A stretch of DNA of 64,000 nt from Pedobacter helvus (GTDB lineage Bacteria > Bacteroidota > Bacteroidia > Sphingobacteriales > Sphingobacteriaceae): assembly GCF_005925325.1 (NCBI RefSeq), contig NZ_SRMP01000001.1, positions 930,001 to 994,000 on the forward strand. Direction: 5' to 3'. The position numbers and the translations under genes are program-made. The first letter of the stretch is position 1, and each line of letters starts with the position of its first letter. The notes under the pieces are model-generated. The model was not told the origin of the DNA. It saw nothing but the letters and a program-made list of their open reading frames with translations, and did not search any database. This document shows positions 1-64,000 of this stretch, piece by piece.

Positions 1-1691
1 GAAACCAACGCACCATAGTAAGCCCCTTTAGGGTCGTTAATTACCACAATCATTGAATATTTAGGCTTATCAGCAGGGAAGTATCCAACAAAAGAAGCTT
101 GATATTGTCTTTTTGCTCTGTAGCCTAAATTATTATCTGCTACCTGCGCCGTTCCAGTTTTACCAGCAATTTTGTAAAGTGGATTATAAACTATTTGCTT
201 ACCGCTACCGTTGGTTACCACACCTTCCAACATTATTTTGAGCTTAGACAAAGTTTCATCCGAACAAACTTTCTCGTTCATCACCCTTGCCTTAAATTGC
301 TCAATCGGATTACCTAGTCTTCTTATTTCCTTTACAAAAATTGGGGCTATCATCTTACCGTTGTTGGCAATAGCATTATACAATGTCAACATCTTTAAAG
401 GCGTTAACTGCATTTCATAACCATAAGCCATTTGAGGCAAGGTCATATTCTTGTTCCAACTTTTTGCACTCGGATTTTTCACCCATGGCTTAGCTTCTCC
501 AGGTATTTGCAAACCAGTTTTTTCATTCAAATGCCAGTTATACAAATGATCAGTAAACTGTTTTGGATTTTCTCTATAGTTATTATTGATTAACTGTGCG
601 ATTGCCGAGTTCGAAGACTGCTCAAATGCCCTCTTTACCGTAATGACACCCACGCTGCCATGTGAATCTTTAATGGTATGACCACCTGGCAACCTATAGT
701 TTTCAGTTCCTATCAGGGTGTTTGTATCAACTTTTTTATCTTCCAACAAAGCCATGTATGAAGCTAACTTAAACGTAGAGCCTGGGTCTTGATTACCCGC
801 AATGGCATAGTTGAACTGTTCCTTGTAAACACCTTCTTCTACTTTAGTGTAGTTAGCCACAGCCCTTACCTCTCCCGTTGCAACTTCCATCACAATCACA
901 GCACCGTGGTGCGCCTGACTTTTAATCAACTGCTTTTCTAATGCACTTTGGGCTAAATCCTGGATATTGATATCGATGGTAGAAATAATATCAGCACCAT
1001 CTTTTGGCGCCACTTCCGCCTCGCTATTTACCGGTATCCAAACCCCGCCACTAATACGCTGCTTCAATCTCCTGCCCGTTTCGCCATTGATGTAATTGCC
1101 ATAAGCACCCTCCAAACCTACACCATTAGCAACATTCTCATTCTTATAACCGATGGTTCTAGCCGCTAAAGCTTTAAAAGGAAGAATACGTCTATTTTTA
1201 GGAATAGCCATTAAGCCCCCAGAATGCTTCCCTATGTTATACAAAGGGAAACTTCTAACCACTTTTAGATCGCTATAAGAAACCTTACGTTTAATTAATA
1301 GATAACGAGCACTATCTTGCCTTGCCTTACGCAACAGGCGAGAATAATCTTTAGCACTCTTATCTTTAAAGAAACCCGCCAGCTTCATCGCCAACGAATC
1401 AACTTTAGAATTAAAAATTTTATCCTCTTGAATACCACCAGCAAACAAATCCATCCTTAACTCATATTCAGGAACAGAAGTAGCCAACAAACTACCATCT
1501 ACAGAATAAATGTTACCACGAGTGGCTTCAACCTCAAATTCTTTTACAGACAAACTATCAGCCATTGCCACCCATTTGTGACCTTGCCTAAATTGCACAT
1601 CGCACAACTTAACGAAAACCGCAAGCGCAAAAAGTACAATTAGCCCGAAAGCTAGGTACACCCTTAACAATATGTTTGCCCTGATATTCAT
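1..1691 (-). CDS. ftsI: Penicillin-binding protein, FtsI/PBP3-type septal transpeptidase (3' end outside window)
   Basis: Septal peptidoglycan D,D-transpeptidase of the divisome. About 563 codons are visible; the C-terminus lies beyond base 1. The protein starts with a short cytoplasmic tail and one membrane anchor (MNIRANILLRVYLAFGLIVL), followed by a PBP dimerisation region and the transpeptidase domain. All three catalytic motifs can be read: STFK with nucleophile Ser305 (bases 768-779), SSN (FEQSSNS), and KTGT (AGKTGTAQ). The start is fixed by a TAATG overlap with the upstream ftsL stop, so translation is probably coupled. In Bacteroidetes the next dcw gene is usually murE. A Spo-type PBP with a C-terminal PASTA domain is possible and cannot be judged here. 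Confidence 0.93.
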   Translation of the reverse strand, partial: MNIRANILLRVYLAFGLIVLFALAVFVKLCDVQFRQGHKWVAMADSLSVKEFEVEATRGNIYSVDGSLLATSVPEYELRMDLFAGGIQEDKIFNSKVDSLAMKLAGFFKDKSAKDYSRLLRKARQDSARYLLIKRKVSYSDLKVVRSFPLYNIGKHSGGLMAIPKNRRILPFKALAARTIGYKNENVANGVGLEGAYGNYINGETGRRLKQRISGGVWIPVNSEAEVAPKDGADIISTIDINIQDLAQSALEKQLIKSQAHHGAVIVMEVATGEVRAVANYTKVEEGVYKEQFNYAIAGNQDPGSTFKLASYMALLEDKKVDTNTLIGTENYRLPGGHTIKDSHGSVGVITVKRAFEQSSNSAIAQLINNNYRENPKQFTDHLYNWHLNEKTGLQIPGEAKPWVKNPSAKSWNKNMTLPQMAYGYEMQLTPLKMLTLYNAIANNGKMIAPIFVKEIRRLGNPIEQFKARVMNEKVCSDETLSKLKIMLEGVVTNGSGKQIVYNPLYKIAGKTGTAQVADNNLGYRAKRQYQASFVGYFPADKPKYSMIVVINDPKGAYYGALV

Positions 1692-2110
1692 TACTTACTT
1701 TGTACTATTATTTTTTTTGGTGGCTCAATCAACTCTTCCAACCCTAAGGTATCTACCTTTTTAGCCACCTCTGTCATTTTGCTTTTAAACATTAAATCCG
1801 CTTTGAGCGACTTATACTCCCAGCTCAACTCCTTCACTTCTTTGCTGATACGATCGATATCTCTAATATTTTTTACCGCCATATGGCTATTAGCGATATA
1901 AACCATCCCCAGCACGCACAGGAAAATTAAATAAGGAAGCATATCTGTCGCAGTTTCCTTTGATACTGCCCCTTCCACAAATAACCTTCTAAAAAAAGCC
2001 GTAGCACTGCCCTCTTTCGCCGGCTCTTTTTTCTTAGGCTCTTCCTTTTTCAGCACCGGCTCGTCTTCCTGAGCCAATTCTTCCTCTATCTTTTCCCTGA
2101 ATCTATTCAT
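1691..2110 (-). CDS. ftsL: FtsL-like cell division protein
   Basis: Small bitopic divisome protein, 139 residues. The N-terminal half is highly charged (runs of Glu/Lys/Pro), then a single membrane segment (TDMLPYLIFLCVLGMVYIA) and a short periplasmic coiled-coil-like region with heptad-type Leu/Ile spacing (IDRISKEVKELSWEYKSLKADL). FtsL sequences are poorly conserved; the call rests on topology, length and position between rsmH and ftsI. The ATG at 2110 overlaps the rsmH stop as TGATG; a GTG one codon earlier is less likely. The charged cytoplasmic extension is longer than in E. coli FtsL. Confidence 0.82.
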   Translation of the reverse strand: MNRFREKIEEELAQEDEPVLKKEEPKKKEPAKEGSATAFFRRLFVEGAVSKETATDMLPYLIFLCVLGMVYIANSHMAVKNIRDIDRISKEVKELSWEYKSLKADLMFKSKMTEVAKKVDTLGLEELIEPPKKIIVQSK

Positions 2111-3051
2111 CACTTCACTCCTCCGTCAACTGAAGTAGACGGCAATGAAATCCGTTCACCTATTCTTAATTTCGCACTGCGAGACCTACTATTACGAGCC
2201 AATTCTTCAGCATCAGCTACAATCGCTTTTCTAGTGATGACATTGAAAGGCTTTTGATCGTTACCAAAAAAATCTTTTTCTACCTCGCCCTTAAACTTTC
2301 CCTTAGCCAAGAAATTTTTAACCGGCCTATCTTCCAACGAGTGATAAGATATCACCACCAAACGACCACCCGGCTTAAGCACCTCTGCCGACTGCTCCAA
2401 GAAACGCTCTAACACCTCAATCTCACCATTCACTTCAATACGCAGCGCTTGAAATACTTGCGCCATATATTTATGCTCTTTTCCGCGAGGGATATGAGCC
2501 GCAATTACATTTTTAAATCCAGACAAAGTTTGGATAGGCCCGTCTAAACGAGCGGTCACTATCGTTCTCGCCAAAGACTTTGCATTTTGAACCTCCCCGT
2601 ACAATCCGAAAATCTTATGCAAAGCCTCCTCAGTATAAGTATTCAGCACCACCGCAGCAGTTAGCGCACGCTGTTGGTCCATACGCATATCCAAATCAGC
2701 CTCGAAACGTGTAGAAAAACCTCTTTCAGGTTCATTGAACTGATGAGAAGAAACCCCTAAATCAGCCAAAATCCCATCCACTTGCTTGATACCCAACAAA
2801 CGAAGATGGTTTTTCATATACCCAAAATTCTGATCCACGAAACGGAAACGAGGATCATCAATTTTATTTCTTTGCGCATCAGGATCTTGATCAAAAGCAA
2901 CCAAAATACCGTCAGGCCCTAAATGTTTCAAAATCTCACGAGAGTGCCCGCCACCACCAAAAGTCACATCTACATACACCCCGTTTGGCTTGATATTTAA
3001 ACCATCGATACATTCTTGCAACAAAACAGGAACATGGTAATTATTCTCCAT
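2110..3051 (-). CDS. rsmH: 16S rRNA (cytosine-1402-N4)-methyltransferase RsmH
   Basis: SAM-dependent methylase that modifies C1402 in the ribosomal decoding centre; almost always second in the dcw cluster. Typical features are the N-terminal YHVPVLLQECIDGL, the SAM loop DVTFGGGGHSREIL, and the C-terminal ISYHSLEDRPVKNF and RSRSAKLR motifs. The length of 313 residues fits the family. A start eight codons upstream (3075) is open, but the ATG at 3051 has an excellent Shine-Dalgarno (AAGGAGGT) six bases before it, inside the end of mraZ, so 3051 is chosen; the genes then overlap by 11 bases. Confidence 0.95.
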   Translation of the reverse strand: MENNYHVPVLLQECIDGLNIKPNGVYVDVTFGGGGHSREILKHLGPDGILVAFDQDPDAQRNKIDDPRFRFVDQNFGYMKNHLRLLGIKQVDGILADLGVSSHQFNEPERGFSTRFEADLDMRMDQQRALTAAVVLNTYTEEALHKIFGLYGEVQNAKSLARTIVTARLDGPIQTLSGFKNVIAAHIPRGKEHKYMAQVFQALRIEVNGEIEVLERFLEQSAEVLKPGGRLVVISYHSLEDRPVKNFLAKGKFKGEVEKDFFGNDQKPFNVITRKAIVADAEELARNSRSRSAKLRIGERISLPSTSVDGGVK

Positions 3052-3511
3052 TGGCACCTCCTTTGTTTTTACCACCCATCACTTCTTCAGCCAACGCTGC
3101 GAAATTCTCAGGCACATCATCAAAAAGACCATCGTAAACTTTCTTATCCCAAACTTCAATCTTATCCAACTGACAAGCCAACACCAATTCGGCATCAATG
3201 CCAGCATACTCAATTAAAGATTTAGGCAGAAGCACACGACCCGCAGCATCTAAAGATAGCGGCATTGCCCCACGCTGAAACGCCCTCACAAACTCACGAT
3301 TCCTTTTCTCGAACATATTCAGCTTACTCAACTCCGCTACCGTTTCATCCCATACTTTTTTAGGATAGATCACCAAATTCTTCTCAAAACCCCTGTTCAC
3401 AACCAACCCATCTCGCTCTACATCAAGCAATTGCTTCTTCAGCAAAACAGGCACCATCAAGCGCCCTTTCGCATCTATTTTGCAATCAAATTCTCCGATG
3501 AGTTGGTTCAT
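3041..3511 (-). CDS. mraZ: Division/cell wall cluster transcriptional repressor MraZ
   Basis: AbrB-like DNA-binding protein with two SpoVT/MraZ repeats, first gene of the dcw cluster; in E. coli it represses its own operon. Visible motifs: MNQLIGEFDCKIDAKGRLMVPVLLKK at the N-terminus (first DAKGR loop) and a second one, LSLDAAGRVLLPKSL, at about residues 85-100. At 156 residues it is normal length. The GTGG box array upstream (3553-3623) fits autoregulation. It is the promoter-proximal gene of mraZ-rsmH-ftsL-ftsI and is isolated from pgk by a strong terminator. Confidence 0.95.
   Translation of the reverse strand: MNQLIGEFDCKIDAKGRLMVPVLLKKQLLDVERDGLVVNRGFEKNLVIYPKKVWDETVAELSKLNMFEKRNREFVRAFQRGAMPLSLDAAGRVLLPKSLIEYAGIDAELVLACQLDKIEVWDKKVYDGLFDDVPENFAALAEEVMGGKNKGGANGE
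3055..3062 (-). promoter_or_regulatory. Strong Shine-Dalgarno for rsmH inside mraZ
   Basis: On the minus strand the bases before the ATG at 3051 read AAGGAGGTGCCA, a near-perfect anti-16S match, embedded in the last codons of mraZ. It decides the start of rsmH; strong Shine-Dalgarno sequences are uncommon in Bacteroidetes. Confidence 0.7.
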
Positions 3512-3552
3512 TTATAGTAGCTACACTTTTTATGTAGTGTAAAATTAAGAGA

Positions 3553-3623
3553 CTTCTACCACTTTTTACCACTTTTTACCACAAAAAAGTTTTCAACACA
3601 CATTTCTTACCACTTCAACCCAC
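3553..3623 (-). promoter_or_regulatory. Predicted MraZ operator: GTGG boxes at 10-bp spacing
   Basis: On the minus strand three direct repeats GTGGTAAAAA, GTGGTAAAAA, GTGGTAGAAG lie end to end (3582 down to 3553). A second group, GTGGGTTGAA followed by GTGGTAAG, starts at 3623 and 3613, again 10 bp apart and 31 bp (about three helical turns) from the first group. MraZ proteins are known to bind short G-rich direct repeats with 10-bp period in front of their own gene, so this is very likely the operator. The exact promoter is not clear. Confidence 0.75.
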
Positions 3624-3666
3624 TTTTCGATATCAATAAGGCACTTTTACTGGTGGTAAAAAAATA

Positions 3667-3698
3667 AAGCGGTCCCGACTTTTCAGTCGGGACCGCTT
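3667..3698 (-). terminator. Rho-independent terminator of pgk
   Basis: Perfect 13-bp stem (AAGCGGTCCCGAC / GTCGGGACCGCTT) with a 6-base loop, followed on the minus strand by TTTATTTTTTT. It lies about 80 bases past the pgk stop and separates the glycolytic operon from mraZ. Confidence 0.9.
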
Positions 3699-3776
3699 AT
3701 ACACAAGGAGTTAACCTGTATTAATTCAAAAATAAAAGGCAAAATTCAAAATACTTTTACCTCATCAATGCAATTT

Positions 3777-4967
3777 CTATTTCTGGATAGCAGCTACACC
3801 TGGCAACTCTTTACCTTCCATATATTCTAGCAAAGCACCACCACCAGTAGAAACATAGCTTACTTCATCTTCTAAACCAAACTTAGCAATTGCCGCAGCC
3901 GAATCGCCACCGCCAATTAATGAGAAAGCACCATTTTTAGTGGCTTCTACCACCGCTTCCGCAACAGCCTTAGTACCTTGTTGGAAGTTTTCCATTTCAA
4001 AAACACCCATTGGACCATTCCAAAGCAAAGTCTTTGAGTTTTTGATGATACCACTAAATAACTCTACCGTTTTAGTACCGATGTCCAATCCCATCCAATC
4101 TGCAGGGATGTGACCACTTTCTACTTGGTCTTTGCTTGCATTGTTATCAAATTTATCAGCAATTACCGTATCTACCGGCAATACCAAGTTTACACCTTTG
4201 GCTTTTGCTTTTTCCAATAACTCTAAACAAAGCTCCATTCTGTCTGCTTCTAATAACGACGTACCAATTTCGCCACCTTGAGCCTTTGCAAATGTGTAAG
4301 CCATACCACCGCCGATAATCAAATTATCTACCTTTTCTAACAGATTTTCGATCAACAAAATTTTATCAGACACTTTAGCACCACCCATAATCGCAGTGAA
4401 AGGTCTTTCTGCGCCATTGATTACTTTTTCGGCATTTTTAATCTCTTCTGCCATTAAGTAACCAAAGTATTTATGCTCTGGGAAAAACTGAGCTATGATC
4501 GTAGTAGAAGCATGCGCTCTGTGTGCAGTACCAAAAGCATCGTTCACATAAACATCAGCTAATTTCGACAGCTTTTCTGCAAAAGCAACATCACCTTTTT
4601 CTTCTTCTTTGTAAAAACGAAGATTTTCTAACAACAAAACATCTCCTGGATAAAGGTTGCCAGCTTTATTAACCGCATCTTCACCAATACAATCATCAGC
4701 AAATTTTACGGTAAGGCTTAACATGCGAGACAGGTCTGCCACAATATGTTTCAAAGAATATTTATCGGTTGGACCTTCTTTTGGTCTACCCAAGTGCGAC
4801 ATCAAAATCACCGAACCACCATCTTTCAAGATTTTTTTTATGGTTGGCAATGCTGCACGCATTCTTTTATCATCGGTAATATTGAAATCGGCATCCAAAG
4901 GAACGTTAAAATCTACTCTTACAATAGCTTTCTTATCTTTAAAATCAAACTGATCAACTGTCTTCAT
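3777..4967 (-). CDS. pgk: Phosphoglycerate kinase
   Basis: Transfers phosphate from 1,3-bisphosphoglycerate to ADP in glycolysis (cytosol). 396 residues, normal length. Signatures are the N-terminal [10 protein letters not shown], the substrate-binding HLGRPK, and the C-terminal nucleotide-binding WNGPMGVFE and glycine-rich [11 protein letters not shown]. It follows the GNAT gene by 12 bases, in an operon-like run gapA, GNAT, pgk, and ends at a strong terminator. Confidence 0.97.
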
Positions 4968-4979
4968 TATTTTCTTATT

Positions 4980-5414
4980 CTATATTAGGTTTAAAATCAT
5001 GATGTAATGTGGCCCAACACCTGGAATTTCAAATTCTTCGGAAATAATTTCAAATCCCTGTTTCTTATAAAAATCAACTGCTGAGGTACGGGCATTGCAC
5101 CAAATATACTCAGCTTTTGCCGTTTTTATATAATCTACAGCATATTTTATGAGCAAAGCACCATAACCTTTACCAAAATAAGGTGTATCTGTAGCCATTC
5201 CGCGAAGCTGATAGCCCGAGGCCTCCCTACCTTCAATATGCTGAGGATAGAAAGTGGCCACCGTAGCGACTTCTGTATCACCTAAGTAGTAAGCAAGATG
5301 AAAAATACCTTCGGCCTTATCAGTTGGGAAAATACAATCTTCTAAAGGAGCACCATCTCGAAGCATCTTGCTTCTTAACGGCAGCACTTTTTCTAAAGGA
5401 ACAAATTTGACCAT
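4980..5414 (-). CDS. GNAT family N-acetyltransferase
   Basis: 144 residues with a GNAT fold: the acetyl-CoA pyrophosphate-binding loop is in LRGMATDTPYFGKGYGALLIKYAVDY (Q/RxxGxG/A-like YFGKGYGA), and the C-terminal ARTSAVDFYKKQGFEIISEEFEIPGVGPHYIM is the usual beta6-beta7 end. The acceptor substrate cannot be told from sequence. It is located between gapA and pgk, only 12 bases before pgk, so it is likely co-transcribed with the lower glycolytic genes. Whether it acetylates a metabolite or a protein is open. Confidence 0.85.
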   Translation of the reverse strand: MVKFVPLEKVLPLRSKMLRDGAPLEDCIFPTDKAEGIFHLAYYLGDTEVATVATFYPQHIEGREASGYQLRGMATDTPYFGKGYGALLIKYAVDYIKTAKAEYIWCNARTSAVDFYKKQGFEIISEEFEIPGVGPHYIMILNLI

Positions 5415-5553
5415 AACTACTTTAATTGTTAATGTTTTATGATTAATCGATGTATTCGCTGCGATAGCTCCTATTATCTTAACCTTATATCAGGCATCAA
5501 CGTTTAATAATTAATTATTGATAATTGGTTATTTATTATTCACTATTGGTATT

Positions 5554-6543
5554 TCAGTTATTGATGATTCTTTGCACAACGTCACCTAATCGATTTGAAT
5601 AGCCAGATTCATTATCGTACCAACCTACCACCTTTACTAAATCGCCGACAATAGAAGTAAGTTGTGCATCAAAAATGCAGGAATATGGATTATTGATGAT
5701 ATCGACGGAAACAATGGGATCTTCGGTGTATTGCACAATTTGACTTAATTCTCCCATGGCAGCATCTGCAAATGCCTTATTAATTTCTTCAATAGTGGTT
5801 TTCTTTTTAAGGATGCAGGTAAAATCAGTTAGGGAACCATTCAACACAGGAACCCTAATGCCAGCACCACCTAGTTTACCATCTAAATGCGGGAAGATGT
5901 GCGTAATTGCTTTTGCTGCCCCCGTTGTAGTTGGAATAATAGATGAAGAAGCTGCTCGAGCTCTACGCAAATCTTGGTGTGGCGAATCGTGCAGGTTCTG
6001 GTCGCCCGTCATAGAGTGCACCGTTGTGATGTAACCATCTTCAATCCCCCAGTTGTCGTCCAAAATCTTCACCATTGGCGCTACATTGTTAGTAGTACAA
6101 GAAGCGTTAGACAAAATCGGCGATGAAAAATCTACCTCACCATCATTTACACCCATTACTACCATCGGTATTTCTTTATCCGGCGCTGGCGCTGATATCA
6201 ACACCTGTTTTGCTCCAGCCTGCAAATGTTTGTCTGCACCAACTTTATTAGCAAACTTACCGGTAGCTTCCACCACTAAATCTATTGCTAAACCATTCCA
6301 AGGTAGCGTTTCGGGATTAGGGTTAGCGAGTATTTTTATCTGTTTGCCGTCAACAATCAAGTATTCACCTTCAGCCTTAACCTCACCCAGATAAATCCCA
6401 TGAACAGAATCATACTTGAACAAATGCGCCAGCGTAGTTGGCGTAGTAAGGTCATTAATTGCAATGATATTGAAATTTCTTTGGAGCGCTACACGGAGAA
6501 ACATCCTCCCTATACGCCCGAAACCATTAATGGCTATATTCAT
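5554..6543 (-). CDS. gap: Type I glyceraldehyde-3-phosphate dehydrogenase
   Basis: Oxidises glyceraldehyde-3-phosphate with NAD and phosphate. The N-terminal Rossmann motif INGFGRIGR, the catalytic SNASCTTN with Cys149 (canonical number if the ATG at 6543 is used), and the C-terminal WYDNESGYSNR are present. 329 residues. An upstream in-frame start would add ten residues not seen in the family, hence the choice of 6543. Gene order gap, GNAT, pgk suggests a glycolytic unit; the 139 bases between gap and the GNAT gene are AT-rich with no clear terminator. Confidence 0.96.
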   Translation of the reverse strand: MNIAINGFGRIGRMFLRVALQRNFNIIAINDLTTPTTLAHLFKYDSVHGIYLGEVKAEGEYLIVDGKQIKILANPNPETLPWNGLAIDLVVEATGKFANKVGADKHLQAGAKQVLISAPAPDKEIPMVVMGVNDGEVDFSSPILSNASCTTNNVAPMVKILDDNWGIEDGYITTVHSMTGDQNLHDSPHQDLRRARAASSSIIPTTTGAAKAITHIFPHLDGKLGGAGIRVPVLNGSLTDFTCILKKKTTIEEINKAFADAAMGELSQIVQYTEDPIVSVDIINNPYSCIFDAQLTSIVGDLVKVVGWYDNESGYSNRLGDVVQRIINN

Positions 6544-6668
6544 TTGTTTTGTCTTTGGTGTGATTTCACGCAAAGCTAGCCAATATCTAGAGAAAGAAAA
6601 TCTAAATTTTAAATAAAGAAAAAACTATGACACCTTCAGAGCATCTTTTACGTTCAGACATAAAATAC

Positions 6669-7412
6669 CTAAAAAAATTGTTTTATCTTCCTCAGCTTTT
6701 TCAATAGCAAGGCAAACATTGGAAACGGCACCTTATGATGCTTTAATGCCTTATAATCCCAGCAAAAAGCATTGTATCTCTGTTTTGCAGACTTATTACT
6801 CATACCTCCACTTCGCATATTTACCATTAGCATAGGAAGGTGCACAGTATTTATCCGGTAAGTATAAAAATACCTAACCATTAACTCATAGTCTGCGGCC
6901 GATCCATAACTCAACTCATATCCACCAAATTTCTTAAAAAGATGTTTTCTTATAAATAGCGCAGGATGAGCAGGCATCCATCCAAGAGCAACGTCTATAG
7001 GTTTTGCCGATGAAGAGCGCCATTTACGCCGAACCTTTTTTACATCAGAGCGATCAATGTAGTTCAAATCACCATAAACAGCTTCAATTTCTTTTGCCTT
7101 AAATTCCCTCACTACACTAGATATTACCACACTATCAACGAACATATCATCAGCATTTAAAATACCGATTACCTCTCCGGTGGCAAGCGTAATACCTTTA
7201 TTTAGCGCATCATACATCCCGCTATCTGGTTCGGAAATCAATATTGAAATGCTTGAATCGTATTCTTTAGCTATTTTCAAGCTATCATCAGTAGAACTAC
7301 CGTCAATTAAAATATACTCTAAATCAGGATAGTCTTGAACCAATACAGATTCAATACAGTCGCGGAGAAATTGCTCTGCATTATAAACAACGGTTATAAT
7401 GGTTACTCTCAA
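6669..7412 (-). CDS. Family 2 glycosyltransferase
   Basis: 247 residues, GT-A fold inverting glycosyltransferase of the WcaA/exopolysaccharide kind. N-terminal ITVVYNAEQFLRDCIESVLVQDY, then LIDGSSTDDS, the acidic metal/sugar-nucleotide motif ILNADD at about residue 85-90, and GWMPAHPALFIRK further on. It appears to start with TTG (7410-7412): no in-frame ATG precedes the conserved first strand. The donor and acceptor are unknown. It lies alone, next to an orphan UpxY antiterminator, which may mean both are left from a polysaccharide locus. Confidence 0.88.
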   Translation of the reverse strand: MRVTIITVVYNAEQFLRDCIESVLVQDYPDLEYILIDGSSTDDSLKIAKEYDSSISILISEPDSGMYDALNKGITLATGEVIGILNADDMFVDSVVISSVVREFKAKEIEAVYGDLNYIDRSDVKKVRRKWRSSSAKPIDVALGWMPAHPALFIRKHLFKKFGGYELSYGSAADYELMVRYFYTYRINTVHLPMLMVNMRSGGMSNKSAKQRYNAFCWDYKALKHHKVPFPMFALLLKKLRKIKQFF

Positions 7413-7798
7413 TAGTTTGGTTTATCATGTAAAAATACAATCCTATTCTACTTATTAAAATATAATTCATTAACATATTTTTAGCATGTTTTTATATCAT
7501 AACATCGACGGTAGCTAAACACGTCTAAAGAACTGGGACATACTTAATCCGTAATACAAACCATGCGAAATGCCTAAACCTATTACTACAGCAGTATTCT
7601 CAATTTACCAGCAGCTGTTTTACAATTGATCTCTGTACTCGAATAAAAAGTTGTAATTTGCCGCTTCATTGCAACTAATGAATTAGACAATTACACTTTA
7701 CAAATCATAATCGGCAGTAGTTCTGCGTTTATAAAGCCTCTATTGTTGTAGCTATGAAGTTGTAAAGGCGATAAGAATTTTGGAAAAGGAACAAGACA
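7413..7798. other. Divergent intergenic region before the UpxY gene
   Basis: 386 bases, AT-rich, no credible gene. It must hold promoters for the glycosyltransferase (minus) and the antiterminator (plus). GGAAAAGGAAC about 8 bases before 7799 serves as ribosome-binding site. I see no convincing hairpin leader or full promoter. Confidence 0.4.
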
Positions 7799-8305
7799 AT
7801 GATCGATAGTTTGTACAGATGGTATCCAGTGTATACGAATTCACGGGCAGAGAAGAAGGCTTATCAAGAACTACAAAAAAAAGGCATCGAAGCTTATTTA
7901 CCCTTAAGAAAAGAAGTAAAGCAGTGGAGCGACCGCAAGAAAATAGTAGAAGAACCTTTGTTTAAATCTTACTTATTTGTAAAGATTTCTAATAAAGAGC
8001 ATGCAGAAGTTTTGATGACTGCTGGTATTAACCGCTTTCTGTATTTTTCTGGCAAAATTGCGGTGATGCCAGATAAACAGATGGAAGATTTGAAACTCCT
8101 CATGTCTTCTGGTGAAGATCTCGAACTGATTTCGCATGACATAAAACCAGGCGAAAAGGTAATTGTAAATGCAGGTCCTTTTAAAGGAATGATTGCCGAG
8201 CTAGTGTCTATACAGAATAAAAAAAGCTTAGTTTTGAAATTAGAAAACTTAGGCTACGCAATAGAAATAAAAACATCGATGGCTTATATAGAACCGTTGA
8301 AGTGA
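7799..8305 (+). CDS. UpxY family NusG-like transcription antiterminator
   Basis: 168 residues: an N-terminal NusG NGN domain (WYPVYTNSRAEKKAYQELQKKGIEAYLPL, then FKSYLFVKIS) and a C-terminal KOW-like domain (PGEKVIVNAGPFKGMIAELVSI). UpxY/LoaP-type NusG paralogues bind RNA polymerase at one operon and let it read through long polysaccharide operons. Here the downstream genes are on the other strand and a terminator hairpin follows at once, so it has no operon to serve in cis. It may act in trans or be a relic. It is not the housekeeping NusG, which is near rplK. Confidence 0.88.
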   Translation: MIDSLYRWYPVYTNSRAEKKAYQELQKKGIEAYLPLRKEVKQWSDRKKIVEEPLFKSYLFVKISNKEHAEVLMTAGINRFLYFSGKIAVMPDKQMEDLKLLMSSGEDLELISHDIKPGEKVIVNAGPFKGMIAELVSIQNKKSLVLKLENLGYAIEIKTSMAYIEPLK

Positions 8306-8355
8306 TTAATGCATAAGCTTCATTATAACGATGTGATATGTGCTAACAAATAAAG

Positions 8356-8389
8356 AATGCCAAGAGTTGCTCACTCAGCTCTTGGCATT
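8356..8389. terminator. Bidirectional terminator between upxY and the DoxX-like gene
   Basis: Stem AATGCCAAGAG / CTCTTGGCATT (11 bp, extended by three inner pairs with a G-T wobble), T-rich on both sides (TTTGATTTTAG on plus, CTTTATTTG on minus). It separates two convergent genes. Confidence 0.8.
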
Positions 8390-8402
8390 TGATTTTAGTA
8401 CA

Positions 8403-8789
8403 TTAAGCCATTTGATAATGAGCTGGATAAAGCTTTCTGAACATCGCATAAGTTATGCTCACCATTACAAATGCAATAACAGCGTCTGTTGCCGCACTAA
8501 TTCCAATAACAGCTATTTTGGATCCAAAAGCAAAAAGAATATCAAAGAAAACTCCTGCAAATACCCATTCTTTTAACCTTAATAATCGGTTGGGGATCAG
8601 GAGCACGACCACTCCGCCTACTTTAGCTACACCCAACAAGTAAATAAAATGAGCGGGATAGCCCAATTGCTGGGTGATTTCCCAAACCAATGCATTTTTA
8701 GTTAGCTCGAAGAAGCCGCTGGCGCCAAACCATAGAGATGTTAAAACAATACCTATCCAATAGATGATTTTTGTGATTTTAGTGTTCAT
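8403..8789 (-). CDS. DoxX-like family integral membrane protein
   Basis: 128 residues with four predicted membrane helices (KIIYWIGIVLTSLWFGASGFFEL, FIYLLGVAKVGGVVVLLI, WVFAGVFFDILFAFGSKIAVI, AVIAFVMVSITYAMF), the pattern of DoxX_2/DoxX-like proteins. An open frame extends 42 codons further upstream but overlaps the next gene and does not look like protein; MNTKITKIIYWIGI at 8789 is the natural start. Function unknown. Follows the DUF1223 gene by 44 bases on the same strand, so both are probably co-transcribed. Confidence 0.8.
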   Translation of the reverse strand: MNTKITKIIYWIGIVLTSLWFGASGFFELTKNALVWEITQQLGYPAHFIYLLGVAKVGGVVVLLIPNRLLRLKEWVFAGVFFDILFAFGSKIAVIGISAATDAVIAFVMVSITYAMFRKLYPAHYQMA

Positions 8790-8833
8790 GATTTTTTTTA
8801 AAATTTTATAGATCTTATTTAAATGACGATTGC

Positions 8834-9607
8834 TTAATTGATAGTTAAAATTGCTCTGGTTGCGCCATGAATTACCTTGCTGTTTTTTCCCTGCAACAAA
8901 CAAATAATTTCCCACCCGTTGGCACTGTATGCTTTAGGCAAGGCTACCTTCACTTGCCCCGCTGTTGCATTATTTAATGGAAATACCTGTAAGCTTCTTA
9001 CAATTTGTGCATGACTAAGTGTACGCCCCTCATTTTCTCCGCGTTTGATTTGATGAACTGCGTTTTTCTGTACGACGGCAACCATCAGCTCATCATCATC
9101 TGTTTTACCATTTACTTGATAGTTAAGCAGCGCATGATGGTTTTGTAACTTACCACCAAGTTGCAAGTTAGAGCTAGCTCTGCCACTGAGCCCCGTTACC
9201 AGTGCTAAATTTGTGGCCACCTCATCTGACCCAACAAATTCTGTTTTGCCGTTAACTACTACTTGTGGTGTGTAAACACGAGTCCCCAATTTTGTAGCAT
9301 AGTCGTATTGGCGCTTGCTATAATCGGCATTACTGAAAACATCTCTCCAACCTTGATGATCCCAATAATCGACGTGGTAAGACAGTACATAAACAGGTTG
9401 GTTTCCTGCTTGTCGCTGTACTTTAGCCAACAGCTCATCTGCAGGTGGACAGCTAGAGCAACCCTCTGAGGTAAAGAGTTCTAAAACAACGAAGCCGTCG
9501 CCTTTTACTTTAAGTGACTTGGAAGCCGATGAAATGTTGGCGAGGATAAACGTAAACAGTAACACTACTGTAAGTACGCAAAGCATGGTGAAGTGAATCC
9601 TTTTCAT
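8834..9607 (-). CDS. DUF1223 domain-containing secreted thioredoxin-like protein
   Basis: 257 residues. N-terminal signal peptide or anchor (MLCVLTVVLLFTFILANISSA), then the family hallmark VVLELFTSEGCSSCPPADELL with the CSSC dithiol at about residues 51-54, then YHVDYWDHQGWRDVFS and YTPQVVVNGKTEFVGS. DUF1223 proteins have a thioredoxin-like fold and are often next to DoxX-type membrane proteins, as here; a role in thiol redox or oxidative stress is inference. Nothing unusual in length. Confidence 0.88.
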   Translation of the reverse strand: MKRIHFTMLCVLTVVLLFTFILANISSASKSLKVKGDGFVVLELFTSEGCSSCPPADELLAKVQRQAGNQPVYVLSYHVDYWDHQGWRDVFSNADYSKRQYDYATKLGTRVYTPQVVVNGKTEFVGSDEVATNLALVTGLSGRASSNLQLGGKLQNHHALLNYQVNGKTDDDELMVAVVQKNAVHQIKRGENEGRTLSHAQIVRSLQVFPLNNATAGQVKVALPKAYSANGWEIICLLQGKNSKVIHGATRAILTIN

Positions 9608-9729
9608 AATTTGAATCTTTAATTTGATCCAAACTTAGAAACTAACCTCCCGTAACAACAGCTGATTTAGGTTTAAATGGACAATTTGAACCGCCATTTA
9701 GACATTGCGTCCCTCGAAAATAAATGCGC

Positions 9730-10491
9730 TTATCGGTTTTCCATCCAAGAAAGAAATGCGGCTGATTTTTCCTTATTAATGAGCAACTTTTCTGGTGTAT
9801 CTATCAACAGTTTTACGTACAACTTACGTAAGAAATAATGTTCGATTTCTTTGATAGCACTAAAATTGACCAAATACTGCCTATTAACCCTGAAAAATTG
9901 CTTCTGCGAAACTTGTGCAGCTACCTGCTCTAAAGATTGATTTAGGGAAAACTCCTGTCCATCAAAGCACATGATTGAGGTAGTCTCATTACGGATATAA
10001 AAAAATGCAATCTGCGAAATCTGTACTGTTGTATATTTCTGATGTTTAAATACAAGGAAACTTGTCTTCTCCGCTGGCTTTACCATTTGGCTCAATAGCG
10101 CATCTAGGTTTGGAGTGGCATTTTGCTGAAAGAAATTTTTAAGATCATCTACTTTCCCTAACGCCCTTGCTATGTCTTCTTTTGAAAAGGGCTTCAATAC
10201 GTAATCTACTCCGTTGCTTTTGAAGGCTTCGAGCGAGTATTCGTCAAAAGCTGTACAGAATACCACCGGACAACTGATGGTTACTGATTTAAAGATATCA
10301 AAGCTTAAACCATCGGCCAACTGGATATCCATAAAGATTAAATCTGGCTGGGTTCCGCTAGAAAGTCCCGAAACCGCTTCCTCAATACTCTGATATGGGC
10401 CTGTAATTTTTGCCGAGGGTTTTAATTCCTTTAATATATTTTCAAGTGATTTGGCAGTTCGCAGTTCGTCTTCAATGATGGTGATGTTCAT
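9730..10491 (-). CDS. LytTR-family response regulator
   Basis: 253 residues. N-terminal receiver domain: MNITIIEDELRTAKSL (acidic pocket), phospho-acceptor Asp in PDLIFMDIQLADG at about residue 56, conserved Thr/Lys region (FCTAFDEYSLEAFKSNGVDYVLKPF). C-terminal LytTR DNA-binding domain (FLVFKHQKYTTVQISQIAFFYIRNETTSI ... FFRVNRQYLVNFSAIKEIE). Pairs with the histidine kinase whose last 20 bases overlap its start, implying translational coupling. Targets unknown; neighbouring minus-strand genes are candidates. Confidence 0.94.
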   Translation of the reverse strand: MNITIIEDELRTAKSLENILKELKPSAKITGPYQSIEEAVSGLSSGTQPDLIFMDIQLADGLSFDIFKSVTISCPVVFCTAFDEYSLEAFKSNGVDYVLKPFSKEDIARALGKVDDLKNFFQQNATPNLDALLSQMVKPAEKTSFLVFKHQKYTTVQISQIAFFYIRNETTSIMCFDGQEFSLNQSLEQVAAQVSQKQFFRVNRQYLVNFSAIKEIEHYFLRKLYVKLLIDTPEKLLINKEKSAAFLSWMENR

Positions 10492-11491
10492 AAATTAAGG
10501 GTAGTTTGATTTTAAATATTTGCTGGTCGTTAATGATCTCTACCTCCCTGTCCAACAAATGACTGTATTTGAGCTCAATATTTTTAAGGCCAACGCCTAA
10601 TGAATTCTCCTCGCTATTTTTCAACTGCACCTGATTTTCCACCAGTAATTTATCGCCCTCACTATAAATATTGATACGTAGCGGCCTTTGTAGTGAAACA
10701 ACGTTGTGCTTTAGGCAATTTTCGACCAGCAATTGCAAGGTAAATGGCGGAATAAGCGTGTCCAGCACTTTTTCATCCAACTTACTGGTAAAAATAAATC
10801 CATCTTCAAACCTAGCTTTCTGCAAAAAAAGATAGGCATTTAAGATTTCCATTTCTTCTCTAACATGGATAAGATCGAGCTTGCGGCTCTCTAAAGTATA
10901 ACGGTAAAAATTGGCCAATTTTAAAATAAAATCTACCGACTGCTCATCTCTACTTTCGACCATTGCTTTAAGCGTATTCAAACTATTGAATAGAAAATGT
11001 GGGTTTACTTGTTGTTTGAGCAAATCATATTGTGCACTAAGGTTATCATTGCGGAAGCGCTCCAACTCCATATTTACATGTTGGTTCTCATAGTTTTGCT
11101 GCAAGAGATTAAGGAACATATAAAATACCAAGTTGATCAGGATACCGCGAACCTCAACCATTAACATAGTTGGACCAAAATCGATGTGGGAAAGTATTAA
11201 CTGTTGGATATAAGCAAGGCCCAACATCACTACCAGTCCAAATAGTAGCGATTTTAACAGTTTTTGATAGGATATTTGCTGCCCTCGTGTTTTCTTACTC
11301 TTTTTTGAAAGTACGTAGATATTGAAATACCACATGGTAACCGCAAAAGCGGAGGTGATACCAGCATTTACCGCAGCTTCTAAAAGATTAAATTGATGTG
11401 AAGCCAGTTGAGGCACAGAAGACAATAAACCGATTACGATAGAACTGCTCCAGATGATGGTATTTGAAATCTTATAGTGCGCTTTGTTCAT
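10472..11491 (-). CDS. LytS-type sensor histidine kinase
   Basis: About 339 residues. The N-terminal part has four to five membrane helices (TIIWSSSIVIGLLSSV, AGITSAFAVTMWYF, LLFGLVVMLGLAYIQQLI, GILINLVFYMFLNLL), no extracytoplasmic sensor domain, then the His_kinase (PF06580) motif LLKQQVNPHFLFNSLNTLKAMVE with the phospho-accepting His, and a HATPase end (FTLQLLVENCLKHNV, SLGVGLKNIELKY). The ATG at 11491 follows AGAGAGG by six bases and is preferred to one seven codons earlier. The C-terminus is EHHHH because of the out-of-frame overlap with the response regulator start. Confidence 0.92.
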   Translation of the reverse strand: MNKAHYKISNTIIWSSSIVIGLLSSVPQLASHQFNLLEAAVNAGITSAFAVTMWYFNIYVLSKKSKKTRGQQISYQKLLKSLLFGLVVMLGLAYIQQLILSHIDFGPTMLMVEVRGILINLVFYMFLNLLQQNYENQHVNMELERFRNDNLSAQYDLLKQQVNPHFLFNSLNTLKAMVESRDEQSVDFILKLANFYRYTLESRKLDLIHVREEMEILNAYLFLQKARFEDGFIFTSKLDEKVLDTLIPPFTLQLLVENCLKHNVVSLQRPLRINIYSEGDKLLVENQVQLKNSEENSLGVGLKNIELKYSHLLDREVEIINDQQIFKIKLPLIYEHHHH

Positions 11492-11564
11492 TGATTGCCT
11501 CTCTTTGACCAAATGTATTGATAAAATTGCTAGTCTGCCAATGCAGCCGCTGGTATCTTAAATT

Positions 11565-12008
11565 TTAAGGTTGAACTGCCTTAGGTTGAGTGAGGATAAA
11601 ATTAATCCGCTCTTTAGCGGAAGGGATAGTATTTTTGACATCGAAACTTGGCCCAGTTTTGAATTGATAGCGAAGGTTTAGCTGATGGTTCGTACCAGGC
11701 TGAACACTCATAGTTTCTACCGAATAAATTGCTGAGTTCATGTTAGTACCATACCAACCCGGCATAGGTTTCTGTTTCCAGGTAACCAAAGTATAGTTAG
11801 CTCCTTCTGAATAACGTTTACTTGAAAGTGTTTCATCCTTACCATACAGCAAAGAAATAGTTCCGTTGCGGCTGTTGATACTCGAACTGATCATCTGCTG
11901 ATTTTTCGCATCGTATAAATATTCGGGCGCCATTAAGGGAGCCTTATCCGTTTGGCAAGATCCCAACAGTGAAGCAAGGCAGATGAGGTAAAGTGTATAT
12001 TTTAACAT
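11565..12008 (-). CDS. Hypothetical lipoprotein next to the P460 cytochrome
   Basis: 147 residues from the ATG at 12008: MLKYTLYLICLASLLGSCQ is a type II signal sequence with lipobox LGSC. The rest is a beta-rich domain with no family I recognise (YTLVTWKQKPMPGWYGTNMNSAIYSVETMSVQPGTNHQLNLRYQF). It starts seven bases after the stop of the heme-binding/P460 gene, so they form one transcript and the lipoprotein may assist it. An upstream in-frame extension exists but would overlap that gene and lacks protein character. Confidence 0.65.
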   Translation of the reverse strand: MLKYTLYLICLASLLGSCQTDKAPLMAPEYLYDAKNQQMISSSINSRNGTISLLYGKDETLSSKRYSEGANYTLVTWKQKPMPGWYGTNMNSAIYSVETMSVQPGTNHQLNLRYQFKTGPSFDVKNTIPSAKERINFILTQPKAVQP

Positions 12009-12015
12009 GACTTTG

Positions 12016-12963
12016 CTATTTGATGGGCTTTGTTGGAATATTAAATACAAAATCATTTTGTGGAACCAATAAGCGATGACAATTGATACAGTTTTTTTCG
12101 AAAGCTGCCGTCTTACCATAAGGCTTAAGTTCTAACCCGTCGAAACGGGCAAATCCCCACCCTTCGGTTGAGCTGTATTTTTTGCTGTCTTTGATCATCA
12201 ACTGTACATTTTGGAAATTGCCAGGAAAAGTGTTGCCTTCTTTATCCACACGTTGTTTTCCCCAAACCAATTTGGCCATCATGGCACCATCGGGGAAGGG
12301 GAGTTTTTTCTCTTTAATCGCTTTGATCATGATATCATTTCCGTAAACTACCCGCATACTCCCACCATCGTATTTATCTGTAACACTAATTACTTTCCAG
12401 TTTTTATAAGCTGGCGTGTATGAAATTCCGTTCAAAGCGATTGGATGGTTTGTTGTAACTTGAACTGGCTGGATAACTGAGCGTTTAATTTTTGCGGTAT
12501 CAATTTTATGCCTTCCAGAAAGCGTGTTTACATAACGCTTTAACGTAATTAATTCGGCTTTACTTACTTTACGATCAGGATGTAACCATGTGTAGCGTTC
12601 TAATGGCATCTTTTCTTGTTCAATGGCATTCACCATTTCCCATAACAACACTTCCTGTACCGCAGGCGGATTGCTATCCCACTCAGAAAAGTTGAACCTT
12701 GAGCGGCCTACCTCAACATCATGGGCAACCAAATATGAAGCAGGAACAATCTTATCGAACCATTCAAATTGAGATTGATTAGAGTGGCAATCGTAACAAG
12801 ACCGTTCAAGTATTTGTTTAATTTCCTCAGGCACTTGTATTTCGGCAGTAACAACCGGATTTTTAAAGCTGCTGGCACTGAGTTGAAGCAATGCAAATGC
12901 AACGATGATAATTGCAGGAAGAACAAATATCCTTCTGTAAAAAAATGAACTAACGTTTTTCAT
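12016..12963 (-). CDS. Heme-binding domain plus cytochrome P460 domain protein
   Basis: 315 residues. Signal/anchor at the N-terminus (RIFVLPAIIIVAFALLQLSA), a haem-binding domain (PF14376-like) with a CxxCH heme site in ILERSCYDCHSNQ and the family features WDSNPPAVQEVLLWEMVNAIEQEKMP, then a P460-type domain (YKNWKVISVTDKYDGGSMRVVYGNDI) ending in a second CxxCH (FEKNCINCHRLL). Likely a periplasmic diheme redox protein. The start overlaps the HxlR stop as TAATG, which is odd: a regulator and a cytochrome translated in tandem. Confidence 0.85.
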   Translation of the reverse strand: MKNVSSFFYRRIFVLPAIIIVAFALLQLSASSFKNPVVTAEIQVPEEIKQILERSCYDCHSNQSQFEWFDKIVPASYLVAHDVEVGRSRFNFSEWDSNPPAVQEVLLWEMVNAIEQEKMPLERYTWLHPDRKVSKAELITLKRYVNTLSGRHKIDTAKIKRSVIQPVQVTTNHPIALNGISYTPAYKNWKVISVTDKYDGGSMRVVYGNDIMIKAIKEKKLPFPDGAMMAKLVWGKQRVDKEGNTFPGNFQNVQLMIKDSKKYSSTEGWGFARFDGLELKPYGKTAAFEKNCINCHRLLVPQNDFVFNIPTKPIK

Positions 12964-13337
12964 TAGGCTTGTTTTATCTTTTCCCGATGTTGCTTGCCCC
13001 AGCGGATCATCTCTAAGATGATACCGCCAAAAGACATGCAATAATCGGTTTCGGTGTATTCTACCAACACGGTTTCGGTTTGTGTAACGGTTCTTTTGAT
13101 CAGCTGGTTGGCTTCCATGTCCTTTAATTCTCTGGATAACATTCTGGTGGTAATACCAGGAATACTTCTTTGAATTTCCCGAAAGCGTCTGTTTCCGTTA
13201 CAGATCGAATTGATAATCAGCAGCCGCCATTTTCCTCCAATTACATAAATGGTATCTTGAAGTGCTTGTACTTCCTCTTTCTGATTTCTTGGATCTGATA
13301 AAATTTCACCAGCTTTCTTAATTTGCTCTTCATTCAT
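12963..13337 (-). CDS. HxlR family winged-helix transcriptional regulator
   Basis: 124 residues with the family signature: LQDTIYVIGGKWRLLIINSICNGNRRFREIQRSIPGITTRMLSRELKDMEANQLIKRTV, then the wing and YCMSFGGIILEMIRWGKQHREK. HxlR/YodB-type regulators often sense electrophiles or quinones through a Cys; here the only Cys residues are in ICNG and YCMS. It sits 35 bases after the SDR gene on the same strand and likely controls the SDR/OsmC genes or itself. Confidence 0.9.
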   Translation of the reverse strand: MNEEQIKKAGEILSDPRNQKEEVQALQDTIYVIGGKWRLLIINSICNGNRRFREIQRSIPGITTRMLSRELKDMEANQLIKRTVTQTETVLVEYTETDYCMSFGGIILEMIRWGKQHREKIKQA

Positions 13338-13372
13338 TTATATTCATTTAAGGTGTTGAGACGAATTAACTG

Positions 13373-14113
13373 CTACAAACTCATACCACCATCCATTACA
13401 ATTTCGGCGCCTGTAATGAAGCTGGCATTATCTCCCGAAAAATACGTTACCATTTTGGCTACATCATCTGCATGACCAATTTTACGTAGCGGAATGCGTT
13501 CAATCATCCAGTCGTCTAAACCTTTACGACTAGCTTCATCCAACCCTAATTTATTTAAAATTTCGGTTTGTGTAGGCCCTGGACTAACGGCATTTACACG
13601 AATTTTGCGGGGGGCCAATTCTAAAGCAGCAATCTTCATAATTGAATTTAATGCAGCCTTACTGGCACTGTAAATAGATGAATTAACACCATTCATGCTG
13701 GCCACGTTTGAAGATAGAAAAACTACCGATGCCCCATCATTTAAAACGGGGATAAAGCGGCTCAAAGTAAAATAAGCGCCTTTAAAATTCACATCCATCA
13801 CATAATCAAAATCCTGCTCGGTTGCGCCTTCAATAGCTGCACCACCCAAAACCCCAGCATTAATGAACAAGATGTCAACTTTTCCAAATGTATTGTTCAC
13901 CTGCTCAGCAAGTTGCTCAACGTCTTTCACATTACCCTGATCGCTTACAAAACCAGTTACACCAAGTGTTGCAGTAGCATTCTCCAAAGCTTCTTTTCGT
14001 CTACCCGTGATGATCACAGTGGCACCTTGTTGTTTTAATTCTTTTGCAGCTGCATATCCTATACCGCTGTTTCCGCCTGTAACCAGGGCTATTTTTCCTT
14101 TTAATGTTTCCAT
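13373..14113 (-). CDS. SDR family oxidoreductase
   Basis: 246 residues, classical short-chain dehydrogenase/reductase. Cofactor motif TGGNSGIGYAAAKEL (TGxxxGxG), NAG in FINAGVLGG, catalytic Ser in FLSSNVASMNG and YSASK (YxxxK), and the C-terminal SPGPTQTEIL and FITGAEIVMDGGMSL. The Arg in ITGRRKEAL after beta-2 suggests NADP(H). Substrate unknown. Together with an HxlR regulator this resembles common electrophile- or quinone-response modules. Confidence 0.9.
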   Translation of the reverse strand: METLKGKIALVTGGNSGIGYAAAKELKQQGATVIITGRRKEALENATATLGVTGFVSDQGNVKDVEQLAEQVNNTFGKVDILFINAGVLGGAAIEGATEQDFDYVMDVNFKGAYFTLSRFIPVLNDGASVVFLSSNVASMNGVNSSIYSASKAALNSIMKIAALELAPRKIRVNAVSPGPTQTEILNKLGLDEASRKGLDDWMIERIPLRKIGHADDVAKMVTYFSGDNASFITGAEIVMDGGMSL

Positions 14114-14196
14114 TGCTCTTTTAAATTATTTCGACAAAGGTAAATCGGTACCTGTATCATTTTGTTACCAGTATCATTGATGATACCAGTGTTTTG

Positions 14197-14649
14197 TTAG
14201 ATACTTACCGAAATCTGAACATTGATATTATTTCTGCTCGCCTTAGAATATGGACAGGTTTGATGAGCTGCTTCCACTATATTTTTGGCTTCATCAGCAG
14301 TTAATCCTGGCAGGTTTACCTGCAGCCTAGCTTGCAGGGCAAATCCCTCTTCACCGGTTCCTAAGTCTACTTCGGCATCTACCGATGTTGCTTCTGGAAG
14401 TTTAATTTTGGCGATTGAAGCATTATGTTGCATGGCGCCAATAAAGCAGGCAGACCAGCCCGCAGCAAATAGTTGTTCGGGATTGGTACCTCTACCGGTA
14501 CTACCTGGGCTAGATAGACTGATAGCTAAACGGCCATCTTCACTTTTAGCTGCGCCTTCACGACCTCCGGTAATGTGAACTTTACCTGTATATAAAACTT
14601 TAGTAATTAACGATCCGCCTGTTGCGGTAAAAACGACTTGATTTTCCAT
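14197..14649 (-). CDS. OsmC/Ohr family peroxiredoxin
   Basis: 150 residues with both redox cysteines of organic hydroperoxide resistance proteins: the first in EQLFAAGWSACFIGAMQ and the second in AAHQTCPYSKASRNN. Reduces organic hydroperoxides in the cytosol. Family knowledge: Ohr genes are usually controlled by OhrR (MarR); none is visible here, though an HxlR and an AraC regulator are close by. Follows the alpha/beta hydrolase gene by 36 bases on the same strand. Confidence 0.92.
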   Translation of the reverse strand: MENQVVFTATGGSLITKVLYTGKVHITGGREGAAKSEDGRLAISLSSPGSTGRGTNPEQLFAAGWSACFIGAMQHNASIAKIKLPEATSVDAEVDLGTGEEGFALQARLQVNLPGLTADEAKNIVEAAHQTCPYSKASRNNINVQISVSI

Positions 14650-14685
14650 GTTATTAGTATTTATAAGTGATTATTTATTATTGAA

Positions 14686-15729
14686 TTAACGAAGCCAAGA
14701 AGCCAGTTCGAGGATCGCATTTGCAAAAGCTTGCGGTGCTTCTTGCGGCAGATTATGACCTATGCCACCATTGATGGTATGATGTGCGTATTTTCCTTTA
14801 AAGCGACTGGCATAATTAGCTGAATCTGGATGTGGTGCGCCATTAGCATCTCCCTCTAATGTAATAGTTGGAACAGTAATAGGTGGCGCAGTGGCAAGTT
14901 TGGCCTCCAAGGCATCATACTTTGCTTCCCCTTTGCTAATGCCCAATCTCCAGCGATAATTATCAATCACAATTTTTACATGATCGGGATTATTGAAAGA
15001 TGTAGCAGAACGTTGGTAAGTCTCCTCGCTAAATTTCCAAGTTGGTGAAGCTGTTTGCCAAATCAGTTTATTAAATTCAACCGTATTAGCCTGATAGCCC
15101 GCCAAGCCTCTTTCCGTTGCAAAATAGTACTGATACCACCAGGAAAGTTCGGCTTTTGGTTGAAGCGGAGCTTTGTTGCCAGCCTGGCTACCAATCAAAT
15201 ATCCACTAACCGACACTAAACCTTTAACTCTTTCGGGCCATAGCGCCGCCATGATATCGGCAGTACGTGCGCCCCAATCGAAACCACCTACAATGGCATT
15301 TTTGATATTTAGCGCATCTAAAAAAGCAATCATATCTACAGCAAGAGCAGATTGTTGACCATTGCGTACCGTTTGATCGGAAAGAAAACGGGTAGTACCA
15401 TAACCACGCAAGTAAGGAATTAACACTCGATAGCCTTTTGCCGCTAAAATTTCAGCAACTTCTTTATAACTAAAAATATCGTAAGGCCACCCGTGAATAA
15501 GCAACACAGGTTCTCCTGTTGTTGGCCCAGCCTCTACATAACCTACATCAAGTACGCCCGCTTTAACTTGTTTAATATGATCAAAAGGATCTTTAATTGG
15601 TGTGACCGAACTTACTTGATTGAAGGCTTTGGCATGCGCTGTAATGGGCAAGTTTAAGCCTAATTGAAGTATACCGAGAATAATCGCTAGGTTAAATAGT
15701 CTTTGTTTAAGAAAAGATTGAGTTTTCAT
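14686..15729 (-). CDS. Secreted alpha/beta hydrolase (epoxide hydrolase-like)
   Basis: 347 residues with an N-terminal signal (FNLAIILGILQLGLNLPITAHA). Alpha/beta hydrolase core: oxyanion motif LLIHGWPYD (HGxP), nucleophile in VGGFDWGARTADIMAAL, where GFDWGA replaces the usual G-x-S-x-G and gives an Asp nucleophile as in epoxide hydrolases and haloalkane dehalogenases, and the late His in INGGIGHNLPQEAP. Probably periplasmic. First gene of a run hydrolase, ohr, SDR, HxlR; its upstream region carries 21-bp direct repeats (15803-15844) matching those in front of the divergent SDR gene. Confidence 0.88.
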   Translation of the reverse strand: MKTQSFLKQRLFNLAIILGILQLGLNLPITAHAKAFNQVSSVTPIKDPFDHIKQVKAGVLDVGYVEAGPTTGEPVLLIHGWPYDIFSYKEVAEILAAKGYRVLIPYLRGYGTTRFLSDQTVRNGQQSALAVDMIAFLDALNIKNAIVGGFDWGARTADIMAALWPERVKGLVSVSGYLIGSQAGNKAPLQPKAELSWWYQYYFATERGLAGYQANTVEFNKLIWQTASPTWKFSEETYQRSATSFNNPDHVKIVIDNYRWRLGISKGEAKYDALEAKLATAPPITVPTITLEGDANGAPHPDSANYASRFKGKYAHHTINGGIGHNLPQEAPQAFANAILELASWLR

Positions 15730-15802
15730 CGTGTTTTATTTTTTGTTGATTGATAAGTCAAAACTAGTGTCGTTTTGTCTGTTCTTAAACCATCATTTGG
15801 TT

Positions 15803-15844
15803 GAAGTAGACAAGCTGAGGCTTCAGTTAGACAATAGCAGGGCT
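15803..15844 (+). promoter_or_regulatory. Predicted AraC-type operator, pair 1 (hydrolase side)
   Basis: Two tandem 21-bp units sharing AGTTAGACAA-like cores (GTAGACAAGCTGAGGCTT from 15806, GTTAGACAATAGCAGGGCT from 15826); the AGACAA cores begin at 15808 and 15829. A 21-bp step puts both half-sites on one DNA face, the spacing typical of AraC-family sites. It lies 74-115 bases before the hydrolase start. Confidence 0.6.
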
Positions 15845-16094
15845 GAATGCTATTCTGCTTCTTCTTTAAATGGTGAGTTTTTCTTTTTGAGTTGAGAGAT
15901 AAACATTCCACAGTTTTGTGGCTCTCGCTCAAACTTGGCTGTAGCGATACTCCAAAATGATACAAGTGCAACCAGACCTGTGAAGATTTTTTTCCTGATA
16001 TTGATGTGCTTAGCTTCCATAATTACTAACCTTCTTTTTGTATTTGATGGATAAAATTAGAAAGCAAGGAATAGGAAATTAGTCCAAAAATGCT

Positions 16095-16136
16095 GAGTTA
16101 GACAAATGAAACCCTGAGTTAGACAAACTGATGCTT
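16095..16136 (+). promoter_or_regulatory. Predicted AraC-type operator, pair 2 (SDR side)
   Basis: Two tandem 21-bp units, GAGTTAGACAAATGAAACCC from 16095 and GAGTTAGACAAACTGATGCT from 16116; the first ten bases are identical and the AGACAA cores are exactly 21 bp apart, as in pair 1, and in the same orientation. It lies 170-210 bases before the SDR start that leads the SDR-araC unit. Confidence 0.6.
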
Positions 16137-16303
16137 GACTAGAAATTATAATATATTGCTTAGGTTTAACCTGAGGGTTGCAGATTAGAGATAGCGCAAA
16201 AAATCCGACGTTTAAACAAAGTAAATTAAGACGTTTGAACAAACTAGACGACCCAGCAGCAAACTAACTTTGTTCCATCAAATCACTAATAAAATTGATA
16301 AAA

Positions 16304-17299
16304 ATGGAACAACACAATCATTATGGCGCACTACAGAAACCTATAGGTTCTGGATTTAACGCCAGTTCTACTAGTAGCGAAGTCATTAAAGGCATTGACC
16401 TTCGCGGCAAAACGGCAATTATTACCGGAGGCCATACGGGTATCGGCTTGGAAACTACCAGAACACTTGCCGAGGCAGGTGCTAATGTTATTGTAGCTGC
16501 AAGGGATATCAAAAAAGCGAAAAATAACCTAGCGGGAATAGCTAATGTAGAAATAGCAGCTTTAGATTTAATGGATTCCGCACAAATAGATCGATTTGCA
16601 AAGGCATTCCTGGCATCAAACCGACCACTACACTTATTGATCAACAATGCAGGGATCATGTGGGTGCCCCTGCGCAGGGATCATCGTGGCTTCGAGTCGC
16701 AGCTTGCAACTAATTATCTGGCTATGTTTCAACTTACAGCGGGTTTGTGGCCTGCATTAAAACAGGCAAATGGCGCAAGGGTGGTGAATGTGTCTTCTGG
16801 CGGGCATCAGTTCTCAGATTTCAATTTCGAAGATCCGAACTTCCTATATAGACCCTACGAGACTTTGCTAGGTTATGGCCAGTCGAAAACTGCAGTTAAC
16901 CTTTTCTCCTTAGCACTCGACAAACGTGCCAAGGCTCACCAAGTACGTAGTTATGCCTTATGTCCGGGCGCAGTGGGCGGCACAGAATTGGCTAGGGAAG
17001 CACCGGTAGATCTGTTTGAGCAGCTAGGCTATACTGATGCAAAGGGAAATATTCTCCCCGAAGTAGCAGCTTCACTAAAAACAATTGCACAGGGGGCCGC
17101 TACCACAGTTTGGTGCGCTACAAGTGCAGCTCTAAATGACTTGGGCGGTATCTATTGCGAGAATGTAGAAGTGGCAAATTTAAACGCTGATATGGCCGTT
17201 ATTGGGGGTATTAAGCCTTATTCACTTGACCCTGAACATGCCGATCAATTATGGCAGCTAAGCGAAGAAATGACTGGAACTAGGTTTAATGTTATTTGA
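16304..17299 (+). CDS. SDR family oxidoreductase (WWOX/retinol dehydrogenase-like)
   Basis: 331 residues, long-type short-chain dehydrogenase. Motifs: IITGGHTGIGLETTRTLAEAGANVIVAARD (TGxxxGIG and an Arg for NADPH), LLINNAGIM, VNVSSGGHQFSDF and YGQSKTA (YxxxK). The ATG at 16304 is chosen over a TTG three codons earlier. The downstream araC gene starts 25 bases after its stop, so both are one unit. The substrate is unknown; related proteins act on aldehydes and ketones of lipids or xenobiotics. Confidence 0.9.
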   Translation: MEQHNHYGALQKPIGSGFNASSTSSEVIKGIDLRGKTAIITGGHTGIGLETTRTLAEAGANVIVAARDIKKAKNNLAGIANVEIAALDLMDSAQIDRFAKAFLASNRPLHLLINNAGIMWVPLRRDHRGFESQLATNYLAMFQLTAGLWPALKQANGARVVNVSSGGHQFSDFNFEDPNFLYRPYETLLGYGQSKTAVNLFSLALDKRAKAHQVRSYALCPGAVGGTELAREAPVDLFEQLGYTDAKGNILPEVAASLKTIAQGAATTVWCATSAALNDLGGIYCENVEVANLNADMAVIGGIKPYSLDPEHADQLWQLSEEMTGTRFNVI

Positions 17300-17324
17300 G
17301 TTTTGTAAATTAGAGGGTATTCGA

Positions 17325-18143
17325 ATGGACTATCAGGTAAACTATATACATCCCAAGATTAAAATTTCCTGCTACACGGGAAAGCTTTTTAAAACCGAGG
17401 CCGCTTTTGATGAGCATCTGCTGGTATGGCTCCTTTCCGGCGAAACGAAAATCATACAAGCAGATGAAAGCTTTGTGTTCGGTGCGGGAAGTACTTTTTT
17501 AATTCCAAGGCATCAATTGGCGACCATTATTAACTATCCAAAGGATGGATGGCCACATAAGGCCGTGGCCATGCATCTTTCGGCAGATCAATTGCGAGAT
17601 TTTTACAAAAAAAACGACATTAAGCCGAAGAATTTGCTCTCGCACAAGATATTCACTTTCGATAATCATCCGCTGCTGAAGAGCTGCCTAGCCTCCCTAA
17701 ACCCCTATTTCGAATTGCAGGAAACTTTTCCTGATAACTTGGCCAAATTAAAAATCACCGAAGCTATCGCCATCATTAGAAACATCGCACCAGATATAGA
17801 TGGTATCCTAGCCAATTTTGATAAACCCCACAAGATAGACTTGGCTGCATTTATGGAGAAGAATTTCATGTTTAATATGCCTTTAGAAAAATTTGGATAC
17901 CTAACCGGACGTAGCTTAACTACATTTAAAAGAGATTTTTATCACCACTACCAGCTCACACCACAACGCTGGCTTACCCAAAAACGTCTAGAATTGGCGC
18001 ACTATCAATTGACACAGAAAAATCGCAAGCCCGCAGAAGTTTACTTAGAAACGGGTTTCGAAAATTTATCGCACTTCTCTTATGCCTTCAAGAAAAAATA
18101 TGGCTATGCGCCTAAAGATTTATATCTAGGGATGAGGATTTAA
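17325..18143 (+). CDS. AraC family transcriptional regulator
   Basis: 272 residues. N-terminal cupin-like sensor part (FDEHLLVWLLSGETKIIQADESFVFGAGSTFLIPRHQLATI) and C-terminal double helix-turn-helix: NMPLEKFGYLTGRSLTTFKRDFYHHYQLTPQRWL and PAEVYLETGFENLSHFSYAFKKKYGYAP. The start at 17325 has GAGGG nine bases before it; an earlier in-frame start would overlap the SDR gene. The four 21-bp repeats in the upstream region are the obvious candidate binding sites, giving control of both its own SDR partner and the divergent hydrolase operon. Confidence 0.92.
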   Translation: MDYQVNYIHPKIKISCYTGKLFKTEAAFDEHLLVWLLSGETKIIQADESFVFGAGSTFLIPRHQLATIINYPKDGWPHKAVAMHLSADQLRDFYKKNDIKPKNLLSHKIFTFDNHPLLKSCLASLNPYFELQETFPDNLAKLKITEAIAIIRNIAPDIDGILANFDKPHKIDLAAFMEKNFMFNMPLEKFGYLTGRSLTTFKRDFYHHYQLTPQRWLTQKRLELAHYQLTQKNRKPAEVYLETGFENLSHFSYAFKKKYGYAPKDLYLGMRI

Positions 18144-18286
18144 TAATTTAGTTTCGCTTGTCATTAGTTCATTGGTCATTTTCGAAATCGTCGATGTTTT
18201 CATCAAACTAAAATAATATGGCTACGATGATATTTATAAACTAAACTCACCCAGCAACTATATAAAATTAACGATACTCTGCGTCC

Positions 18287-19948
18287 CTATTTTCTTAGTT
18301 TATCTTTTAAAAAATCGATGATGGTTTCATTAAGCTGACGAGGTTGCTCAAAAGGAACATAATGAGTGGCATCAGGAATAATTTTAAGCTTGGATCCATT
18401 GATGTGATTTGCTATAAGTTTGGTATGTTCCGGCTTGATTACATCATCAGCACCAGCGATAACTAATACAGGGTTATGGATCGCCTTCAATTCTGACGCT
18501 TCTATATTGGGATGTTCCAACATCAATTTAATCAACCTATGGTTTTGCGGATTACCTGCGTCCAATTGCTTTTTAAACACAGCTATTAAACTATCTTTTA
18601 CCCCTGAAGGACTAAGGTTGGCACCTATAGTTACAATTTTCTCAACCATTTCTGGATAAGCAAGATTAAAGCTCAAAGCTGTATTTCCTCCATCGCTCCA
18701 ACCTGCAACATTGACCTTTTTAAGCCCTAACTCAGTAGTGATCTTGTACAAATCTTTAGCAAATCCATCATAACTATAAGGATTGGTAGAAAGATCGGTA
18801 CTCCTACCCTGTCCCCGTGTATCGATAGCAATTACCCTGAAATGCTTAGCTAAAATTGGGATCTGTAAATAAAAATCGGCTATGTTGCCGTTGTTACCGT
18901 GAAGCAAAAGTAGTGGTTCGCCCTCGCCATATTCCTCGGTATAAATCTTTGCATCTCCAAGATCGATAAACCTACCCTTTTTGCTCTTTCCATAACCACT
19001 TTTTGCCGCCACTTCTTTATGTTGATAATAATCGGCAAGCATTTTCATTTCGAGAGTTTCTTCACTGGTTTTCTCTACAGTTTTTTTTGCTTTACCAGCT
19101 TCTTTATTATACTTCAATTCCAGGTTTGCGATAAAAGTTCCCGCATTACTCTCCCAACTACCCTGGCTTTGGTAACGAAATAGCATATCTTTTGACAAGG
19201 TTTTCTTTGCCGAAATTCCAAATACAAAATTGTTAGCGCTATCTGCATGATGTGCTACCAGCTGCAGTGTTGCGGCGATCTTAGCAATGCCATTAAAGCT
19301 GAGCTGGTATGGAGAAAGATCGATACGTTGCCAACCTGTAGTAGCAGTCCGATAGGTAATGTTTTGACGGAGCAAACTGCTATCTGGAAGGTTATTTTTT
19401 ACAGTATACAGATTTAGTTTTAAAGTGATGTCGGTAAACTTAGAACTGGGCATAATGTAGAAGTTGTATGCTTTTAAAACACTCTCCTCGTAAACTTCAA
19501 AAACATTACCTTGCTCTATACTAGGAACATCTTGATCAAACATTTTTGAAAAAGTAATCATAGGTCGAGATTGTTGCCCTACTATTTTATCTTTAAGCTT
19601 AACGCCTTTAACTATTACCTCCGCCATGTCAAAAACCCTTTCTTCCAAGATTACAACTGCACCGTCTTTCAAGATGCTTATCTCGTTAGGGGATAGTTGT
19701 TTGTTTACGAAACCAATGGAGCTGAAAATCAAATTGCTACTGGCCAAACTATCTGGAATGATGAGTTTGAAACCACCATTTTCATTTGCAACTGTAGCTA
19801 CCTTGCTATTTTTTATACCAATAGAGCAATAGGCAATAGGACGTTGCAGAACATCTTTAACTATACCGTGTACAACTTTTTGGGCGCCGGCATTGAAGAT
19901 AAATAATACGAGAATGGTAGTACAAAATAGGTGTTTGATATTTTTCAT
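18287..19948 (-). CDS. CarboxypepD_reg-like domain fused to alpha/beta hydrolase
   Basis: 553 residues. Signal peptide (IKHLFCTTILVLFIFNAGAQ), a CarboxypepD_reg-like beta-sandwich (VVHGIVKDVLQRPIAYCSIGIKN ... LIFSSIGFVNKQL) up to about residue 100, a middle beta-rich region of about 180 residues without a family I can name, then an alpha/beta hydrolase from about 325: HG-NNG oxyanion region (350-354), nucleophile Ser418 in GWSDG, acid Asp501 or 502 in IAGADDVI, His529 in DATHYVPFEQP. The first domain is typical of TonB receptors and periplasmic proteins in Bacteroidetes; this fusion points to a periplasmic or surface esterase. Single gene, no operon partners. Confidence 0.85.
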   Translation of the reverse strand: MKNIKHLFCTTILVLFIFNAGAQKVVHGIVKDVLQRPIAYCSIGIKNSKVATVANENGGFKLIIPDSLASSNLIFSSIGFVNKQLSPNEISILKDGAVVILEERVFDMAEVIVKGVKLKDKIVGQQSRPMITFSKMFDQDVPSIEQGNVFEVYEESVLKAYNFYIMPSSKFTDITLKLNLYTVKNNLPDSSLLRQNITYRTATTGWQRIDLSPYQLSFNGIAKIAATLQLVAHHADSANNFVFGISAKKTLSKDMLFRYQSQGSWESNAGTFIANLELKYNKEAGKAKKTVEKTSEETLEMKMLADYYQHKEVAAKSGYGKSKKGRFIDLGDAKIYTEEYGEGEPLLLLHGNNGNIADFYLQIPILAKHFRVIAIDTRGQGRSTDLSTNPYSYDGFAKDLYKITTELGLKKVNVAGWSDGGNTALSFNLAYPEMVEKIVTIGANLSPSGVKDSLIAVFKKQLDAGNPQNHRLIKLMLEHPNIEASELKAIHNPVLVIAGADDVIKPEHTKLIANHINGSKLKIIPDATHYVPFEQPRQLNETIIDFLKDKLRK

Positions 19949-20155
19949 ACCTGAAAGACGGCACCAAAAACAAAAAGGTTGCATACCAATTCTCTACACT
20001 TTAAATTTCACGTTTTTCTAAATTCAAAACAACCTAACATTAAGGCAGCCATGCCAATTGATGTGATATCACGATAAAAGATGAAATATGGTTATTGGCT
20101 ACAACTATACGATCTATATATTTGCCACCGATCAACTAAATTTTAAAAAATCGGT

Positions 20156-20854
20156 ATGATAGCAAGTATATTTAATTGGAGTGGCGGGAAAGACAGTTGT
20201 TTGGCACTACATTATATTTTGCAAAATCCGCATTTCGATGTGAGATACTTGCTTACTACAGTAAACGAAGCTTATAATAGGGTGAGTATGCATGGGGTGA
20301 GAGAAAGTCTTTTAATCCAGCAGGCGAACAGTTTAGGAATTCCATTATACCAGGTAAGGTTACCAGAGATGCCAGATATGGCGACCTATGAGCAAGAGAT
20401 GAATAAACATCTTACATTACTTAAAAATCAAGGAATTACACACTCTATTTTTGGCGATCTGTTTCTGGCGGATTTGAAGGCATATCGCGAAACAAAACTT
20501 GCCGAAATAGGGATTATGGCTGAATTTCCATTATGGGAGAGAAATACCACAGCGGTGCTAAAAGAGTTCATTTCACTTGGATACCAAACAATAGTGGTTT
20601 GTGCGCAACAAGGTCTAGAAGATTTCTGCGGCCGGGTGATTGACGAGCGTTTTATTGAAGATCTTCCAGAAGGTATAGATCCCTGTGGAGAAAACGGCGA
20701 GTTTCATACTTTCGTATTTGATGGTCCCCTATTCAAAAAACCACTTGATTTCATCTTGGGAGAAAAAATATTCAAGACCTTTCCATCCCTTTCCGAAGAG
20801 ACAGAACAGGGATACTGGTACATTGACTTAATTGATCCAACCAGCGCTGGTTAA
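20156..20854 (+). CDS. Dph6-related ATP-binding protein (diphthine-ammonia ligase-like)
   Basis: 232 residues. N-terminal PP-loop IFNWSGGKDSCLALHY (SGGKDS binds ATP pyrophosphate), then VSMHGVRESLLIQQANSLGIPLYQVRLPEMPD and GDLFLADLKAYRE, VCAQQGLEDFCGRVIDERFI and GENGEFHTFVFDGPLF, all characteristic of the Dph6/MJ0570 family. Bacteria lack diphthamide, so the bacterial role is unknown; some relatives work near B12 or ribonucleotide metabolism. Monocistronic. Confidence 0.88.
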   Translation: MIASIFNWSGGKDSCLALHYILQNPHFDVRYLLTTVNEAYNRVSMHGVRESLLIQQANSLGIPLYQVRLPEMPDMATYEQEMNKHLTLLKNQGITHSIFGDLFLADLKAYRETKLAEIGIMAEFPLWERNTTAVLKEFISLGYQTIVVCAQQGLEDFCGRVIDERFIEDLPEGIDPCGENGEFHTFVFDGPLFKKPLDFILGEKIFKTFPSLSEETEQGYWYIDLIDPTSAG

Positions 20855-20960
20855 AGGATACTCTTAAAAACCCATACCACCTAATTTTACTAATACACAT
20901 TGGCCATATCTCATCCAAAAATCAATGAATACCAATCATCCAGCTCTATAGCATATCAGC

Positions 20961-22364
20961 CTATTTTTGCTTGATCCCCCAGCCCATTAACTGTCCATAC
21001 TGCAACATCTCTAACTTTACGGCACCATTCTCTTGTACCGTAAACTTTAATACACCATCCGTACCGCCTTGTCTAATTGCTTGAAACTCATTTCCAGATA
21101 TAGGGAAAAAACGCATGTCCCAAGCTACCCGATCAGAATTATGTATCAAATGACCATCCACATAGGTAATTAGCTGTTGTTCATTTTTATCATTCACATA
21201 AATCCCCGCAAATTTTCTGATCTCTACTTCTGGAAGATCGACCTTTTTAGGATATTCTACAGTAATAGGCTTTCCATCTAAAATTTCATTAATGTTTTGG
21301 TATGGATAAGTACCTAGCTTGAAATTTTCTAAAACTATTATCGTCCTATCTTTTAGCATATTATGATAAGTAAAAGTTGCATAACCGTCCCAACTACCTG
21401 TATGACCAAAAGAGAAACGGTCTTTACCTTTTGAAACATCTAAGCCAAAGCCGTAGGGAATATTTTTGCCTTCACTTGTTTTGGTAACCTCGGTCATTAA
21501 TTCAAATTCCTGCTTTGAGAAAAGTGTATTGCTCTTAAGTGAATTGATCCATTTGTAAACGTCTTCTACTGTAGAATTTACTTTAGCATTTCCAACCACT
21601 CCATCTAATTTATAGGATAAGCTATCAACGTGTTTGGTATCTTCTGGCACTACCTTATCAAATAAAGACTTTGCCCACACGTAACCCATCGCATGGTTTT
21701 TAACTTTTTTGGGTTCTTGTCTACGGTTATATACGAAAGTGTGTTTCATCTTAAGTGGCTCAAAAATAGTCTTGTTGAGAAAGCTGGCGTATGTTTTTCC
21801 CGAAGCCCGCTCTATGATTGTAGCCAACAAAGCATAATTTGTATTGTTATATCGATGTCTACTTCCTGGGGGAAACTGCAAGGTGTCTTTTCTTAATTGG
21901 TAAAAACTGATCAAATCTTTGTTATTGGCAATCTGTTTACCTTGTACACTTTTAGGTAGATCTAGCAAATATTCAGGAATTCCACTAGTATGCTTAACCA
22001 AATCCATAATAGTAACGTTGTCCCAAAATGCCAACTCAGGCAAGAACTTGGTGATCTTATCATTGTAATCCAGTTTACCTTGTCTTTTTAGTAATACGAT
22101 AGCCGCAGCAGTAAATTGCTTAGTACAAGAGGCAAGTTCAAAAATAGTTTGCGAACCATTTTTAAATCCTGTTTTTTCGTTAGCCAACCCAAAGCCTTTG
22201 TTGTAGATAATCTTTCCTTTATCAGCAATCAACACCGTGCCGTTAAACTGATTTTGATGATGCATAAAAGCAAAAATGCTATCTAGTTGGCGAACCTGCT
22301 TATGTTGAGCATCTGCATTATAAACTAACCAAAACAAAACAAGTGTAAATAATAGTTTTTTCAT
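20961..22364 (-). CDS. Beta-lactamase family serine hydrolase (class C-like)
   Basis: 467 residues with signal peptide (KKLLFTLVLFWLVYNADAQ). Penicillin-recognition fold: nucleophile Ser79 in ELASCTKQF (SxxK, Lys82), YNNTNYALLATII as YxN motif, FGHTGSWDG as the HTG/KTG box. The last ~110 residues form an extra beta-rich domain (IRKFAGIYVNDKNEQQLITYVDGHLIH) often found in these esterase/peptidase-like proteins. More likely a periplasmic peptidase or esterase than a true beta-lactamase. No partner genes. Confidence 0.9.
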   Translation of the reverse strand: MKKLLFTLVLFWLVYNADAQHKQVRQLDSIFAFMHHQNQFNGTVLIADKGKIIYNKGFGLANEKTGFKNGSQTIFELASCTKQFTAAAIVLLKRQGKLDYNDKITKFLPELAFWDNVTIMDLVKHTSGIPEYLLDLPKSVQGKQIANNKDLISFYQLRKDTLQFPPGSRHRYNNTNYALLATIIERASGKTYASFLNKTIFEPLKMKHTFVYNRRQEPKKVKNHAMGYVWAKSLFDKVVPEDTKHVDSLSYKLDGVVGNAKVNSTVEDVYKWINSLKSNTLFSKQEFELMTEVTKTSEGKNIPYGFGLDVSKGKDRFSFGHTGSWDGYATFTYHNMLKDRTIIVLENFKLGTYPYQNINEILDGKPITVEYPKKVDLPEVEIRKFAGIYVNDKNEQQLITYVDGHLIHNSDRVAWDMRFFPISGNEFQAIRQGGTDGVLKFTVQENGAVKLEMLQYGQLMGWGIKQK

Positions 22365-22573
22365 TCTTTCTAAATAAGCTTTAACAACATAAAGTCTCTA
22401 CATAGTGACTTTTGTTGCATCAAATCAAATTCAGAATTTCCTTTTAAAGCTAAAGTCTACACTTACAGATCATTATTTTTCATATGAAACACCTAACCAC
22501 GTCCAAACCTCTCTCCAAAAACTTGAAATGAAGGTTAGGTGAGTTGGCGATTTAACGACTTGCGGAGCAAAAA

Positions 22574-23125
22574 TTACGGGTTCTTATCTATCTGCCTGAT
22601 CACAAAATCCGCCCTATTTTGCACCGTATCTATCGGAACTTCTACTAACTCATAGCCGTAGTTAAGGTAAGTCGCTTTCATCTGTGAAAAAGTGTATAGC
22701 GCTTCTTGCCAAGTTTGCTTACGTTCTTCATCAGTATGGTAGATCTCTTGCCAAGGAGGCAAAATAAAAACTTTGTTATTGTATCGCAGCCCTTTAGCAA
22801 GCTGATCCATTTTTGCGGAGATTTCAATATCGACCATATCGGCGTAACAGATGGCATCCAAAATTCCTCTATCAAAAAAGTGAAACTCTTTATTGGTTTG
22901 CACGGCATGATAACTTAGTACCGCAGCTTCGAGCATTAAATGTGTGTAGCGCTCTTTATTTCCCCAAGGAAGCCCATCTCTGCCATTATCTATTTCTTGT
23001 TTGATAATAGCCCTGGCATGTTCTGGAACAATATGATAATCACGTTTTGCCAACTCATTTAGCAGTGTGGTTTTACCAACTCCTGGCCCACCTGTGATGA
23101 CATAACAGTGTTTCTTAGTTAACAT
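22574..23125 (-). CDS. AAA_28-type P-loop ATPase/kinase
   Basis: 183 residues. Walker A in YVITGGPGVGKTTLLNEL, HIVPEHARAIIKQE, and FHFFDRGILDAICYADM, where the second acidic strand follows. The pattern is that of AAA_28 (NadR-like C-terminal) kinases, small P-loop proteins that may phosphorylate a nucleoside or ribosylnicotinamide-like substrate. The ATG at 23125 gives the family N-terminus; upstream in-frame codons lack conservation. Single gene with an inverted repeat upstream (23190-23228). Confidence 0.82.
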   Translation of the reverse strand: MLTKKHCYVITGGPGVGKTTLLNELAKRDYHIVPEHARAIIKQEIDNGRDGLPWGNKERYTHLMLEAAVLSYHAVQTNKEFHFFDRGILDAICYADMVDIEISAKMDQLAKGLRYNNKVFILPPWQEIYHTDEERKQTWQEALYTFSQMKATYLNYGYELVEVPIDTVQNRADFVIRQIDKNP

Positions 23126-23591
23126 GGTAGATTTGTTTAAAAGTTTTATTATTGACCAGACTAACAAAGCTTACAACAAACTCTGTACTAATTAGTTTGA
23201 TCAAAAAATTGAACAATTCAAACTAATTTATCGGCTTCTATACAAGTAGATTTTTGAGTAGTGAAGGTAAACCTAGTGTCACTATTGATATTAACAGCAC
23301 TAGCAAAGGCTCGTAGAAATTTCTGCCAAAAAGAAATGGGGATAAAACCGAAGTCTCACCCCCATCATCTAAATTAACGCTCTCGCAACAAATATAGCAA
23401 CATTAGTGCCAAATCCAAAAAATATTAAAATATTTATCTTAATGATACAAATCGGCCTTTGTCGCTGGAAAACATAAATACAATCTCCTCAATGCAAGCA
23501 AATAATTCTTCAGTCAACAGACATTCAACGATTTAAATTACTTTAAAACATTCCTTGTTTGAGAATGTTACGAGTAGGTAATTCAATATCT
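23126..23591. other. Intergenic region with inverted repeat
   Basis: 466 bases between divergent genes. It contains a perfect 11-bp inverted repeat (23190-23228) and AT-rich promoter-like sequence. A few in-frame codons precede the AI-2E start. I see no RNA gene or ORF worth calling. Confidence 0.4.
23190..23228. repeat. 11-bp inverted repeat upstream of the P-loop ATPase
   Basis: Arms AATTAGTTTGA (23190-23200) and TCAAACTAATT (23218-23228) match perfectly across a 17-base spacer, 65-100 bases before the ATPase start. It may be an operator; there is no T-tract for a terminator. Confidence 0.45.
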
Positions 23592-24683
23592 ATGACCGAA
23601 AACCGATCGTTTAGCCTGTATCGCACGTTAACTTCAAGCATTCTTTATCTTTTTGGACTGGTAGTTTTATTGTGGTTTTTGTATAAGATCATTTCTGTAG
23701 TGATCTTATTCCTATTCGCCATTATATTAGGCATCATTATTAACCAACCAGTTAACAGATTAGAAAAACGGGGCATGAAACGGTGGTTGGCAGCTTTGAT
23801 TGTACTTGGAGCCGTTTTTATTGTTACTACAGTAATAGCCATTTTGGTGGTACCCGTAATTAGCGATCAAATTGATATTTTAATTGGCAATATTCCGAGT
23901 TATCTGAGCAGTATTACCAATCATCTTGAACACCTCTTGCGAAAATATCCGGAACTTAGTAAAAACCTACCCAATGAGCAGATTTCGCTAAGCAGCGCCA
24001 TGCCTCCGTTAGGAAAAACGGTAATGGGCTTGGGCAGCTTTTCTTTCAGTATTTTGGGAGGACTATTCGTGTTCATCGTTTTTATTTCTATGATTGTTTT
24101 CTTCGTAGGTAACCCAAAACCTATCATTCAATTATATTTATCGGCTTTTTTACCAGATAAACGCGAAAAGGCCACCAAAGCATTGAAACATACTTCTACC
24201 ATGTTGGGAGGTTGGATGCGCTCTAACCTCATTGGAGGTGTGATACAAGCTGTAATGGTATTTGCTTTTTTAACTATTTTCGGCGTTCCTGGTGCCTTGG
24301 TTTGGGCAGCACTGGCTTTCTTTTCTGAACTTATTCCTAAGATCGGCTTCTACATCATGGCCATACCTCCCACCCTGGTCGCATTGTCTATTAGTCCTGC
24401 CACTGCTTTTTGGTGTTTAATATTTTTCCTTATACTAAACGAACTTACTGCCGACTTTCTAATGCCGAAATTGAGATCCAAAACGATGAACATTCACCCG
24501 GTTTCACTTTTATTTTTGTTACTATCAATGGGTGCCGCTTTTGGGCTGATGGGTGCATTACTCGCTACACCAATGGCGGCAATTATTAAAGCTTATTACG
24601 AAGAGTTCTATTTATCCCGTTTTCCAGATGACCATCAAATAGATGATAACGTGGATGAAATATTGTATGGAAACGACAAATAA
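23592..24683 (+). CDS. AI-2E family transporter (PerM/TqsA-like)
   Basis: 363 residues, polytopic membrane protein with about eight helices in the AI-2E_transport arrangement: two N-terminal helix pairs (LYLFGLVVLLWFLYKIISVVILFLFAIILGIIINQPV, ALIVLGAVFIVTTVIAILVVPVI), an extramembrane region of about 60 residues, then the conserved LGGWMRSNLIGGVIQAVMVFAFLTIFGVPGALVWAALAFFSELIPKIGF and a C-terminal LLFLLLSMGAAFGLMGALLATPMAAIIKAYYEEFY. Members export small molecules or act as Na+/H+ antiporters; AI-2 itself should not be assumed. The ATG at 23592 gives the compact form. Confidence 0.88.
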   Translation: MTENRSFSLYRTLTSSILYLFGLVVLLWFLYKIISVVILFLFAIILGIIINQPVNRLEKRGMKRWLAALIVLGAVFIVTTVIAILVVPVISDQIDILIGNIPSYLSSITNHLEHLLRKYPELSKNLPNEQISLSSAMPPLGKTVMGLGSFSFSILGGLFVFIVFISMIVFFVGNPKPIIQLYLSAFLPDKREKATKALKHTSTMLGGWMRSNLIGGVIQAVMVFAFLTIFGVPGALVWAALAFFSELIPKIGFYIMAIPPTLVALSISPATAFWCLIFFLILNELTADFLMPKLRSKTMNIHPVSLLFLLLSMGAAFGLMGALLATPMAAIIKAYYEEFYLSRFPDDHQIDDNVDEILYGNDK

Positions 24684-24776
24684 AAACCGGATGTCGCTCG
24701 GGCATTTGATTATTGATAGCTGGTTTATTTTGGGCATTTTTTTCTATCTTAGAAACACACACAAAAAGAACCACGT

Positions 24777-25118
24777 ATGAAACCAGTTAAAACTTTTTTT
24801 GCCATAGGCATTGCCCTATGTTTGAGCGCCTGTTCCATGTACAAGCCAAGTTATTTTGGCACCAAGTACGCTCCAACATCAACCGTAGCAACTTATTATG
24901 CTACCAAAGACATTGATAAGCCTTTTAAAGTGATAGGTCATATGAATGCCCGTACAGGACGTTCGGAATCTAGTCAGGCAAATACTAGAAAAAATGTGAT
25001 TGAAAAGGCCAAACAAATTGGCGGAGACGCCGTTGTTTTCTCGGAACTGAACAGGCATGTGAATGAAAAAATGCCAGATGATTTCACGATCAAGGTAGAA
25101 GTAATTAAATTTAAATAA
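24777..25118 (+). CDS. Small lipoprotein of unknown function
   Basis: 113 residues. Type II signal peptide (KTFFAIGIALCLSACSMY, lipobox LSAC). Mature part of about 95 residues with KPFKVIGHMNARTGRSESSQANTRKNVIEKAKQIGGDAVVF, a pattern resembling YbjQ-like heavy-metal-binding or DUF4156-like lipoproteins (repeated alternation of a beta strand, then a helix with A-x-x-x-G-A-D/N). The assignment to either is uncertain. 93 bases after the transporter gene; followed by a hairpin. Confidence 0.7.
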   Translation: MKPVKTFFAIGIALCLSACSMYKPSYFGTKYAPTSTVATYYATKDIDKPFKVIGHMNARTGRSESSQANTRKNVIEKAKQIGGDAVVFSELNRHVNEKMPDDFTIKVEVIKFK

Positions 25119-25133
25119 TTTCACCTACTTCAT

Positions 25134-25158
25134 AGCCCTAGGTCTTTGGCTTAGGGCT
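25134..25158 (+). terminator. Hairpin after the lipoprotein gene
   Basis: AGCCCTAGG pairs with CTTAGGGCT (one G-T wobble) over a 7-base loop, followed by TATATATTTTA. A plausible but not strong terminator. Confidence 0.5.
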
Positions 25159-25205
25159 TATATATTTTAAAGAAACAATTCTTGTTTTATTTAGGTTAAT
25201 AAGAT

Positions 25206-25649
25206 ATGGCGAAAAATCATATCATACCTCAGCCCACTACTCCTTTACAAAAAGGCGCTAGAATAGTGCTTGGACTGTTCATGGTTTTGGCAGGCATTGG
25301 TCATCTTACTTTCCAACGTAAAGAGTTCCAGGCGCAAGTACCCAATTGGGTACCAATCGACAGAGATACTACCGTTTTACTTTCTGGTGTTGCCGAAATC
25401 GCTTTAGGGTTATCCCTACTTTTTTACCGCAAACAGCGACCAAAAGTAGGTATTGCGCTTGCGTTATTTTTTATAGCCGTATTTCCTGGAAATATTGCAC
25501 AATATTTAAATCACCGCAACGCTTTCGGTTTAAATACAGATAGTGCCAGATTTGCCCGACTTTTTTTTCAACCTGTACTTATTGTTTGGGCTTTATGGAG
25601 CAGTGGAGCGATATCATTCATCAAAAATAGAAGACAAGTTGAAGCTTAG
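25206..25649 (+). CDS. DoxX family membrane protein
   Basis: 147 residues with four membrane helices: ARIVLGLFMVLAGIGHLTF, TTVLLSGVAEIALGLSLLF, VGIALALFFIAVFPGNIAQYL, FFQPVLIVWALW. The motif AGIGHLTFQRKEFQAQVPNWVP and the FPGNIAQYLNHRNAFGLNTD loop are typical of a widespread DoxX-like subgroup in Bacteroidetes. Biochemical role unknown. Single gene. Confidence 0.82.
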   Translation: MAKNHIIPQPTTPLQKGARIVLGLFMVLAGIGHLTFQRKEFQAQVPNWVPIDRDTTVLLSGVAEIALGLSLLFYRKQRPKVGIALALFFIAVFPGNIAQYLNHRNAFGLNTDSARFARLFFQPVLIVWALWSSGAISFIKNRRQVEA

Positions 25650-25706
25650 ATTAGCTATTTTAATACTTCACAATACTTCTTAATGATGATGAAATCTATC
25701 ACAAAA

Positions 25707-26777
25707 TTATAAACTGTCTTTCTGCAAAAGCACACGAGTTTTCGGCAAACCTTGTTCGGCATTTGTTTTAATGAATTTCAACAGTTCCTCTCTTACGTAG
25801 CATCTCAGGTCAAAAGCTTCAGAAGAATTTCGGGCGCTTAACAAAGCCCGAAGTTCTACAACATTTTCTCTAATATCCGTAACCTGCAAAATACCTACGC
25901 GGCCATCCCATAGTTTAGAGCTTGCCAATAAACGCTCCAACTCAGTTCTCAAAGCATCTACCGAAAAGGTAGGATCTACATAGATAAACGCCGTACCTAA
26001 AATCTCCGAGGTATTACGGGTCCAGTTTTGAAAAGGTTTTTCTATAAAATAATTGATGGGTAGGATCAAACGTCGTTGATCCCAAATGTTAAGCACTACA
26101 TAAGTCATCGTGATCTCTTCTACACGCCCCCATTCCCCTTCTACCACTAGCACATCATCTATTCGAATGGGTTGCGTAAATGCAATTTGTAGACCGGCCA
26201 GGAAATTACCTAACGATTTTTGTGCGGCAAAGCCGATGATGATCCCTCCTATACCAACCCCTGTCAACAATCCGGCACCAATTTTACGAACACTGTCGAA
26301 ACTGAGCAACACGATAGCAACGGCCACAATTACCACTAGCGAAACGAGTACCTTTCTTACAAACTGCAATTGTGTACGTATTTTGCGTTCCTTTAGATTG
26401 TCGGTTTTATCCAACTTGTAGGTATTGTACACGAAATCTTCGAAAACCCTAACTGTTTTAATTAGCAAGTAGGAAAAAGCAATTACCAAAAGGATATCCA
26501 ACAACCTTTCCAGTAGTTGTAACCTAGCTCTTCCAATATCAAAATAAGGAAGAAAAGCATTGATGAAAAATAACGGCAGCAAGAAATTTAATGGCCTGCT
26601 CAAATGTTTTAACACAGATATCAACAGAGAATAGTCTGTAGCATTTGAAGTTCTTTTTAGGATGAGGGTAACAATCCACTTAAACACCAGCGTAACCGCG
26701 GCAATGATAATGCATACAATTAGAATGATGGCCCATTCGGGCAACTGGTTATCTAGCGACTGAAGAAAATGCTCCAT
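25707..26777 (-). CDS. MscS family mechanosensitive ion channel
   Basis: 356 residues. Five N-terminal membrane helices, the last being the pore helix in AGLLTGVGIGGIIIGFAAQKSLGNFLAGLQIAFTQPI, followed by the beta domain (IDDVLVVEGEWGRVEEITMTYVVLNIWDQRRLILPINYFIEKPFQNW), the MscS signature. Longer N-terminus than E. coli MscS (286 aa), as in the YbdG/YnaI class. Releases osmolytes on hypo-osmotic stress by family knowledge. Confidence 0.93.
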   Translation of the reverse strand: MEHFLQSLDNQLPEWAIILIVCIIIAAVTLVFKWIVTLILKRTSNATDYSLLISVLKHLSRPLNFLLPLFFINAFLPYFDIGRARLQLLERLLDILLVIAFSYLLIKTVRVFEDFVYNTYKLDKTDNLKERKIRTQLQFVRKVLVSLVVIVAVAIVLLSFDSVRKIGAGLLTGVGIGGIIIGFAAQKSLGNFLAGLQIAFTQPIRIDDVLVVEGEWGRVEEITMTYVVLNIWDQRRLILPINYFIEKPFQNWTRNTSEILGTAFIYVDPTFSVDALRTELERLLASSKLWDGRVGILQVTDIRENVVELRALLSARNSSEAFDLRCYVREELLKFIKTNAEQGLPKTRVLLQKDSL

Positions 26778-26989
26778 AGCAAACGGATATTGGCAAGTAT
26801 CAAATTAATTAATCACTAAGGCTCAAGAACTACTCCAACCCAAAGCAAACTTCTTTAATAAGAAAATTGAATAAATAATGTTTGAATAGGTTGACAATTT
26901 GGACGAAAACCATTCTTAGCAAAACATCTATTGGAATGTAAATTAAAACAACCTTCAACAAATCTTGTTTTCATTAAAAACCAAATCAA

Positions 26990-27289
26990 ATGATCAGCAA
27001 GTGTCCCTTTTTAAATCAATTGCGTTACTGCTACGCTTCTGCAGACATCAATGTTGATGGAGAAAACGTTCATATTAGATTTAGTCAAGAACTGAATATG
27101 GAATGTGGCGCAGCAGTGATGCGGTTTTTAATGATGCCTCTATGCGAACTTTCAATGGTGAATTGTACTTACATAACACACATCGTAACACCAAGCATAG
27201 TTTACAGACCTTGTATGGTTTCTTTAACCCAAGGACAAATCTCGATAGAAAACATCATTCCATTTGACGAGATGGTGATTGCTTCGTAA
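26990..27289 (+). CDS. Hypothetical small Cys-rich protein
   Basis: 99 residues, six cysteines (5, 14, 39, 52, 59, 75), no family recognised, no signal peptide or membrane helix. Codon use resembles neighbours and the frame has no opposing long ORF, so it may be real. It stands alone between an MscS gene (minus) and the M3 peptidase (plus), 236 bases before the latter. Confidence 0.4.
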   Translation: MISKCPFLNQLRYCYASADINVDGENVHIRFSQELNMECGAAVMRFLMMPLCELSMVNCTYITHIVTPSIVYRPCMVSLTQGQISIENIIPFDEMVIAS

Positions 27290-27525
27290 GTGTTGTTAGC
27301 ATACATATGCCTCCTAATTTTCCGAAATCAATATTTTCGTACTGTATTGCCTAAGTTAATTTAAACGCTATCCCAAATGATACAGACTTAAATATTAACT
27401 TAGTAGCATCGTAAAACATCTACTGCCATTTTACGTTAAAAATTCATCTGTTAAGTTTTGTAATTTCGCTGATCAAACAGCAACAAGCGAGTACGGATAA
27501 AACAAAAACAATTCAAAAAAACAAC

Positions 27526-29232
27526 ATGACAATTATAAAAAAACAGCGCACCTATATACCACAAAATTTAGAGATTAAATGGGAAAACCTATCTCCTATT
27601 TTTGAAGAATTACAACAAAGACCAATTAACAGTGCTATTGAACTAGAACAATGGTTAAAAGATAAAAGTGAGCTAGAAGCTGCATTAGAGGAAGATTTTG
27701 CTTGGCGTTATATCAAAATGAGCTGCGATACCGCTAATGAACAATTGGTAAAAGACTTTCAATATTTTGCTACCGAGATTGAACCAAAAATTGCACCTTT
27801 AGCTAACGAGCTTAACAAGAAACTGGTTGAAAGTGTGTATGTGGACGAGCTAGATCAGCAAAAATATTTTGTTTACCTGCGGGCGGTTCGCAAAGCTCTA
27901 GAATTATTTAGGGAAGAAAACATTCCTTTGTTTACCGAGTTACAGGTAAAACAACAACAATATCAAGGTGTTACAGGCGCCATGAGTGTAACACTGAATG
28001 GACAAGAATACACCCTAGAACAGGCCAGCAATTTCTTAAAAGATACCGACCGCAGCGTTCGCCAAAATGCTTGGGAAACCATCCAAAAACGCAGACTGGT
28101 AGACAAAGACACCTTAAACATTCTTTTTGATGAATTGGTAAAATTACGTCATCAAGTGTCTTTAAATGCAGGCTTTGAAAACTACCGCGATTACATGTTC
28201 CAGGCTTTAGGACGTTTTGATTATACCCCAAAAGACTGCTATAAATTTGCCGAGGCAATTGAGCACGAAATTGTTCCTATTTTAAAAGAACAAGCCGAAA
28301 AACGTAAAGAGGCCCTAGGCTTAGCAGAATTAAAACCTTGGGATTTAGAAGTGAGCACTACGGGTAAACCTGCTTTAAAACCATTCCAAAATGGAGAGGA
28401 TTTAATTGACAAGTCGATTGCCTGCTTCGAAAAAATTGATCCTTCGTTAGGTGAAAAATTAGCGATCATGAAGGCTAATCAGCTTTTTGACGTGGAAAGC
28501 AGAATGGGTAAGGCGCCAGGTGGTTATAACTATCCTTTGGCAGAAACTGGAGCGCCTTTTATTTTCATGAATTCGGCCAATTCACTTCGTGATTTAACTA
28601 CAATGGTGCACGAAGGTGGTCATGCTATCCATACCTTTTTAACGGCTAACTTGGAACTAAACGATTTCAAACACTGTCCTTCAGAAGTGGCAGAATTGGC
28701 TTCGATGAGTATGGAGTTGATTTCTATGGATCAATGGTCGGTTTATTTTGATAAAGAGGAAGACTTAATTAGAGCTAAAAAAGAACAACTGGTTGATGTA
28801 TTAAAAACCTTACCTTGGGTAGCGGTAATTGACCAATTCCAACATTGGATTTACACCAATCCAGAACATAATGCGGCTGATAGAGAAGAGGCTTTCAAAC
28901 AAATTTATACTCGTTTTGGTGCCGGTTTTGCCGACTGGACTGATTTTGAACAACAATTTGGAAATGTTTGGCAAAAACAATTGCATTTATTCGAGGTTCC
29001 TTTCTACTACATTGAATATGCTATTGCACAGTTAGGTGCTATCGCTGTTTGGAAAAACTACAAAGAAAATCCTGAAAAAGGATTACAGCAATATCTAGAT
29101 GCGCTGGCTTTAGGCTATACCAAACCAATGAATGAGATATACGAAACCGCAGGTATCAAATTTGATTTCAGCGCTAACTATATTAAAGAGTTAGCCGGTT
29201 TCGTAAAAGAAGAATTAGAGAAGTTGGGGTAA
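27526..29232 (+). CDS. M3 family oligoendopeptidase (PepF-like)
   Basis: 568 residues, zinc metallopeptidase that degrades oligopeptides in the cytosol. Zinc site His362-Glu363-x-x-His366 in TMVHEGGHAIHTF, with the third-ligand Glu in CPSEVAELASMSMEL. The N-terminal lobe (WENLSPIFEELQQRPINSAIELEQWLKDKSELEAAL) is typical of the M3B branch. Monocistronic, ended by a hairpin at 29282. Confidence 0.94.
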   Translation: MTIIKKQRTYIPQNLEIKWENLSPIFEELQQRPINSAIELEQWLKDKSELEAALEEDFAWRYIKMSCDTANEQLVKDFQYFATEIEPKIAPLANELNKKLVESVYVDELDQQKYFVYLRAVRKALELFREENIPLFTELQVKQQQYQGVTGAMSVTLNGQEYTLEQASNFLKDTDRSVRQNAWETIQKRRLVDKDTLNILFDELVKLRHQVSLNAGFENYRDYMFQALGRFDYTPKDCYKFAEAIEHEIVPILKEQAEKRKEALGLAELKPWDLEVSTTGKPALKPFQNGEDLIDKSIACFEKIDPSLGEKLAIMKANQLFDVESRMGKAPGGYNYPLAETGAPFIFMNSANSLRDLTTMVHEGGHAIHTFLTANLELNDFKHCPSEVAELASMSMELISMDQWSVYFDKEEDLIRAKKEQLVDVLKTLPWVAVIDQFQHWIYTNPEHNAADREEAFKQIYTRFGAGFADWTDFEQQFGNVWQKQLHLFEVPFYYIEYAIAQLGAIAVWKNYKENPEKGLQQYLDALALGYTKPMNEIYETAGIKFDFSANYIKELAGFVKEELEKLG

Positions 29233-29281
29233 AAATGAGTTAAGAGTTAAAGGCTGCATGTTAAAAGTCAAAAATTTTTCC

Positions 29282-29315
29282 TTTGGTTGGTGTTATCACC
29301 AACCAAATACTTTTT
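29282..29315 (+). terminator. Terminator of the M3 peptidase gene
   Basis: Perfect 11-bp stem TTTGGTTGGTG / CACCAACCAAA with TTAT loop, then TACTTTTTC. About 50 bases after the stop codon. Confidence 0.75.
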
Positions 29316-29316
29316 C

Positions 29317-29340
29317 GTTGTTGGTGATAAAACCGACAAC
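29317..29340. repeat. Second GTTGTTGGT hairpin
   Basis: GTTGTTGGT (29317-29325) pairs with ACCGACAAC (29332-29340) with one G-T wobble, directly after the first hairpin and related to it in sequence; a third related copy lies near 29428-29446. The function is not known. Confidence 0.45.
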
Positions 29341-29612
29341 AGGTTAATAAGTGAGTAGTAATGGTTTATCGCTACTACCTAACAGATATATCGTTATTAC
29401 ACATCCTCGATATAACACTCGTTCTTTTGGTTGGTGTTGTTTCCAACAATAATATGTATGGGAGATGAATACTCGTTGTTTGATTAGGGTTTAACAGATC
29501 AATTAACAAACAGTAACGAGCACGCAATGAACGAAATTCAATAAACGATTGACGAAAAATGAAAAACAAAAGAAAATCGTAAATTGCGACGTCATCAAAC
29601 AAACTGTAGCGC

Positions 29613-31571
29613 ATGCTAAAAAATCTATTCAGAAAGAAATCAGTAAGTAAAATATTAGCCGATGCCGCAAAAGGCTATGGCGATCACGAAGCTTCGTTGC
29701 ATAAAACCTTAGGTGTAAGAGATCTTACTGCATTTGGTATCGCTGCCATTATTGGTGCTGGTATTTTCAGCACTATTGGTAAAGCTAGCGCTGATGGCGG
29801 ACCAGCAGTAATTTTCCTATTCATATTTACCGCTGTTGCTTGTAGTTTTGCCGCTTTTGCCTATGCAGAATTCGCATCAATGGTACCCGTTTCTGGGAGT
29901 GCCTATACTTATTCGTATGTTGCTTTTGGGGAGTTAGTAGCTTGGATCATTGGTTGGTCGCTAATTATGGAGTATGCCATTGGTAACATTACTGTAGCCA
30001 TTTCCTGGTCAGATTACTTCACAGGATTACTCTCCTCCATTAAAATACCCGCATTAGGCATTAATGGCATCCATGTACCAGACTGGGCTAGTATGGATTA
30101 CCTTAGCGCTTACAATGGCCATAAACATGCAGAAGCTTTAGTTAATGCAGGTAAAAGTATGGCTAATTTAGATGATGCTACACGCATTGCAGCCAATGCT
30201 TGGAATACTGCCCCACAAATTGGTGGTTTTCATTTCGTAGCAGATATTCCTGCTTTGGCTATTATCATTTTCATCACTTGGTTGGTTTACAGAGGAATGA
30301 AAGAATCTAGAAATGCAAGCAATGCGATGGTGATTGTGAAGCTTGCCGTTATTTTATTGGTATTGGCTGTAGGTGTATTTTATGTAGATACAGAAAACTG
30401 GAACCCTTTTGCTCCTAACGGAATTTCGGGTGTATTGAAAGGTGTATCGGCTGTATTTTTTGCATACATTGGTTTTGACGCCATCTCTACCACTGCAGAA
30501 GAGTGTAAAAATCCGCAGCGTGATTTACCTAGGGGGATGATGTGGGCAATTATTATTTGTACATTACTATATATCGCTATTGCCCTGGTATTAACTGGTA
30601 TAGTGAAATATAATACACTGGCTGTAGGCGATCCATTGGCTTACGTTTTCGATCAAATTGATCTGAAATTGATGAGTGGTATCATTGCAGTGAGTGCGGT
30701 TTTTGCGATGGCCTCGGTATTGTTGGTTTTTCAAATGGGCCAGCCTCGTATTTGGATGAGCATGAGCCGAGATGGCTTATTACCGAAGTCATTCTCTAAA
30801 ATCCATCCTAAATACAAAACGCCTTCATTTTCTACCATTGTAGTTGGTTTTGTAGTGGCAATTCCATCGTTATTTTTAAACTTAACCACAGTTACAGACT
30901 TATGTTCTATCGGAACACTTTTCGCATTTGTGCTAGTTTGTGCTGGCGTATTGGTATTGCAAAACAGACCAGATGTACAACGTGGGAAGTTCAAGATCCC
31001 CTACATTAACGCTAAGTTTATCATTCCAGTACTTTTTATTGGGGGATTAGCCATTGCATTTACCCAATTCAAAAAGGAAACGGTAGGTTTTTTCACCAAC
31101 GAGGCTAAATTAGTTAGTCCTGTAAGCTTTGTAACTTCTCTAAATAATGAAGAATTACAAATAGTAAAAAATGAAATCAGCGCTAGCCCGATAGTTTTAC
31201 AGGGTAAGCAAATTGATGCAGAAGCTTATTTAAGTAACTTAAAAGAAGCACAGTACGAAAGCTTCATGAGCAAATCAAGTATCGACTATCATAAGAAGTA
31301 CGAAAGCGGATGGCATTTATTCAAACATAAAATTCCGATGTGGATATTTATGATAATCTGCATTGTAATCACCTATCTTTCTATTATTAAAAACCTTTCC
31401 CTAATTCCTGTTCTGGGCTTGGTAAGCTGTTTGTACATGATGTGCGAATTAGAACTAAGCAACTGGATTGGTTTTGGGATTTGGCTAGTAGTAGGTTTGG
31501 TGATTTACTTCATGTATGGCTATAAGAATAGCAAACTGGGACAAGAAGAAAATGGTTCACTAGTTCATTAA
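29613..31571 (+). CDS. APC family amino acid permease with soluble insertion
   Basis: 652 residues, about 12-13 membrane helices. LTAFGIAAIIGAGIFSTIGKA (helix 1 with the GAGIF substrate motif), VFFAYIGFDAISTTAEE (helix 6), QPRIWMSMSRDGLLPKSFSKIHPKYKTP are characteristic of cationic/branched amino-acid permeases (YfnA/CAT-like). Two unusual parts: a loop of about 60 residues after helix 3-4 (LSAYNGHKHAEALVNAGKSM) and a hydrophilic stretch of about 75 residues at roughly 490-565 between late helices, which makes it 150-200 residues longer than usual. Substrate not assignable. Confidence 0.9.
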   Translation: MLKNLFRKKSVSKILADAAKGYGDHEASLHKTLGVRDLTAFGIAAIIGAGIFSTIGKASADGGPAVIFLFIFTAVACSFAAFAYAEFASMVPVSGSAYTYSYVAFGELVAWIIGWSLIMEYAIGNITVAISWSDYFTGLLSSIKIPALGINGIHVPDWASMDYLSAYNGHKHAEALVNAGKSMANLDDATRIAANAWNTAPQIGGFHFVADIPALAIIIFITWLVYRGMKESRNASNAMVIVKLAVILLVLAVGVFYVDTENWNPFAPNGISGVLKGVSAVFFAYIGFDAISTTAEECKNPQRDLPRGMMWAIIICTLLYIAIALVLTGIVKYNTLAVGDPLAYVFDQIDLKLMSGIIAVSAVFAMASVLLVFQMGQPRIWMSMSRDGLLPKSFSKIHPKYKTPSFSTIVVGFVVAIPSLFLNLTTVTDLCSIGTLFAFVLVCAGVLVLQNRPDVQRGKFKIPYINAKFIIPVLFIGGLAIAFTQFKKETVGFFTNEAKLVSPVSFVTSLNNEELQIVKNEISASPIVLQGKQIDAEAYLSNLKEAQYESFMSKSSIDYHKKYESGWHLFKHKIPMWIFMIICIVITYLSIIKNLSLIPVLGLVSCLYMMCELELSNWIGFGIWLVVGLVIYFMYGYKNSKLGQEENGSLVH

Positions 31572-31724
31572 ACTAAGAGAACTTACAAGTTTTTAGGAAA
31601 CTTGACTAGGGACAAAAAACATTTTTGATTTCATAAACATAACTTGATTTCCTTTCAGCAGTGCAAGTAGATGCTAATAAATGCTTTTAATAAAGGCGAG
31701 AACGCAATCGAAAGTCTTTAATTG

Positions 31725-31760
31725 ATGCAGGGTGCTTTAATAGAGCACCCTGCATTTTTT
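31725..31760 (+). terminator. Terminator of the amino acid permease gene
   Basis: Perfect 12-bp stem ATGCAGGGTGCT / AGCACCCTGCAT, 7-base loop, followed by six T. Lies just before the convergent obgE end and may shield both. Confidence 0.88.
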
Positions 31761-32754
31761 AATTATTAATCGCTTTCCACAACATATCTTTCAGCTCCAC
31801 TAAACCTAATTGAGCTACCGAAGAAATAAATAAACTAGGAATTTGAGGCAAATCTTTTGTCATCTCCTCTTTCAATTCGTCATCCAACATATCTGACTTG
31901 GTAATTGCCAACAGATGTGGCTTCTGCATTAATTCGGAATTAAACTCCTGCAGTTCATTCTTTAACATTTCGTATTCCTCTGCAATAGTCCTGCTTGTAT
32001 CTGCCGGCACCATGAATAATAACACAGAATTACGTTCGATATGCCTTAAAAACCTAAAACCTAAGCCCTTTCCTTTCGATGCTCCCTCAATAATCCCAGG
32101 AATATCGGCCATAACAAAAGATTTAGAATCGCGATAAGAAACAATTCCTAAATTAGGCACTAGTGTTGTAAATGGATAATCTGCAATTTCCGGTTTTGCT
32201 GCCGACAATACTGAAAGCAATGTAGACTTACCAGCATTTGGAAAACCTACTAAACCAACATCTGCCAATACTTTCAGCTCTAAAACAATCCATTCTTCTT
32301 TGCCTGATTCTCCTGGTTGCGCAAAACGAGGGGTTTGCAAAGTTGCCGACTTAAAATGTGCGTTTCCTAAACCTCCCCTGCCTCCAGCAGTTAACACTTT
32401 AGTTTCGCCATCTTCGGTAATTTCAAAAAGTACTTCGCCAGTCTCCGCATCTCGAGCAATAGTTCCTAGCGGCACTTCTAAAACTTCATCTTTGCCTTGC
32501 TTGCCAAACTTATGTCCACTACCACCAGCACCACCGTCTTCGGCAATGATATGTTTACGATACTTCAGGTGTAGCAACGTCCAAAATTGCGTATTACCTT
32601 TTAAAATAATATGCCCACCTCTACCGCCATCGCCACCATCGGGGCCACCAGTAGCCGTATGTTTATCGCGGTGTAAATGCGCCGAACCTGCACCTCCCTT
32701 ACCAGAGCGGCAACAAATTTTTACATAATCAACAAAATTGGAACCTTGAGACAT
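31759..32754 (-). CDS. obgE: GTPase ObgE/CgtA
   Basis: 331 residues, ribosome-associated essential GTPase. N-terminal glycine-rich Obg fold ([47 protein letters not shown]), G1 [12 protein letters not shown], switch [14 protein letters not shown]3 [11 protein letters not shown]4 ITKSD. No extended C-terminal domain. Lies 159 bases downstream of adk; the spacer holds AT-rich, partly repetitive sequence and no clear terminator. Confidence 0.97.
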
Positions 32755-32913
32755 AAAAATTTTGAATGAGTAAATAATTGAATGAGTGAATGTTACTAGC
32801 GCATACTTTGCTAAACATCCTGCTCAAAACTAAATATCTATATCCTATAAAACAAAATATGAGTATCAAGCACTTTGTCTCAATACTCATATCTAAATAC
32901 TTTAATACTATTT

Positions 32914-33483
32914 TTAGTAGTTATCGATTACCTTACAAAGGTCACCAAAAACAACTTCAATTTCGCCGATACCATTTACTTTAACTAACTTACCTTGACC
33001 TTCGTAGTAAGGTAACACGTGGATAGTTTTAGTAAAATACTCGTCGATACGTTTTTTTAACTTCTCTGCATCGTCATCTGGTCTACCGCTAATTTTATGA
33101 CGCTCAGCGATACGACGAGTTAACTCATCTTGGTCAACATCCAAAGCAATTACACCATCAATTTTAGATGATTTGCCCTCTAAAAACTTATCCAACTCTT
33201 CTGCTTGTGGAACTGTACGAGGAAAACCATCAAAAATAAATCCTTTTGCATCTGGATTTTTATCGACTTCCTCTTCTAACATAGCGATAGTAATGCTATC
33301 TGGCACTAATTCGCCATCTGCAATTAATTTACTTACTTGTTGTCCTAGTGGAGTTTGGTTTTTGATGTGACCTCTGAAAAGATCGCCGGTAGAAATATGT
33401 ACTAACTGATATTTATCAATTAACTTTTGAGATTGGGTGCCTTTGCCTGCACCCGGAGGGCCAAAGAGAACTAAATTGAGCAT
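32914..33483 (-). CDS. adk: Adenylate kinase
   Basis: 189 residues, short type without the zinc/LID insertion. P-loop LFGPPGAGKGTQSQKL, AMP site STGDLFR and GFIFDGFPRTVPQAEEL, LID RRIAERHKISGRPDD. Interconverts AMP+ATP and 2 ADP. Upstream of obgE; tRNA-Arg and its terminator precede it on the same strand. Confidence 0.96.
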   Translation of the reverse strand: MLNLVLFGPPGAGKGTQSQKLIDKYQLVHISTGDLFRGHIKNQTPLGQQVSKLIADGELVPDSITIAMLEEEVDKNPDAKGFIFDGFPRTVPQAEELDKFLEGKSSKIDGVIALDVDQDELTRRIAERHKISGRPDDDAEKLKKRIDEYFTKTIHVLPYYEGQGKLVKVNGIGEIEVVFGDLCKVIDNY

Positions 33484-33505
33484 TTAAGTTTGTCTTTAAA
33501 AGTTA

Positions 33506-33535
33506 AAAGCCTTCCCGCTTGGGCGGCAAGGCTTT
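33506..33535 (-). terminator. Terminator of tRNA-Arg
   Basis: Stem AAAGCCTT / AAGGCTTT continued by CCGC / GCGG with one C-C mismatch, TTGG loop; on the minus strand followed by TTTTAACTTTTAAAG. It sits 13 bases past the tRNA 3' end. Confidence 0.8.
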
Positions 33536-33548
33536 ACCTAATTGTTTG

Positions 33549-33622
33549 TGCTCTCGTAGGGATTCGAACCCCAAACCTTCTCATCCGTAGTGAGATGCTC
33601 TATCCAGTTGAGCTACGAAAGC
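33549..33622 (-). tRNA. tRNA-Arg (anticodon ACG)
   Basis: 74 bases on the minus strand form a complete cloverleaf: acceptor GCTTTCG / CGAGAGC, D-arm GCTC...GAGC, anticodon stem TCTCA / TGAGA with loop CTACGGA (anticodon ACG), T-arm TGGGG-TTCGAAT-CCCTA, discriminator A. CCA is not encoded. ACG implies wobble modification of A34 to inosine to read CGN codons. Confidence 0.97.
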
Positions 33623-34021
33623 ATTTCCGTATCGCTAACGGAATGCAAAAGTAATGTTTCAATTTTAAATTCACAATTTTTTACAAGAAATATTTTAAAA
33701 GAAATCACACAAAATTGCTAATCACCTGAAAAGCAGCACCAATGTTATTATTTGAGAACAGTCCCGCCGACCTGTCCCTATACTTCGGGATTCGCTTTAC
33801 TTAGTTGGCAAACACATAGGTTTGCTATTACGTGTCCGCTACTGTCGGGTTTAAAATACAAGTTCCACGCCTTGGTTAAAGCATTACTAAGCACCTAACA
33901 CCTCTCAGGTTGATTATTATTTGACTGATTTACAGTTTTAACGGCCTGTTTCGACATATTTAATCGAACTCAGGTTCATATAAACTGTGTCCCACACTTA
34001 AAGGCTTAATGCCAACCCAAA
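33623..34021. other. Intergenic region, no gene seen
   Basis: 399 bases between the tRNA 5' end and the protease stop. A short inverted repeat TTCCGT/ACGGAA adjoins the tRNA. The middle (about 33760-33900) is more GC-rich than the flanks, carries no ORF, and looks like a dispersed or decayed element; it resembles no element I can name. Confidence 0.35.
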
Positions 34022-35695
34022 TCATTTAACACTCTTTATAAATTGTAATATCACTTCTGTAGGAAGCGCTAAAGCTGTAGTTCGGCTAAACCTCGCAATG
34101 TTAAGTCCTATAAACCTCCCCTTTAAATCAAATACTGGCGAGCCACAATCCGCAGCCTTCACATCAGCGTCATGGGCAAACACTTTTTCAAAACGGTCTC
34201 TTCTTTCCGATTTACCGCCTTTAATCTGTTCTGCTGGATGATTAGAAACTCCCATCTTCACCTTAGCGAGCACTAAAGGTTTGGTAAAAGTCGTGCCATC
34301 ACTTTTCCAGGTTAAGACAATCTCGTCTTCAGGCCAATATTTTAGTAAAGCTGGTGCAAAATCATTTGCTTTTTCTACCGCCACACCATTAAATGCCAAT
34401 AACTCATCCCCAACCTTGATACCCGCCTTACCAGCCGGACTCTCGGGGTTAATTAACGAAAACAATGCGGGTTTAGAGTTGAACTTCAACATTGCACCCA
34501 AGTAAGGCCTACTACTGTTCTTCGGTAGAGTAAATATTTCTCCACCGTACGCACCCGGCACTAGTTTGCCACTTTCCTTTTCAATGTAAATTAGCTTACC
34601 CATCTTTTTGTCTGCCCTTTCAACCTCCCACAAGTTTAGCCCCCCTGGTAGCTCAGCGCTGTTACTGATGGCTAACAATGCCAAATCATTCTCCCTATCT
34701 TTAGCCACCAGCGAGAGCTTCCCGTTTGGATAGGCTATCAGCTTGGGGTTATCGCCAAGCATAGATAATTTGGTGACTAAAAGCTGTCGTTTTGCTCCAT
34801 TTTCATCCTTTTGATTAAACAAGGTAGCTAATATCTGTTGCTGTGCCACTTGAACTGTACTCGTTATCGCTACACAGCTTAATTTGTCTGCTTGCACATC
34901 AAACTTAGGATGTAGTTTCTGCTGTTTACTTTCTTTTTGTAGCGTTTTTGCTAAGGGATCTTCTCCGATACTATCCTTTTGCTTCGGGAAATCCAAGTAA
35001 GTAGTTTGCTGCTGTAACGCTGTCCAATAGTTACGATACAAATCAATTGGAATTTCAAAGTTTTGGTCTTCGCCCACATCAATGGCACTATGCAAGCCAA
35101 TAACTCGTCCATGATAGTCGAACAAGGGGCCGCCCGAATCACCAGGTTCCATTTTACAGGTAGAGCGAATGAAACCATACTGATTTTTTACTTCGGCAAT
35201 TCTGCCTAACCTCAATGTTGGCAGCTTTTGATCCAAACTTTCTGGATAAGCGATGCTGATACAAGTTTGACCAGCCACTAAACTATGCGAGTAACCCATT
35301 TCGGCAAAAGGCCAAACACCTTTATCGGTAATTTTCATCATACCTACATCTGGCATGCCTGGTGTAGTTGGATTATCTATTCGACCCAAACCTATAGCAA
35401 TACATTCCTTCCCGTCTGGAAAAAACACTTTATAATGCTTGCCTGGAACAGTTGTATGGGCCGCGGTTAATATATAGCCATCTGCCGTAACTACCACACC
35501 ACTAAATTGATTTCCGGTGCGCTGATCTAGTTTAACATCAAAACTCCACATCCGTACACTAGCCGGATAACTTTTTTGCACTGCTTTCGATACAATTTCT
35601 TCAAATTGTTGCAGCCTTTTCTTTTGTGCGTACCCGTTAAAGCCAATGAGTAATAATACCATTAGTTTTATGATACGAAATTGATATGGTTTCAT
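34022..35695 (-). CDS. Secreted double trypsin-like protein with nested PDZ domain
   Basis: 557 residues, signal peptide (FRIIKLMVLLLIGFNGYAQ). First domain (about 35-225) is an intact S1C/HtrA-like protease: His80 in TAAHT, Asp116 in MPDVGMM, Ser187 in GDSGGP. A second trypsin-like domain follows: its acid-strand region (DRENDLALLAI, about 333-345) and its nucleophile loop (ADCGSPVFDLKG, 515-525) are separated by a PDZ domain (about 395-475, SPAGKAGIKVGDELLAFNGV). In the second copy the nucleophile Ser is Cys517 and the His loop is lost, so it is probably a non-catalytic binding domain. Downstream of the SusCD locus but 245 bases from the TlpA-like gene, so co-expression is uncertain. Confidence 0.85.
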   Translation of the reverse strand: MKPYQFRIIKLMVLLLIGFNGYAQKKRLQQFEEIVSKAVQKSYPASVRMWSFDVKLDQRTGNQFSGVVVTADGYILTAAHTTVPGKHYKVFFPDGKECIAIGLGRIDNPTTPGMPDVGMMKITDKGVWPFAEMGYSHSLVAGQTCISIAYPESLDQKLPTLRLGRIAEVKNQYGFIRSTCKMEPGDSGGPLFDYHGRVIGLHSAIDVGEDQNFEIPIDLYRNYWTALQQQTTYLDFPKQKDSIGEDPLAKTLQKESKQQKLHPKFDVQADKLSCVAITSTVQVAQQQILATLFNQKDENGAKRQLLVTKLSMLGDNPKLIAYPNGKLSLVAKDRENDLALLAISNSAELPGGLNLWEVERADKKMGKLIYIEKESGKLVPGAYGGEIFTLPKNSSRPYLGAMLKFNSKPALFSLINPESPAGKAGIKVGDELLAFNGVAVEKANDFAPALLKYWPEDEIVLTWKSDGTTFTKPLVLAKVKMGVSNHPAEQIKGGKSERRDRFEKVFAHDADVKAADCGSPVFDLKGRFIGLNIARFSRTTALALPTEVILQFIKSVK

Positions 35696-35939
35696 GTTTT
35701 GGGAATGGATTAAAAAAGGCATGACCATTGCTGGCCACACCAATCATTACTAACCTAATTCGATGGTGGTGGGAGTTTATGCCAAATATCAAATGCCTTC
35801 AGCAACTTAGCTTCCGCGATAAAGAATAAAAAGACATAATCTTCCCAGAAGCCTTGTCGATCAAAACATCACAATGGAATTAGATTTAAGATCTTTAAGC
35901 AGACCTGCTATGTTGAGGCAGGCCCGCCTTATTGTGCGA

Positions 35940-37076
35940 CTATTTAAAAATTTCAGCCAATTTTGCGTTCAAGGGCTCTCCCCTTAAACCATTAGCGATA
36001 ATCTTACCATCAGCATCTACCAAAAAGCTGGCAGGCACAGCACGCACACCATACAAGCGCCCAACTTCGTTGTTCCAACCTTTTAAATCTGAAACGTGTG
36101 TCCATTCCAATGCGTCTTTTTCAATGGCCTCTAACCAGTTCTGCTTTACATGATCTAAAGAAACAGAAACAATTTCAAAGCCTTTATCATGATAGGTTTT
36201 ATATTGTTTTACCAAGTTTGGATTTTCCTCTCTACAAGGCCCGCACCAGCTTGCCCAAAATTCTACCAATACAACTTTACCTTTAAAACTGGCTAAAGAA
36301 ACCGGTTTGCCTACCTCGTTATTTTGGGTAAATAGAGGTGCGGGTTTGCCTACCGCAGTTAAACCATTAGCTTCTATGCGTTGCGCCAGCTCTCTACCCA
36401 TATCTGTTGCTCTCAGTTCTTTTGATAGTGCATTATAAATTGGTTGAACTTTGGCTACATCAACTTTGCTACCTGCGGCTTCAGATAGGGCAACCAAAGC
36501 GAAGTAAGACTTAGGATTGGCCTTTGCATATTCAAATTGTTTATCTGTTCTGTCTCGTAAGCGCTTACGATACCGCTGGTCTACTGCTTTGATAAAGGTA
36601 GTATCCTTCTTTTGCTCGGCTGTTCCGCTGTTGTATTCCATATTTGCTGTTTTAGTAACAGCCATGATAGTTCCTCCAATAGCTTTATTGTAGGCTTCTG
36701 ATTCGTCATACACCTTAGAACCGGTAAACTTAGCCGTTTGTAACGAGTCCTTTGATGTTAAGTTGAACTGCTCTTTACCAAAATAAAAATAAATAACGTC
36801 GCCAGTATACACCGCGTGCCCCTTACCTTTTCCAGTGTGATCTAATGCCATACGGGCATAAGCATTATTCGAAGTAATATTTCCGCTAAATTTAAATGCT
36901 CCGTCAACTAACATAACCGAGTCTTCACGACTAACACCGTTATCCATATAGTCGAAATAAACCATTGCCGGCTTATTCAAATTGCCAACTTTTCCAGTAA
37001 AACTGAAACTTGATGTTTGTGCCAGGGCGATTGTAGGCAACAGCATTGCCGATAAAAGCAATTTTTTTATGTTCAT
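35940..37076 (-). CDS. TlpA-like thiol-disulfide oxidoreductase with DUF4369 domain
   Basis: 378 residues with signal peptide (IKKLLLSAMLLPTIALAQ). N-terminal DUF4369 beta domain (FSFTGKVGNLNKPAMVYFDYMDNGVSREDSVMLVDGAFKFSGNI), helical middle, C-terminal thioredoxin-fold domain with WCGPC in VLVEFWASWCGPCREENPNLVKQYKTY and cis-Pro loop VRAVPASFLVD. Periplasmic reductant or oxidant; common as the last gene of such SusCD loci in Sphingobacteria. Start at 37076; an ATA-preceded start three codons earlier is possible. Confidence 0.92.
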   Translation of the reverse strand: MNIKKLLLSAMLLPTIALAQTSSFSFTGKVGNLNKPAMVYFDYMDNGVSREDSVMLVDGAFKFSGNITSNNAYARMALDHTGKGKGHAVYTGDVIYFYFGKEQFNLTSKDSLQTAKFTGSKVYDESEAYNKAIGGTIMAVTKTANMEYNSGTAEQKKDTTFIKAVDQRYRKRLRDRTDKQFEYAKANPKSYFALVALSEAAGSKVDVAKVQPIYNALSKELRATDMGRELAQRIEANGLTAVGKPAPLFTQNNEVGKPVSLASFKGKVVLVEFWASWCGPCREENPNLVKQYKTYHDKGFEIVSVSLDHVKQNWLEAIEKDALEWTHVSDLKGWNNEVGRLYGVRAVPASFLVDADGKIIANGLRGEPLNAKLAEIFK

Positions 37077-37134
37077 TTGTATCATTTTGTGTTTTTATTG
37101 ATGTGTTTCAGCCTATTTTAAAGGCATTAATTAG

Positions 37135-38562
37135 TTATTTTCTGATAACGATATCTACCGCAGCTCCCGGTATACCATTAATGGTTTTCGTGATTACTCC
37201 ATTTACCCCTACGCTAACATTTACAGTGTAAACAGCACCTTCTGTGCCTACGGTAAGGATATTATCGTCGGCACTAATTTTTAGCATAGTTACTTTTTTA
37301 CCTGCAAAATTGGCATCTAGCACCCTTAAATCTTCATTAAGTGGGTTGTAACGATAAATTTTATCATTAGAAGTAAAATAGAAAACATTTAAAGTGTTTC
37401 GTACCCACTTACTATCGGCCTGTACCAATGAAGCTCCTGCAAATACACGTTTACTTAGAGCTCTTATTTTCTTGCTACTAGAATCGAAAGTATAACTGAA
37501 ACTAAGCTCAACGATAGCACCATCAGCAGCTTTAAAAAAGGCATAAAAAGTACCTGCTTGCCCTGTTTGCATGAACAGCAAATTATCCATACCCACATTT
37601 TTAGGATCAAAAGCAGTACCTTCTGGATCTACCACGTAATCCTTACCTAAGTAGCTACCATCGCCACCAAAAGTCACGAAACCTTTAGATTTGGTATCGA
37701 AACCGAAGTAAAAGCTAGGCGTGCGTGTAAAATATTTAGACAAAAGGTAATCGCCGGCCTGCTCATTGGCAAACTTGCCATAATCTGGAGCAAACGGCGC
37801 AGTAGACATCACACCTACATACATTTTTCCGTTTATTACACCAGTAGAAACCGTACCCATGTAAGCTTCTAACCTGCCTACATCAATTACACTTGGCGGG
37901 GTAAAAAACTGCTCGTTAAAGTACTTTTTGCGCAGTAAAGTACTGGCAGCTAATACTGGGCTTTGCACTGTAGCATCGTTACACAACACCCAATATTCTT
38001 GATTGGTAATAGGTTGATAAGTCAATGGATCCGAAAAATAAAGCTGCACCGGGTTTTTTGGCAAGTCTTCGTTATGGAACGATTTATAAATATTTGCCAA
38101 AACTGTCTCATCTGGTTTTATAAAAGATAGCCTACCTACACCATTATCATTACTCAGCACCAAGCTACCTATACTGAACTCTGTAGAACCCAATATTTTA
38201 AATGGGATTACATATCTTAAGCCATTTCGATTGTCGATAATAATGAGTTTAGCCGTACGCAAACCAGGGCCTAAATTATAAACCAAACGTAGGGGAAAGC
38301 CTGTGTATACGGCTTCTCTGGTTTCTTCAGGAACCGAAATACGCCATTCAAAAGAAAGGTCTTTCTTCGGATCGGCATCTTCCAAACTTACTGTTGGATT
38401 AAGAATTAGCGAATCGCCCAATAATGCGGCAAAAGTAGAGTCCCTAAATTTGCTCAGGGTAGGCTCCGAAGGTGGATGGTAATCGTAATTACCTAAATCC
38501 TTCTTACAAGCTGTATATAAACCAACCAGCACGGCCAGTATTAAAATTAATTTAAATTTCAT
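37135..38562 (-). CDS. PKD-like family lipoprotein of a SusCD locus
   Basis: 475 residues. Lipoprotein signal (FKLILILAVLVGLYTACKKDLGNYDYHPP, lipobox YTAC). PKD-like first domain (SLILNPTVSLEDADPKKDLSFEWRI) and a beta-propeller-like repeated C-terminal half (DGSYLGKDYVVDPEGTAFDPKNVGMDNLLFMQTG, KIYRYNPLNEDLRVLD). This family (PF16407-like) is found downstream of SusD with DUF4843 proteins. Probably an outer-membrane surface lipoprotein that binds the ligand taken up by SusC. Confidence 0.85.
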   Translation of the reverse strand: MKFKLILILAVLVGLYTACKKDLGNYDYHPPSEPTLSKFRDSTFAALLGDSLILNPTVSLEDADPKKDLSFEWRISVPEETREAVYTGFPLRLVYNLGPGLRTAKLIIIDNRNGLRYVIPFKILGSTEFSIGSLVLSNDNGVGRLSFIKPDETVLANIYKSFHNEDLPKNPVQLYFSDPLTYQPITNQEYWVLCNDATVQSPVLAASTLLRKKYFNEQFFTPPSVIDVGRLEAYMGTVSTGVINGKMYVGVMSTAPFAPDYGKFANEQAGDYLLSKYFTRTPSFYFGFDTKSKGFVTFGGDGSYLGKDYVVDPEGTAFDPKNVGMDNLLFMQTGQAGTFYAFFKAADGAIVELSFSYTFDSSSKKIRALSKRVFAGASLVQADSKWVRNTLNVFYFTSNDKIYRYNPLNEDLRVLDANFAGKKVTMLKISADDNILTVGTEGAVYTVNVSVGVNGVITKTINGIPGAAVDIVIRK

Positions 38563-38584
38563 CTTTACTAGGGTTTAATAAAGG

Positions 38585-39436
38585 TTAAATAACAATTTGA
38601 TTGCCGTTCTCATCAATAAAGAAATAGCCGTTTACTTGAGCAAAAAAGCGCATGATAAAACGCCTGCCTGGCGAATCTTCATTATAAAACTCGTACTCGT
38701 TACTGCCATCAGTTTTCTTCACTAAGACATATCCCTTGCCTGGGTTTTTAGCGATCCACGCTCCGGGATCTTTAAGAAAAACCCTAAAATTGTCAATGTG
38801 ATACAGACTTCTAGGAATTTCCAAATAAGCATCTGGCTTAGATTGATCTACCAAATCGGCATTACCTGTAGCAATAAGGAACAACTGGTGTTTAGTTCGC
38901 CCGTAATTGCCAAGTTGCGATTGCCAATAAATCCACCAGCCTGGTTGTTCTAAACGACTGGAAAAAATGATTTTTTTGGTACGTAAAGACAAGGGCAAAT
39001 CTGCCGAAAAGTCGCCGCCAGCTACGGCTCTGAAGCCTAAGGTTACCGATTTTTCAGCTAGCGCTTGATCGTTGTTTTTAATTACTACTGGTATCTTAAA
39101 CGTAGTTGAATCTGCTGGCAAAGTGTAGCTTGGCTTTAAGGGTTCGTAATGCAAATCTTTAACTGCAGTAGTTAGCGAGTCTACCACGCTTAGTACAAAC
39201 TGGCGACTACGTGACACTTTATTGCCTGTAACTATGATGGGTACCCAAACCGTATCCTGCCCCAAACTTGGGTTGTAAGCAAAGGAGTAGCTAATGGTAG
39301 TGGTATCCTGATTTCTATCTTTATCTAAATAATGTAGATAAACATTATCTACTGCCGCAAAAGGCGCTAACTCATTCTTTTTGCAAGCCCATAACACTGT
39401 GCTCAAAAGCAAAAAATATAATATTTTCTTTTTCAT
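38585..39436 (-). CDS. DUF4843 domain-containing lipoprotein
   Basis: 283 residues with a lipoprotein signal (KKKILYFLLLSTVLWACKKNE, lipobox LWAC). The sequence VYLHYLDKDRNQDTTTISYSFAYNPSLGQDTVWVPIIVTGNK is the DUF4843 core. Only found in SusCD contexts in Bacteroidetes; exact role unknown, likely a surface accessory. 14 bases after the susD stop and 22 bases before the PKD-like gene. Confidence 0.88.
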   Translation of the reverse strand: MKKKILYFLLLSTVLWACKKNELAPFAAVDNVYLHYLDKDRNQDTTTISYSFAYNPSLGQDTVWVPIIVTGNKVSRSRQFVLSVVDSLTTAVKDLHYEPLKPSYTLPADSTTFKIPVVIKNNDQALAEKSVTLGFRAVAGGDFSADLPLSLRTKKIIFSSRLEQPGWWIYWQSQLGNYGRTKHQLFLIATGNADLVDQSKPDAYLEIPRSLYHIDNFRVFLKDPGAWIAKNPGKGYVLVKKTDGSNEYEFYNEDSPGRRFIMRFFAQVNGYFFIDENGNQIVI

Positions 39437-39450
39437 TGTTTGGTCTGTTT

Positions 39451-40914
39451 TTAGTTTCTGTTAGTTTGTTCCTCAATTGGAAGCGGAAATACAAATATCT
39501 TATCAGACGCAGGGTAAATTAAGCCTGCGGTAGTGATGATATCTAAGTTCAAACGCTTATGCATAAAAAAGCTCTGGCTCTCGCCGTAAAACTCTTTTCT
39601 ATATTCTCCTTTTAAGAGATTGATGAAATCTGTTTTGGCTACAGTAGCAGTTACCGCAGTGCCAATGCCACGTTGCGTTCTAAACTTATTGAAATAATCT
39701 ACCGCCGCTCCAGGATTAGTATCGAATGAAGCCTCGGCAGCAATAAGATACAACTCACTTAAACGCAATGCTGGTGCCATTAGTGGATGTAGGTTGGTAA
39801 GCGGTGTAGTATTTGTAATGTACTTTTGCAGGTAAAACCTATCCGATTGGTTTGCGTCTCTTACTAATCTGAACCATTGCTTGTATCGCCAATCATCAGC
39901 ACCTGTGGTACCTAAGTTGTAGATAGCATTAATTTGATCTGCAGTGGCCGAATAATCGGGATTGTTTCTAGAAAAAAGACCTACCAATTGTTCTCTAGAT
40001 TGCGGCACATACCACCCAAAAACAAGTTCATTATAGAAAATACGATCTCTTTTCGTGACATCATCAGCAAAGAAATCTGCCTGCAATGTCCATGGAAATT
40101 TCTTAGAATCGATCACTTCTTTTGCATTGCTCAAACTGTTCACCTTATCGTTCTTATAAAGATAAACGCGAGCTAAAGTACCAGCCACGGCATAGTAATT
40201 CATGCGATGCCTTCTGTTCTGCAAAAACAAAGATGGACTTTTCAGCTCTGTGGCATCTTCATCAGTTGGGTAGCCCACCACATAGCTAGTCAATAAGATA
40301 GGATCTTTGCCCCTTAGCAAGTTTTTGGCCTCCTGCAAATCAGCTATTGCCTTATCTATTACTTCGGTTACGGTAGAAAAAGGCGTTGGTTTGGTATCTA
40401 CCGTAGTTACGTACGGCATGGCCTTAAAATTAGGATTGTTTTGATAAGAGGTACCGAACATGCGCAACAAATCGAAATGCATGTAGGCTCTTAAAGCCAA
40501 AGCTTCGCCTTTCACTATTTCATAATTTTGATCTCTGAAAAGGCTTTTGCGTTGATCGATAACGCTTAATATTTGATTAAGATTACCAATTTGTTTGTAG
40601 GCGTTAGTCCAGATGATGCTGATTTTTTGCACGTAAGATGCAAGCGAATAATCAAATGCAGCGATCCTTATGAAGTTGGCATCGGTAAACTGATAGTTTT
40701 GCGCCATAATGTCTAAATTGCTGAAGGTAAGGTTACCGCCATATAAATTGGCACCAGCTAGGCCTACGTAAGCACCATTTAGCGCTTCTTTAAAACCTTC
40801 TTCGGACGAAAAAAGTTCCTCTTTAGACACATCAGACTCTGGCTGTATATCTAGGAACTTTTTGCAAGAAGACAATGCAATTAAGCTAATGAATATGATT
40901 AAATATTTTTTCAT
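39451..40914 (-). CDS. RagB/SusD family nutrient-uptake lipoprotein
   Basis: 487 residues. Lipobox in LIIFISLIALSSCKKFLDI, then the SusD N-terminus FLDIQPESDVSKEELFSSEEGFKEALNGAYVGLA, tetratricopeptide-like helices (GEALALRAYMHFDLLRMFG), LRLSELYLIAAEASFDTNPGAAVDYFNKFRTQRGI and the C-terminal GEYRKEFYGESQSFFMHKRL. Caps the SusC channel at the cell surface. Directly downstream of susC (10 bases). Confidence 0.95.
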   Translation of the reverse strand: MKKYLIIFISLIALSSCKKFLDIQPESDVSKEELFSSEEGFKEALNGAYVGLAGANLYGGNLTFSNLDIMAQNYQFTDANFIRIAAFDYSLASYVQKISIIWTNAYKQIGNLNQILSVIDQRKSLFRDQNYEIVKGEALALRAYMHFDLLRMFGTSYQNNPNFKAMPYVTTVDTKPTPFSTVTEVIDKAIADLQEAKNLLRGKDPILLTSYVVGYPTDEDATELKSPSLFLQNRRHRMNYYAVAGTLARVYLYKNDKVNSLSNAKEVIDSKKFPWTLQADFFADDVTKRDRIFYNELVFGWYVPQSREQLVGLFSRNNPDYSATADQINAIYNLGTTGADDWRYKQWFRLVRDANQSDRFYLQKYITNTTPLTNLHPLMAPALRLSELYLIAAEASFDTNPGAAVDYFNKFRTQRGIGTAVTATVAKTDFINLLKGEYRKEFYGESQSFFMHKRLNLDIITTAGLIYPASDKIFVFPLPIEEQTNRN

Positions 40915-40924
40915 GTCTTTATGT

Positions 40925-43900
40925 TTAGAATGAGGCCAATAATGAAAAGGTTAAACTTCTGGCGAAAGGATAAATCGTACCTCTTTCCATTTCTATGCTC
41001 GAGGTTCTGAAAATATCATTCATTGCCAAGGTGGTTCGTAAATTTTGCAGACCGAACCTCTTCACCATTTCTTTTTTAAAATCGTACGATGCGTAAATAG
41101 ACCTTAGCTCTAACAGGTTTTCTTTTTGAACGAATCTAGAAGAAACGTTAGTTATGGATAAATCTGCAATGTTTTTAAAGAAGGTTTGATCACCAGGTTT
41201 TATCCAACGTTGGTTAAGTACGCGGCTATCTACGTTAAACCTCGGATCAGCATTCTCTACACGATCTACTAGAGTTTGGTTGTAGGTATAACCACCAAAA
41301 CGATAGTAAAAACTGAAGCTGAACAAGAAATTTTTATAGCCTATATTGGGATTGAGGTTACCTTCGGCTTTTGGTGCGCCGTCTGCAATAGGCATAATAT
41401 CAGCCACGTTCCAGTTATAAGTTAACGATCCATTTCTTTTTCTAAAAATCTCTTTACCAGTTTGCGGGTCTATCCCTAAAGAAGGTACAGCGTAGATCAT
41501 CGTCATCGATTCTCCTTCGTTAAAGCGTACTAACGGCGTAGACTGTGCATTGTTTTCGGGATTGGTTTGATACTCATCTATTTTACTATTTAAGGTATTT
41601 AACGAGTTAGATAGGCTTACCAACCTATTTACATTATGCACCAAGTTACCCGTAACGTTAATGTTAAAATCTTTGGTTCTGAGTACGTTTGCTGTTAAAT
41701 AAACCTCATAGCCTTTATTAGCCACATTACCCAAGTTTTCTTTGTAAGTAGTAAAACCTGTTGAGGGTGCTAAATCAATATCTGTGATTAATCCTTTGGT
41801 TAATTTATAATAATACCTTGGAGAAATCACGATTCGATCTTGCAATAAACCTAAATCTATCCCAGCATCGTAAGTGGTTGTTTTTTGCCAGCGTAAGTTA
41901 GCGTTACCATAACCCATTACCTGTGCACCTAAACCAGTAGAGTACCAATTGTTAGGTTGATATTGATACAATGACCTAGACAAATAGGCAGGAAAGGAAA
42001 CCGAACCTACTTCTCCAGCACTAGCTTTTAAACGGAGTTGACTAACCACTTTAGATCCTGACAAGAACGATTCGTTGTGCATATTCCAGCCAATACCTGT
42101 AGACCAAAATGGTGCAAAACGTTGATTAGCCCCAAAAGCAGAAGAACCTTCGTACCTAAAAGAGGCATCTAAAAGGTATTTGTTTTTATAAGAATAGTTT
42201 CCCGAAAAGAAGGCACCCGCCAAACGATTTTCGGCCACATTACTCTCGGGCCCTGCATCTATTTTGTAGATACGAGCAAAGCCGATGTTAGAAAAACGAT
42301 CATTAGAGAAGCCTTGCGCCTCAGTTAATTTATCATCTGTTCTAACGGCGACAATATTGGTTCCTAAAACCAAGTTAAAATATTGGTCTCCAATTTGTTT
42401 ATTGTATCCCAATGTTGCCTTACCATCTATCGCCAAACGGTTGTTTTCTAGCAATTCGTAAGTGCCCTTATTGTTCAGTTGGTCGCTTGCATAAGTATAA
42501 AATACATTACTTAAGGGCGAAACAAACTTATCGTTGCTAGTTACACTTTTATTTAAGCTAATTTGACTTTTGAGGTTCAAACTTGGTGTTATTCTCCAGT
42601 CTACAGAAAAAGCATCGATAATTTCTAACATCGACGATTTATCGAAGCTCGCTAAAGTACCTTCGAACAAAGGATTAAAGACATACCTTGTTTGAATTTG
42701 ATCGGGACCTACTCCACGCGTATCTACCTTCCAATTGGCCAGTTCCTGAACAATATCGCCGTTCTGATTTCTGATAGGATAATAGGGGTTCATCCTTACA
42801 TAGGTGGAAAAATCTCCATAAGGCGAATTGTTTCCATTAGCTTGTGTTACGGTAACTTCGTTGCGGAAGATGAGCTTTTTGCTTGGATTATAAGTAAAAC
42901 TCATGCCACCACTATAACGATCTCTATTAGAGCCAAGCATAACACCCGGCGTTGTTTCGTAGCGTAAATCTAAGCCATATCTAAATTTCTCATCGCCACC
43001 TTGTACATAAGCGGCATGCTTTTGGCGATAAGCATTGCGTAAAGCTTGCGATAGCCAATAGGTATCTACGCCGCTTGCAACATTTTTTAACCTATTGAAA
43101 TATTCGGCATCCAGCTGTTCTTGTGTATACCCTGTATTTCCAAGTGCATTGTACAATCCCGCTAAAACTTCATACTTCAATTTATCCGCAGCATTTAGTA
43201 CGTGATAATCTGTTAAATCTGGCGCATTCAAAGTGGTTTCGTAATTGTACGATAGCTGAAGTTTACCTGCCACTGGCGCCTTGGTAGTAATTACAATTAC
43301 TCCATTTGCCGCCCTAGATCCGTAAACTGCAGTAGCTGCGGCATCCTTCAGCAGCGTAACAGACTCTATTCTGTTCATGTCTAGATCGGTTACTTTTTGT
43401 AGTGTAACCTCGAAACCATCTAACATAAAAGCTGGCAAGTTATAATTGCTGGATAAATTGTTACGGTCTAATAGCTTGTCGGTATCATCGATAGAAGGCA
43501 GTGCCGTAGCACCCCTTACGTTAATTCGTGGCAGTGCATTTGGATCTGAGCCAAAAAGATTGTTGTCCAACACTTTAAATGAAGGATCAAAGGTTTGGAT
43601 ACTTTTGATTAAACTTTGTGGGTTGTTCTTCTGTAAATCTTCGCCCTTAATTACAATAGCATTACCTGTGTAGTTATCTTTCTTAATGGTTTGATAACCG
43701 GTAACTACCACATCATTCATTTGTATAGATACAGGAGCAAGTTTTATAACCAAATTTTTGCCACCAGATGCAGCAATTTCTAAAGGCTCATAGCCAATAT
43801 AACTAAATACCAAAGTCGCTCCTTCGTCGGCGGTGACCTTAAACTCGCCCTTGCTGTTAGTAGCGCCAATAGTTGCACCACCTTTTAGGGCAATATTTAC

Positions 43901-44350
43901 ACCCGGTAGGGTTTCGCCGGTGGCCTTATCGCTTACAGTTCCTTTTACATCAATCTTCGCTAGCTGACTTTCAGGAGCATCTCGATCTTCCTTTTTGCTA
44001 ATCACAATGGTTTTATTGATAATGTGATAGCTCAGATCTTGATTTTTCAGCAAGGTATTTAAAGCCTCTACGATGGAGGCCTTTTGAAGTTCGATTTCTA
44101 CATCAGGCTTATTTTGCAGCACCTGCCCTTTATAGAAAAAGAAATAGCCGGTCTGTTTTTTTATCTCCTTTAAAATGTTTTTAATGGAACCGGTTTGTTT
44201 GGGTAAGGTTACCGTTTGGGAAAAACTGGCCGCCGAAACATGCAATGCGGCCGTTAGTAGTAAAATGGCAGTCAATTTCATGACCAATAAAAATTTAGTC
44301 TTTACGCTCCGCTTTTTACATACGGAGTTGTAAAGGGTAGTTAATTTCAT
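40925..44350 (-). CDS. SusC/RagA TonB-linked outer membrane receptor with STN domain
   Basis: 1141 residues. Signal peptide in LLVMKLTAILLLTAALHVSA; STN domain (SIKNILKEIKKQTGYFFFYKGQVLQNKPDVEIELQKASIVEALNTLL), which transmits to FecR; carboxypeptidase-like domain (VKGTVSDKATGETLPGVNIALKGG); plug (DVVVTGYQTIKKDNYTGNA ... RIESVTLLKDAAATAVYGSRAANGVIVITTK) and a beta-barrel to the C-terminal Phe. Imports an oligomeric ligand together with SusD. The STN domain matches the sigma/FecR pair directly upstream. Confidence 0.96.
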   Translation of the reverse strand: MKLTTLYNSVCKKRSVKTKFLLVMKLTAILLLTAALHVSAASFSQTVTLPKQTGSIKNILKEIKKQTGYFFFYKGQVLQNKPDVEIELQKASIVEALNTLLKNQDLSYHIINKTIVISKKEDRDAPESQLAKIDVKGTVSDKATGETLPGVNIALKGGATIGATNSKGEFKVTADEGATLVFSYIGYEPLEIAASGGKNLVIKLAPVSIQMNDVVVTGYQTIKKDNYTGNAIVIKGEDLQKNNPQSLIKSIQTFDPSFKVLDNNLFGSDPNALPRINVRGATALPSIDDTDKLLDRNNLSSNYNLPAFMLDGFEVTLQKVTDLDMNRIESVTLLKDAAATAVYGSRAANGVIVITTKAPVAGKLQLSYNYETTLNAPDLTDYHVLNAADKLKYEVLAGLYNALGNTGYTQEQLDAEYFNRLKNVASGVDTYWLSQALRNAYRQKHAAYVQGGDEKFRYGLDLRYETTPGVMLGSNRDRYSGGMSFTYNPSKKLIFRNEVTVTQANGNNSPYGDFSTYVRMNPYYPIRNQNGDIVQELANWKVDTRGVGPDQIQTRYVFNPLFEGTLASFDKSSMLEIIDAFSVDWRITPSLNLKSQISLNKSVTSNDKFVSPLSNVFYTYASDQLNNKGTYELLENNRLAIDGKATLGYNKQIGDQYFNLVLGTNIVAVRTDDKLTEAQGFSNDRFSNIGFARIYKIDAGPESNVAENRLAGAFFSGNYSYKNKYLLDASFRYEGSSAFGANQRFAPFWSTGIGWNMHNESFLSGSKVVSQLRLKASAGEVGSVSFPAYLSRSLYQYQPNNWYSTGLGAQVMGYGNANLRWQKTTTYDAGIDLGLLQDRIVISPRYYYKLTKGLITDIDLAPSTGFTTYKENLGNVANKGYEVYLTANVLRTKDFNINVTGNLVHNVNRLVSLSNSLNTLNSKIDEYQTNPENNAQSTPLVRFNEGESMTMIYAVPSLGIDPQTGKEIFRKRNGSLTYNWNVADIMPIADGAPKAEGNLNPNIGYKNFLFSFSFYYRFGGYTYNQTLVDRVENADPRFNVDSRVLNQRWIKPGDQTFFKNIADLSITNVSSRFVQKENLLELRSIYASYDFKKEMVKRFGLQNLRTTLAMNDIFRTSSIEMERGTIYPFARSLTFSLLASF

Positions 44351-44546
44351 ACCTTTATAGTTAATGAGGTTAATAATAAGCAGCTGGGTCTCAAGCAGGC
44401 TGCTTTTCCGAATTTTTGACCGGAAGCGTTGCTGCGCTTTCGGTTAATTTTTTAAAGGTACTTTTCGCTAAATTTCTGGTAGTTTTTTCATCAAATGTTT
44501 GTTTAGGTTAGTGGTTGTTGATTTATTTAGAGTCGCTAAGTAGCTT

Positions 44547-45665
44547 TTAATTGCCGGTTATCGTCATTGTTTTTCCGGAAATTTGTACATGAACGCGGTT
44601 CAATTCAAGTATTTTAAATACCTCTAAGAGGTTGGCGCTTCTTGGAATTTCTCCAAAATACTTTTCTGTGGTAATTTTGCCTTTATATACCACGTCTATA
44701 TCATACCATCTAGAGATTTGCCTCATTATCGATTTTAGGTCTTCGTTGTTAAAGGCAAACACTTCGTTTTTCCAAGCTACGTACTGGTCTGGATCTATGT
44801 TTTTATCTACAAGCAATTGGGTATTAGCAGGATCGAACTTTGCCTGCTCGCCAGGCTTTAGTTTCACTTCGTTACCTCCCACAGCTACTTTTACCGCACC
44901 TTCTAGTAAAGTGGTTTTCTGCAATGGCTCGTCATTGTAGGCATTTATATTAAAATGTGTGCCCAGTACTTCTACCATTTGTTGGTTAGCCGTAACTTTA
45001 AAAGGTCGTTGCTTATCTTTGGCTACTTCAAAATAAGCTTCGCCCTGCAGCATCACAGACCGTTCATTTTTGGCAAAAGGATAAGGATATGTCAGAGAAC
45101 TTGCTGCGTTAAGCCAAACTTTAGTACCGTCGGGTAAGCTAACCTGATATCGACCACCACGAGGTGTGGTAATCGTGTTAGTTCCGCTAATAGCATCTGG
45201 CTTATCTTGTATTACATACTCTAACTGACCGTCTTCTGTCTTGCGGATTACAATTCCATTTTGCTTAGAGAGATCGCCGGTAAGCGCTTGATCAAGATCG
45301 ATCACGCTTCCATCGGCTAAAGTTAAAGTAGCCTTATTCCTCCCCGGAAGTACGTTTTCAAGTTTATTTATTGCTACCGCCGGAACCGGTTCTATTTTCT
45401 TATTGAAAAGAACAAGCCCCAGCCCAACACATAATAAGATACTTGCCGCAATAGCGATGTGTTTCAAGTATCCAATGCTCCTGGTCTTGGGACGCGGGTT
45501 CAGTCTTCCCAAAACTTCTTCATGGCTAGCTTCAATTTGCTCGGTAGTTGGCGCATTTTTTTGAAATGGCAACTGTAAATACCAATCTTCAACGATAGCT
45601 TTTTCTTCTGGTGTACACTGCCCAGAGAGATACTTTTTCAACAGGTTTGCTGCATTTTTCTCCAT
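44547..45665 (-). CDS. FecR family anti-sigma factor
   Basis: 372 residues. N-terminal cytoplasmic anti-sigma domain (AANLLKKYLSGQCTPEEKAIVEDWYLQL), one membrane helix (LKHIAIAASILLCVGLGLVLF), periplasmic FecR domain (NTITTPRGGRYQVSLPDGTKVWLNAASSLTYPYPF) and DUF4974 at the C-terminus (EDLKSIMRQISRWYDIDVVYKGKITTEKYFGEI). Senses the STN domain of the SusC protein encoded next. The ATG at 45665 starts the conserved part; an in-frame extension of 22 codons looks non-coding. Confidence 0.93.
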   Translation of the reverse strand: MEKNAANLLKKYLSGQCTPEEKAIVEDWYLQLPFQKNAPTTEQIEASHEEVLGRLNPRPKTRSIGYLKHIAIAASILLCVGLGLVLFNKKIEPVPAVAINKLENVLPGRNKATLTLADGSVIDLDQALTGDLSKQNGIVIRKTEDGQLEYVIQDKPDAISGTNTITTPRGGRYQVSLPDGTKVWLNAASSLTYPYPFAKNERSVMLQGEAYFEVAKDKQRPFKVTANQQMVEVLGTHFNINAYNDEPLQKTTLLEGAVKVAVGGNEVKLKPGEQAKFDPANTQLLVDKNIDPDQYVAWKNEVFAFNNEDLKSIMRQISRWYDIDVVYKGKITTEKYFGEIPRSANLLEVFKILELNRVHVQISGKTMTITGN

Positions 45666-45892
45666 AATTCGGAAGTTAAAGTTTGGTCGGTTATATATAG
45701 TACGATAAACCACAAGTCTTGGGGTACTCATAGTTGATATTTTTTTTTTAGAAAATAAAAAAAGGAGACTAGTAGGCCTTCAGAATTAGGCTTAGCTTTC
45801 TATGCCGATGTTGTTATTTTTCACTTAAATCTACACCGTTTCTTAACAGGTAGACATCACTCAAAATTTTTATCTTTTTTTTAGGTAGCTGT

Positions 45893-46477
45893 TCATGAAT
45901 TTACTTTCAGCAGAAAAGCAACATAAACCATCAAACCTAATTTCGACCTAAGAATTTTCAATGCTCTTTTTACTTGGGTCTTCACTGTTAGTTCCGAAAT
46001 GTTCAATTCTTCAGCAATTTCTTTATGAGATTTATTCTGCATTCTGCTAAGTAAGAATATTTCCCTCATTTTAGGAGGTAATGAGTCGATTTCTTTCTCA
46101 ATCAACTCTTTCATCTGTTTTTCCCTGATTTTATAATCGCTTAACTCGTGATCTTGATCAATAAAACGCTGTAGCGAGTCTACATATTTGTTTTCTACCT
46201 TTTGATGCGAGAATATATCTAATATACGATGCCGAATAGCAGTATATAAATAAGCAGATAAATTGCCATCCGGCTTAACCTGTGCCCTTTTTAGCCACAG
46301 CGATTCGAATAACTGTTGGACTACATCTTTAGCTTCCTCGTCATTATTTAAACGTTTACTAGCATGAATAAACAATAAGCCGTAAAACCGATGATAAATC
46401 TCCGTAAAAGCAAGCTCATCATCTTGCGTAAGCAGATAAGATAATTCACTATCAGAATATGAACGGTAGGAAGGCAT
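45893..46477 (-). CDS. ECF RNA polymerase sigma factor (sigma-70 family)
   Basis: 194 residues. Region 2 (FTEIYHRFYGLLFIHASKRLNNDEEAKDVVQQLFESLWLKR, LSAYLYTAIRHRILD) and region 4 (LPPKMREIFLLSRMQNKSHKEIAEELNISELTVKTQVKRALKILR). Partner of the FecR anti-sigma encoded 227 bases downstream, and likely the specific activator of the susCD genes. The ATG at 46477 precedes the conserved SYSDSELSYLL. Confidence 0.94.
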   Translation of the reverse strand: MPSYRSYSDSELSYLLTQDDELAFTEIYHRFYGLLFIHASKRLNNDEEAKDVVQQLFESLWLKRAQVKPDGNLSAYLYTAIRHRILDIFSHQKVENKYVDSLQRFIDQDHELSDYKIREKQMKELIEKEIDSLPPKMREIFLLSRMQNKSHKEIAEELNISELTVKTQVKRALKILRSKLGLMVYVAFLLKVNS

Positions 46478-46633
46478 GGTTACACAAATGTAACTTAAAA
46501 TGAAGCAAAAAGCCAATTAGCCTACAAAACTTACGTCGATACAGCGATTAAGCTATGATACACCAAAGATAACTTGTTAGTTATCAATTGATAAAAACCT
46601 TCACAAAGAAAAAGACAATAGCAATGCAAGACA

Positions 46634-46677
46634 AAAAGCGGGACGTGTGCTTTAATAACAGCACACGTCCCGCTTTT
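46634..46677 (-). terminator. Terminator of the peroxiredoxin gene
   Basis: Perfect stem of 18 bp (AAAAGCGGGACGTGTGCT with its complement) and 8-base loop, followed on the minus strand by further T (TTTTTGTC). Downstream of the peroxiredoxin stop by about 20 bases. Confidence 0.92.
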
Positions 46678-46698
46678 CAAGAAAATATTTTAAAGGTT

Positions 46699-47160
46699 TT
46701 ATCCAGCAACTACTTTATTAATGGCTGCGAAATCTGGCAAATTACCTGCGTCTTCCAAAACCTCAGCATAAATCACTTTTCCTTCTTCATCAATCACGAA
46801 AGCTGAACGTTTAGCAATACCTTTTAAGCCTAAGAAATCTTCATACAATGCGCCATAAGCTGCTGCAGTTTCTTTGTTAAAATCTGATAATAACGGAAAC
46901 TGGTAAGCTTGCTCTTCTTTGAATTTCGCTAATGTAAATGGAGAGTCTACCGAAATACCTAAAACCTGAGCATTTAAACCATCGTAGTAACCGAAGTTAT
47001 CTCTCATAGTGCAAAGTTGTGCAGTACACACACCTGTAAAAGCCAAAGGAAAGAAGTGAAGCACTACTTTTTTACCTTTAAAATCGCTTAATGAAACTTC
47101 TTTAAGTTCTGTATTTTTTAATTTAAAATCTGGGGCCTGTGCACCTACTTGTAATGACAT
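46699..47160 (-). CDS. Peroxiredoxin (AhpE-like redoxin)
   Basis: 153 residues. Thioredoxin-fold peroxidase with [18 protein letters not shown]: the peroxidatic Cys is Cys45, and a second Cys five residues later (Cys50) is typical of the AhpE/PrxQ-like atypical 2-Cys subgroup. GAQAPDFKL at the N-terminus and [26 protein letters not shown] at the end fit. Single gene with a strong terminator. Confidence 0.92.
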
Positions 47161-47247
47161 ATATATATTGTTAATGGTTAACTATTAGTGGCTAATTGGG
47201 AAACTGGTTAATCGGTTATTTGAAACCTACAAACTGTTTAGCTAAAA

Positions 47248-48159
47248 CTAAAAACTGATCCCTGACAACTGACTACTCACCAGCGCCAATCCCTCTTCAA
47301 AACTATGCGGTTGATAATTCAAATCGGTCATTGCTTTGTCTAAAATGAAACCTGTTTTTTTGGGACGTTTCGCTTCTTGAGCCAAACTATCGGAGCTTAT
47401 TTCGTTAATCAAACTTTTATCCAAGTTCCAAAAATCGGCTACCCTGCGCACCAAATCTACAATCGTCATCATATCTTTTCCAGATATATGGTAAATTCCT
47501 TTGGCCTGATGCTCCACTGCTAACAAACAAGCTTTAGCTAAATCTTCGGCCAAGGTAGGCATTCGCCATTGGTCGTTCACCACATTTATCGGACTTCCTT
47601 TCTCTAAAGCGCCTTTTGCCCAAAGTACAATATTACTTCGGCTCATATCCTTTAAAATGCCATAAACTAAGATAGTTCGGATAATTGCCCAATTGCCTTT
47701 CATTTTTTGGGTAATTTTTTCGCCCTCTAGCTTACTTTCTCCATAAAAGCTCACAGGCTTTGGTTTGTTATCTTCTTTATATGGCCCGTTTAATCCATCA
47801 AATACAAAATCTGTAGACACATATATAAAATGTATGCCCATACTTTCGCAAAGCGATGATAAGTATTGCGTTGCCTCAACGTTCAGCTGCCAACAAGCAT
47901 CATTATTTTCATGACAAGCATCTACGTTAGTCATAGCAGCGGTGTGGATAATCGCGTGAGGCAGGTATTTTTCCAGAACAGCCTTCACTTGCTTGCTATC
48001 CAAAATATCCATTGTTTCATAAACGTAACCTGCTGTGATAGGATATTTATTATGTCCTCTGTTGGTAGCAATTAAATTCACGCTTTTATCAACTAAAACC
48101 TGTTCGGTTATTTTTTGCCCCAAGAGACCGTTACTACCTGTTACCAATACTGTTTTCAT
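47248..48159 (-). CDS. RmlD-like NAD(P)-dependent sugar-nucleotide reductase
   Basis: 303 residues from the ATG at 48159 (a TTG one codon earlier also fits). Extended SDR: VLVTGSNGLLGQKI (GxxGxxG), HTAAMTNVDACHENNDACWQLNVEATQYL, YVSTDFVFDGLNGPYKEDNKPKPVSFYGESKLEGE (catalytic YxxxK) and YHISGKDMMTIVDLVRRVADF. dTDP-4-dehydrorhamnose reductase-like; with no rml neighbours the substrate is uncertain. Confidence 0.85.
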   Translation of the reverse strand: MKTVLVTGSNGLLGQKITEQVLVDKSVNLIATNRGHNKYPITAGYVYETMDILDSKQVKAVLEKYLPHAIIHTAAMTNVDACHENNDACWQLNVEATQYLSSLCESMGIHFIYVSTDFVFDGLNGPYKEDNKPKPVSFYGESKLEGEKITQKMKGNWAIIRTILVYGILKDMSRSNIVLWAKGALEKGSPINVVNDQWRMPTLAEDLAKACLLAVEHQAKGIYHISGKDMMTIVDLVRRVADFWNLDKSLINEISSDSLAQEAKRPKKTGFILDKAMTDLNYQPHSFEEGLALVSSQLSGISF

Positions 48160-48335
48160 CAATTCTATGATTTTATTCTATTTAGTGATAAGGCCATTGT
48201 CATCTAAGATTTCCTTAATCGCAGCACATCAGTGCGATACCTTAATATAATAGTGGTTTTATACTCGCTAAATTATCATTTATAAAAGTGTTGAAAAACA
48301 TTTTATTTCTATATAAATTTTACATTAAAATTTAA

Positions 48336-48343
48336 TAACTTTG
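48336..48343 (+). promoter_or_regulatory. Possible -7 promoter element of atpD
   Basis: TAACTTTG matches the Bacteroidetes -7 consensus TAnnTTTG, 70 bases before atpD. No good TTG -33 element is found at the expected distance, so this is tentative. Confidence 0.35.
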
Positions 48344-48386
48344 CCATCCGAAAAGCGGGTGTATAAAAACGCCTTTAACATTTTGA

Positions 48387-49916
<1,530 letters not shown>

Positions 49917-50020
49917 AGTTAAAAGTAATAAGTTGTAAGTAGTAAGTTTAAAACTCGCTACTTACAATCATCAAGTTTGGGTTCTGAACTTATAACCTAA
50001 AACTTATAACTTACAAGGTA

Positions 50021-50266
50021 ATGAACTTAGAAATATTAACTCCAGATAAGAAAGTTTTCGAAGGCGAAGTAACTGCGGTTACTGTTCCTGGAACTTCTGG
50101 CTCTTTTCAAATCTTGAAAGACCACGCTCCTATCATCTCTACTTTAGAAGATGGGCAGGTGATTGTAAAAGAAGCAAAAGGTGAAAACATCTACAACATC
50201 AAAGGTGGTGTAGTAGAAGTACTGGATAATAAAATTATCGTTTTAGCTGAAGCTGTTGTAGCTTAA
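50021..50266 (+). CDS. atpC: F1F0 ATP synthase subunit epsilon (short form)
   Basis: 81 residues, only the N-terminal beta-sandwich domain (LEILTPDKKVFEGEVTAVTVPGTSGSFQILKDHAPIISTLEDGQVIV); the C-terminal helical hairpin that inhibits the enzyme in E. coli is missing. Such short epsilon subunits are usual in Bacteroidetes. 104 bases after atpD, with repetitive AAGTTATAAGT-like sequence in between, and followed by a strong terminator. Confidence 0.94.
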   Translation: MNLEILTPDKKVFEGEVTAVTVPGTSGSFQILKDHAPIISTLEDGQVIVKEAKGENIYNIKGGVVEVLDNKIIVLAEAVVA

Positions 50267-50287
50267 GTTAAAGCTTACAAATTATTG

Positions 50288-50317
50288 AAAGCCCCGAAGT
50301 TAATTCGGGGCTTTTTT
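50288..50317 (+). terminator. Terminator after atpC
   Basis: Stem AAAGCCCCGAA / TTCGGGGCTTT, loop GTTAA, then a T-run (CTTTTTTG). About 20 bases past the atpC stop. Confidence 0.93.
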
Positions 50318-50333
50318 GTTTTTAAGCCCCCAA

Positions 50334-50440
50334 GTCATTGCGAGAGTTTATTCCGATAAATCGGAAAGGAACGACGAAGCAATCTTAAAGTAAATGGCTC
50401 TTTTATAAATTGTAAGATTGCTTTACAGAATAATCAAGAT
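50334..50440. repeat. GTCATTGCGAG...GAAGCAATCTTA-type dispersed repeat
   Basis: The text GTCATTGCGAG (50335-50345), GGAACGACGAAGCAATCTTA, then about 30 bases later the inverted form GTAAGATTGCTTT matches a dispersed palindromic element found in many unrelated bacteria (CATTGCGAG...CGAAGCAATC). The inner AGCAATCTTA / TAAGATTGCT forms a hairpin. Recognised from memory of its form; copy number not checked. Confidence 0.55.
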
Positions 50441-50553
50441 AAAAAACTCATATCTCCCGACATCGGAATCCGACTATTCACTAATTACCATACATCAACC
50501 CTAAGCACGAACTTTCTCTTTAACTTAGTTGATATCATTTAAACTCAAAGACA

Positions 50554-50883
50554 ATGAAAGAAGAATTTCTTAACCTTCCGGTTTTTAAAAATGAAGAGAC
50601 TAAACGTTTCGAATTAACTGTAGATGGACATATTGCCTTCATCGATTATGAAGAAGAAGACAAAATCATTAAGCTTATTCATACCGAAAGTCCAGAAGCA
50701 TTGGCAGGCAGAGGTGCAGCTACTGCATTAATCGAAAAAACACTAGTTTATTTGGAAGAAAACAATTATCAGCTTGTTCCATTATGCCCATTGGTGTTTG
50801 CCTATGTTAAAAGACATCCCGAATGGAAAAGATTGGTACCGAGTAAATATTTGAGACTTTTCGACAGGGAAGACATTGATTAA
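50554..50883 (+). CDS. GNAT-type N-acetyltransferase, YjdJ-like (PF14542)
   Basis: 109 residues, compact acetyltransferase-like fold: RFELTVDGHIAFIDYEEEDKIIKLIHTESPEALAGRGAATALIEKTLVYLEENNYQLVPLCPLVFAYVKRHPEWKRLV. The acetyl-CoA loop AGRGAATALI and the CPLVFAYVKRHPEW end are the family signature. Substrate unknown. Monocistronic. Confidence 0.9.
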   Translation: MKEEFLNLPVFKNEETKRFELTVDGHIAFIDYEEEDKIIKLIHTESPEALAGRGAATALIEKTLVYLEENNYQLVPLCPLVFAYVKRHPEWKRLVPSKYLRLFDREDID

Positions 50884-50939
50884 GCTAACCGATTTTGATG
50901 AGAATGGTTATCTTTAAAGTGAAACAACCTTAGTAAATA

Positions 50940-51158
50940 ATGCTAAATAAACAGAATATCCTAAACTTTATAAAATGGGCACTAGTGATATTCTTTTTAT
51001 TACTTATCGTACTCGATATGCCTCATATCAGACATAGCATCAACACACAAAGGCGAATCATGGTACTATTAGTGCTGAACATAATTTTGCTATACAAAAA
51101 CCGATATACTTGGACCATTGGAATTATATTATGCTCTTATGCCTGGTATTATCTATAG
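50940..51158 (+). CDS. Small membrane protein, possibly 5' part of a frameshifted gene
   Basis: 72 residues, three hydrophobic stretches (FIKWALVIFFLLLIVLDM, IMVLLVLNIILLY, WTIGIILCSYAWYYL). No family recognised. It overlaps the next open frame (51110-51376) in the -1 phase, which also encodes membrane segments; the two may be one gene broken by a single-base change. Confidence 0.5.
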   Translation: MLNKQNILNFIKWALVIFFLLLIVLDMPHIRHSINTQRRIMVLLVLNIILLYKNRYTWTIGIILCSYAWYYL

Positions 51159-51376
51159 CTATTGCCGGTAAATATTCCGTGTATGTCGCTTTTGATTTGA
51201 CTACTAGTTTAAAGCACATATTTCATACTTCAAACAGAACAACCATTGGTGCTATTATTTACTGTTTCCCTTTTTATTTCTACTTCATTTCTTTCATACT
51301 GTTTCTTACACCTATGGGAAGAGGGTGGTATGGCATTTCTTTTAAAAAGCCATCGAATAAACTCAACATTAATTAA
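51110..51376 (+). pseudogene. Possible 3' part of the same frameshifted membrane protein
   Basis: 88 residues in the frame -1 relative to the previous one, hydrophobic segments LLCLVLSIAIAG and TIGAIIYCFPFYFYFISFILFLTPMG and a polar tail GRGWYGISFKKPSNKLNIN. If the frames are joined near 51140-51160 a membrane protein of about 140 residues results. Separate overlapping genes, or no gene, cannot be excluded. Confidence 0.35.
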
Positions 51377-51665
51377 GCGTTTATTTTTCATCTTTTTCTG
51401 ACATTTCTCACTTTTAAGCAGAATTTTGCTCAAATTACAATGCAAGCATAACATTTATACCGAATACCGATTTCATTTTTGGTCTACTCTTCGCATTGTT
51501 TTGATGGAAAAACCCTATTGAAAACAAAATTATAAATCAAAAAATAAATAAAAAACAGAATTATATTCTAAATAAAATATTTTCATTTTGTCTATTGCTA
51601 TTTTTTGAACCAAATACTAAATTGGTATTTATAAAAACACTAGAAAAACAAAGAACTCAAGCGAG
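51377..51665. other. AT-rich region before the ilv leader
   Basis: No gene. A candidate promoter for the ilv leader lies at its end (see promoter at 51595-51625). Confidence 0.4.
51595..51625 (+). promoter_or_regulatory. Candidate promoter of the ilv-leu operon
   Basis: TTG (51595-51597), 20-base spacer, TAAATTGG (51618-51625), close to the Bacteroidetes -33/-7 pattern TTG-N19-TAnnTTTG. Transcription would begin near 51632, about 34 bases before the first leader peptide. Confidence 0.35.
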
Positions 51666-51767
51666 ATGAAATTAAGTATTCTAAATAGCAACATTAGCCT
51701 CTTCGTTAGCAACGATCTGCTGCTGCTTAATGTAGTACTGTATAAAAAATCCAAGGGTTCCTTATAA
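51666..51767 (+). CDS. Leu/Ile/Val-rich leader peptide of the ilv operon (attenuator 1)
   Basis: 33 codons starting ATGAAATTAAGTATTCTA and ending GGTTCCTTATAA. 14 of the 33 residues are Leu (9), Ile (2) or Val (3), with LLLL at 18-21 and VVL at 23-25; the sequence begins MKLSILNSNISLFVSND. Six of nine... in fact seven of the nine Leu codons are CTN (CTA, CTC, CTG x4, CTT), while neighbouring highly expressed genes use mostly TTA. It is followed 20 bases later by a terminator and then by ilvE. This is the classic layout of translation-dependent attenuation: starvation stalls the ribosome in the leader and the terminator does not form. Confidence 0.8.
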   Translation: MKLSILNSNISLFVSNDLLLLNVVLYKKSKGSL

Positions 51768-51786
51768 GATATTGATGTAAATAGCT

Positions 51787-51825
51787 AAAAGCGTCCCCTT
51801 CTTCAAAAAATGGGACGCTTTTTTT
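51787..51825 (+). terminator. Attenuator terminator before ilvE
   Basis: Stem AAAAGCGTCCC (51787-51797) / GGGACGCTTTT (51812-51822) with a 14-base loop and a run of seven T (51819-51825), 35 bases before ilvE. A weak alternative pairing AAGGG (51753-51757) with CCCTT (51796-51800) could act as antiterminator; only five base pairs are seen. Confidence 0.85.
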
Positions 51826-51859
51826 AAACAAAACAAAATTGAAATAATAGTAATTACAC

Positions 51860-52750
51860 ATGAACTATTACAATTCGAATACGATAATTTATCTAAATGG
51901 CCAACTTGTAAAAGCCAGCGAAGCGAAGACCGACTTATACGGTCAGTCGTTACACTATGGCTTTGCAGCTTTTGAGGGCATTAGGGCATACAAAACCCAC
52001 AATGCTACTCGTATTTTTAAGGCCAGAGAGCATTTCGAGAGGTTAAAACGCTCATGCGAATTAACAGGCATTCCATTCACTTGGAACATCGATGACTTGA
52101 TTAGACAAAGCTATCGACTGCTCGAACTGAATAATTTAAAAGATGCCTACATCCGTCCCTTGGTTTTTAGCGAACCTCAAATGACATTGGTTGCACCAGA
52201 GCACACTTCTATCATGCTTTGTGCATGGGAATGGGCTGCTTACCTTGGCGACAGACAACTGAAAGTTTGCATTTCTCCGTTTGAACGTCCAAATCCTAAA
52301 TCGATAAAGATTGAAGCTAAAATTAGCGGCAATTATGTGAACTCTATTTTAGCTACATCAGACGCTAAAAACAAAGGATTTGACGAAGCGATATTGTTAG
52401 ATGCTAATGGCTTTGTAGCTGAGGCACCTGGAGCAAATATCTTTATTGAAAAAGGGGGGAAACTTTATACCCCTGCTAAAGGAAACATTTTGCCTGGCAT
52501 CACTAGAGCTACCATGATAGAGCTTTGTAAAGTATTGGATATCGAAGTAATTGAAAAAGAGATTACAGTAGATTTCTTAAAAGAAGCAGATGGCTCATTT
52601 TTCTGCGGCACAGCGGTTGAAGTAGTAGGAATCCACACCATAGACGAAACCGTTTACAGACAAAGATGGAGAGATAGCATTGGGGCTACCTTACAAAGAG
52701 CGTATAAAAACCTAGTACTAGAGAAAGTGAACTACGAAGTGATCATTTAA
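51860..52750 (+). CDS. ilvE: Branched-chain amino acid aminotransferase
   Basis: 296 residues, fold-type IV PLP enzyme, last step in Val, Leu and Ile synthesis. Catalytic Lys154 in IEAKISGNYVNSILATSDAKNKGFDEAILLD; ALHYGFAAFEGIRAY at the N-terminus, GANIFIEKGGKLYTP and FFCGTAVEVVGI at the C-terminus. First structural gene of the ilv-leu operon, behind attenuator 1 and before attenuator 2. Confidence 0.96.
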   Translation: MNYYNSNTIIYLNGQLVKASEAKTDLYGQSLHYGFAAFEGIRAYKTHNATRIFKAREHFERLKRSCELTGIPFTWNIDDLIRQSYRLLELNNLKDAYIRPLVFSEPQMTLVAPEHTSIMLCAWEWAAYLGDRQLKVCISPFERPNPKSIKIEAKISGNYVNSILATSDAKNKGFDEAILLDANGFVAEAPGANIFIEKGGKLYTPAKGNILPGITRATMIELCKVLDIEVIEKEITVDFLKEADGSFFCGTAVEVVGIHTIDETVYRQRWRDSIGATLQRAYKNLVLEKVNYEVII

Positions 52751-52774
52751 TTTCTCTTCTTGATAATTTGTTAG

Positions 52775-52782
52775 TATGTTTG
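52775..52782 (+). promoter_or_regulatory. Candidate internal -7 element before the second ilv leader
   Basis: TATGTTTG fits TAnnTTTG exactly, 20 bases before the second leader ATG (52802). No TTG is seen 19 bases upstream. If used, the ilvD-leuD part could be transcribed separately. Confidence 0.3.
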
Positions 52783-52801
52783 GCTGAAAGAAAAACCACA
52801 C

Positions 52802-52876
52802 ATGCGTTTAAACACAGTCATTATTAACAACATTATCATTATTCCTCAGCAGAGGGAAGGCAATCGTTGTATATAA
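52802..52876 (+). CDS. Ile-rich leader peptide before ilvD (attenuator 2)
   Basis: 24 codons starting ATGCGTTTAAACACAGTC, with double stop TAATAA at 52874-52879. Peptide MRLNTVIINNIIIIPQQRE...: seven Ile, six of them as II and IIII (52820-52825 and 52832-52843). Downstream bases form a textbook set of alternative hairpins: region 1 TTCCTC (52842-52847) with region 2 GAGGGAA (52852-52858); region 2 GGGAAGGC (52854-52861) with region 3 GCCTCCC (52901-52907, one bulged A); region 3:4 is the terminator. A ribosome stalled on the Ile codons covers region 1 and frees region 2 to pair with 3, giving read-through. A ribosome at the stop codon masks region 2 and favours termination. Confidence 0.85.
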   Translation: MRLNTVIINNIIIIPQQREGNRCI

Positions 52877-52895
52877 TAAAAGAGATACTATAGCG

Positions 52896-52929
52896 AAACC
52901 GCCTCCCAAAAAGAGGCGGTTTTTTTTTT
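52896..52929 (+). terminator. Attenuator terminator between ilvE and ilvD
   Basis: Stem AAACCGCCTC (52896-52905) / GAGGCGGTTT (52913-52922), 7-base loop CCAAAAA, run of ten T (52920-52929), 30 bases before ilvD. Very strong for an intra-operon hairpin. Competing antiterminator as described for the leader. Confidence 0.93.
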
Positions 52930-52958
52930 GAATTGAACAGAACAACAACTTAATATAA

Positions 52959-54638
52959 ATGGAACTAAACAAATACAGTAAGACTTTTACACAAGACCCA
53001 ACACAACCCGCAGCACAAGCGATGCTTTACGGAATTGGTTTGACCGATGCCGATATGGCAAAAGCTCAAGTGGGCATTGCAAGTATGGGTTATGATGGCA
53101 ACACTTGTAACATGCACTTGAACGATTTAGCCAGCTTGGTTAAAAAAGGTGTTTGGGCCAATGATTTAGTCGGTCTTACTTTTAATACCATTGGTGTAAG
53201 TGATGGCATGAGCAACGGAACTGACGGTATGCGTTACTCTTTGGTTAGCCGTGATGTAATTGCGGATAGTATAGAAACCATTTGCGGTGGCCAGTATTAT
53301 GATGGTGTAATTGCCATCCCTGGTTGTGATAAAAATATGCCGGGGGCGATTATGGCCATGGCTCGTTTAGACCGTCCTTCGATTATGGTTTATGGTGGTA
53401 CTATTGCTCCAGGACATTACAAAGGAGAAGAGTTAAACATCGTTTCTGCTTTTGAAGCTTTAGGTCAGAAAATCTGTGGCAATTTATCTGATGAAGATTA
53501 CCAAGGCATCATTAAGCATACTTGTCCAGGGGCTGGTGCTTGCGGTGGTATGTACACAGCTAATACGATGGCTTCTGCAATTGAGGCCTTGGGAATGAGT
53601 TTGCCTTATTCATCATCAAATCCAGCAGTAAGCGATGAAAAGAAAAATGAGTGCTTAGATGCTGGAAAATATATCAAAGTATTATTAGAGAAAGATATCA
53701 AGCCTTCTGATATCATGACGAGAAAAGCATTTGAGAATGCCATTCGTTCGATTATCATCTTAGGCGGAAGTACCAATGCGGTATTACACTTTGTTGCGAT
53801 GGGTAAAGCTATTGGCGTAGAAATCACACAAGACGATTTTCAACGCATGAGCGATATCACTCCAGTTTTAGCAGATTTTAAACCAAGTGGTAAATACTTG
53901 ATGCAAGATTTACATCAATATGGCGGTGTGCCTGCAGTTTTAAAATATTTGTTAAACGAAGGATTATTACATGGCGATTGTTTAACGGTTACGGGTCAAA
54001 CTGTAGCTGAGAACTTGAAGGATGTAAAATCAATCATGGACTACAACCAACCAATTATCCAAAGATTAGATAATCCGATTAAAGCTACTGGTCACTTACA
54101 AATTTTATACGGAAACCTGGCAGAAAAAGGTTCTGTAGCTAAAATCTCTGGTAAAGAAGGCGAAAGATTTGAAGGTCCAGCTCGTGTTTTTGATGGTGAA
54201 AAAGATCTAGTAACTGGCATCTCCACTGGAAGAATTAAACCGGGCGATGTGGTAGTAATTAAAAACGAAGGTCCGGTTGGCGCACCAGGAATGCCTGAAA
54301 TGCTAAAACCTACTTCATTGATTATTGGCGCTGGTTTGGGTAAATCTATTGCATTAATTACTGATGGTCGTTTCTCAGGTGGTACTCACGGTTTTGTGGT
54401 AGGTCACATTACGCCAGAAGCCTACAAAGGAGGTTTAATTGGTTTGGTAGAAGATGATGACATCATTGAAATTGATGCCGTAAATAACAAAATTAACCTA
54501 AAAGTAAGCGATGAAGTAATTGCTGAACGTAGAGCGAGATGGCAACAACCAAAACTGAAAGTCACCAAGGGCGTATTGTTTAAATATGCCAAAACAGTAA
54601 CCGATGCGGCTGGAGGTTGTGTAACCGACGAAGCCTAA
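52959..54638 (+). CDS. ilvD: Dihydroxy-acid dehydratase
   Basis: 559 residues, Fe-S enzyme of the Val/Ile pathway. Cluster and active-site motifs GCDKNMPG and [18 protein letters not shown], and [15 protein letters not shown] at the C-terminal part. Length is normal. It lies directly behind the second attenuator, with ilvB 44 bases downstream. Confidence 0.97.
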
Positions 54639-54682
54639 CAATTAACCTAAACCGAAAACTTCCATTCATAAAATATAGAACC

Positions 54683-56425
54683 ATGGAAACTTTACAAGAT
54701 ACAGCCACGAAAAAGGCGACAACCAGCTCCCCTACCTTTAAAGGTTCGGGCTCGCAAATGTTGTTAAATGCACTTATTGAGGAGGGCGTTAGTACCATTT
54801 TTGGCTACCCAGGTGGTGCAATTATGCCTATTTACGATGCACTTTACGATTATGCAGACAAGCTAGAACATATTTTGGTACGCCATGAGCAAGGTGGTAT
54901 TCACGCCGCTCAAGGCTATGCCCGCACCAGCGGAAAAGTGGGTGTCGCTTTTGCCACGAGCGGTCCAGGTGCAACCAACTTGGTAACCGGTTTAGCCGAT
55001 GCACAAATAGACAGTACGCCTTTGGTTTGTATCACCGGACAAGTATTTGCACACCTTTTGGGTACAGATGCTTTCCAGGAAACTGATGTGATTAACATTA
55101 CTACACCGGTAACCAAATGGAACTATCAAATTACCGATGCAAAAGAAATCCCTGAAGTGCTAGCAAAAGCATTTTATATAGCTAAAAGTGGCAGACCAGG
55201 TCCTGTTTTGATTGACATTACTAAAAATGCACAATTACAAATTGAAGAATTTGAAGCTTACGTAAAATGTAACCATATCCGTAGCTACAGACCTAAACCT
55301 AAAGTTAGGGTTGAGTTTATTGAAGAAGCTGCAAAACTTATCAACAGTGCGCAAAAACCATTTGTGTTATTTGGTCAAGGGGTGATTTTAGGAAATGCGG
55401 AGAAAGAATTCAAAGCATTTATTGAAAAAACTGGCATTCCTGCAGCTTGGACCATCATGGGTGAAGGTGCTATTCCAACTGACCATCCATTAAATGTAGG
55501 GATGTTGGGAATGCATGGCAACTACGGACCAAACGTATTAACCAACGAAGCGGATGTCATTATCGCTATCGGTATGCGTTTTGATGACCGTGTAACTGGT
55601 CGTTTGGATAAATATGCAAAGCAAGCTAAGATCGTTCATTTAGATATCGACCCAGCTGAAATTGACAAAAACGTTAAAGCTGAAGTGGGTGTTTGGGGCG
55701 ACTGTAAAGAGACACTTCCAATTTTAACCAACTTAGTAAAAGAAAATAAACACGAAGCTTGGGTTGCACTTTTCAGAGATTACAACCAACAAGAGATCGA
55801 TCAAGTCATTACGCCAGAGTTATACCCTGCTGGAGAAGAAATGACCATGGGCGAGGTATTACGCACTTTAAATGAGCTTACCGGTGGCGATGCAGTCATT
55901 GTTACGGATGTTGGTCAGCACCAAATGGTAGCTTGCCGTTATGCTAAATTTAACAAAACCCGTAGTAACGTTACTTCTGGTGGTTTAGGCACGATGGGCT
56001 TTGGCTTACCTGCCGCTATCGGCGCTAAATATGGTGCTCCAGAACGTACGGTAGTGGCCATTATCGGTGATGGTGGTTTCCAAATGACTCCACAGGAACT
56101 AGGAACCATTATGCAATTCGGTGCAGCAGTAAAGATTTTAATTTTAAACAACCAGTTCTTAGGAATGGTGCGCCAATGGCAACAGTTGTTCCACGATAAG
56201 CGCTATTCGTTTGTGAATATCACTAGCCCTGATTTTGTGGCTTTAGCTAAATCATACTACATCGAAGCTAGTAAAGTAGAGCAAAGAGCTGAACTTAAAA
56301 AGGCTTTGGAGACGATGATTAATCACGAAGGTTCGTACCTTTTAGAGGTAATGGTTGGCAAGGAAAATAACGTTTTCCCCATGGTACCACAAGGTTGCAG
56401 CGTAAGTGAAATTAGATTGAAATAA
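54683..56425 (+). CDS. ilvB: Acetolactate synthase large subunit
   Basis: 580 residues, TPP-dependent biosynthetic enzyme. Catalytic Glu in LVRHEQGGIHAAQGYARTSGKVGVAF, cofactor motif GDGGFQMTPQELGTIMQFGAAVKILILNN, FAD-binding middle domain. The ATG at 54683 is chosen; earlier in-frame codons overlap ilvD. Followed by the small subunit after a 79-base spacer filled by a CCCCTAAAGGGG repeat. Confidence 0.96.
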   Translation: METLQDTATKKATTSSPTFKGSGSQMLLNALIEEGVSTIFGYPGGAIMPIYDALYDYADKLEHILVRHEQGGIHAAQGYARTSGKVGVAFATSGPGATNLVTGLADAQIDSTPLVCITGQVFAHLLGTDAFQETDVINITTPVTKWNYQITDAKEIPEVLAKAFYIAKSGRPGPVLIDITKNAQLQIEEFEAYVKCNHIRSYRPKPKVRVEFIEEAAKLINSAQKPFVLFGQGVILGNAEKEFKAFIEKTGIPAAWTIMGEGAIPTDHPLNVGMLGMHGNYGPNVLTNEADVIIAIGMRFDDRVTGRLDKYAKQAKIVHLDIDPAEIDKNVKAEVGVWGDCKETLPILTNLVKENKHEAWVALFRDYNQQEIDQVITPELYPAGEEMTMGEVLRTLNELTGGDAVIVTDVGQHQMVACRYAKFNKTRSNVTSGGLGTMGFGLPAAIGAKYGAPERTVVAIIGDGGFQMTPQELGTIMQFGAAVKILILNNQFLGMVRQWQQLFHDKRYSFVNITSPDFVALAKSYYIEASKVEQRAELKKALETMINHEGSYLLEVMVGKENNVFPMVPQGCSVSEIRLK

Positions 56426-56426
56426 G

Positions 56427-56498
56427 AACCCCAACCCCTAAAGGGGCTTTGGATAAACGACATAAAATTAAACCTCCCATTTAGGGGACAAGAGGGGC
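56427..56498. repeat. CCCCTAAAGGGG palindromic repeat, copy A (ilvB-ilvN)
   Basis: Left arm CCCCAACCCCTAAAGGGGCT (from 56429), right arm CCCATTTAGGGGACAAGAGG (from 56476), about 25 bases between them. The right end GAGGGGC lies seven bases before the ilvN ATG and acts as a Shine-Dalgarno-like sequence. Confidence 0.8.
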
Positions 56499-56504
56499 AA
56501 AACA

Positions 56505-57140
56505 ATGAGTAACGACACCATAAAATATATCCCTGGAGATGCCAATTACGAAGGTAAACAGGACTTCACCATCACCGTTTATGCGGAAGATAGGGTTGGT
56601 TTATTGAACCGTATTTCGATTATATTTTCGAAAAGAAAAATCAACATCGACAGTTTAAACACTTCTCCTTCGGAGATTGCAGGCATCCACCGTTTCACGA
56701 TTTTAATTAACGAAAGTCATGAAGTTGTGAGAAAGTTAGCACGCCAGATTGAGAAACAAGTTGAAGTGTTGAAAGTGTACTTCAATACGGATAGCGAAGT
56801 GATTTGGCAAGAACTTGCCCTATACAAAGTATCTACGGAAGAGATTACCGAGAAAGTAACGGTAGAGCGTTTATTAAGACAATATGGCGCTACTGCGGTA
56901 GTGATTAGAAAAGATTATACTGTCTTTTCTGTAACTGGTCATAAAGAAGAAACTGATGCCTTGGTGAAAGCCCTTGAGCCCTATGAACTGATTGAATTTG
57001 TGAGAAGTGCAAGGGTAGCGATTATTAAAGACAGTGCTGGTTTCCACGAAAAACTAAAAGAATTTGAAGCGGAAGAACCAGGCGAAGAGCGGGTAGAAAA
57101 TGAGTTCTTGGATAAGGGCGATAAGATTTTTACGATGTAA
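56505..57140 (+). CDS. ilvN: Acetolactate synthase small subunit (ACT domain)
   Basis: 211 residues: N-terminal ACT domain (FTITVYAEDRVGLLNRISIIFSKRKINIDSLNTSPSEIAGIHRFTILI) and C-terminal ALS_ss_C domain (TVERLLRQYGATAVVIRKDYTVFSVTGHKEETDALVKALEPYELIEFVRSARVAI). Feedback regulatory subunit that senses valine. Larger than E. coli IlvN (96 aa), close to the IlvH type with a C-terminal acidic tail. Confidence 0.95.
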   Translation: MSNDTIKYIPGDANYEGKQDFTITVYAEDRVGLLNRISIIFSKRKINIDSLNTSPSEIAGIHRFTILINESHEVVRKLARQIEKQVEVLKVYFNTDSEVIWQELALYKVSTEEITEKVTVERLLRQYGATAVVIRKDYTVFSVTGHKEETDALVKALEPYELIEFVRSARVAIIKDSAGFHEKLKEFEAEEPGEERVENEFLDKGDKIFTM

Positions 57141-57526
57141 ATAGTCGGGAAGTCGGAAAAGACCGAAAAGTTAGAACGATTGAGATACCATAGCTTGCGG
57201 ACTTTTCGGACTTCGTAAACTAAACCCGATTGAAGCGGATGCCGATTTAAGCATAGCAGTTTGTTCCTTTCAATTGTATGCTTGCTTGTTTCACAGGTTT
57301 CATCGGCAGAAGCAAAAAGCGGGACTATAATAACCGAAGAGCAAGGACCATGCTTTACAAGAATAAAGAGCAAGGATTAAAGAGCAAAGAATAAAGACCA
57401 ATAGTATAATTATCGGTGAAATCACAAAATCTGTGTAATCAAACCGAAGGAAGAATTAAAAATTAACCAATAAAACAATAAATCAGAGGATACGCGAAAT
57501 GTGTATCACAAAAACTAAATAGAACA
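57141..57526. other. Long spacer ilvN-ilvC with repeat-like sequence
   Basis: 386 bases inside the operon, no gene. It begins with a long imperfect inverted repeat (GAAGTCGGAAAAGACCGAAA near 57149 and CGGACTTTTCGGACTTC near 57197), then a GC-rich stretch with AAAGCGGGACTATAATAACC near 57317, then an A/G-rich run of AAAGAGCAAGGATT-type tandem sequence (57355-57395). I could not find a leader peptide or terminator here. Confidence 0.5.
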
Positions 57527-59008
57527 ATGGCAAATTATTTTAACACATTACCACTTAGAGAAAAATTGAACCAATTAGGCGTATGCGATTTCATGGAAAA
57601 CGATGAGTTTTTGGATGGCGTAAACGCATTAAAAGGTAAAAAACTGGTAGTGGTAGGTTGTGGTGCTCAAGGTTTAAACCAAGGATTAAACTTGAGAGAC
57701 AGCGGATTGGACGTATCTTACGCCTTGCGTGAAGAAGCTATCGAACAAAAAAGAGATAGCTGGAAAAATGCGACGGATAACAATTTCAAAGTAGGTACTT
57801 ATGAAGAGTTGATTCCAACTGCTGACGTGGTAATTAACCTTACTCCCGACAAACAACATACTTCAGTGGTAAATGCAGTGATGCCGTTAATGAAACAAGG
57901 AGCTACCCTGCTTTACTCTCACGGTTTCAACATTGTAGAGGAAGGCATGCAAATCCGTAAAGACATTACCGTAATTATGGTGGCACCTAAATGCCCAGGC
58001 TCTGAAGTTAGAGCAGAATATTTAAGAGGTTTTGGTGTGCCTACTTTAATTGCTGTGCACCCTGAAAACGACCCTGAAGGTAAAGGTTTGGCACAAGCTA
58101 AAGCTTACTGTGTAGGTACTGGCGGTCACAGAGCTGGCGTTTTAAAATCGTCATTTGTGGCTGAGGTTAAATCTGACTTAATGGGTGAGCAAACGATATT
58201 ATGTGGTTTATTGCAAACAGGTTCTATCCTTTCCTTCGATAAAATGATTGAAAAAGGAATTGACGCTGGTTATGCTTCTAAATTAGTTCAATACGGTGTT
58301 GAAGTGATTACCGAAGCTTTGAAACACGGTGGCGTAAGCGGCATGATGGACCGTTTGAGCAATGTGGCTAAAATCAAAGCCTTCAAAATTTCTGAGGAAT
58401 TGAAAAACATCATGCGTCCGTTATTCCAAAAGCACCAAGACGATATCATGAGTGGTGAATTTTCAAGCACCATGATGGCTGACTGGGCTAACGGCGATGC
58501 TAACCTTTTGAAATGGAGAGCTGAAACGGGTGAAACTGCTTTTGAAAAAACACCTGCTGGTGACGTTAAAATTGGCGAGCAAGAGTACTTTGACAACTAT
58601 ACATTGATGGTAGCTTTTGTAAGAGCTGGTGTTGAATTGGCTTTTGAAACTATGGTGGAAGCGGGTATTAAACCAGAAAGTGCTTACTACGAGTCGTTAC
58701 ACGAAACGCCACTTATTGCTAACACCATTGCTCGTAAGAAATTATTCGAAATGAACCGTGTAATTTCTGATACCGCTGAATACGGTTGTTACTTATTTGA
58801 CCAAGCTTGCAAGCCTTTGTTAGCTGATTTCATGAAAACGGTGGATACTGATTTAGTTGGTAAAAACTTTAACGAGGGTAAAGATGGCTCGGTTGATAAT
58901 GCCGAATTAGTTGCGATCAACGAAATTTTACGTGACCACGAAGTAGAAGTTGTAGGTAGAAAATTGCGTAAAGCGATGACTGCCATGAAGTCGATTAAGA
59001 CTGCATAA
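57527..59008 (+). CDS. ilvC: Ketol-acid reductoisomerase (class II, long form)
   Basis: 493 residues, about 150 longer than class I enzymes, as in E. coli IlvC. N-terminal NADPH domain with [30 protein letters not shown], then [23 protein letters not shown] and [16 protein letters not shown], and duplicated C-terminal knotted domains ([22 protein letters not shown]). Its TAA stop is the first triplet of repeat copy B. Confidence 0.97.
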
Positions 59009-59136
59009 CCCCTAAATCCCCTAAAGGGGAATTTGGTAATGCTTTACTCAAATTCGTAGTGAAATTTGCATTTTTGCTACAAACAAAATAAACTCTATAC
59101 TAGCCCTCCCTTTTAGGGGAGGGTTGGGAGGGGTTA
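59006..59136. repeat. CCCCTAAAGGGG repeat, copy B (ilvC-leuC)
   Basis: Starts TAACCCCT with the ilvC stop (59006-59013) and ends AGGGGTTA (59129-59136), an 8-bp terminal inverted repeat; arm palindromes CCCCTAAAGGGG (about 59019-59029) and CCCTTTTAGGGGAGGG (near 59108-59123). 131 bp, the longest of four copies. Confidence 0.8.
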
Positions 59137-59158
59137 ACTAAAAATAATTTATAAAAAG

Positions 59159-60562
59159 ATGGCGAAAACATTAGTAGAAAAAATATGGGATGCACACGTA
59201 GTAAAACGTGAAGAAGGTTTTCCTGATATTTTATACATTGATACGCATTTAATTCACGAGGTTACTTCGCCTCAGGCTTTTGATGGCTTGAGAAAACGTG
59301 GCATAGGGCTTTTCCGTCCTAAACAAACCGTAGCTACTGCCGACCATAACGTACCTACTTTAAATCAGCACTTACCGATCAAAGAAGAGCTTTCGAGATA
59401 TCAGGTGGATATGTTGACCAAAAATTGTGCTGAGTTTGGTGTGGAGCTTTATGGTTTAGGCCATCCTTTTCAAGGTATCGTACACGTAATTGGCCCAGAG
59501 TTAGGCATTACCTTACCAGGAAAAACCATGGTTTGTGGCGATAGCCACACTTCTACACACGGTGCTTTTGGTGCTATTGCTTTTGGTATAGGAACATCGC
59601 AGGTGGAACAGGTTTTTGCAACACAATGTTTGCAACAATCGAAACCTAAAACCATGAAAATTGAAGTAAATGGTGAGTTGAAAAAAGGTGTGGGTGCCAA
59701 AGACATCATCCTTTATATCATCTCTAAAATTTCTGCTGCTGGCGGTACGGGTTACTTTGTAGAATTTGCTGGTTCGGCATTCCGTTCTTTAAGTATGGAA
59801 GGCCGTATGACGGTTTGCAACATGAGTATCGAAATGGGTGCTCGTGGTGGTTTAATTGCGCCAGACGAAACTACTTTCGAATACATTAAAGGCAGGGAGT
59901 TTGCGCCAAAAGGCGAGAAATGGGACGAGGCTTTAGCTTACTGGAAAACTTTGTACAGCGATGCTGATGCAAAATTTGATAGCGTGCTAACTTTCGATGC
60001 TGCTGACATTGCGCCAATGATTACCTACGGTACTAACCCTGGAATGGGTATTGGTATTACCGATCATATTCCTGCAACTGCTGCCCAACCAGAAACCGAG
60101 CAAACATCTTACAAAAAGGCTTTAGATTACATGGGCTTTGCTGATGACGAAAGTTTATTGGGCAAACCTGTGGATTATGTTTTCATTGGTAGTTGCACCA
60201 ACTCTCGTATTGAAGATTTACGTGCAGTAGCTGAGTTTGTGAAAGGTAAACAGAAAGCCGATAACGTGGAAGTTTGGATTGTTCCAGGCTCTAAGCAAGT
60301 AGAAGCTCAAGCGATAGCCGAAGGTTTAGATAAAGTATTTGAAGCTTCAGGTTTTCAATTACGTGAACCAGGTTGCTCAGCTTGTTTGGGAATGAACGAA
60401 GATAAAATTCCGGCAGGGAAATATTGTGTATCTACATCGAACAGGAATTTTGAAGGCCGACAAGGACCAAACGCCAGAACAATGCTAGCTAGTCCGTTAA
60501 CGGCTGCTGCTGCTGCTGTGACTGGTAAAATTACCGATGTTAGGGAGTTGTTAACCCCCTAA
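59159..60562 (+). CDS. leuC: 3-isopropylmalate dehydratase large subunit
   Basis: 467 residues. [4Fe-4S] ligands in [14 protein letters not shown] (one) and [12 protein letters not shown] (two); [25 protein letters not shown] typical of aconitase-like enzymes. Leu pathway, partner of LeuD (61862). The last codons (LTP) are read from the left arm of repeat copy C. Confidence 0.97.
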
Positions 60563-60661
60563 CCCCCTGAATGGGGAACTAAAACCTATAGTGTAAAATG
60601 TCTAACTCATTAACCATAAACGAAGTAAAGTCAATACCCCCCTTTAGGGGGTTGGGGGTTT
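60553..60661. repeat. CCCCTAAAGGGG repeat, copy C (leuC-monooxygenase)
   Basis: Left arm AACCCCCTAACCCCCTGAAT (from 60553) overlaps the end of leuC; right arm CCCCCTTTAGGGGGTTGGGG (from about 60638) runs through the beginning of the monooxygenase gene. It contains the start codon of that gene (60598), so it spans two coding ends. Confidence 0.75.
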
Positions 60662-60957
60662 TAGAAGTTGCCATATTAAATGTAATCCCAAATCTAACCG
60701 CAGAGTTTGAAACTGCTTTTGCGAAAGCCGAACGAATTATTGCGAGCATGAAAGGTTATGTTTCGCATCAGCTTCAAAAATGTATTGAAGATCCTGCCAA
60801 GTATATCCTATTGGTAAACTGGACAGATTTAGAAGCGCATACCGTAGGTTTCAGAGGCTCTGCCGAATATCAGGAATGGAAAGCTTTATTGCATCATTTT
60901 TATAACCCATTCCCAACGGTAGAACACTTTGAGATGGTAAAAGGTAGTAAGAGTTAA
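60598..60957 (+). CDS. Antibiotic biosynthesis monooxygenase (ABM) family protein with repeat-derived N-terminus
   Basis: 119 residues. From Leu22 on it is a typical ABM dimeric ferredoxin-like domain: LEVAILNVIPNLTAEFETAFAKAERIIASMKGYVSHQLQKCIEDPAKYILLVNWTDLEAHTVGFRGSAEYQEWKALLHHFYNP. The first 20 or so residues (MSNSLTINEVKSIPPFRGLG) come from repeat copy C; SIPPFRGLG is the palindromic arm translated. No other in-frame start precedes the conserved part. Function in the operon is unknown. Confidence 0.82.
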   Translation: MSNSLTINEVKSIPPFRGLGVLEVAILNVIPNLTAEFETAFAKAERIIASMKGYVSHQLQKCIEDPAKYILLVNWTDLEAHTVGFRGSAEYQEWKALLHHFYNPFPTVEHFEMVKGSKS

Positions 60958-61025
60958 TATAAATAACTTGGCGTATAAAAACTTAAATGTACTTATATGC
61001 CTTAAATGGTTAAAAAAACGAAATT

Positions 61026-61787
61026 ATGCCAGAAATACATTGGAACAGCACGCTCTACAACGAACAACATCGTTTCGTATCTGATTACGGAGCTGATGTA
61101 CTGCAATGGCTTAATGCCAAAGCAGGCGAAAACATTTTAGATGTAGGTTGTGGAACTGGTGATTTAGCTGCTAAAATACAGGAAAGCGGCGCCATAGTTT
61201 CAGGAATAGACGCTTCTGCTGATATGATTGAATTGGCGAAGAGAACCTATCCTACTATTTACTTCGAACAAAAAGATGCAGCTGCTTTAGATTACAGCCG
61301 CGAGTTTGATGCTGTATTTAGCAACGCAACCTTCCATTGGATTGAAAACCAAAAAGGATTGTTGCGTGGCATTTATAAAAGTTTGAAACACGGTGGCCGT
61401 TTAGTGGCAGAATTTGGCGGAAAGGGAAATGTGAAGTCGATTGTTGATGCAATAGACCAAGCTGCAAAAGAATTAGGATTAGAACACAGAGTGATTTCTA
61501 ATTTCTGGTTTTTCCCATCAATTAGTCATTACGCCACTTTATTGGAATCTACAGGCTTCGAAGCAGAACAAATTTGGCTATTCGACAGACCAACCAAGTT
61601 AGTTGGTGAAGATGGCATGTTAAATTGGATCAATCAATTTGCACAGCATGCTTTTGTAAACCTCAATGAGAAAGAAGCTAAAGCAGTAACAGAATTAGCG
61701 GTAAGCATCCTAAAACCTAACTATTTTAAAAACGGCGAATGGACTGCAGATTATAGAAGATTGAGGATAAAAGCGATTAAAAAGTAA
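61026..61787 (+). CDS. SAM-dependent methyltransferase (trans-aconitate methyltransferase-like)
   Basis: 253 residues. Motif I ILDVGCGTGDLAAKIQESGAIVSGIDASADMIELAK, then FDAVFSNATFHWIENQKGLLRGIYKSLKHGGRLVAEFGGKGN. Fold typical of Tam/UbiE-like enzymes. Placed between leuC and leuD, hence probably co-transcribed. In E. coli Tam methylates trans-aconitate; a role in detoxifying a dehydratase by-product is only inference. Confidence 0.85.
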   Translation: MPEIHWNSTLYNEQHRFVSDYGADVLQWLNAKAGENILDVGCGTGDLAAKIQESGAIVSGIDASADMIELAKRTYPTIYFEQKDAAALDYSREFDAVFSNATFHWIENQKGLLRGIYKSLKHGGRLVAEFGGKGNVKSIVDAIDQAAKELGLEHRVISNFWFFPSISHYATLLESTGFEAEQIWLFDRPTKLVGEDGMLNWINQFAQHAFVNLNEKEAKAVTELAVSILKPNYFKNGEWTADYRRLRIKAIKK

Positions 61788-61861
61788 CCCCAAACCCCTA
61801 AAGGGGCTTTGGAAAGAATAAAAACATTAATATAAATTTCCCCTTTAGGGGATTAAGGGGC
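61788..61861. repeat. CCCCTAAAGGGG repeat, copy D (methyltransferase-leuD)
   Basis: Fills the whole 74-base spacer: left CCCCAAACCCCTAAAGGGGC (from 61788, directly after the stop), right TTTCCCCTTTAGGGGATTAA (from 61837) ending GGGGC at the leuD ATG. The best-preserved copy with mirror-image halves; AAGGGGC directly abuts the start codon. Confidence 0.85.
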
Positions 61862-62461
61862 ATGAAAAAATTTGAAACATTAAGCTCGTCGGTGGTACCA
61901 TTATCGATTGAAAATATAGATACCGACCAAATCATTCCAGCGAGGTTTTTAAAAGCCACCACCCGTGAAGGCTTTGGTGAAAACCTATTCCGCGATTGGC
62001 GCTACAATGGCGACAATACACCTAAAGCAGATTTCGTATTGAACGATCCTACTTACAGCGGAAAGATATTGGTTGCAGGTAAGAACTTTGGTTGCGGTAG
62101 TAGTCGTGAGCACGCGGCTTGGGCCATTCAAGATGCTGGCTTTGATGTAGTCATAAGCAGTTTCTTTGCAGATATCTTTAAAGGGAATGCTCTAAATAAC
62201 GGCTTGTTACCAATTCAAGTGAGTGATGAATTTTTAGCGGCCATTTTTGCGCAAGTAGCTAAAGATCCAAAAGCTACATTAACAGTAAACTTAGAAGAGC
62301 AAACGGTAACCATCGAGGCTACTGGTGCTCAGGAAAGCTTTGAGATCAATCCTTATAAAAAATCATGTTTGATTAACGGTTACGATGATATCGATTTCGT
62401 TCGCAGCCAAACTGATTTGATTGAAGAATTTGAGAAAAACAAAGTTTTTAAATTCTACTAA
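61862..62461 (+). CDS. leuD: 3-isopropylmalate dehydratase small subunit
   Basis: 199 residues. Swivelling domain of isopropylmalate isomerase: [78 protein letters not shown]. Works with LeuC. leuA and leuB are not in the window and may lie further downstream. Confidence 0.96.
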
Positions 62462-62542
62462 TAACAATACATAGGGTTAAAGCCAATCGCAACATTACAA
62501 CACGCTTTTGACTTTTGACTTTAAACTTTTGACTTTAACAAA

Positions 62543-64000
62543 ATGAGTAATCCAATAGTTCAAATCTCTAACTTCAATTTAAAATACGGCAATACAACCG
62601 TGTTAAGGGATTTGGAATGGACTATCCAAGCCGGAGAAAATTGGCTTTTATCTGGCGCTAGCGGAAGCGGAAAAACTGCATTATTAAAGGCTATCGCTGG
62701 TTTAGAAAAAGCTACGGAAGAGATTGTCGTCAGCTTTGATAAACAAAGCAATGCCAAACCCGTATGTCAATATATCGCCCAATGGTATCAATTCAAAAAC
62801 AAAGAAGGTGTAGCAAATTTTTATTACCAACAGCGCTACAACGTACAACAAGTACAAGATACCTTAACCGTTAATGCCGAATTAGCGCATTACGCAAAAG
62901 AAAACAATCTCAATTTAACCCAAGCAGAACCGATTTTAGAAGCACTAGGTTTTGCAGCCCTTAAAAATGCTCAATTGATAGAGCTATCAAGTGGCGAACA
63001 TAAAAAGTTGCAATTGGTGAAAGCCTTATGGTTAAAACCGCAGCTTTTATTGCTAGACCAGCCTTACACTGGTTTAGATATCCAATCCCGTCAAAATTTA
63101 AATAACTTATTAGATGAAGTCACCAATGATGGCGTTCAAATCATCTTGGTAAGTAACGAAACTGAAATTCCAGCTTGCATCAATAGGTTTGGCGAAATCG
63201 TAGATGGACAATTAGTAGAGCATTTCACTTTTTGCACCAAAAATGCAATTGTCATTGAAGAAAGAAACATTCCTGAGTTTTTGCACGAAGCGCCACCATC
63301 AAGTAGTGACGTGTTGATTAAAATGTTGGATGTGAACATAAGCTATGGCGAAAAGCAAGTGCTTAAGAATGTAAATTGGGAAATTAAAGCAGGCGAAAAA
63401 TGGTTATTGCAAGGCCACAACGGTTCTGGGAAATCAACTTTGTTAAGTTTGGTTAACGGCGACCACCCACAAGCTTATGCCAATGAGATTTATCTTTTTG
63501 GCAACAAACGCGGTTCAGGCGAGAGCATTTGGGACATCAAGCAACACATCGGCTTGATCTCTCCAGAGCTACATTGGTACTTTGATTTTAATACGACGGT
63601 TTGGCAAAGTATCGCCTCTGGCTTTTTCGATAGCATTGGCTTATACAAAGAAATTGGCTGGCACAAACGTACTCAGGTTGACGAACTGATCGAATATTTC
63701 GGCTTAACGGCAAATAAAAACGATTTGTTAGCGCACTTGCCATTGGGTAAACAACGCTTAGTTTTATTAGCTAGAACAGTGATTAAAAACCCAGAGTTGT
63801 TGGTACTGGATGAACCTTGCCAAGGTTTAGATGCACACCAAACCCTTCAGTTCAATACATTAATTGATGGTTTGTGCACTACCAACAGAACATTGATTTA
63901 TGTATCGCATAATGACGACCAACTACCAAGAAATTTAACGCATCAATTATTATTGAGCAAAGGCGAGGTAATACACAATGATATTTATAAACAAAAAACG
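62543..64000 (+). CDS. ABC transporter ATP-binding protein with two ATPase domains (ModF/Uup-like), 3' end outside window
   Basis: At least 486 codons, open to the window end. Two ABC modules: first Walker A SGASGSGKTALLKAIAGL, signature LSSGEHKKLQLVKAL, Walker B LLLLDQPYTGLD; second Walker A GHNGSGKSTLLSLVNG, a signature position HLPLGKQRLVLLAR (weak), Walker B LLVLDEPCQGLD. The layout is that of ModF (a photorepair-type protein PhrA), a non-membrane duplicated ATPase. Co-directional with leuD 81 bases upstream; the spacer has GACTTTTGACTTT-like tandem sequence. Reason for this location unknown. Confidence 0.85.
   Translation, partial: MSNPIVQISNFNLKYGNTTVLRDLEWTIQAGENWLLSGASGSGKTALLKAIAGLEKATEEIVVSFDKQSNAKPVCQYIAQWYQFKNKEGVANFYYQQRYNVQQVQDTLTVNAELAHYAKENNLNLTQAEPILEALGFAALKNAQLIELSSGEHKKLQLVKALWLKPQLLLLDQPYTGLDIQSRQNLNNLLDEVTNDGVQIILVSNETEIPACINRFGEIVDGQLVEHFTFCTKNAIVIEERNIPEFLHEAPPSSSDVLIKMLDVNISYGEKQVLKNVNWEIKAGEKWLLQGHNGSGKSTLLSLVNGDHPQAYANEIYLFGNKRGSGESIWDIKQHIGLISPELHWYFDFNTTVWQSIASGFFDSIGLYKEIGWHKRTQVDELIEYFGLTANKNDLLAHLPLGKQRLVLLARTVIKNPELLVLDEPCQGLDAHQTLQFNTLIDGLCTTNRTLIYVSHNDDQLPRNLTHQLLLSKGEVIHNDIYKQKT

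Follow-up and report, generated by a model that had tools for sequence, protein, structure and literature searches.

The spacer between ilvE and ilvD in the soil bacterium Pedobacter helvus very probably carries a ribosome-mediated transcription attenuator (52775–52929) of ilvDBNC-leuCD that answers mainly to charged tRNA-Ile. Positions refer to the window, the whole 64,000-nucleotide stretch that was analysed, and all features of the window given below lie on its plus strand. An earlier note on this DNA had read 52802–52929 as an Ile-sensing attenuator; conservation, covariation of the 1:2 helix and the placement of the codons support that reading, with the mechanism remaining putative. Attenuation of this sort is itself classical and of a known kind.

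Anatomy and predicted folding of leader D

The unit, which we call leader D, contains a 24-codon ORF (MRLNTVIINNIIIIPQQREGNRCI, 52802–52876, ATG to TAA) with two Ile tracts, II at 52820–52825 and the control codons IIII at 52832–52843. Direct reading bore out the ORF, both tracts and the pairing segments described in the earlier note, and every codon of the two tracts is Ile in the window. Region 1 (TTCCTC, 52842–52847) can pair with 52852–52857, within region 2 (GAGGGAAGGC, 52852–52861), the 5' arm of the predicted antiterminator. Region 3 (AAACCGCCTCCC, 52896–52907), which includes GCCTCCC at 52901–52907, provides both the 3' arm of the antiterminator and the 5' arm of the terminator. Region 4 (GAGGCGGTTT plus a T run, 52913–52929) completes a predicted intrinsic terminator ahead of ilvD, the first structural gene it would control; the 3:4 stem (AAACCGCCTC/GAGGCGGTTT) spans 52896–52922, with ten T at 52920–52929. 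Regions 2 and 3 are separated by a central hairpin (about 52864–52895), which includes the leader D stop codon and can coexist with either 2:3 or 3:4. Translation of the ORF is putative, and direct reading found no Shine-Dalgarno-like stretch 5' of its ATG; Bacteroidota hardly use Shine-Dalgarno sites.

The predicted folding energy of 52790–52935 was –29.4 kcal/mol, compared to –19.4 ± 3.1 kcal/mol for 200 dinucleotide shuffles (z = –3.2), one of which matched the native value. The z-score was –5.2 for 52862–52930 and –4.3 for 52852–52915, from which most of region 4 was removed. Taken separately, the 1:2 hairpin had a predicted energy of –6.8 kcal/mol, 2:3 together with the central hairpin –16.9 kcal/mol and 3:4 –16.8 kcal/mol. 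The 2:3 pairing has the potential to compete with both 1:2 and 3:4.

The gene order is ilvE, leader D, ilvD, ilvB, ilvN, ilvC, leuC, a gene for an ABM-domain protein, a methyltransferase gene and leuD. The branched-chain aminotransferase gene ilvE (51860–52750) and the dihydroxy-acid dehydratase gene ilvD (52959–54638), the first gene after the unit, scored above the cut-offs of NCBIfam TIGR01122 and TIGR00110, respectively. Among the genes from ilvB to leuD (54677–62461), the start of ilvB was set at an in-frame ATG, and ilvN scored above one NCBIfam cut-off and below the other. A scan of 50000–62000 found no terminator-like sites on the plus strand after 52923. The gene run may be co-transcribed.

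Ribosome position and control codons

We scanned ribosome positions along leader D with region 4 absent, assuming that the front edge of the ribosome lies 13 bases beyond the first base of the A-site codon. With the A site on codons up to 52826, 1:2 (~2.9 expected pairs) competed with 2:3 (~5.5 expected pairs). With the A site on the first three IIII codons, 1:2 dropped to 0 to 0.2 and 2:3 reached 7.0 expected pairs, in agreement with the earlier proposal that a stall in this tract would mask region 1. From the Gln codons on, 2:3 was 0. When region 4 was included, the equilibrium fold favoured the 3:4 terminator at every ribosome position. Since the terminator always wins at equilibrium, the switch would have to be kinetic and co-transcriptional.

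The mechanism we propose would operate as follows. When Ile is sufficient, the ribosome would reach the stop codon within the central hairpin and cover region 2 or, alternatively, 1:2 would form once the ribosome is released; 3:4 would then form and transcription would end near 52929. When Ile is short, the ribosome would stall in Ile-Ile-Ile-Ile, covering region 1, and region 2 would pair with the nascent region 3, pre-empting the terminator so that ilvD and the genes beyond it are transcribed.

The control codons lie where a stalled ribosome would mask region 1 and leave region 2 free, and this placement recurs among relatives. We took the codons 13 to 27 bases 5' of region 2 as control codons in 117 leaders, from Pedobacter and from the other Bacteroidota described below. 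In leader D, 86% of control codons were Ile/Leu/Val compared to 26% of codons elsewhere, the leader ORFs having been selected for their Ile/Leu/Val content and not for the position of residues within the ORF. Ile accounted for 58% of leader D control codons (17% elsewhere), Leu for 14% and Val for 15%. The corresponding Ile/Leu/Val figures were 78% (54% Leu) versus 42% elsewhere in the leaders for leader E, which precedes ilvE, 92% (52% Ile, 38% Val) versus 42% for Chitinophagaceae and others, and 92% versus 36% for Chryseobacterium. In leader D, Ile/Leu/Val codons were common at distances of 4 to 12 codons 5' of region 2, and few or none occurred from 2 codons ahead of region 2 onward.

Leader D is a variably present unit in Pedobacter

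The closest relatives that bear a name are Pedobacter. Of 99 genomes in the genus set, ilvD was matched in 96, and the upstream region could be read in 95, among them the genome of the window. A detector that looked for an Ile/Leu/Val-rich short ORF plus a terminator found leader D before ilvD in 34 of these 95 and had no match among 475 shuffled ilvD upstream stretches. Leader D was lacking in 61 of the 95 genomes, which indicates that the unit is dispensable. Where it occurs, its Ile codons are conserved, as the earlier reading requires: each leader D has 3 to 8 Ile codons, with at least 5 in 33 of the 34. The leader peptide contains LNTVIINNII(I/L)IP in the window's clade (six genomes, L081–L086) and is a variant of MNxNTNIISNLIIVISQKRGGNRCV outside it.

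In all 34 genomes, the distance from the leader D terminator to ilvD is 60 to 93 bases. In 15 of them the gap between ilvE and ilvD is 867 to 960 bases long, and even there the unit keeps to ilvD. The gap was inspected in four of the 15 (L091, L103, L117, L119) and holds a gene that we take, from its appearance, to encode a SAM-dependent methyltransferase. A methyltransferase-like gap gene was also seen in L101, L112 and L126, genomes without leader D. On a quick ilvE tree, the distribution of leader D needed seven changes, and the well-supported branches alone forced four. Together with the perfect co-occurrence of ORF, terminator and the box described next, this suggests that the unit is gained or lost as a block.

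A promoter-like box precedes leader D

The sequence TATGTTTG at 52775–52782 resembles a –7 promoter box of the Bacteroidota TAnnTTTG type; in a flavobacterium, TAnnTTTG at –12 to –5 is the sigma-A box (PMC9723704). Within 450 nt 5' of ilvD, TATGTTTG was found in 34 of 34 genomes with leader D and in 0 of 61 without, and it lies just 5' of the ATG in the 34 aligned leader D sequences. In the window, the frequencies of TATGTTTG and TANNTTTG were at chance level, so that only the conservation of the box counts as evidence. Of the 28 aligned leaders that do not belong to the window's clade, 20 have TTTG 17 or 18 bases 5' of the box; at this –33 place it was missing in the other eight and in all six genomes of the clade.

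Judging from the position of the box, transcription would be expected to start near 52787, and leader D may thus have its own transcript besides read-through from ilvE. The earlier note had described the element as internal to an operon. It does sit between ilvE and ilvD, but the presence of the promoter-like box in front of it in 34 of 34 unit-bearing genomes argues that leader D is not simply a read-through element within one operon. In L003 and L117, the start predicted in this way falls ~2 bases 5' of the leader ATG, and the leader there may be nearly leaderless.

Covariation, shuffles and synonymous recoding

In an alignment of 33 leader D sequences, the 1:2 pairing proposed in the earlier note covaried: 98% of cells were paired compared to 90% in column shuffles, and changes on both sides of the helix were seen in 4 of 6 pairs. 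Cells with changes on both sides numbered 14 compared to 2.3 in shuffles, and none of 500 shuffles reached the covariation score, a result that is not a probability because the sequences are related. When the partner was offset by 1 to 3 columns, pairing fell to 58–77%.

The 2:3 helix was paired in 91% of cells of the same alignment. Taken together with the central helices, pairing was 92.6%, which within the genus did not exceed that of column shuffles (146 of 500 were as high). This largely reflects the invariance of most bases and the shifted register of the window's clade, which pairs GGGA-GGC with GCCTCCC where the others pair GAGGTGG with CCGCCTC. The 2:3 pairing of the earlier note held with limits: complementarity is kept in relatives while sequence and register shift, but covariation within the genus did not go beyond shuffles. 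The alignment test likewise detected no covariation in 3:4.

We compared 2:3 pairing across groups by duplexing the 5' arm of each terminator with the 59 bases upstream, against shuffles. The duplex beat shuffles at p < 0.05 in 27 of 31 leader D, 26 of 51 leader E and 26 of 31 other-Bacteroidota leaders. Complementarity between these segments recurs in quite unlike sequences, the Chryseobacterium pair GAAACGGC/GCCGTTTC being an example quite different from Pedobacter. When the peptide was held fixed by synonymous recoding, 2:3 was stronger than in the recoded sequences (p < 0.05) in 6 of 33 leader D (the window's own p = 0.03), 36 of 53 leader E, 2 of 19 leaders of Chitinophagaceae and others and 2 of 12 of Chryseobacterium. 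Leader D seldom passed because its Arg-Gly-Gly codons are G-rich and supply the complementarity themselves; judged by this sequence comparison, 2:3 is not separable from conservation of the peptide in most leader D. Recoding supports 2:3 in leader E and is neutral for leader D. Hairpins internal to the ORF beat recoding (p < 0.05) in 3 of 33 leader D, 17 of 53 leader E, 0 of 19 leaders of Chitinophagaceae and others and 2 of 12 of Chryseobacterium.

A second, Leu-rich leader precedes ilvE

The earlier note had reported one attenuator, between ilvE and ilvD. That element is present, but a second, Leu-rich candidate 5' of ilvE had been overlooked. This leader E has a 33-codon, Leu/Val-rich ORF (MKLSILNSNISLFVSNDLLLLNVVLYKKSKGSL, 51666–51767) that carries LLLL and VVL, followed by a predicted terminator (AAAAGCGTCCC/GGGACGCTTTT plus a T run, 51787–51822). 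All 85 Pedobacter that could be tested, having at least 160 bases upstream of ilvE, carry a leader ORF with a terminator there; ten other genomes, eight of them with leader D, had shorter upstream regions. The census gave 66 genomes when ORFs longer than 60 codons were excluded, and 85 when this limit was lifted and a lower terminator threshold applied. Run as a control on 425 shuffles and 87 coding stretches, this last detector had no match in either. Both leaders were present in 26 Pedobacter, which are all of the leader D genomes among the 85. The 2:3 pairing of the window's own leader E was weak (p = 0.086 compared to shuffles, z = –0.5). In the arrangement we propose, leader D would be the second of two checkpoints, with a Leu-rich attenuator that works in the same way ahead of ilvE.

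Alternative explanations

The specificity of leader D is likely to be chiefly for Ile, with mixed branched-chain input possible. A leader D that works by the same mechanism but responds to Ile, Leu and Val together, and not chiefly to Ile, would account for the Leu and Val among the control codons outside the window's clade (for example in IISNLIIVI), for the overall 58% Ile, 14% Leu and 15% Val, and for the mixing of Val with Ile in leaders of Chitinophagaceae and others (52% Ile, 38% Val). Against this, the tracts of the window's own leader D are all Ile, and the largest class of control codons is Ile in the D set, compared to Leu (54%) in the E set. On balance we regard sensing of all three as unlikely, and the codon composition as pointing to charged tRNA-Ile as the probable main input.

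Two further explanations dispense with the leader peptide as the sensor. Intergenic intrinsic terminators are common, and the hairpin might merely terminate ilvE transcription, with an unrelated ilvD promoter and an accidental short ORF. The promoter-like box, however, lies 5' of the hairpin, so that a transcript starting there would be terminated too; leader ORF, hairpin and box co-occur in 34 of 34 genomes, the 1:2 helix covaries, and in the 15 genomes with a long gap the hairpin adjoins ilvD and not ilvE. We therefore find this explanation very improbable. A structured region with a terminator ahead of an amino-acid gene would equally suit a riboswitch, a T-box or a protein-binding leader in which the ORF is secondary, an idea to which we give slightly less credence still. 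No Rfam family reached its gathering score in the window except a tRNA; the sub-threshold matches at leader D include the Thr, Phe and Trp leaders, among unrelated families; and the feature shared across groups is the codon tract at its distance from region 2, rather than any single conserved aptamer.

Comparison with known leaders

The enterobacterial ilvGMEDA, thr, his, leu and trp operons have attenuators, and Rfam includes leader families of this kind (RF00506 Thr, RF01859 Phe and RF00513 Trp leaders). Like these, leader D has a leader peptide with a run of regulatory codons, regions 1 to 4, a terminator with a U run and control codons over region 1. It differs from them in that it lies between ilvE and ilvD and has a promoter-like box of its own, in the stop-codon hairpin that parts regions 2 and 3, in scores below the Rfam gathering thresholds and in the lack of a Shine-Dalgarno-like stretch before its ATG. 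Assignment of leader D to a known Rfam family was rejected: in a search that included T-box and riboswitch families no family matched it at gathering score, and only weak matches appeared at E ≤ 5 (Thr_leader 23.4, Phe_leader 23.5 and Trp_leader 17.9 bits, compared to 55, 55 and 41 required).

Bacteroid-trp is a Trp-codon attenuator. This motif (RF01692, tabulated in PMC2864571) is, like leader D, a cis-regulatory candidate of Bacteroidetes; it differs in concerning tryptophan, and it had no gathering-score match here. In Corynebacterium, ilv operons are known to be attenuated (PMC10272879, PMC11857589); there the ilvBNC leader, or ilvB-II motif, likewise has a branched-chain-rich leader ORF and a terminator before an ilv operon; it differs in belonging to another phylum, in preceding another gene and in being a single leader at the operon head. 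The ilvD motif of Veillonella and the ilvB motif of Leptospira (PMC8632094) are also cis-regulatory RNA candidates situated ahead of ilv genes, ilvD in the first case, but both belong to other phyla and the former is described there as a weak riboswitch candidate, not a leader peptide. In Salmonella mgtCBR, as proposed here for Pedobacter ilv, two short leader ORFs in tandem attenuators are thought to control transcription into the operon (PMC3641672); there, in contrast, both precede the first gene, and the operon serves Mg2+ transport and virulence rather than amino-acid synthesis. A leucine-rich attenuator peptide has been reported in Staphylococcus (PMC5794164), as have, in Bacteroides thetaiotaomicron, short ORFs that resemble attenuation leaders (PMC7366714).

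The suggestion in the earlier note that such an element may be undescribed in a Bacteroidete holds to the extent that the literature searched, which covers the field in part, yielded no Bacteroidota ilv attenuator; an earlier comparative prediction may exist. It has to be tempered by the "strong clues" that leader-peptide attenuation acts ahead of the operons for amino-acid biosynthesis in Flavobacterium psychrophilum, of the same phylum, where the structured elements named include those of pheA and hisG and the main text names no ilv element (PMC9723704). For the predicted two-stage arrangement, with different codon tracts and a variably present inner promoter-leader unit, the literature searched offered no precedent.

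Related leaders elsewhere in Bacteroidota

On the whole we lean towards a broader picture in which Bacteroidota use serial attenuators with different amino-acid inputs. A Leu-responsive one would gate ilvE and read-through, a promoter-bearing Ile-responsive one would reset ilvDBNC-leuCD as a cassette subject to gain and loss in the ilvE–ilvD spacer, and at ilvA, ilvN and thrA related leaders would act across the phylum. If so, much of the control of branched-chain amino acids in Bacteroidota would rest on codon-reading leaders absent from Rfam, and the 26 Pedobacter with both leaders, beside relatives with the Leu-rich one only, would offer natural tests of split, two-checkpoint control. Such control would also be relevant to the question of how tightly transcription is coupled to translation in Bacteroidota.

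Outside Pedobacter we examined 75 ilvD loci (the best 80 matches minus five named Pedobacter), 25 of which had one or two leaders before ilvE or ilvD, 31 leaders in all. In many Chitinophagaceae and unclassified relatives the leader ends in VVVVIIPAxxGGG or close to it and pairs GGAGGTGG or GGAGGAGG with CCGCCTCC, near the Pedobacter leader D element. Six Chryseobacterium loci (L024, L025, L026, L033, L034, L046) have two complete leader-terminator units in series before ilvE. No leader D was found in the Sphingobacterium loci, where ilvE and ilvD are ~10 bases apart.

In a search of 395 genomes of the phylum with stricter filters and rough E-values, a covariance model built from 35 leaders had matches at E ≤ 0.01 in 112. 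We examined 30 loci, namely the 29 retrieved for the best matches plus the second match in the window's own genome, and in 24 of them the match lay before relatives of ilvE, ilvD, ilvA, ilvN or thrA. Two of these 24 loci (L152 and L180) were themselves the source of a query, and their genes were identified separately; in another, L184, the detector found no leader ORF. L152 is the own-genome match (E = 0.007; G000:C6:158433-158549, outside the window). It has an Ile/Thr-rich leader (MIFNSSIITTIIITGGEAIGSNLV) and a terminator directly before an aspartokinase/homoserine dehydrogenase-like gene, whose first 488 residues scored above the aspartokinase cut-off and below that for bifunctional aspartokinase/homoserine dehydrogenase. 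This arrangement resembles E. coli thrL.

Leaders like that of L152 also precede thrA relatives in L188 and L191. Ile-rich leaders such as MKNLNNIIITITIIAIQQ lie before ilvA or an ilvN-ilvA pair in L176, L177, L179–L182, L187, L190 and L192, all from a single further family (f4) within the same taxonomic class. In L175, L178 and L194, too, the ilv leader model had matches directly before genes, which, from the look of their starts, are presumably hisG.
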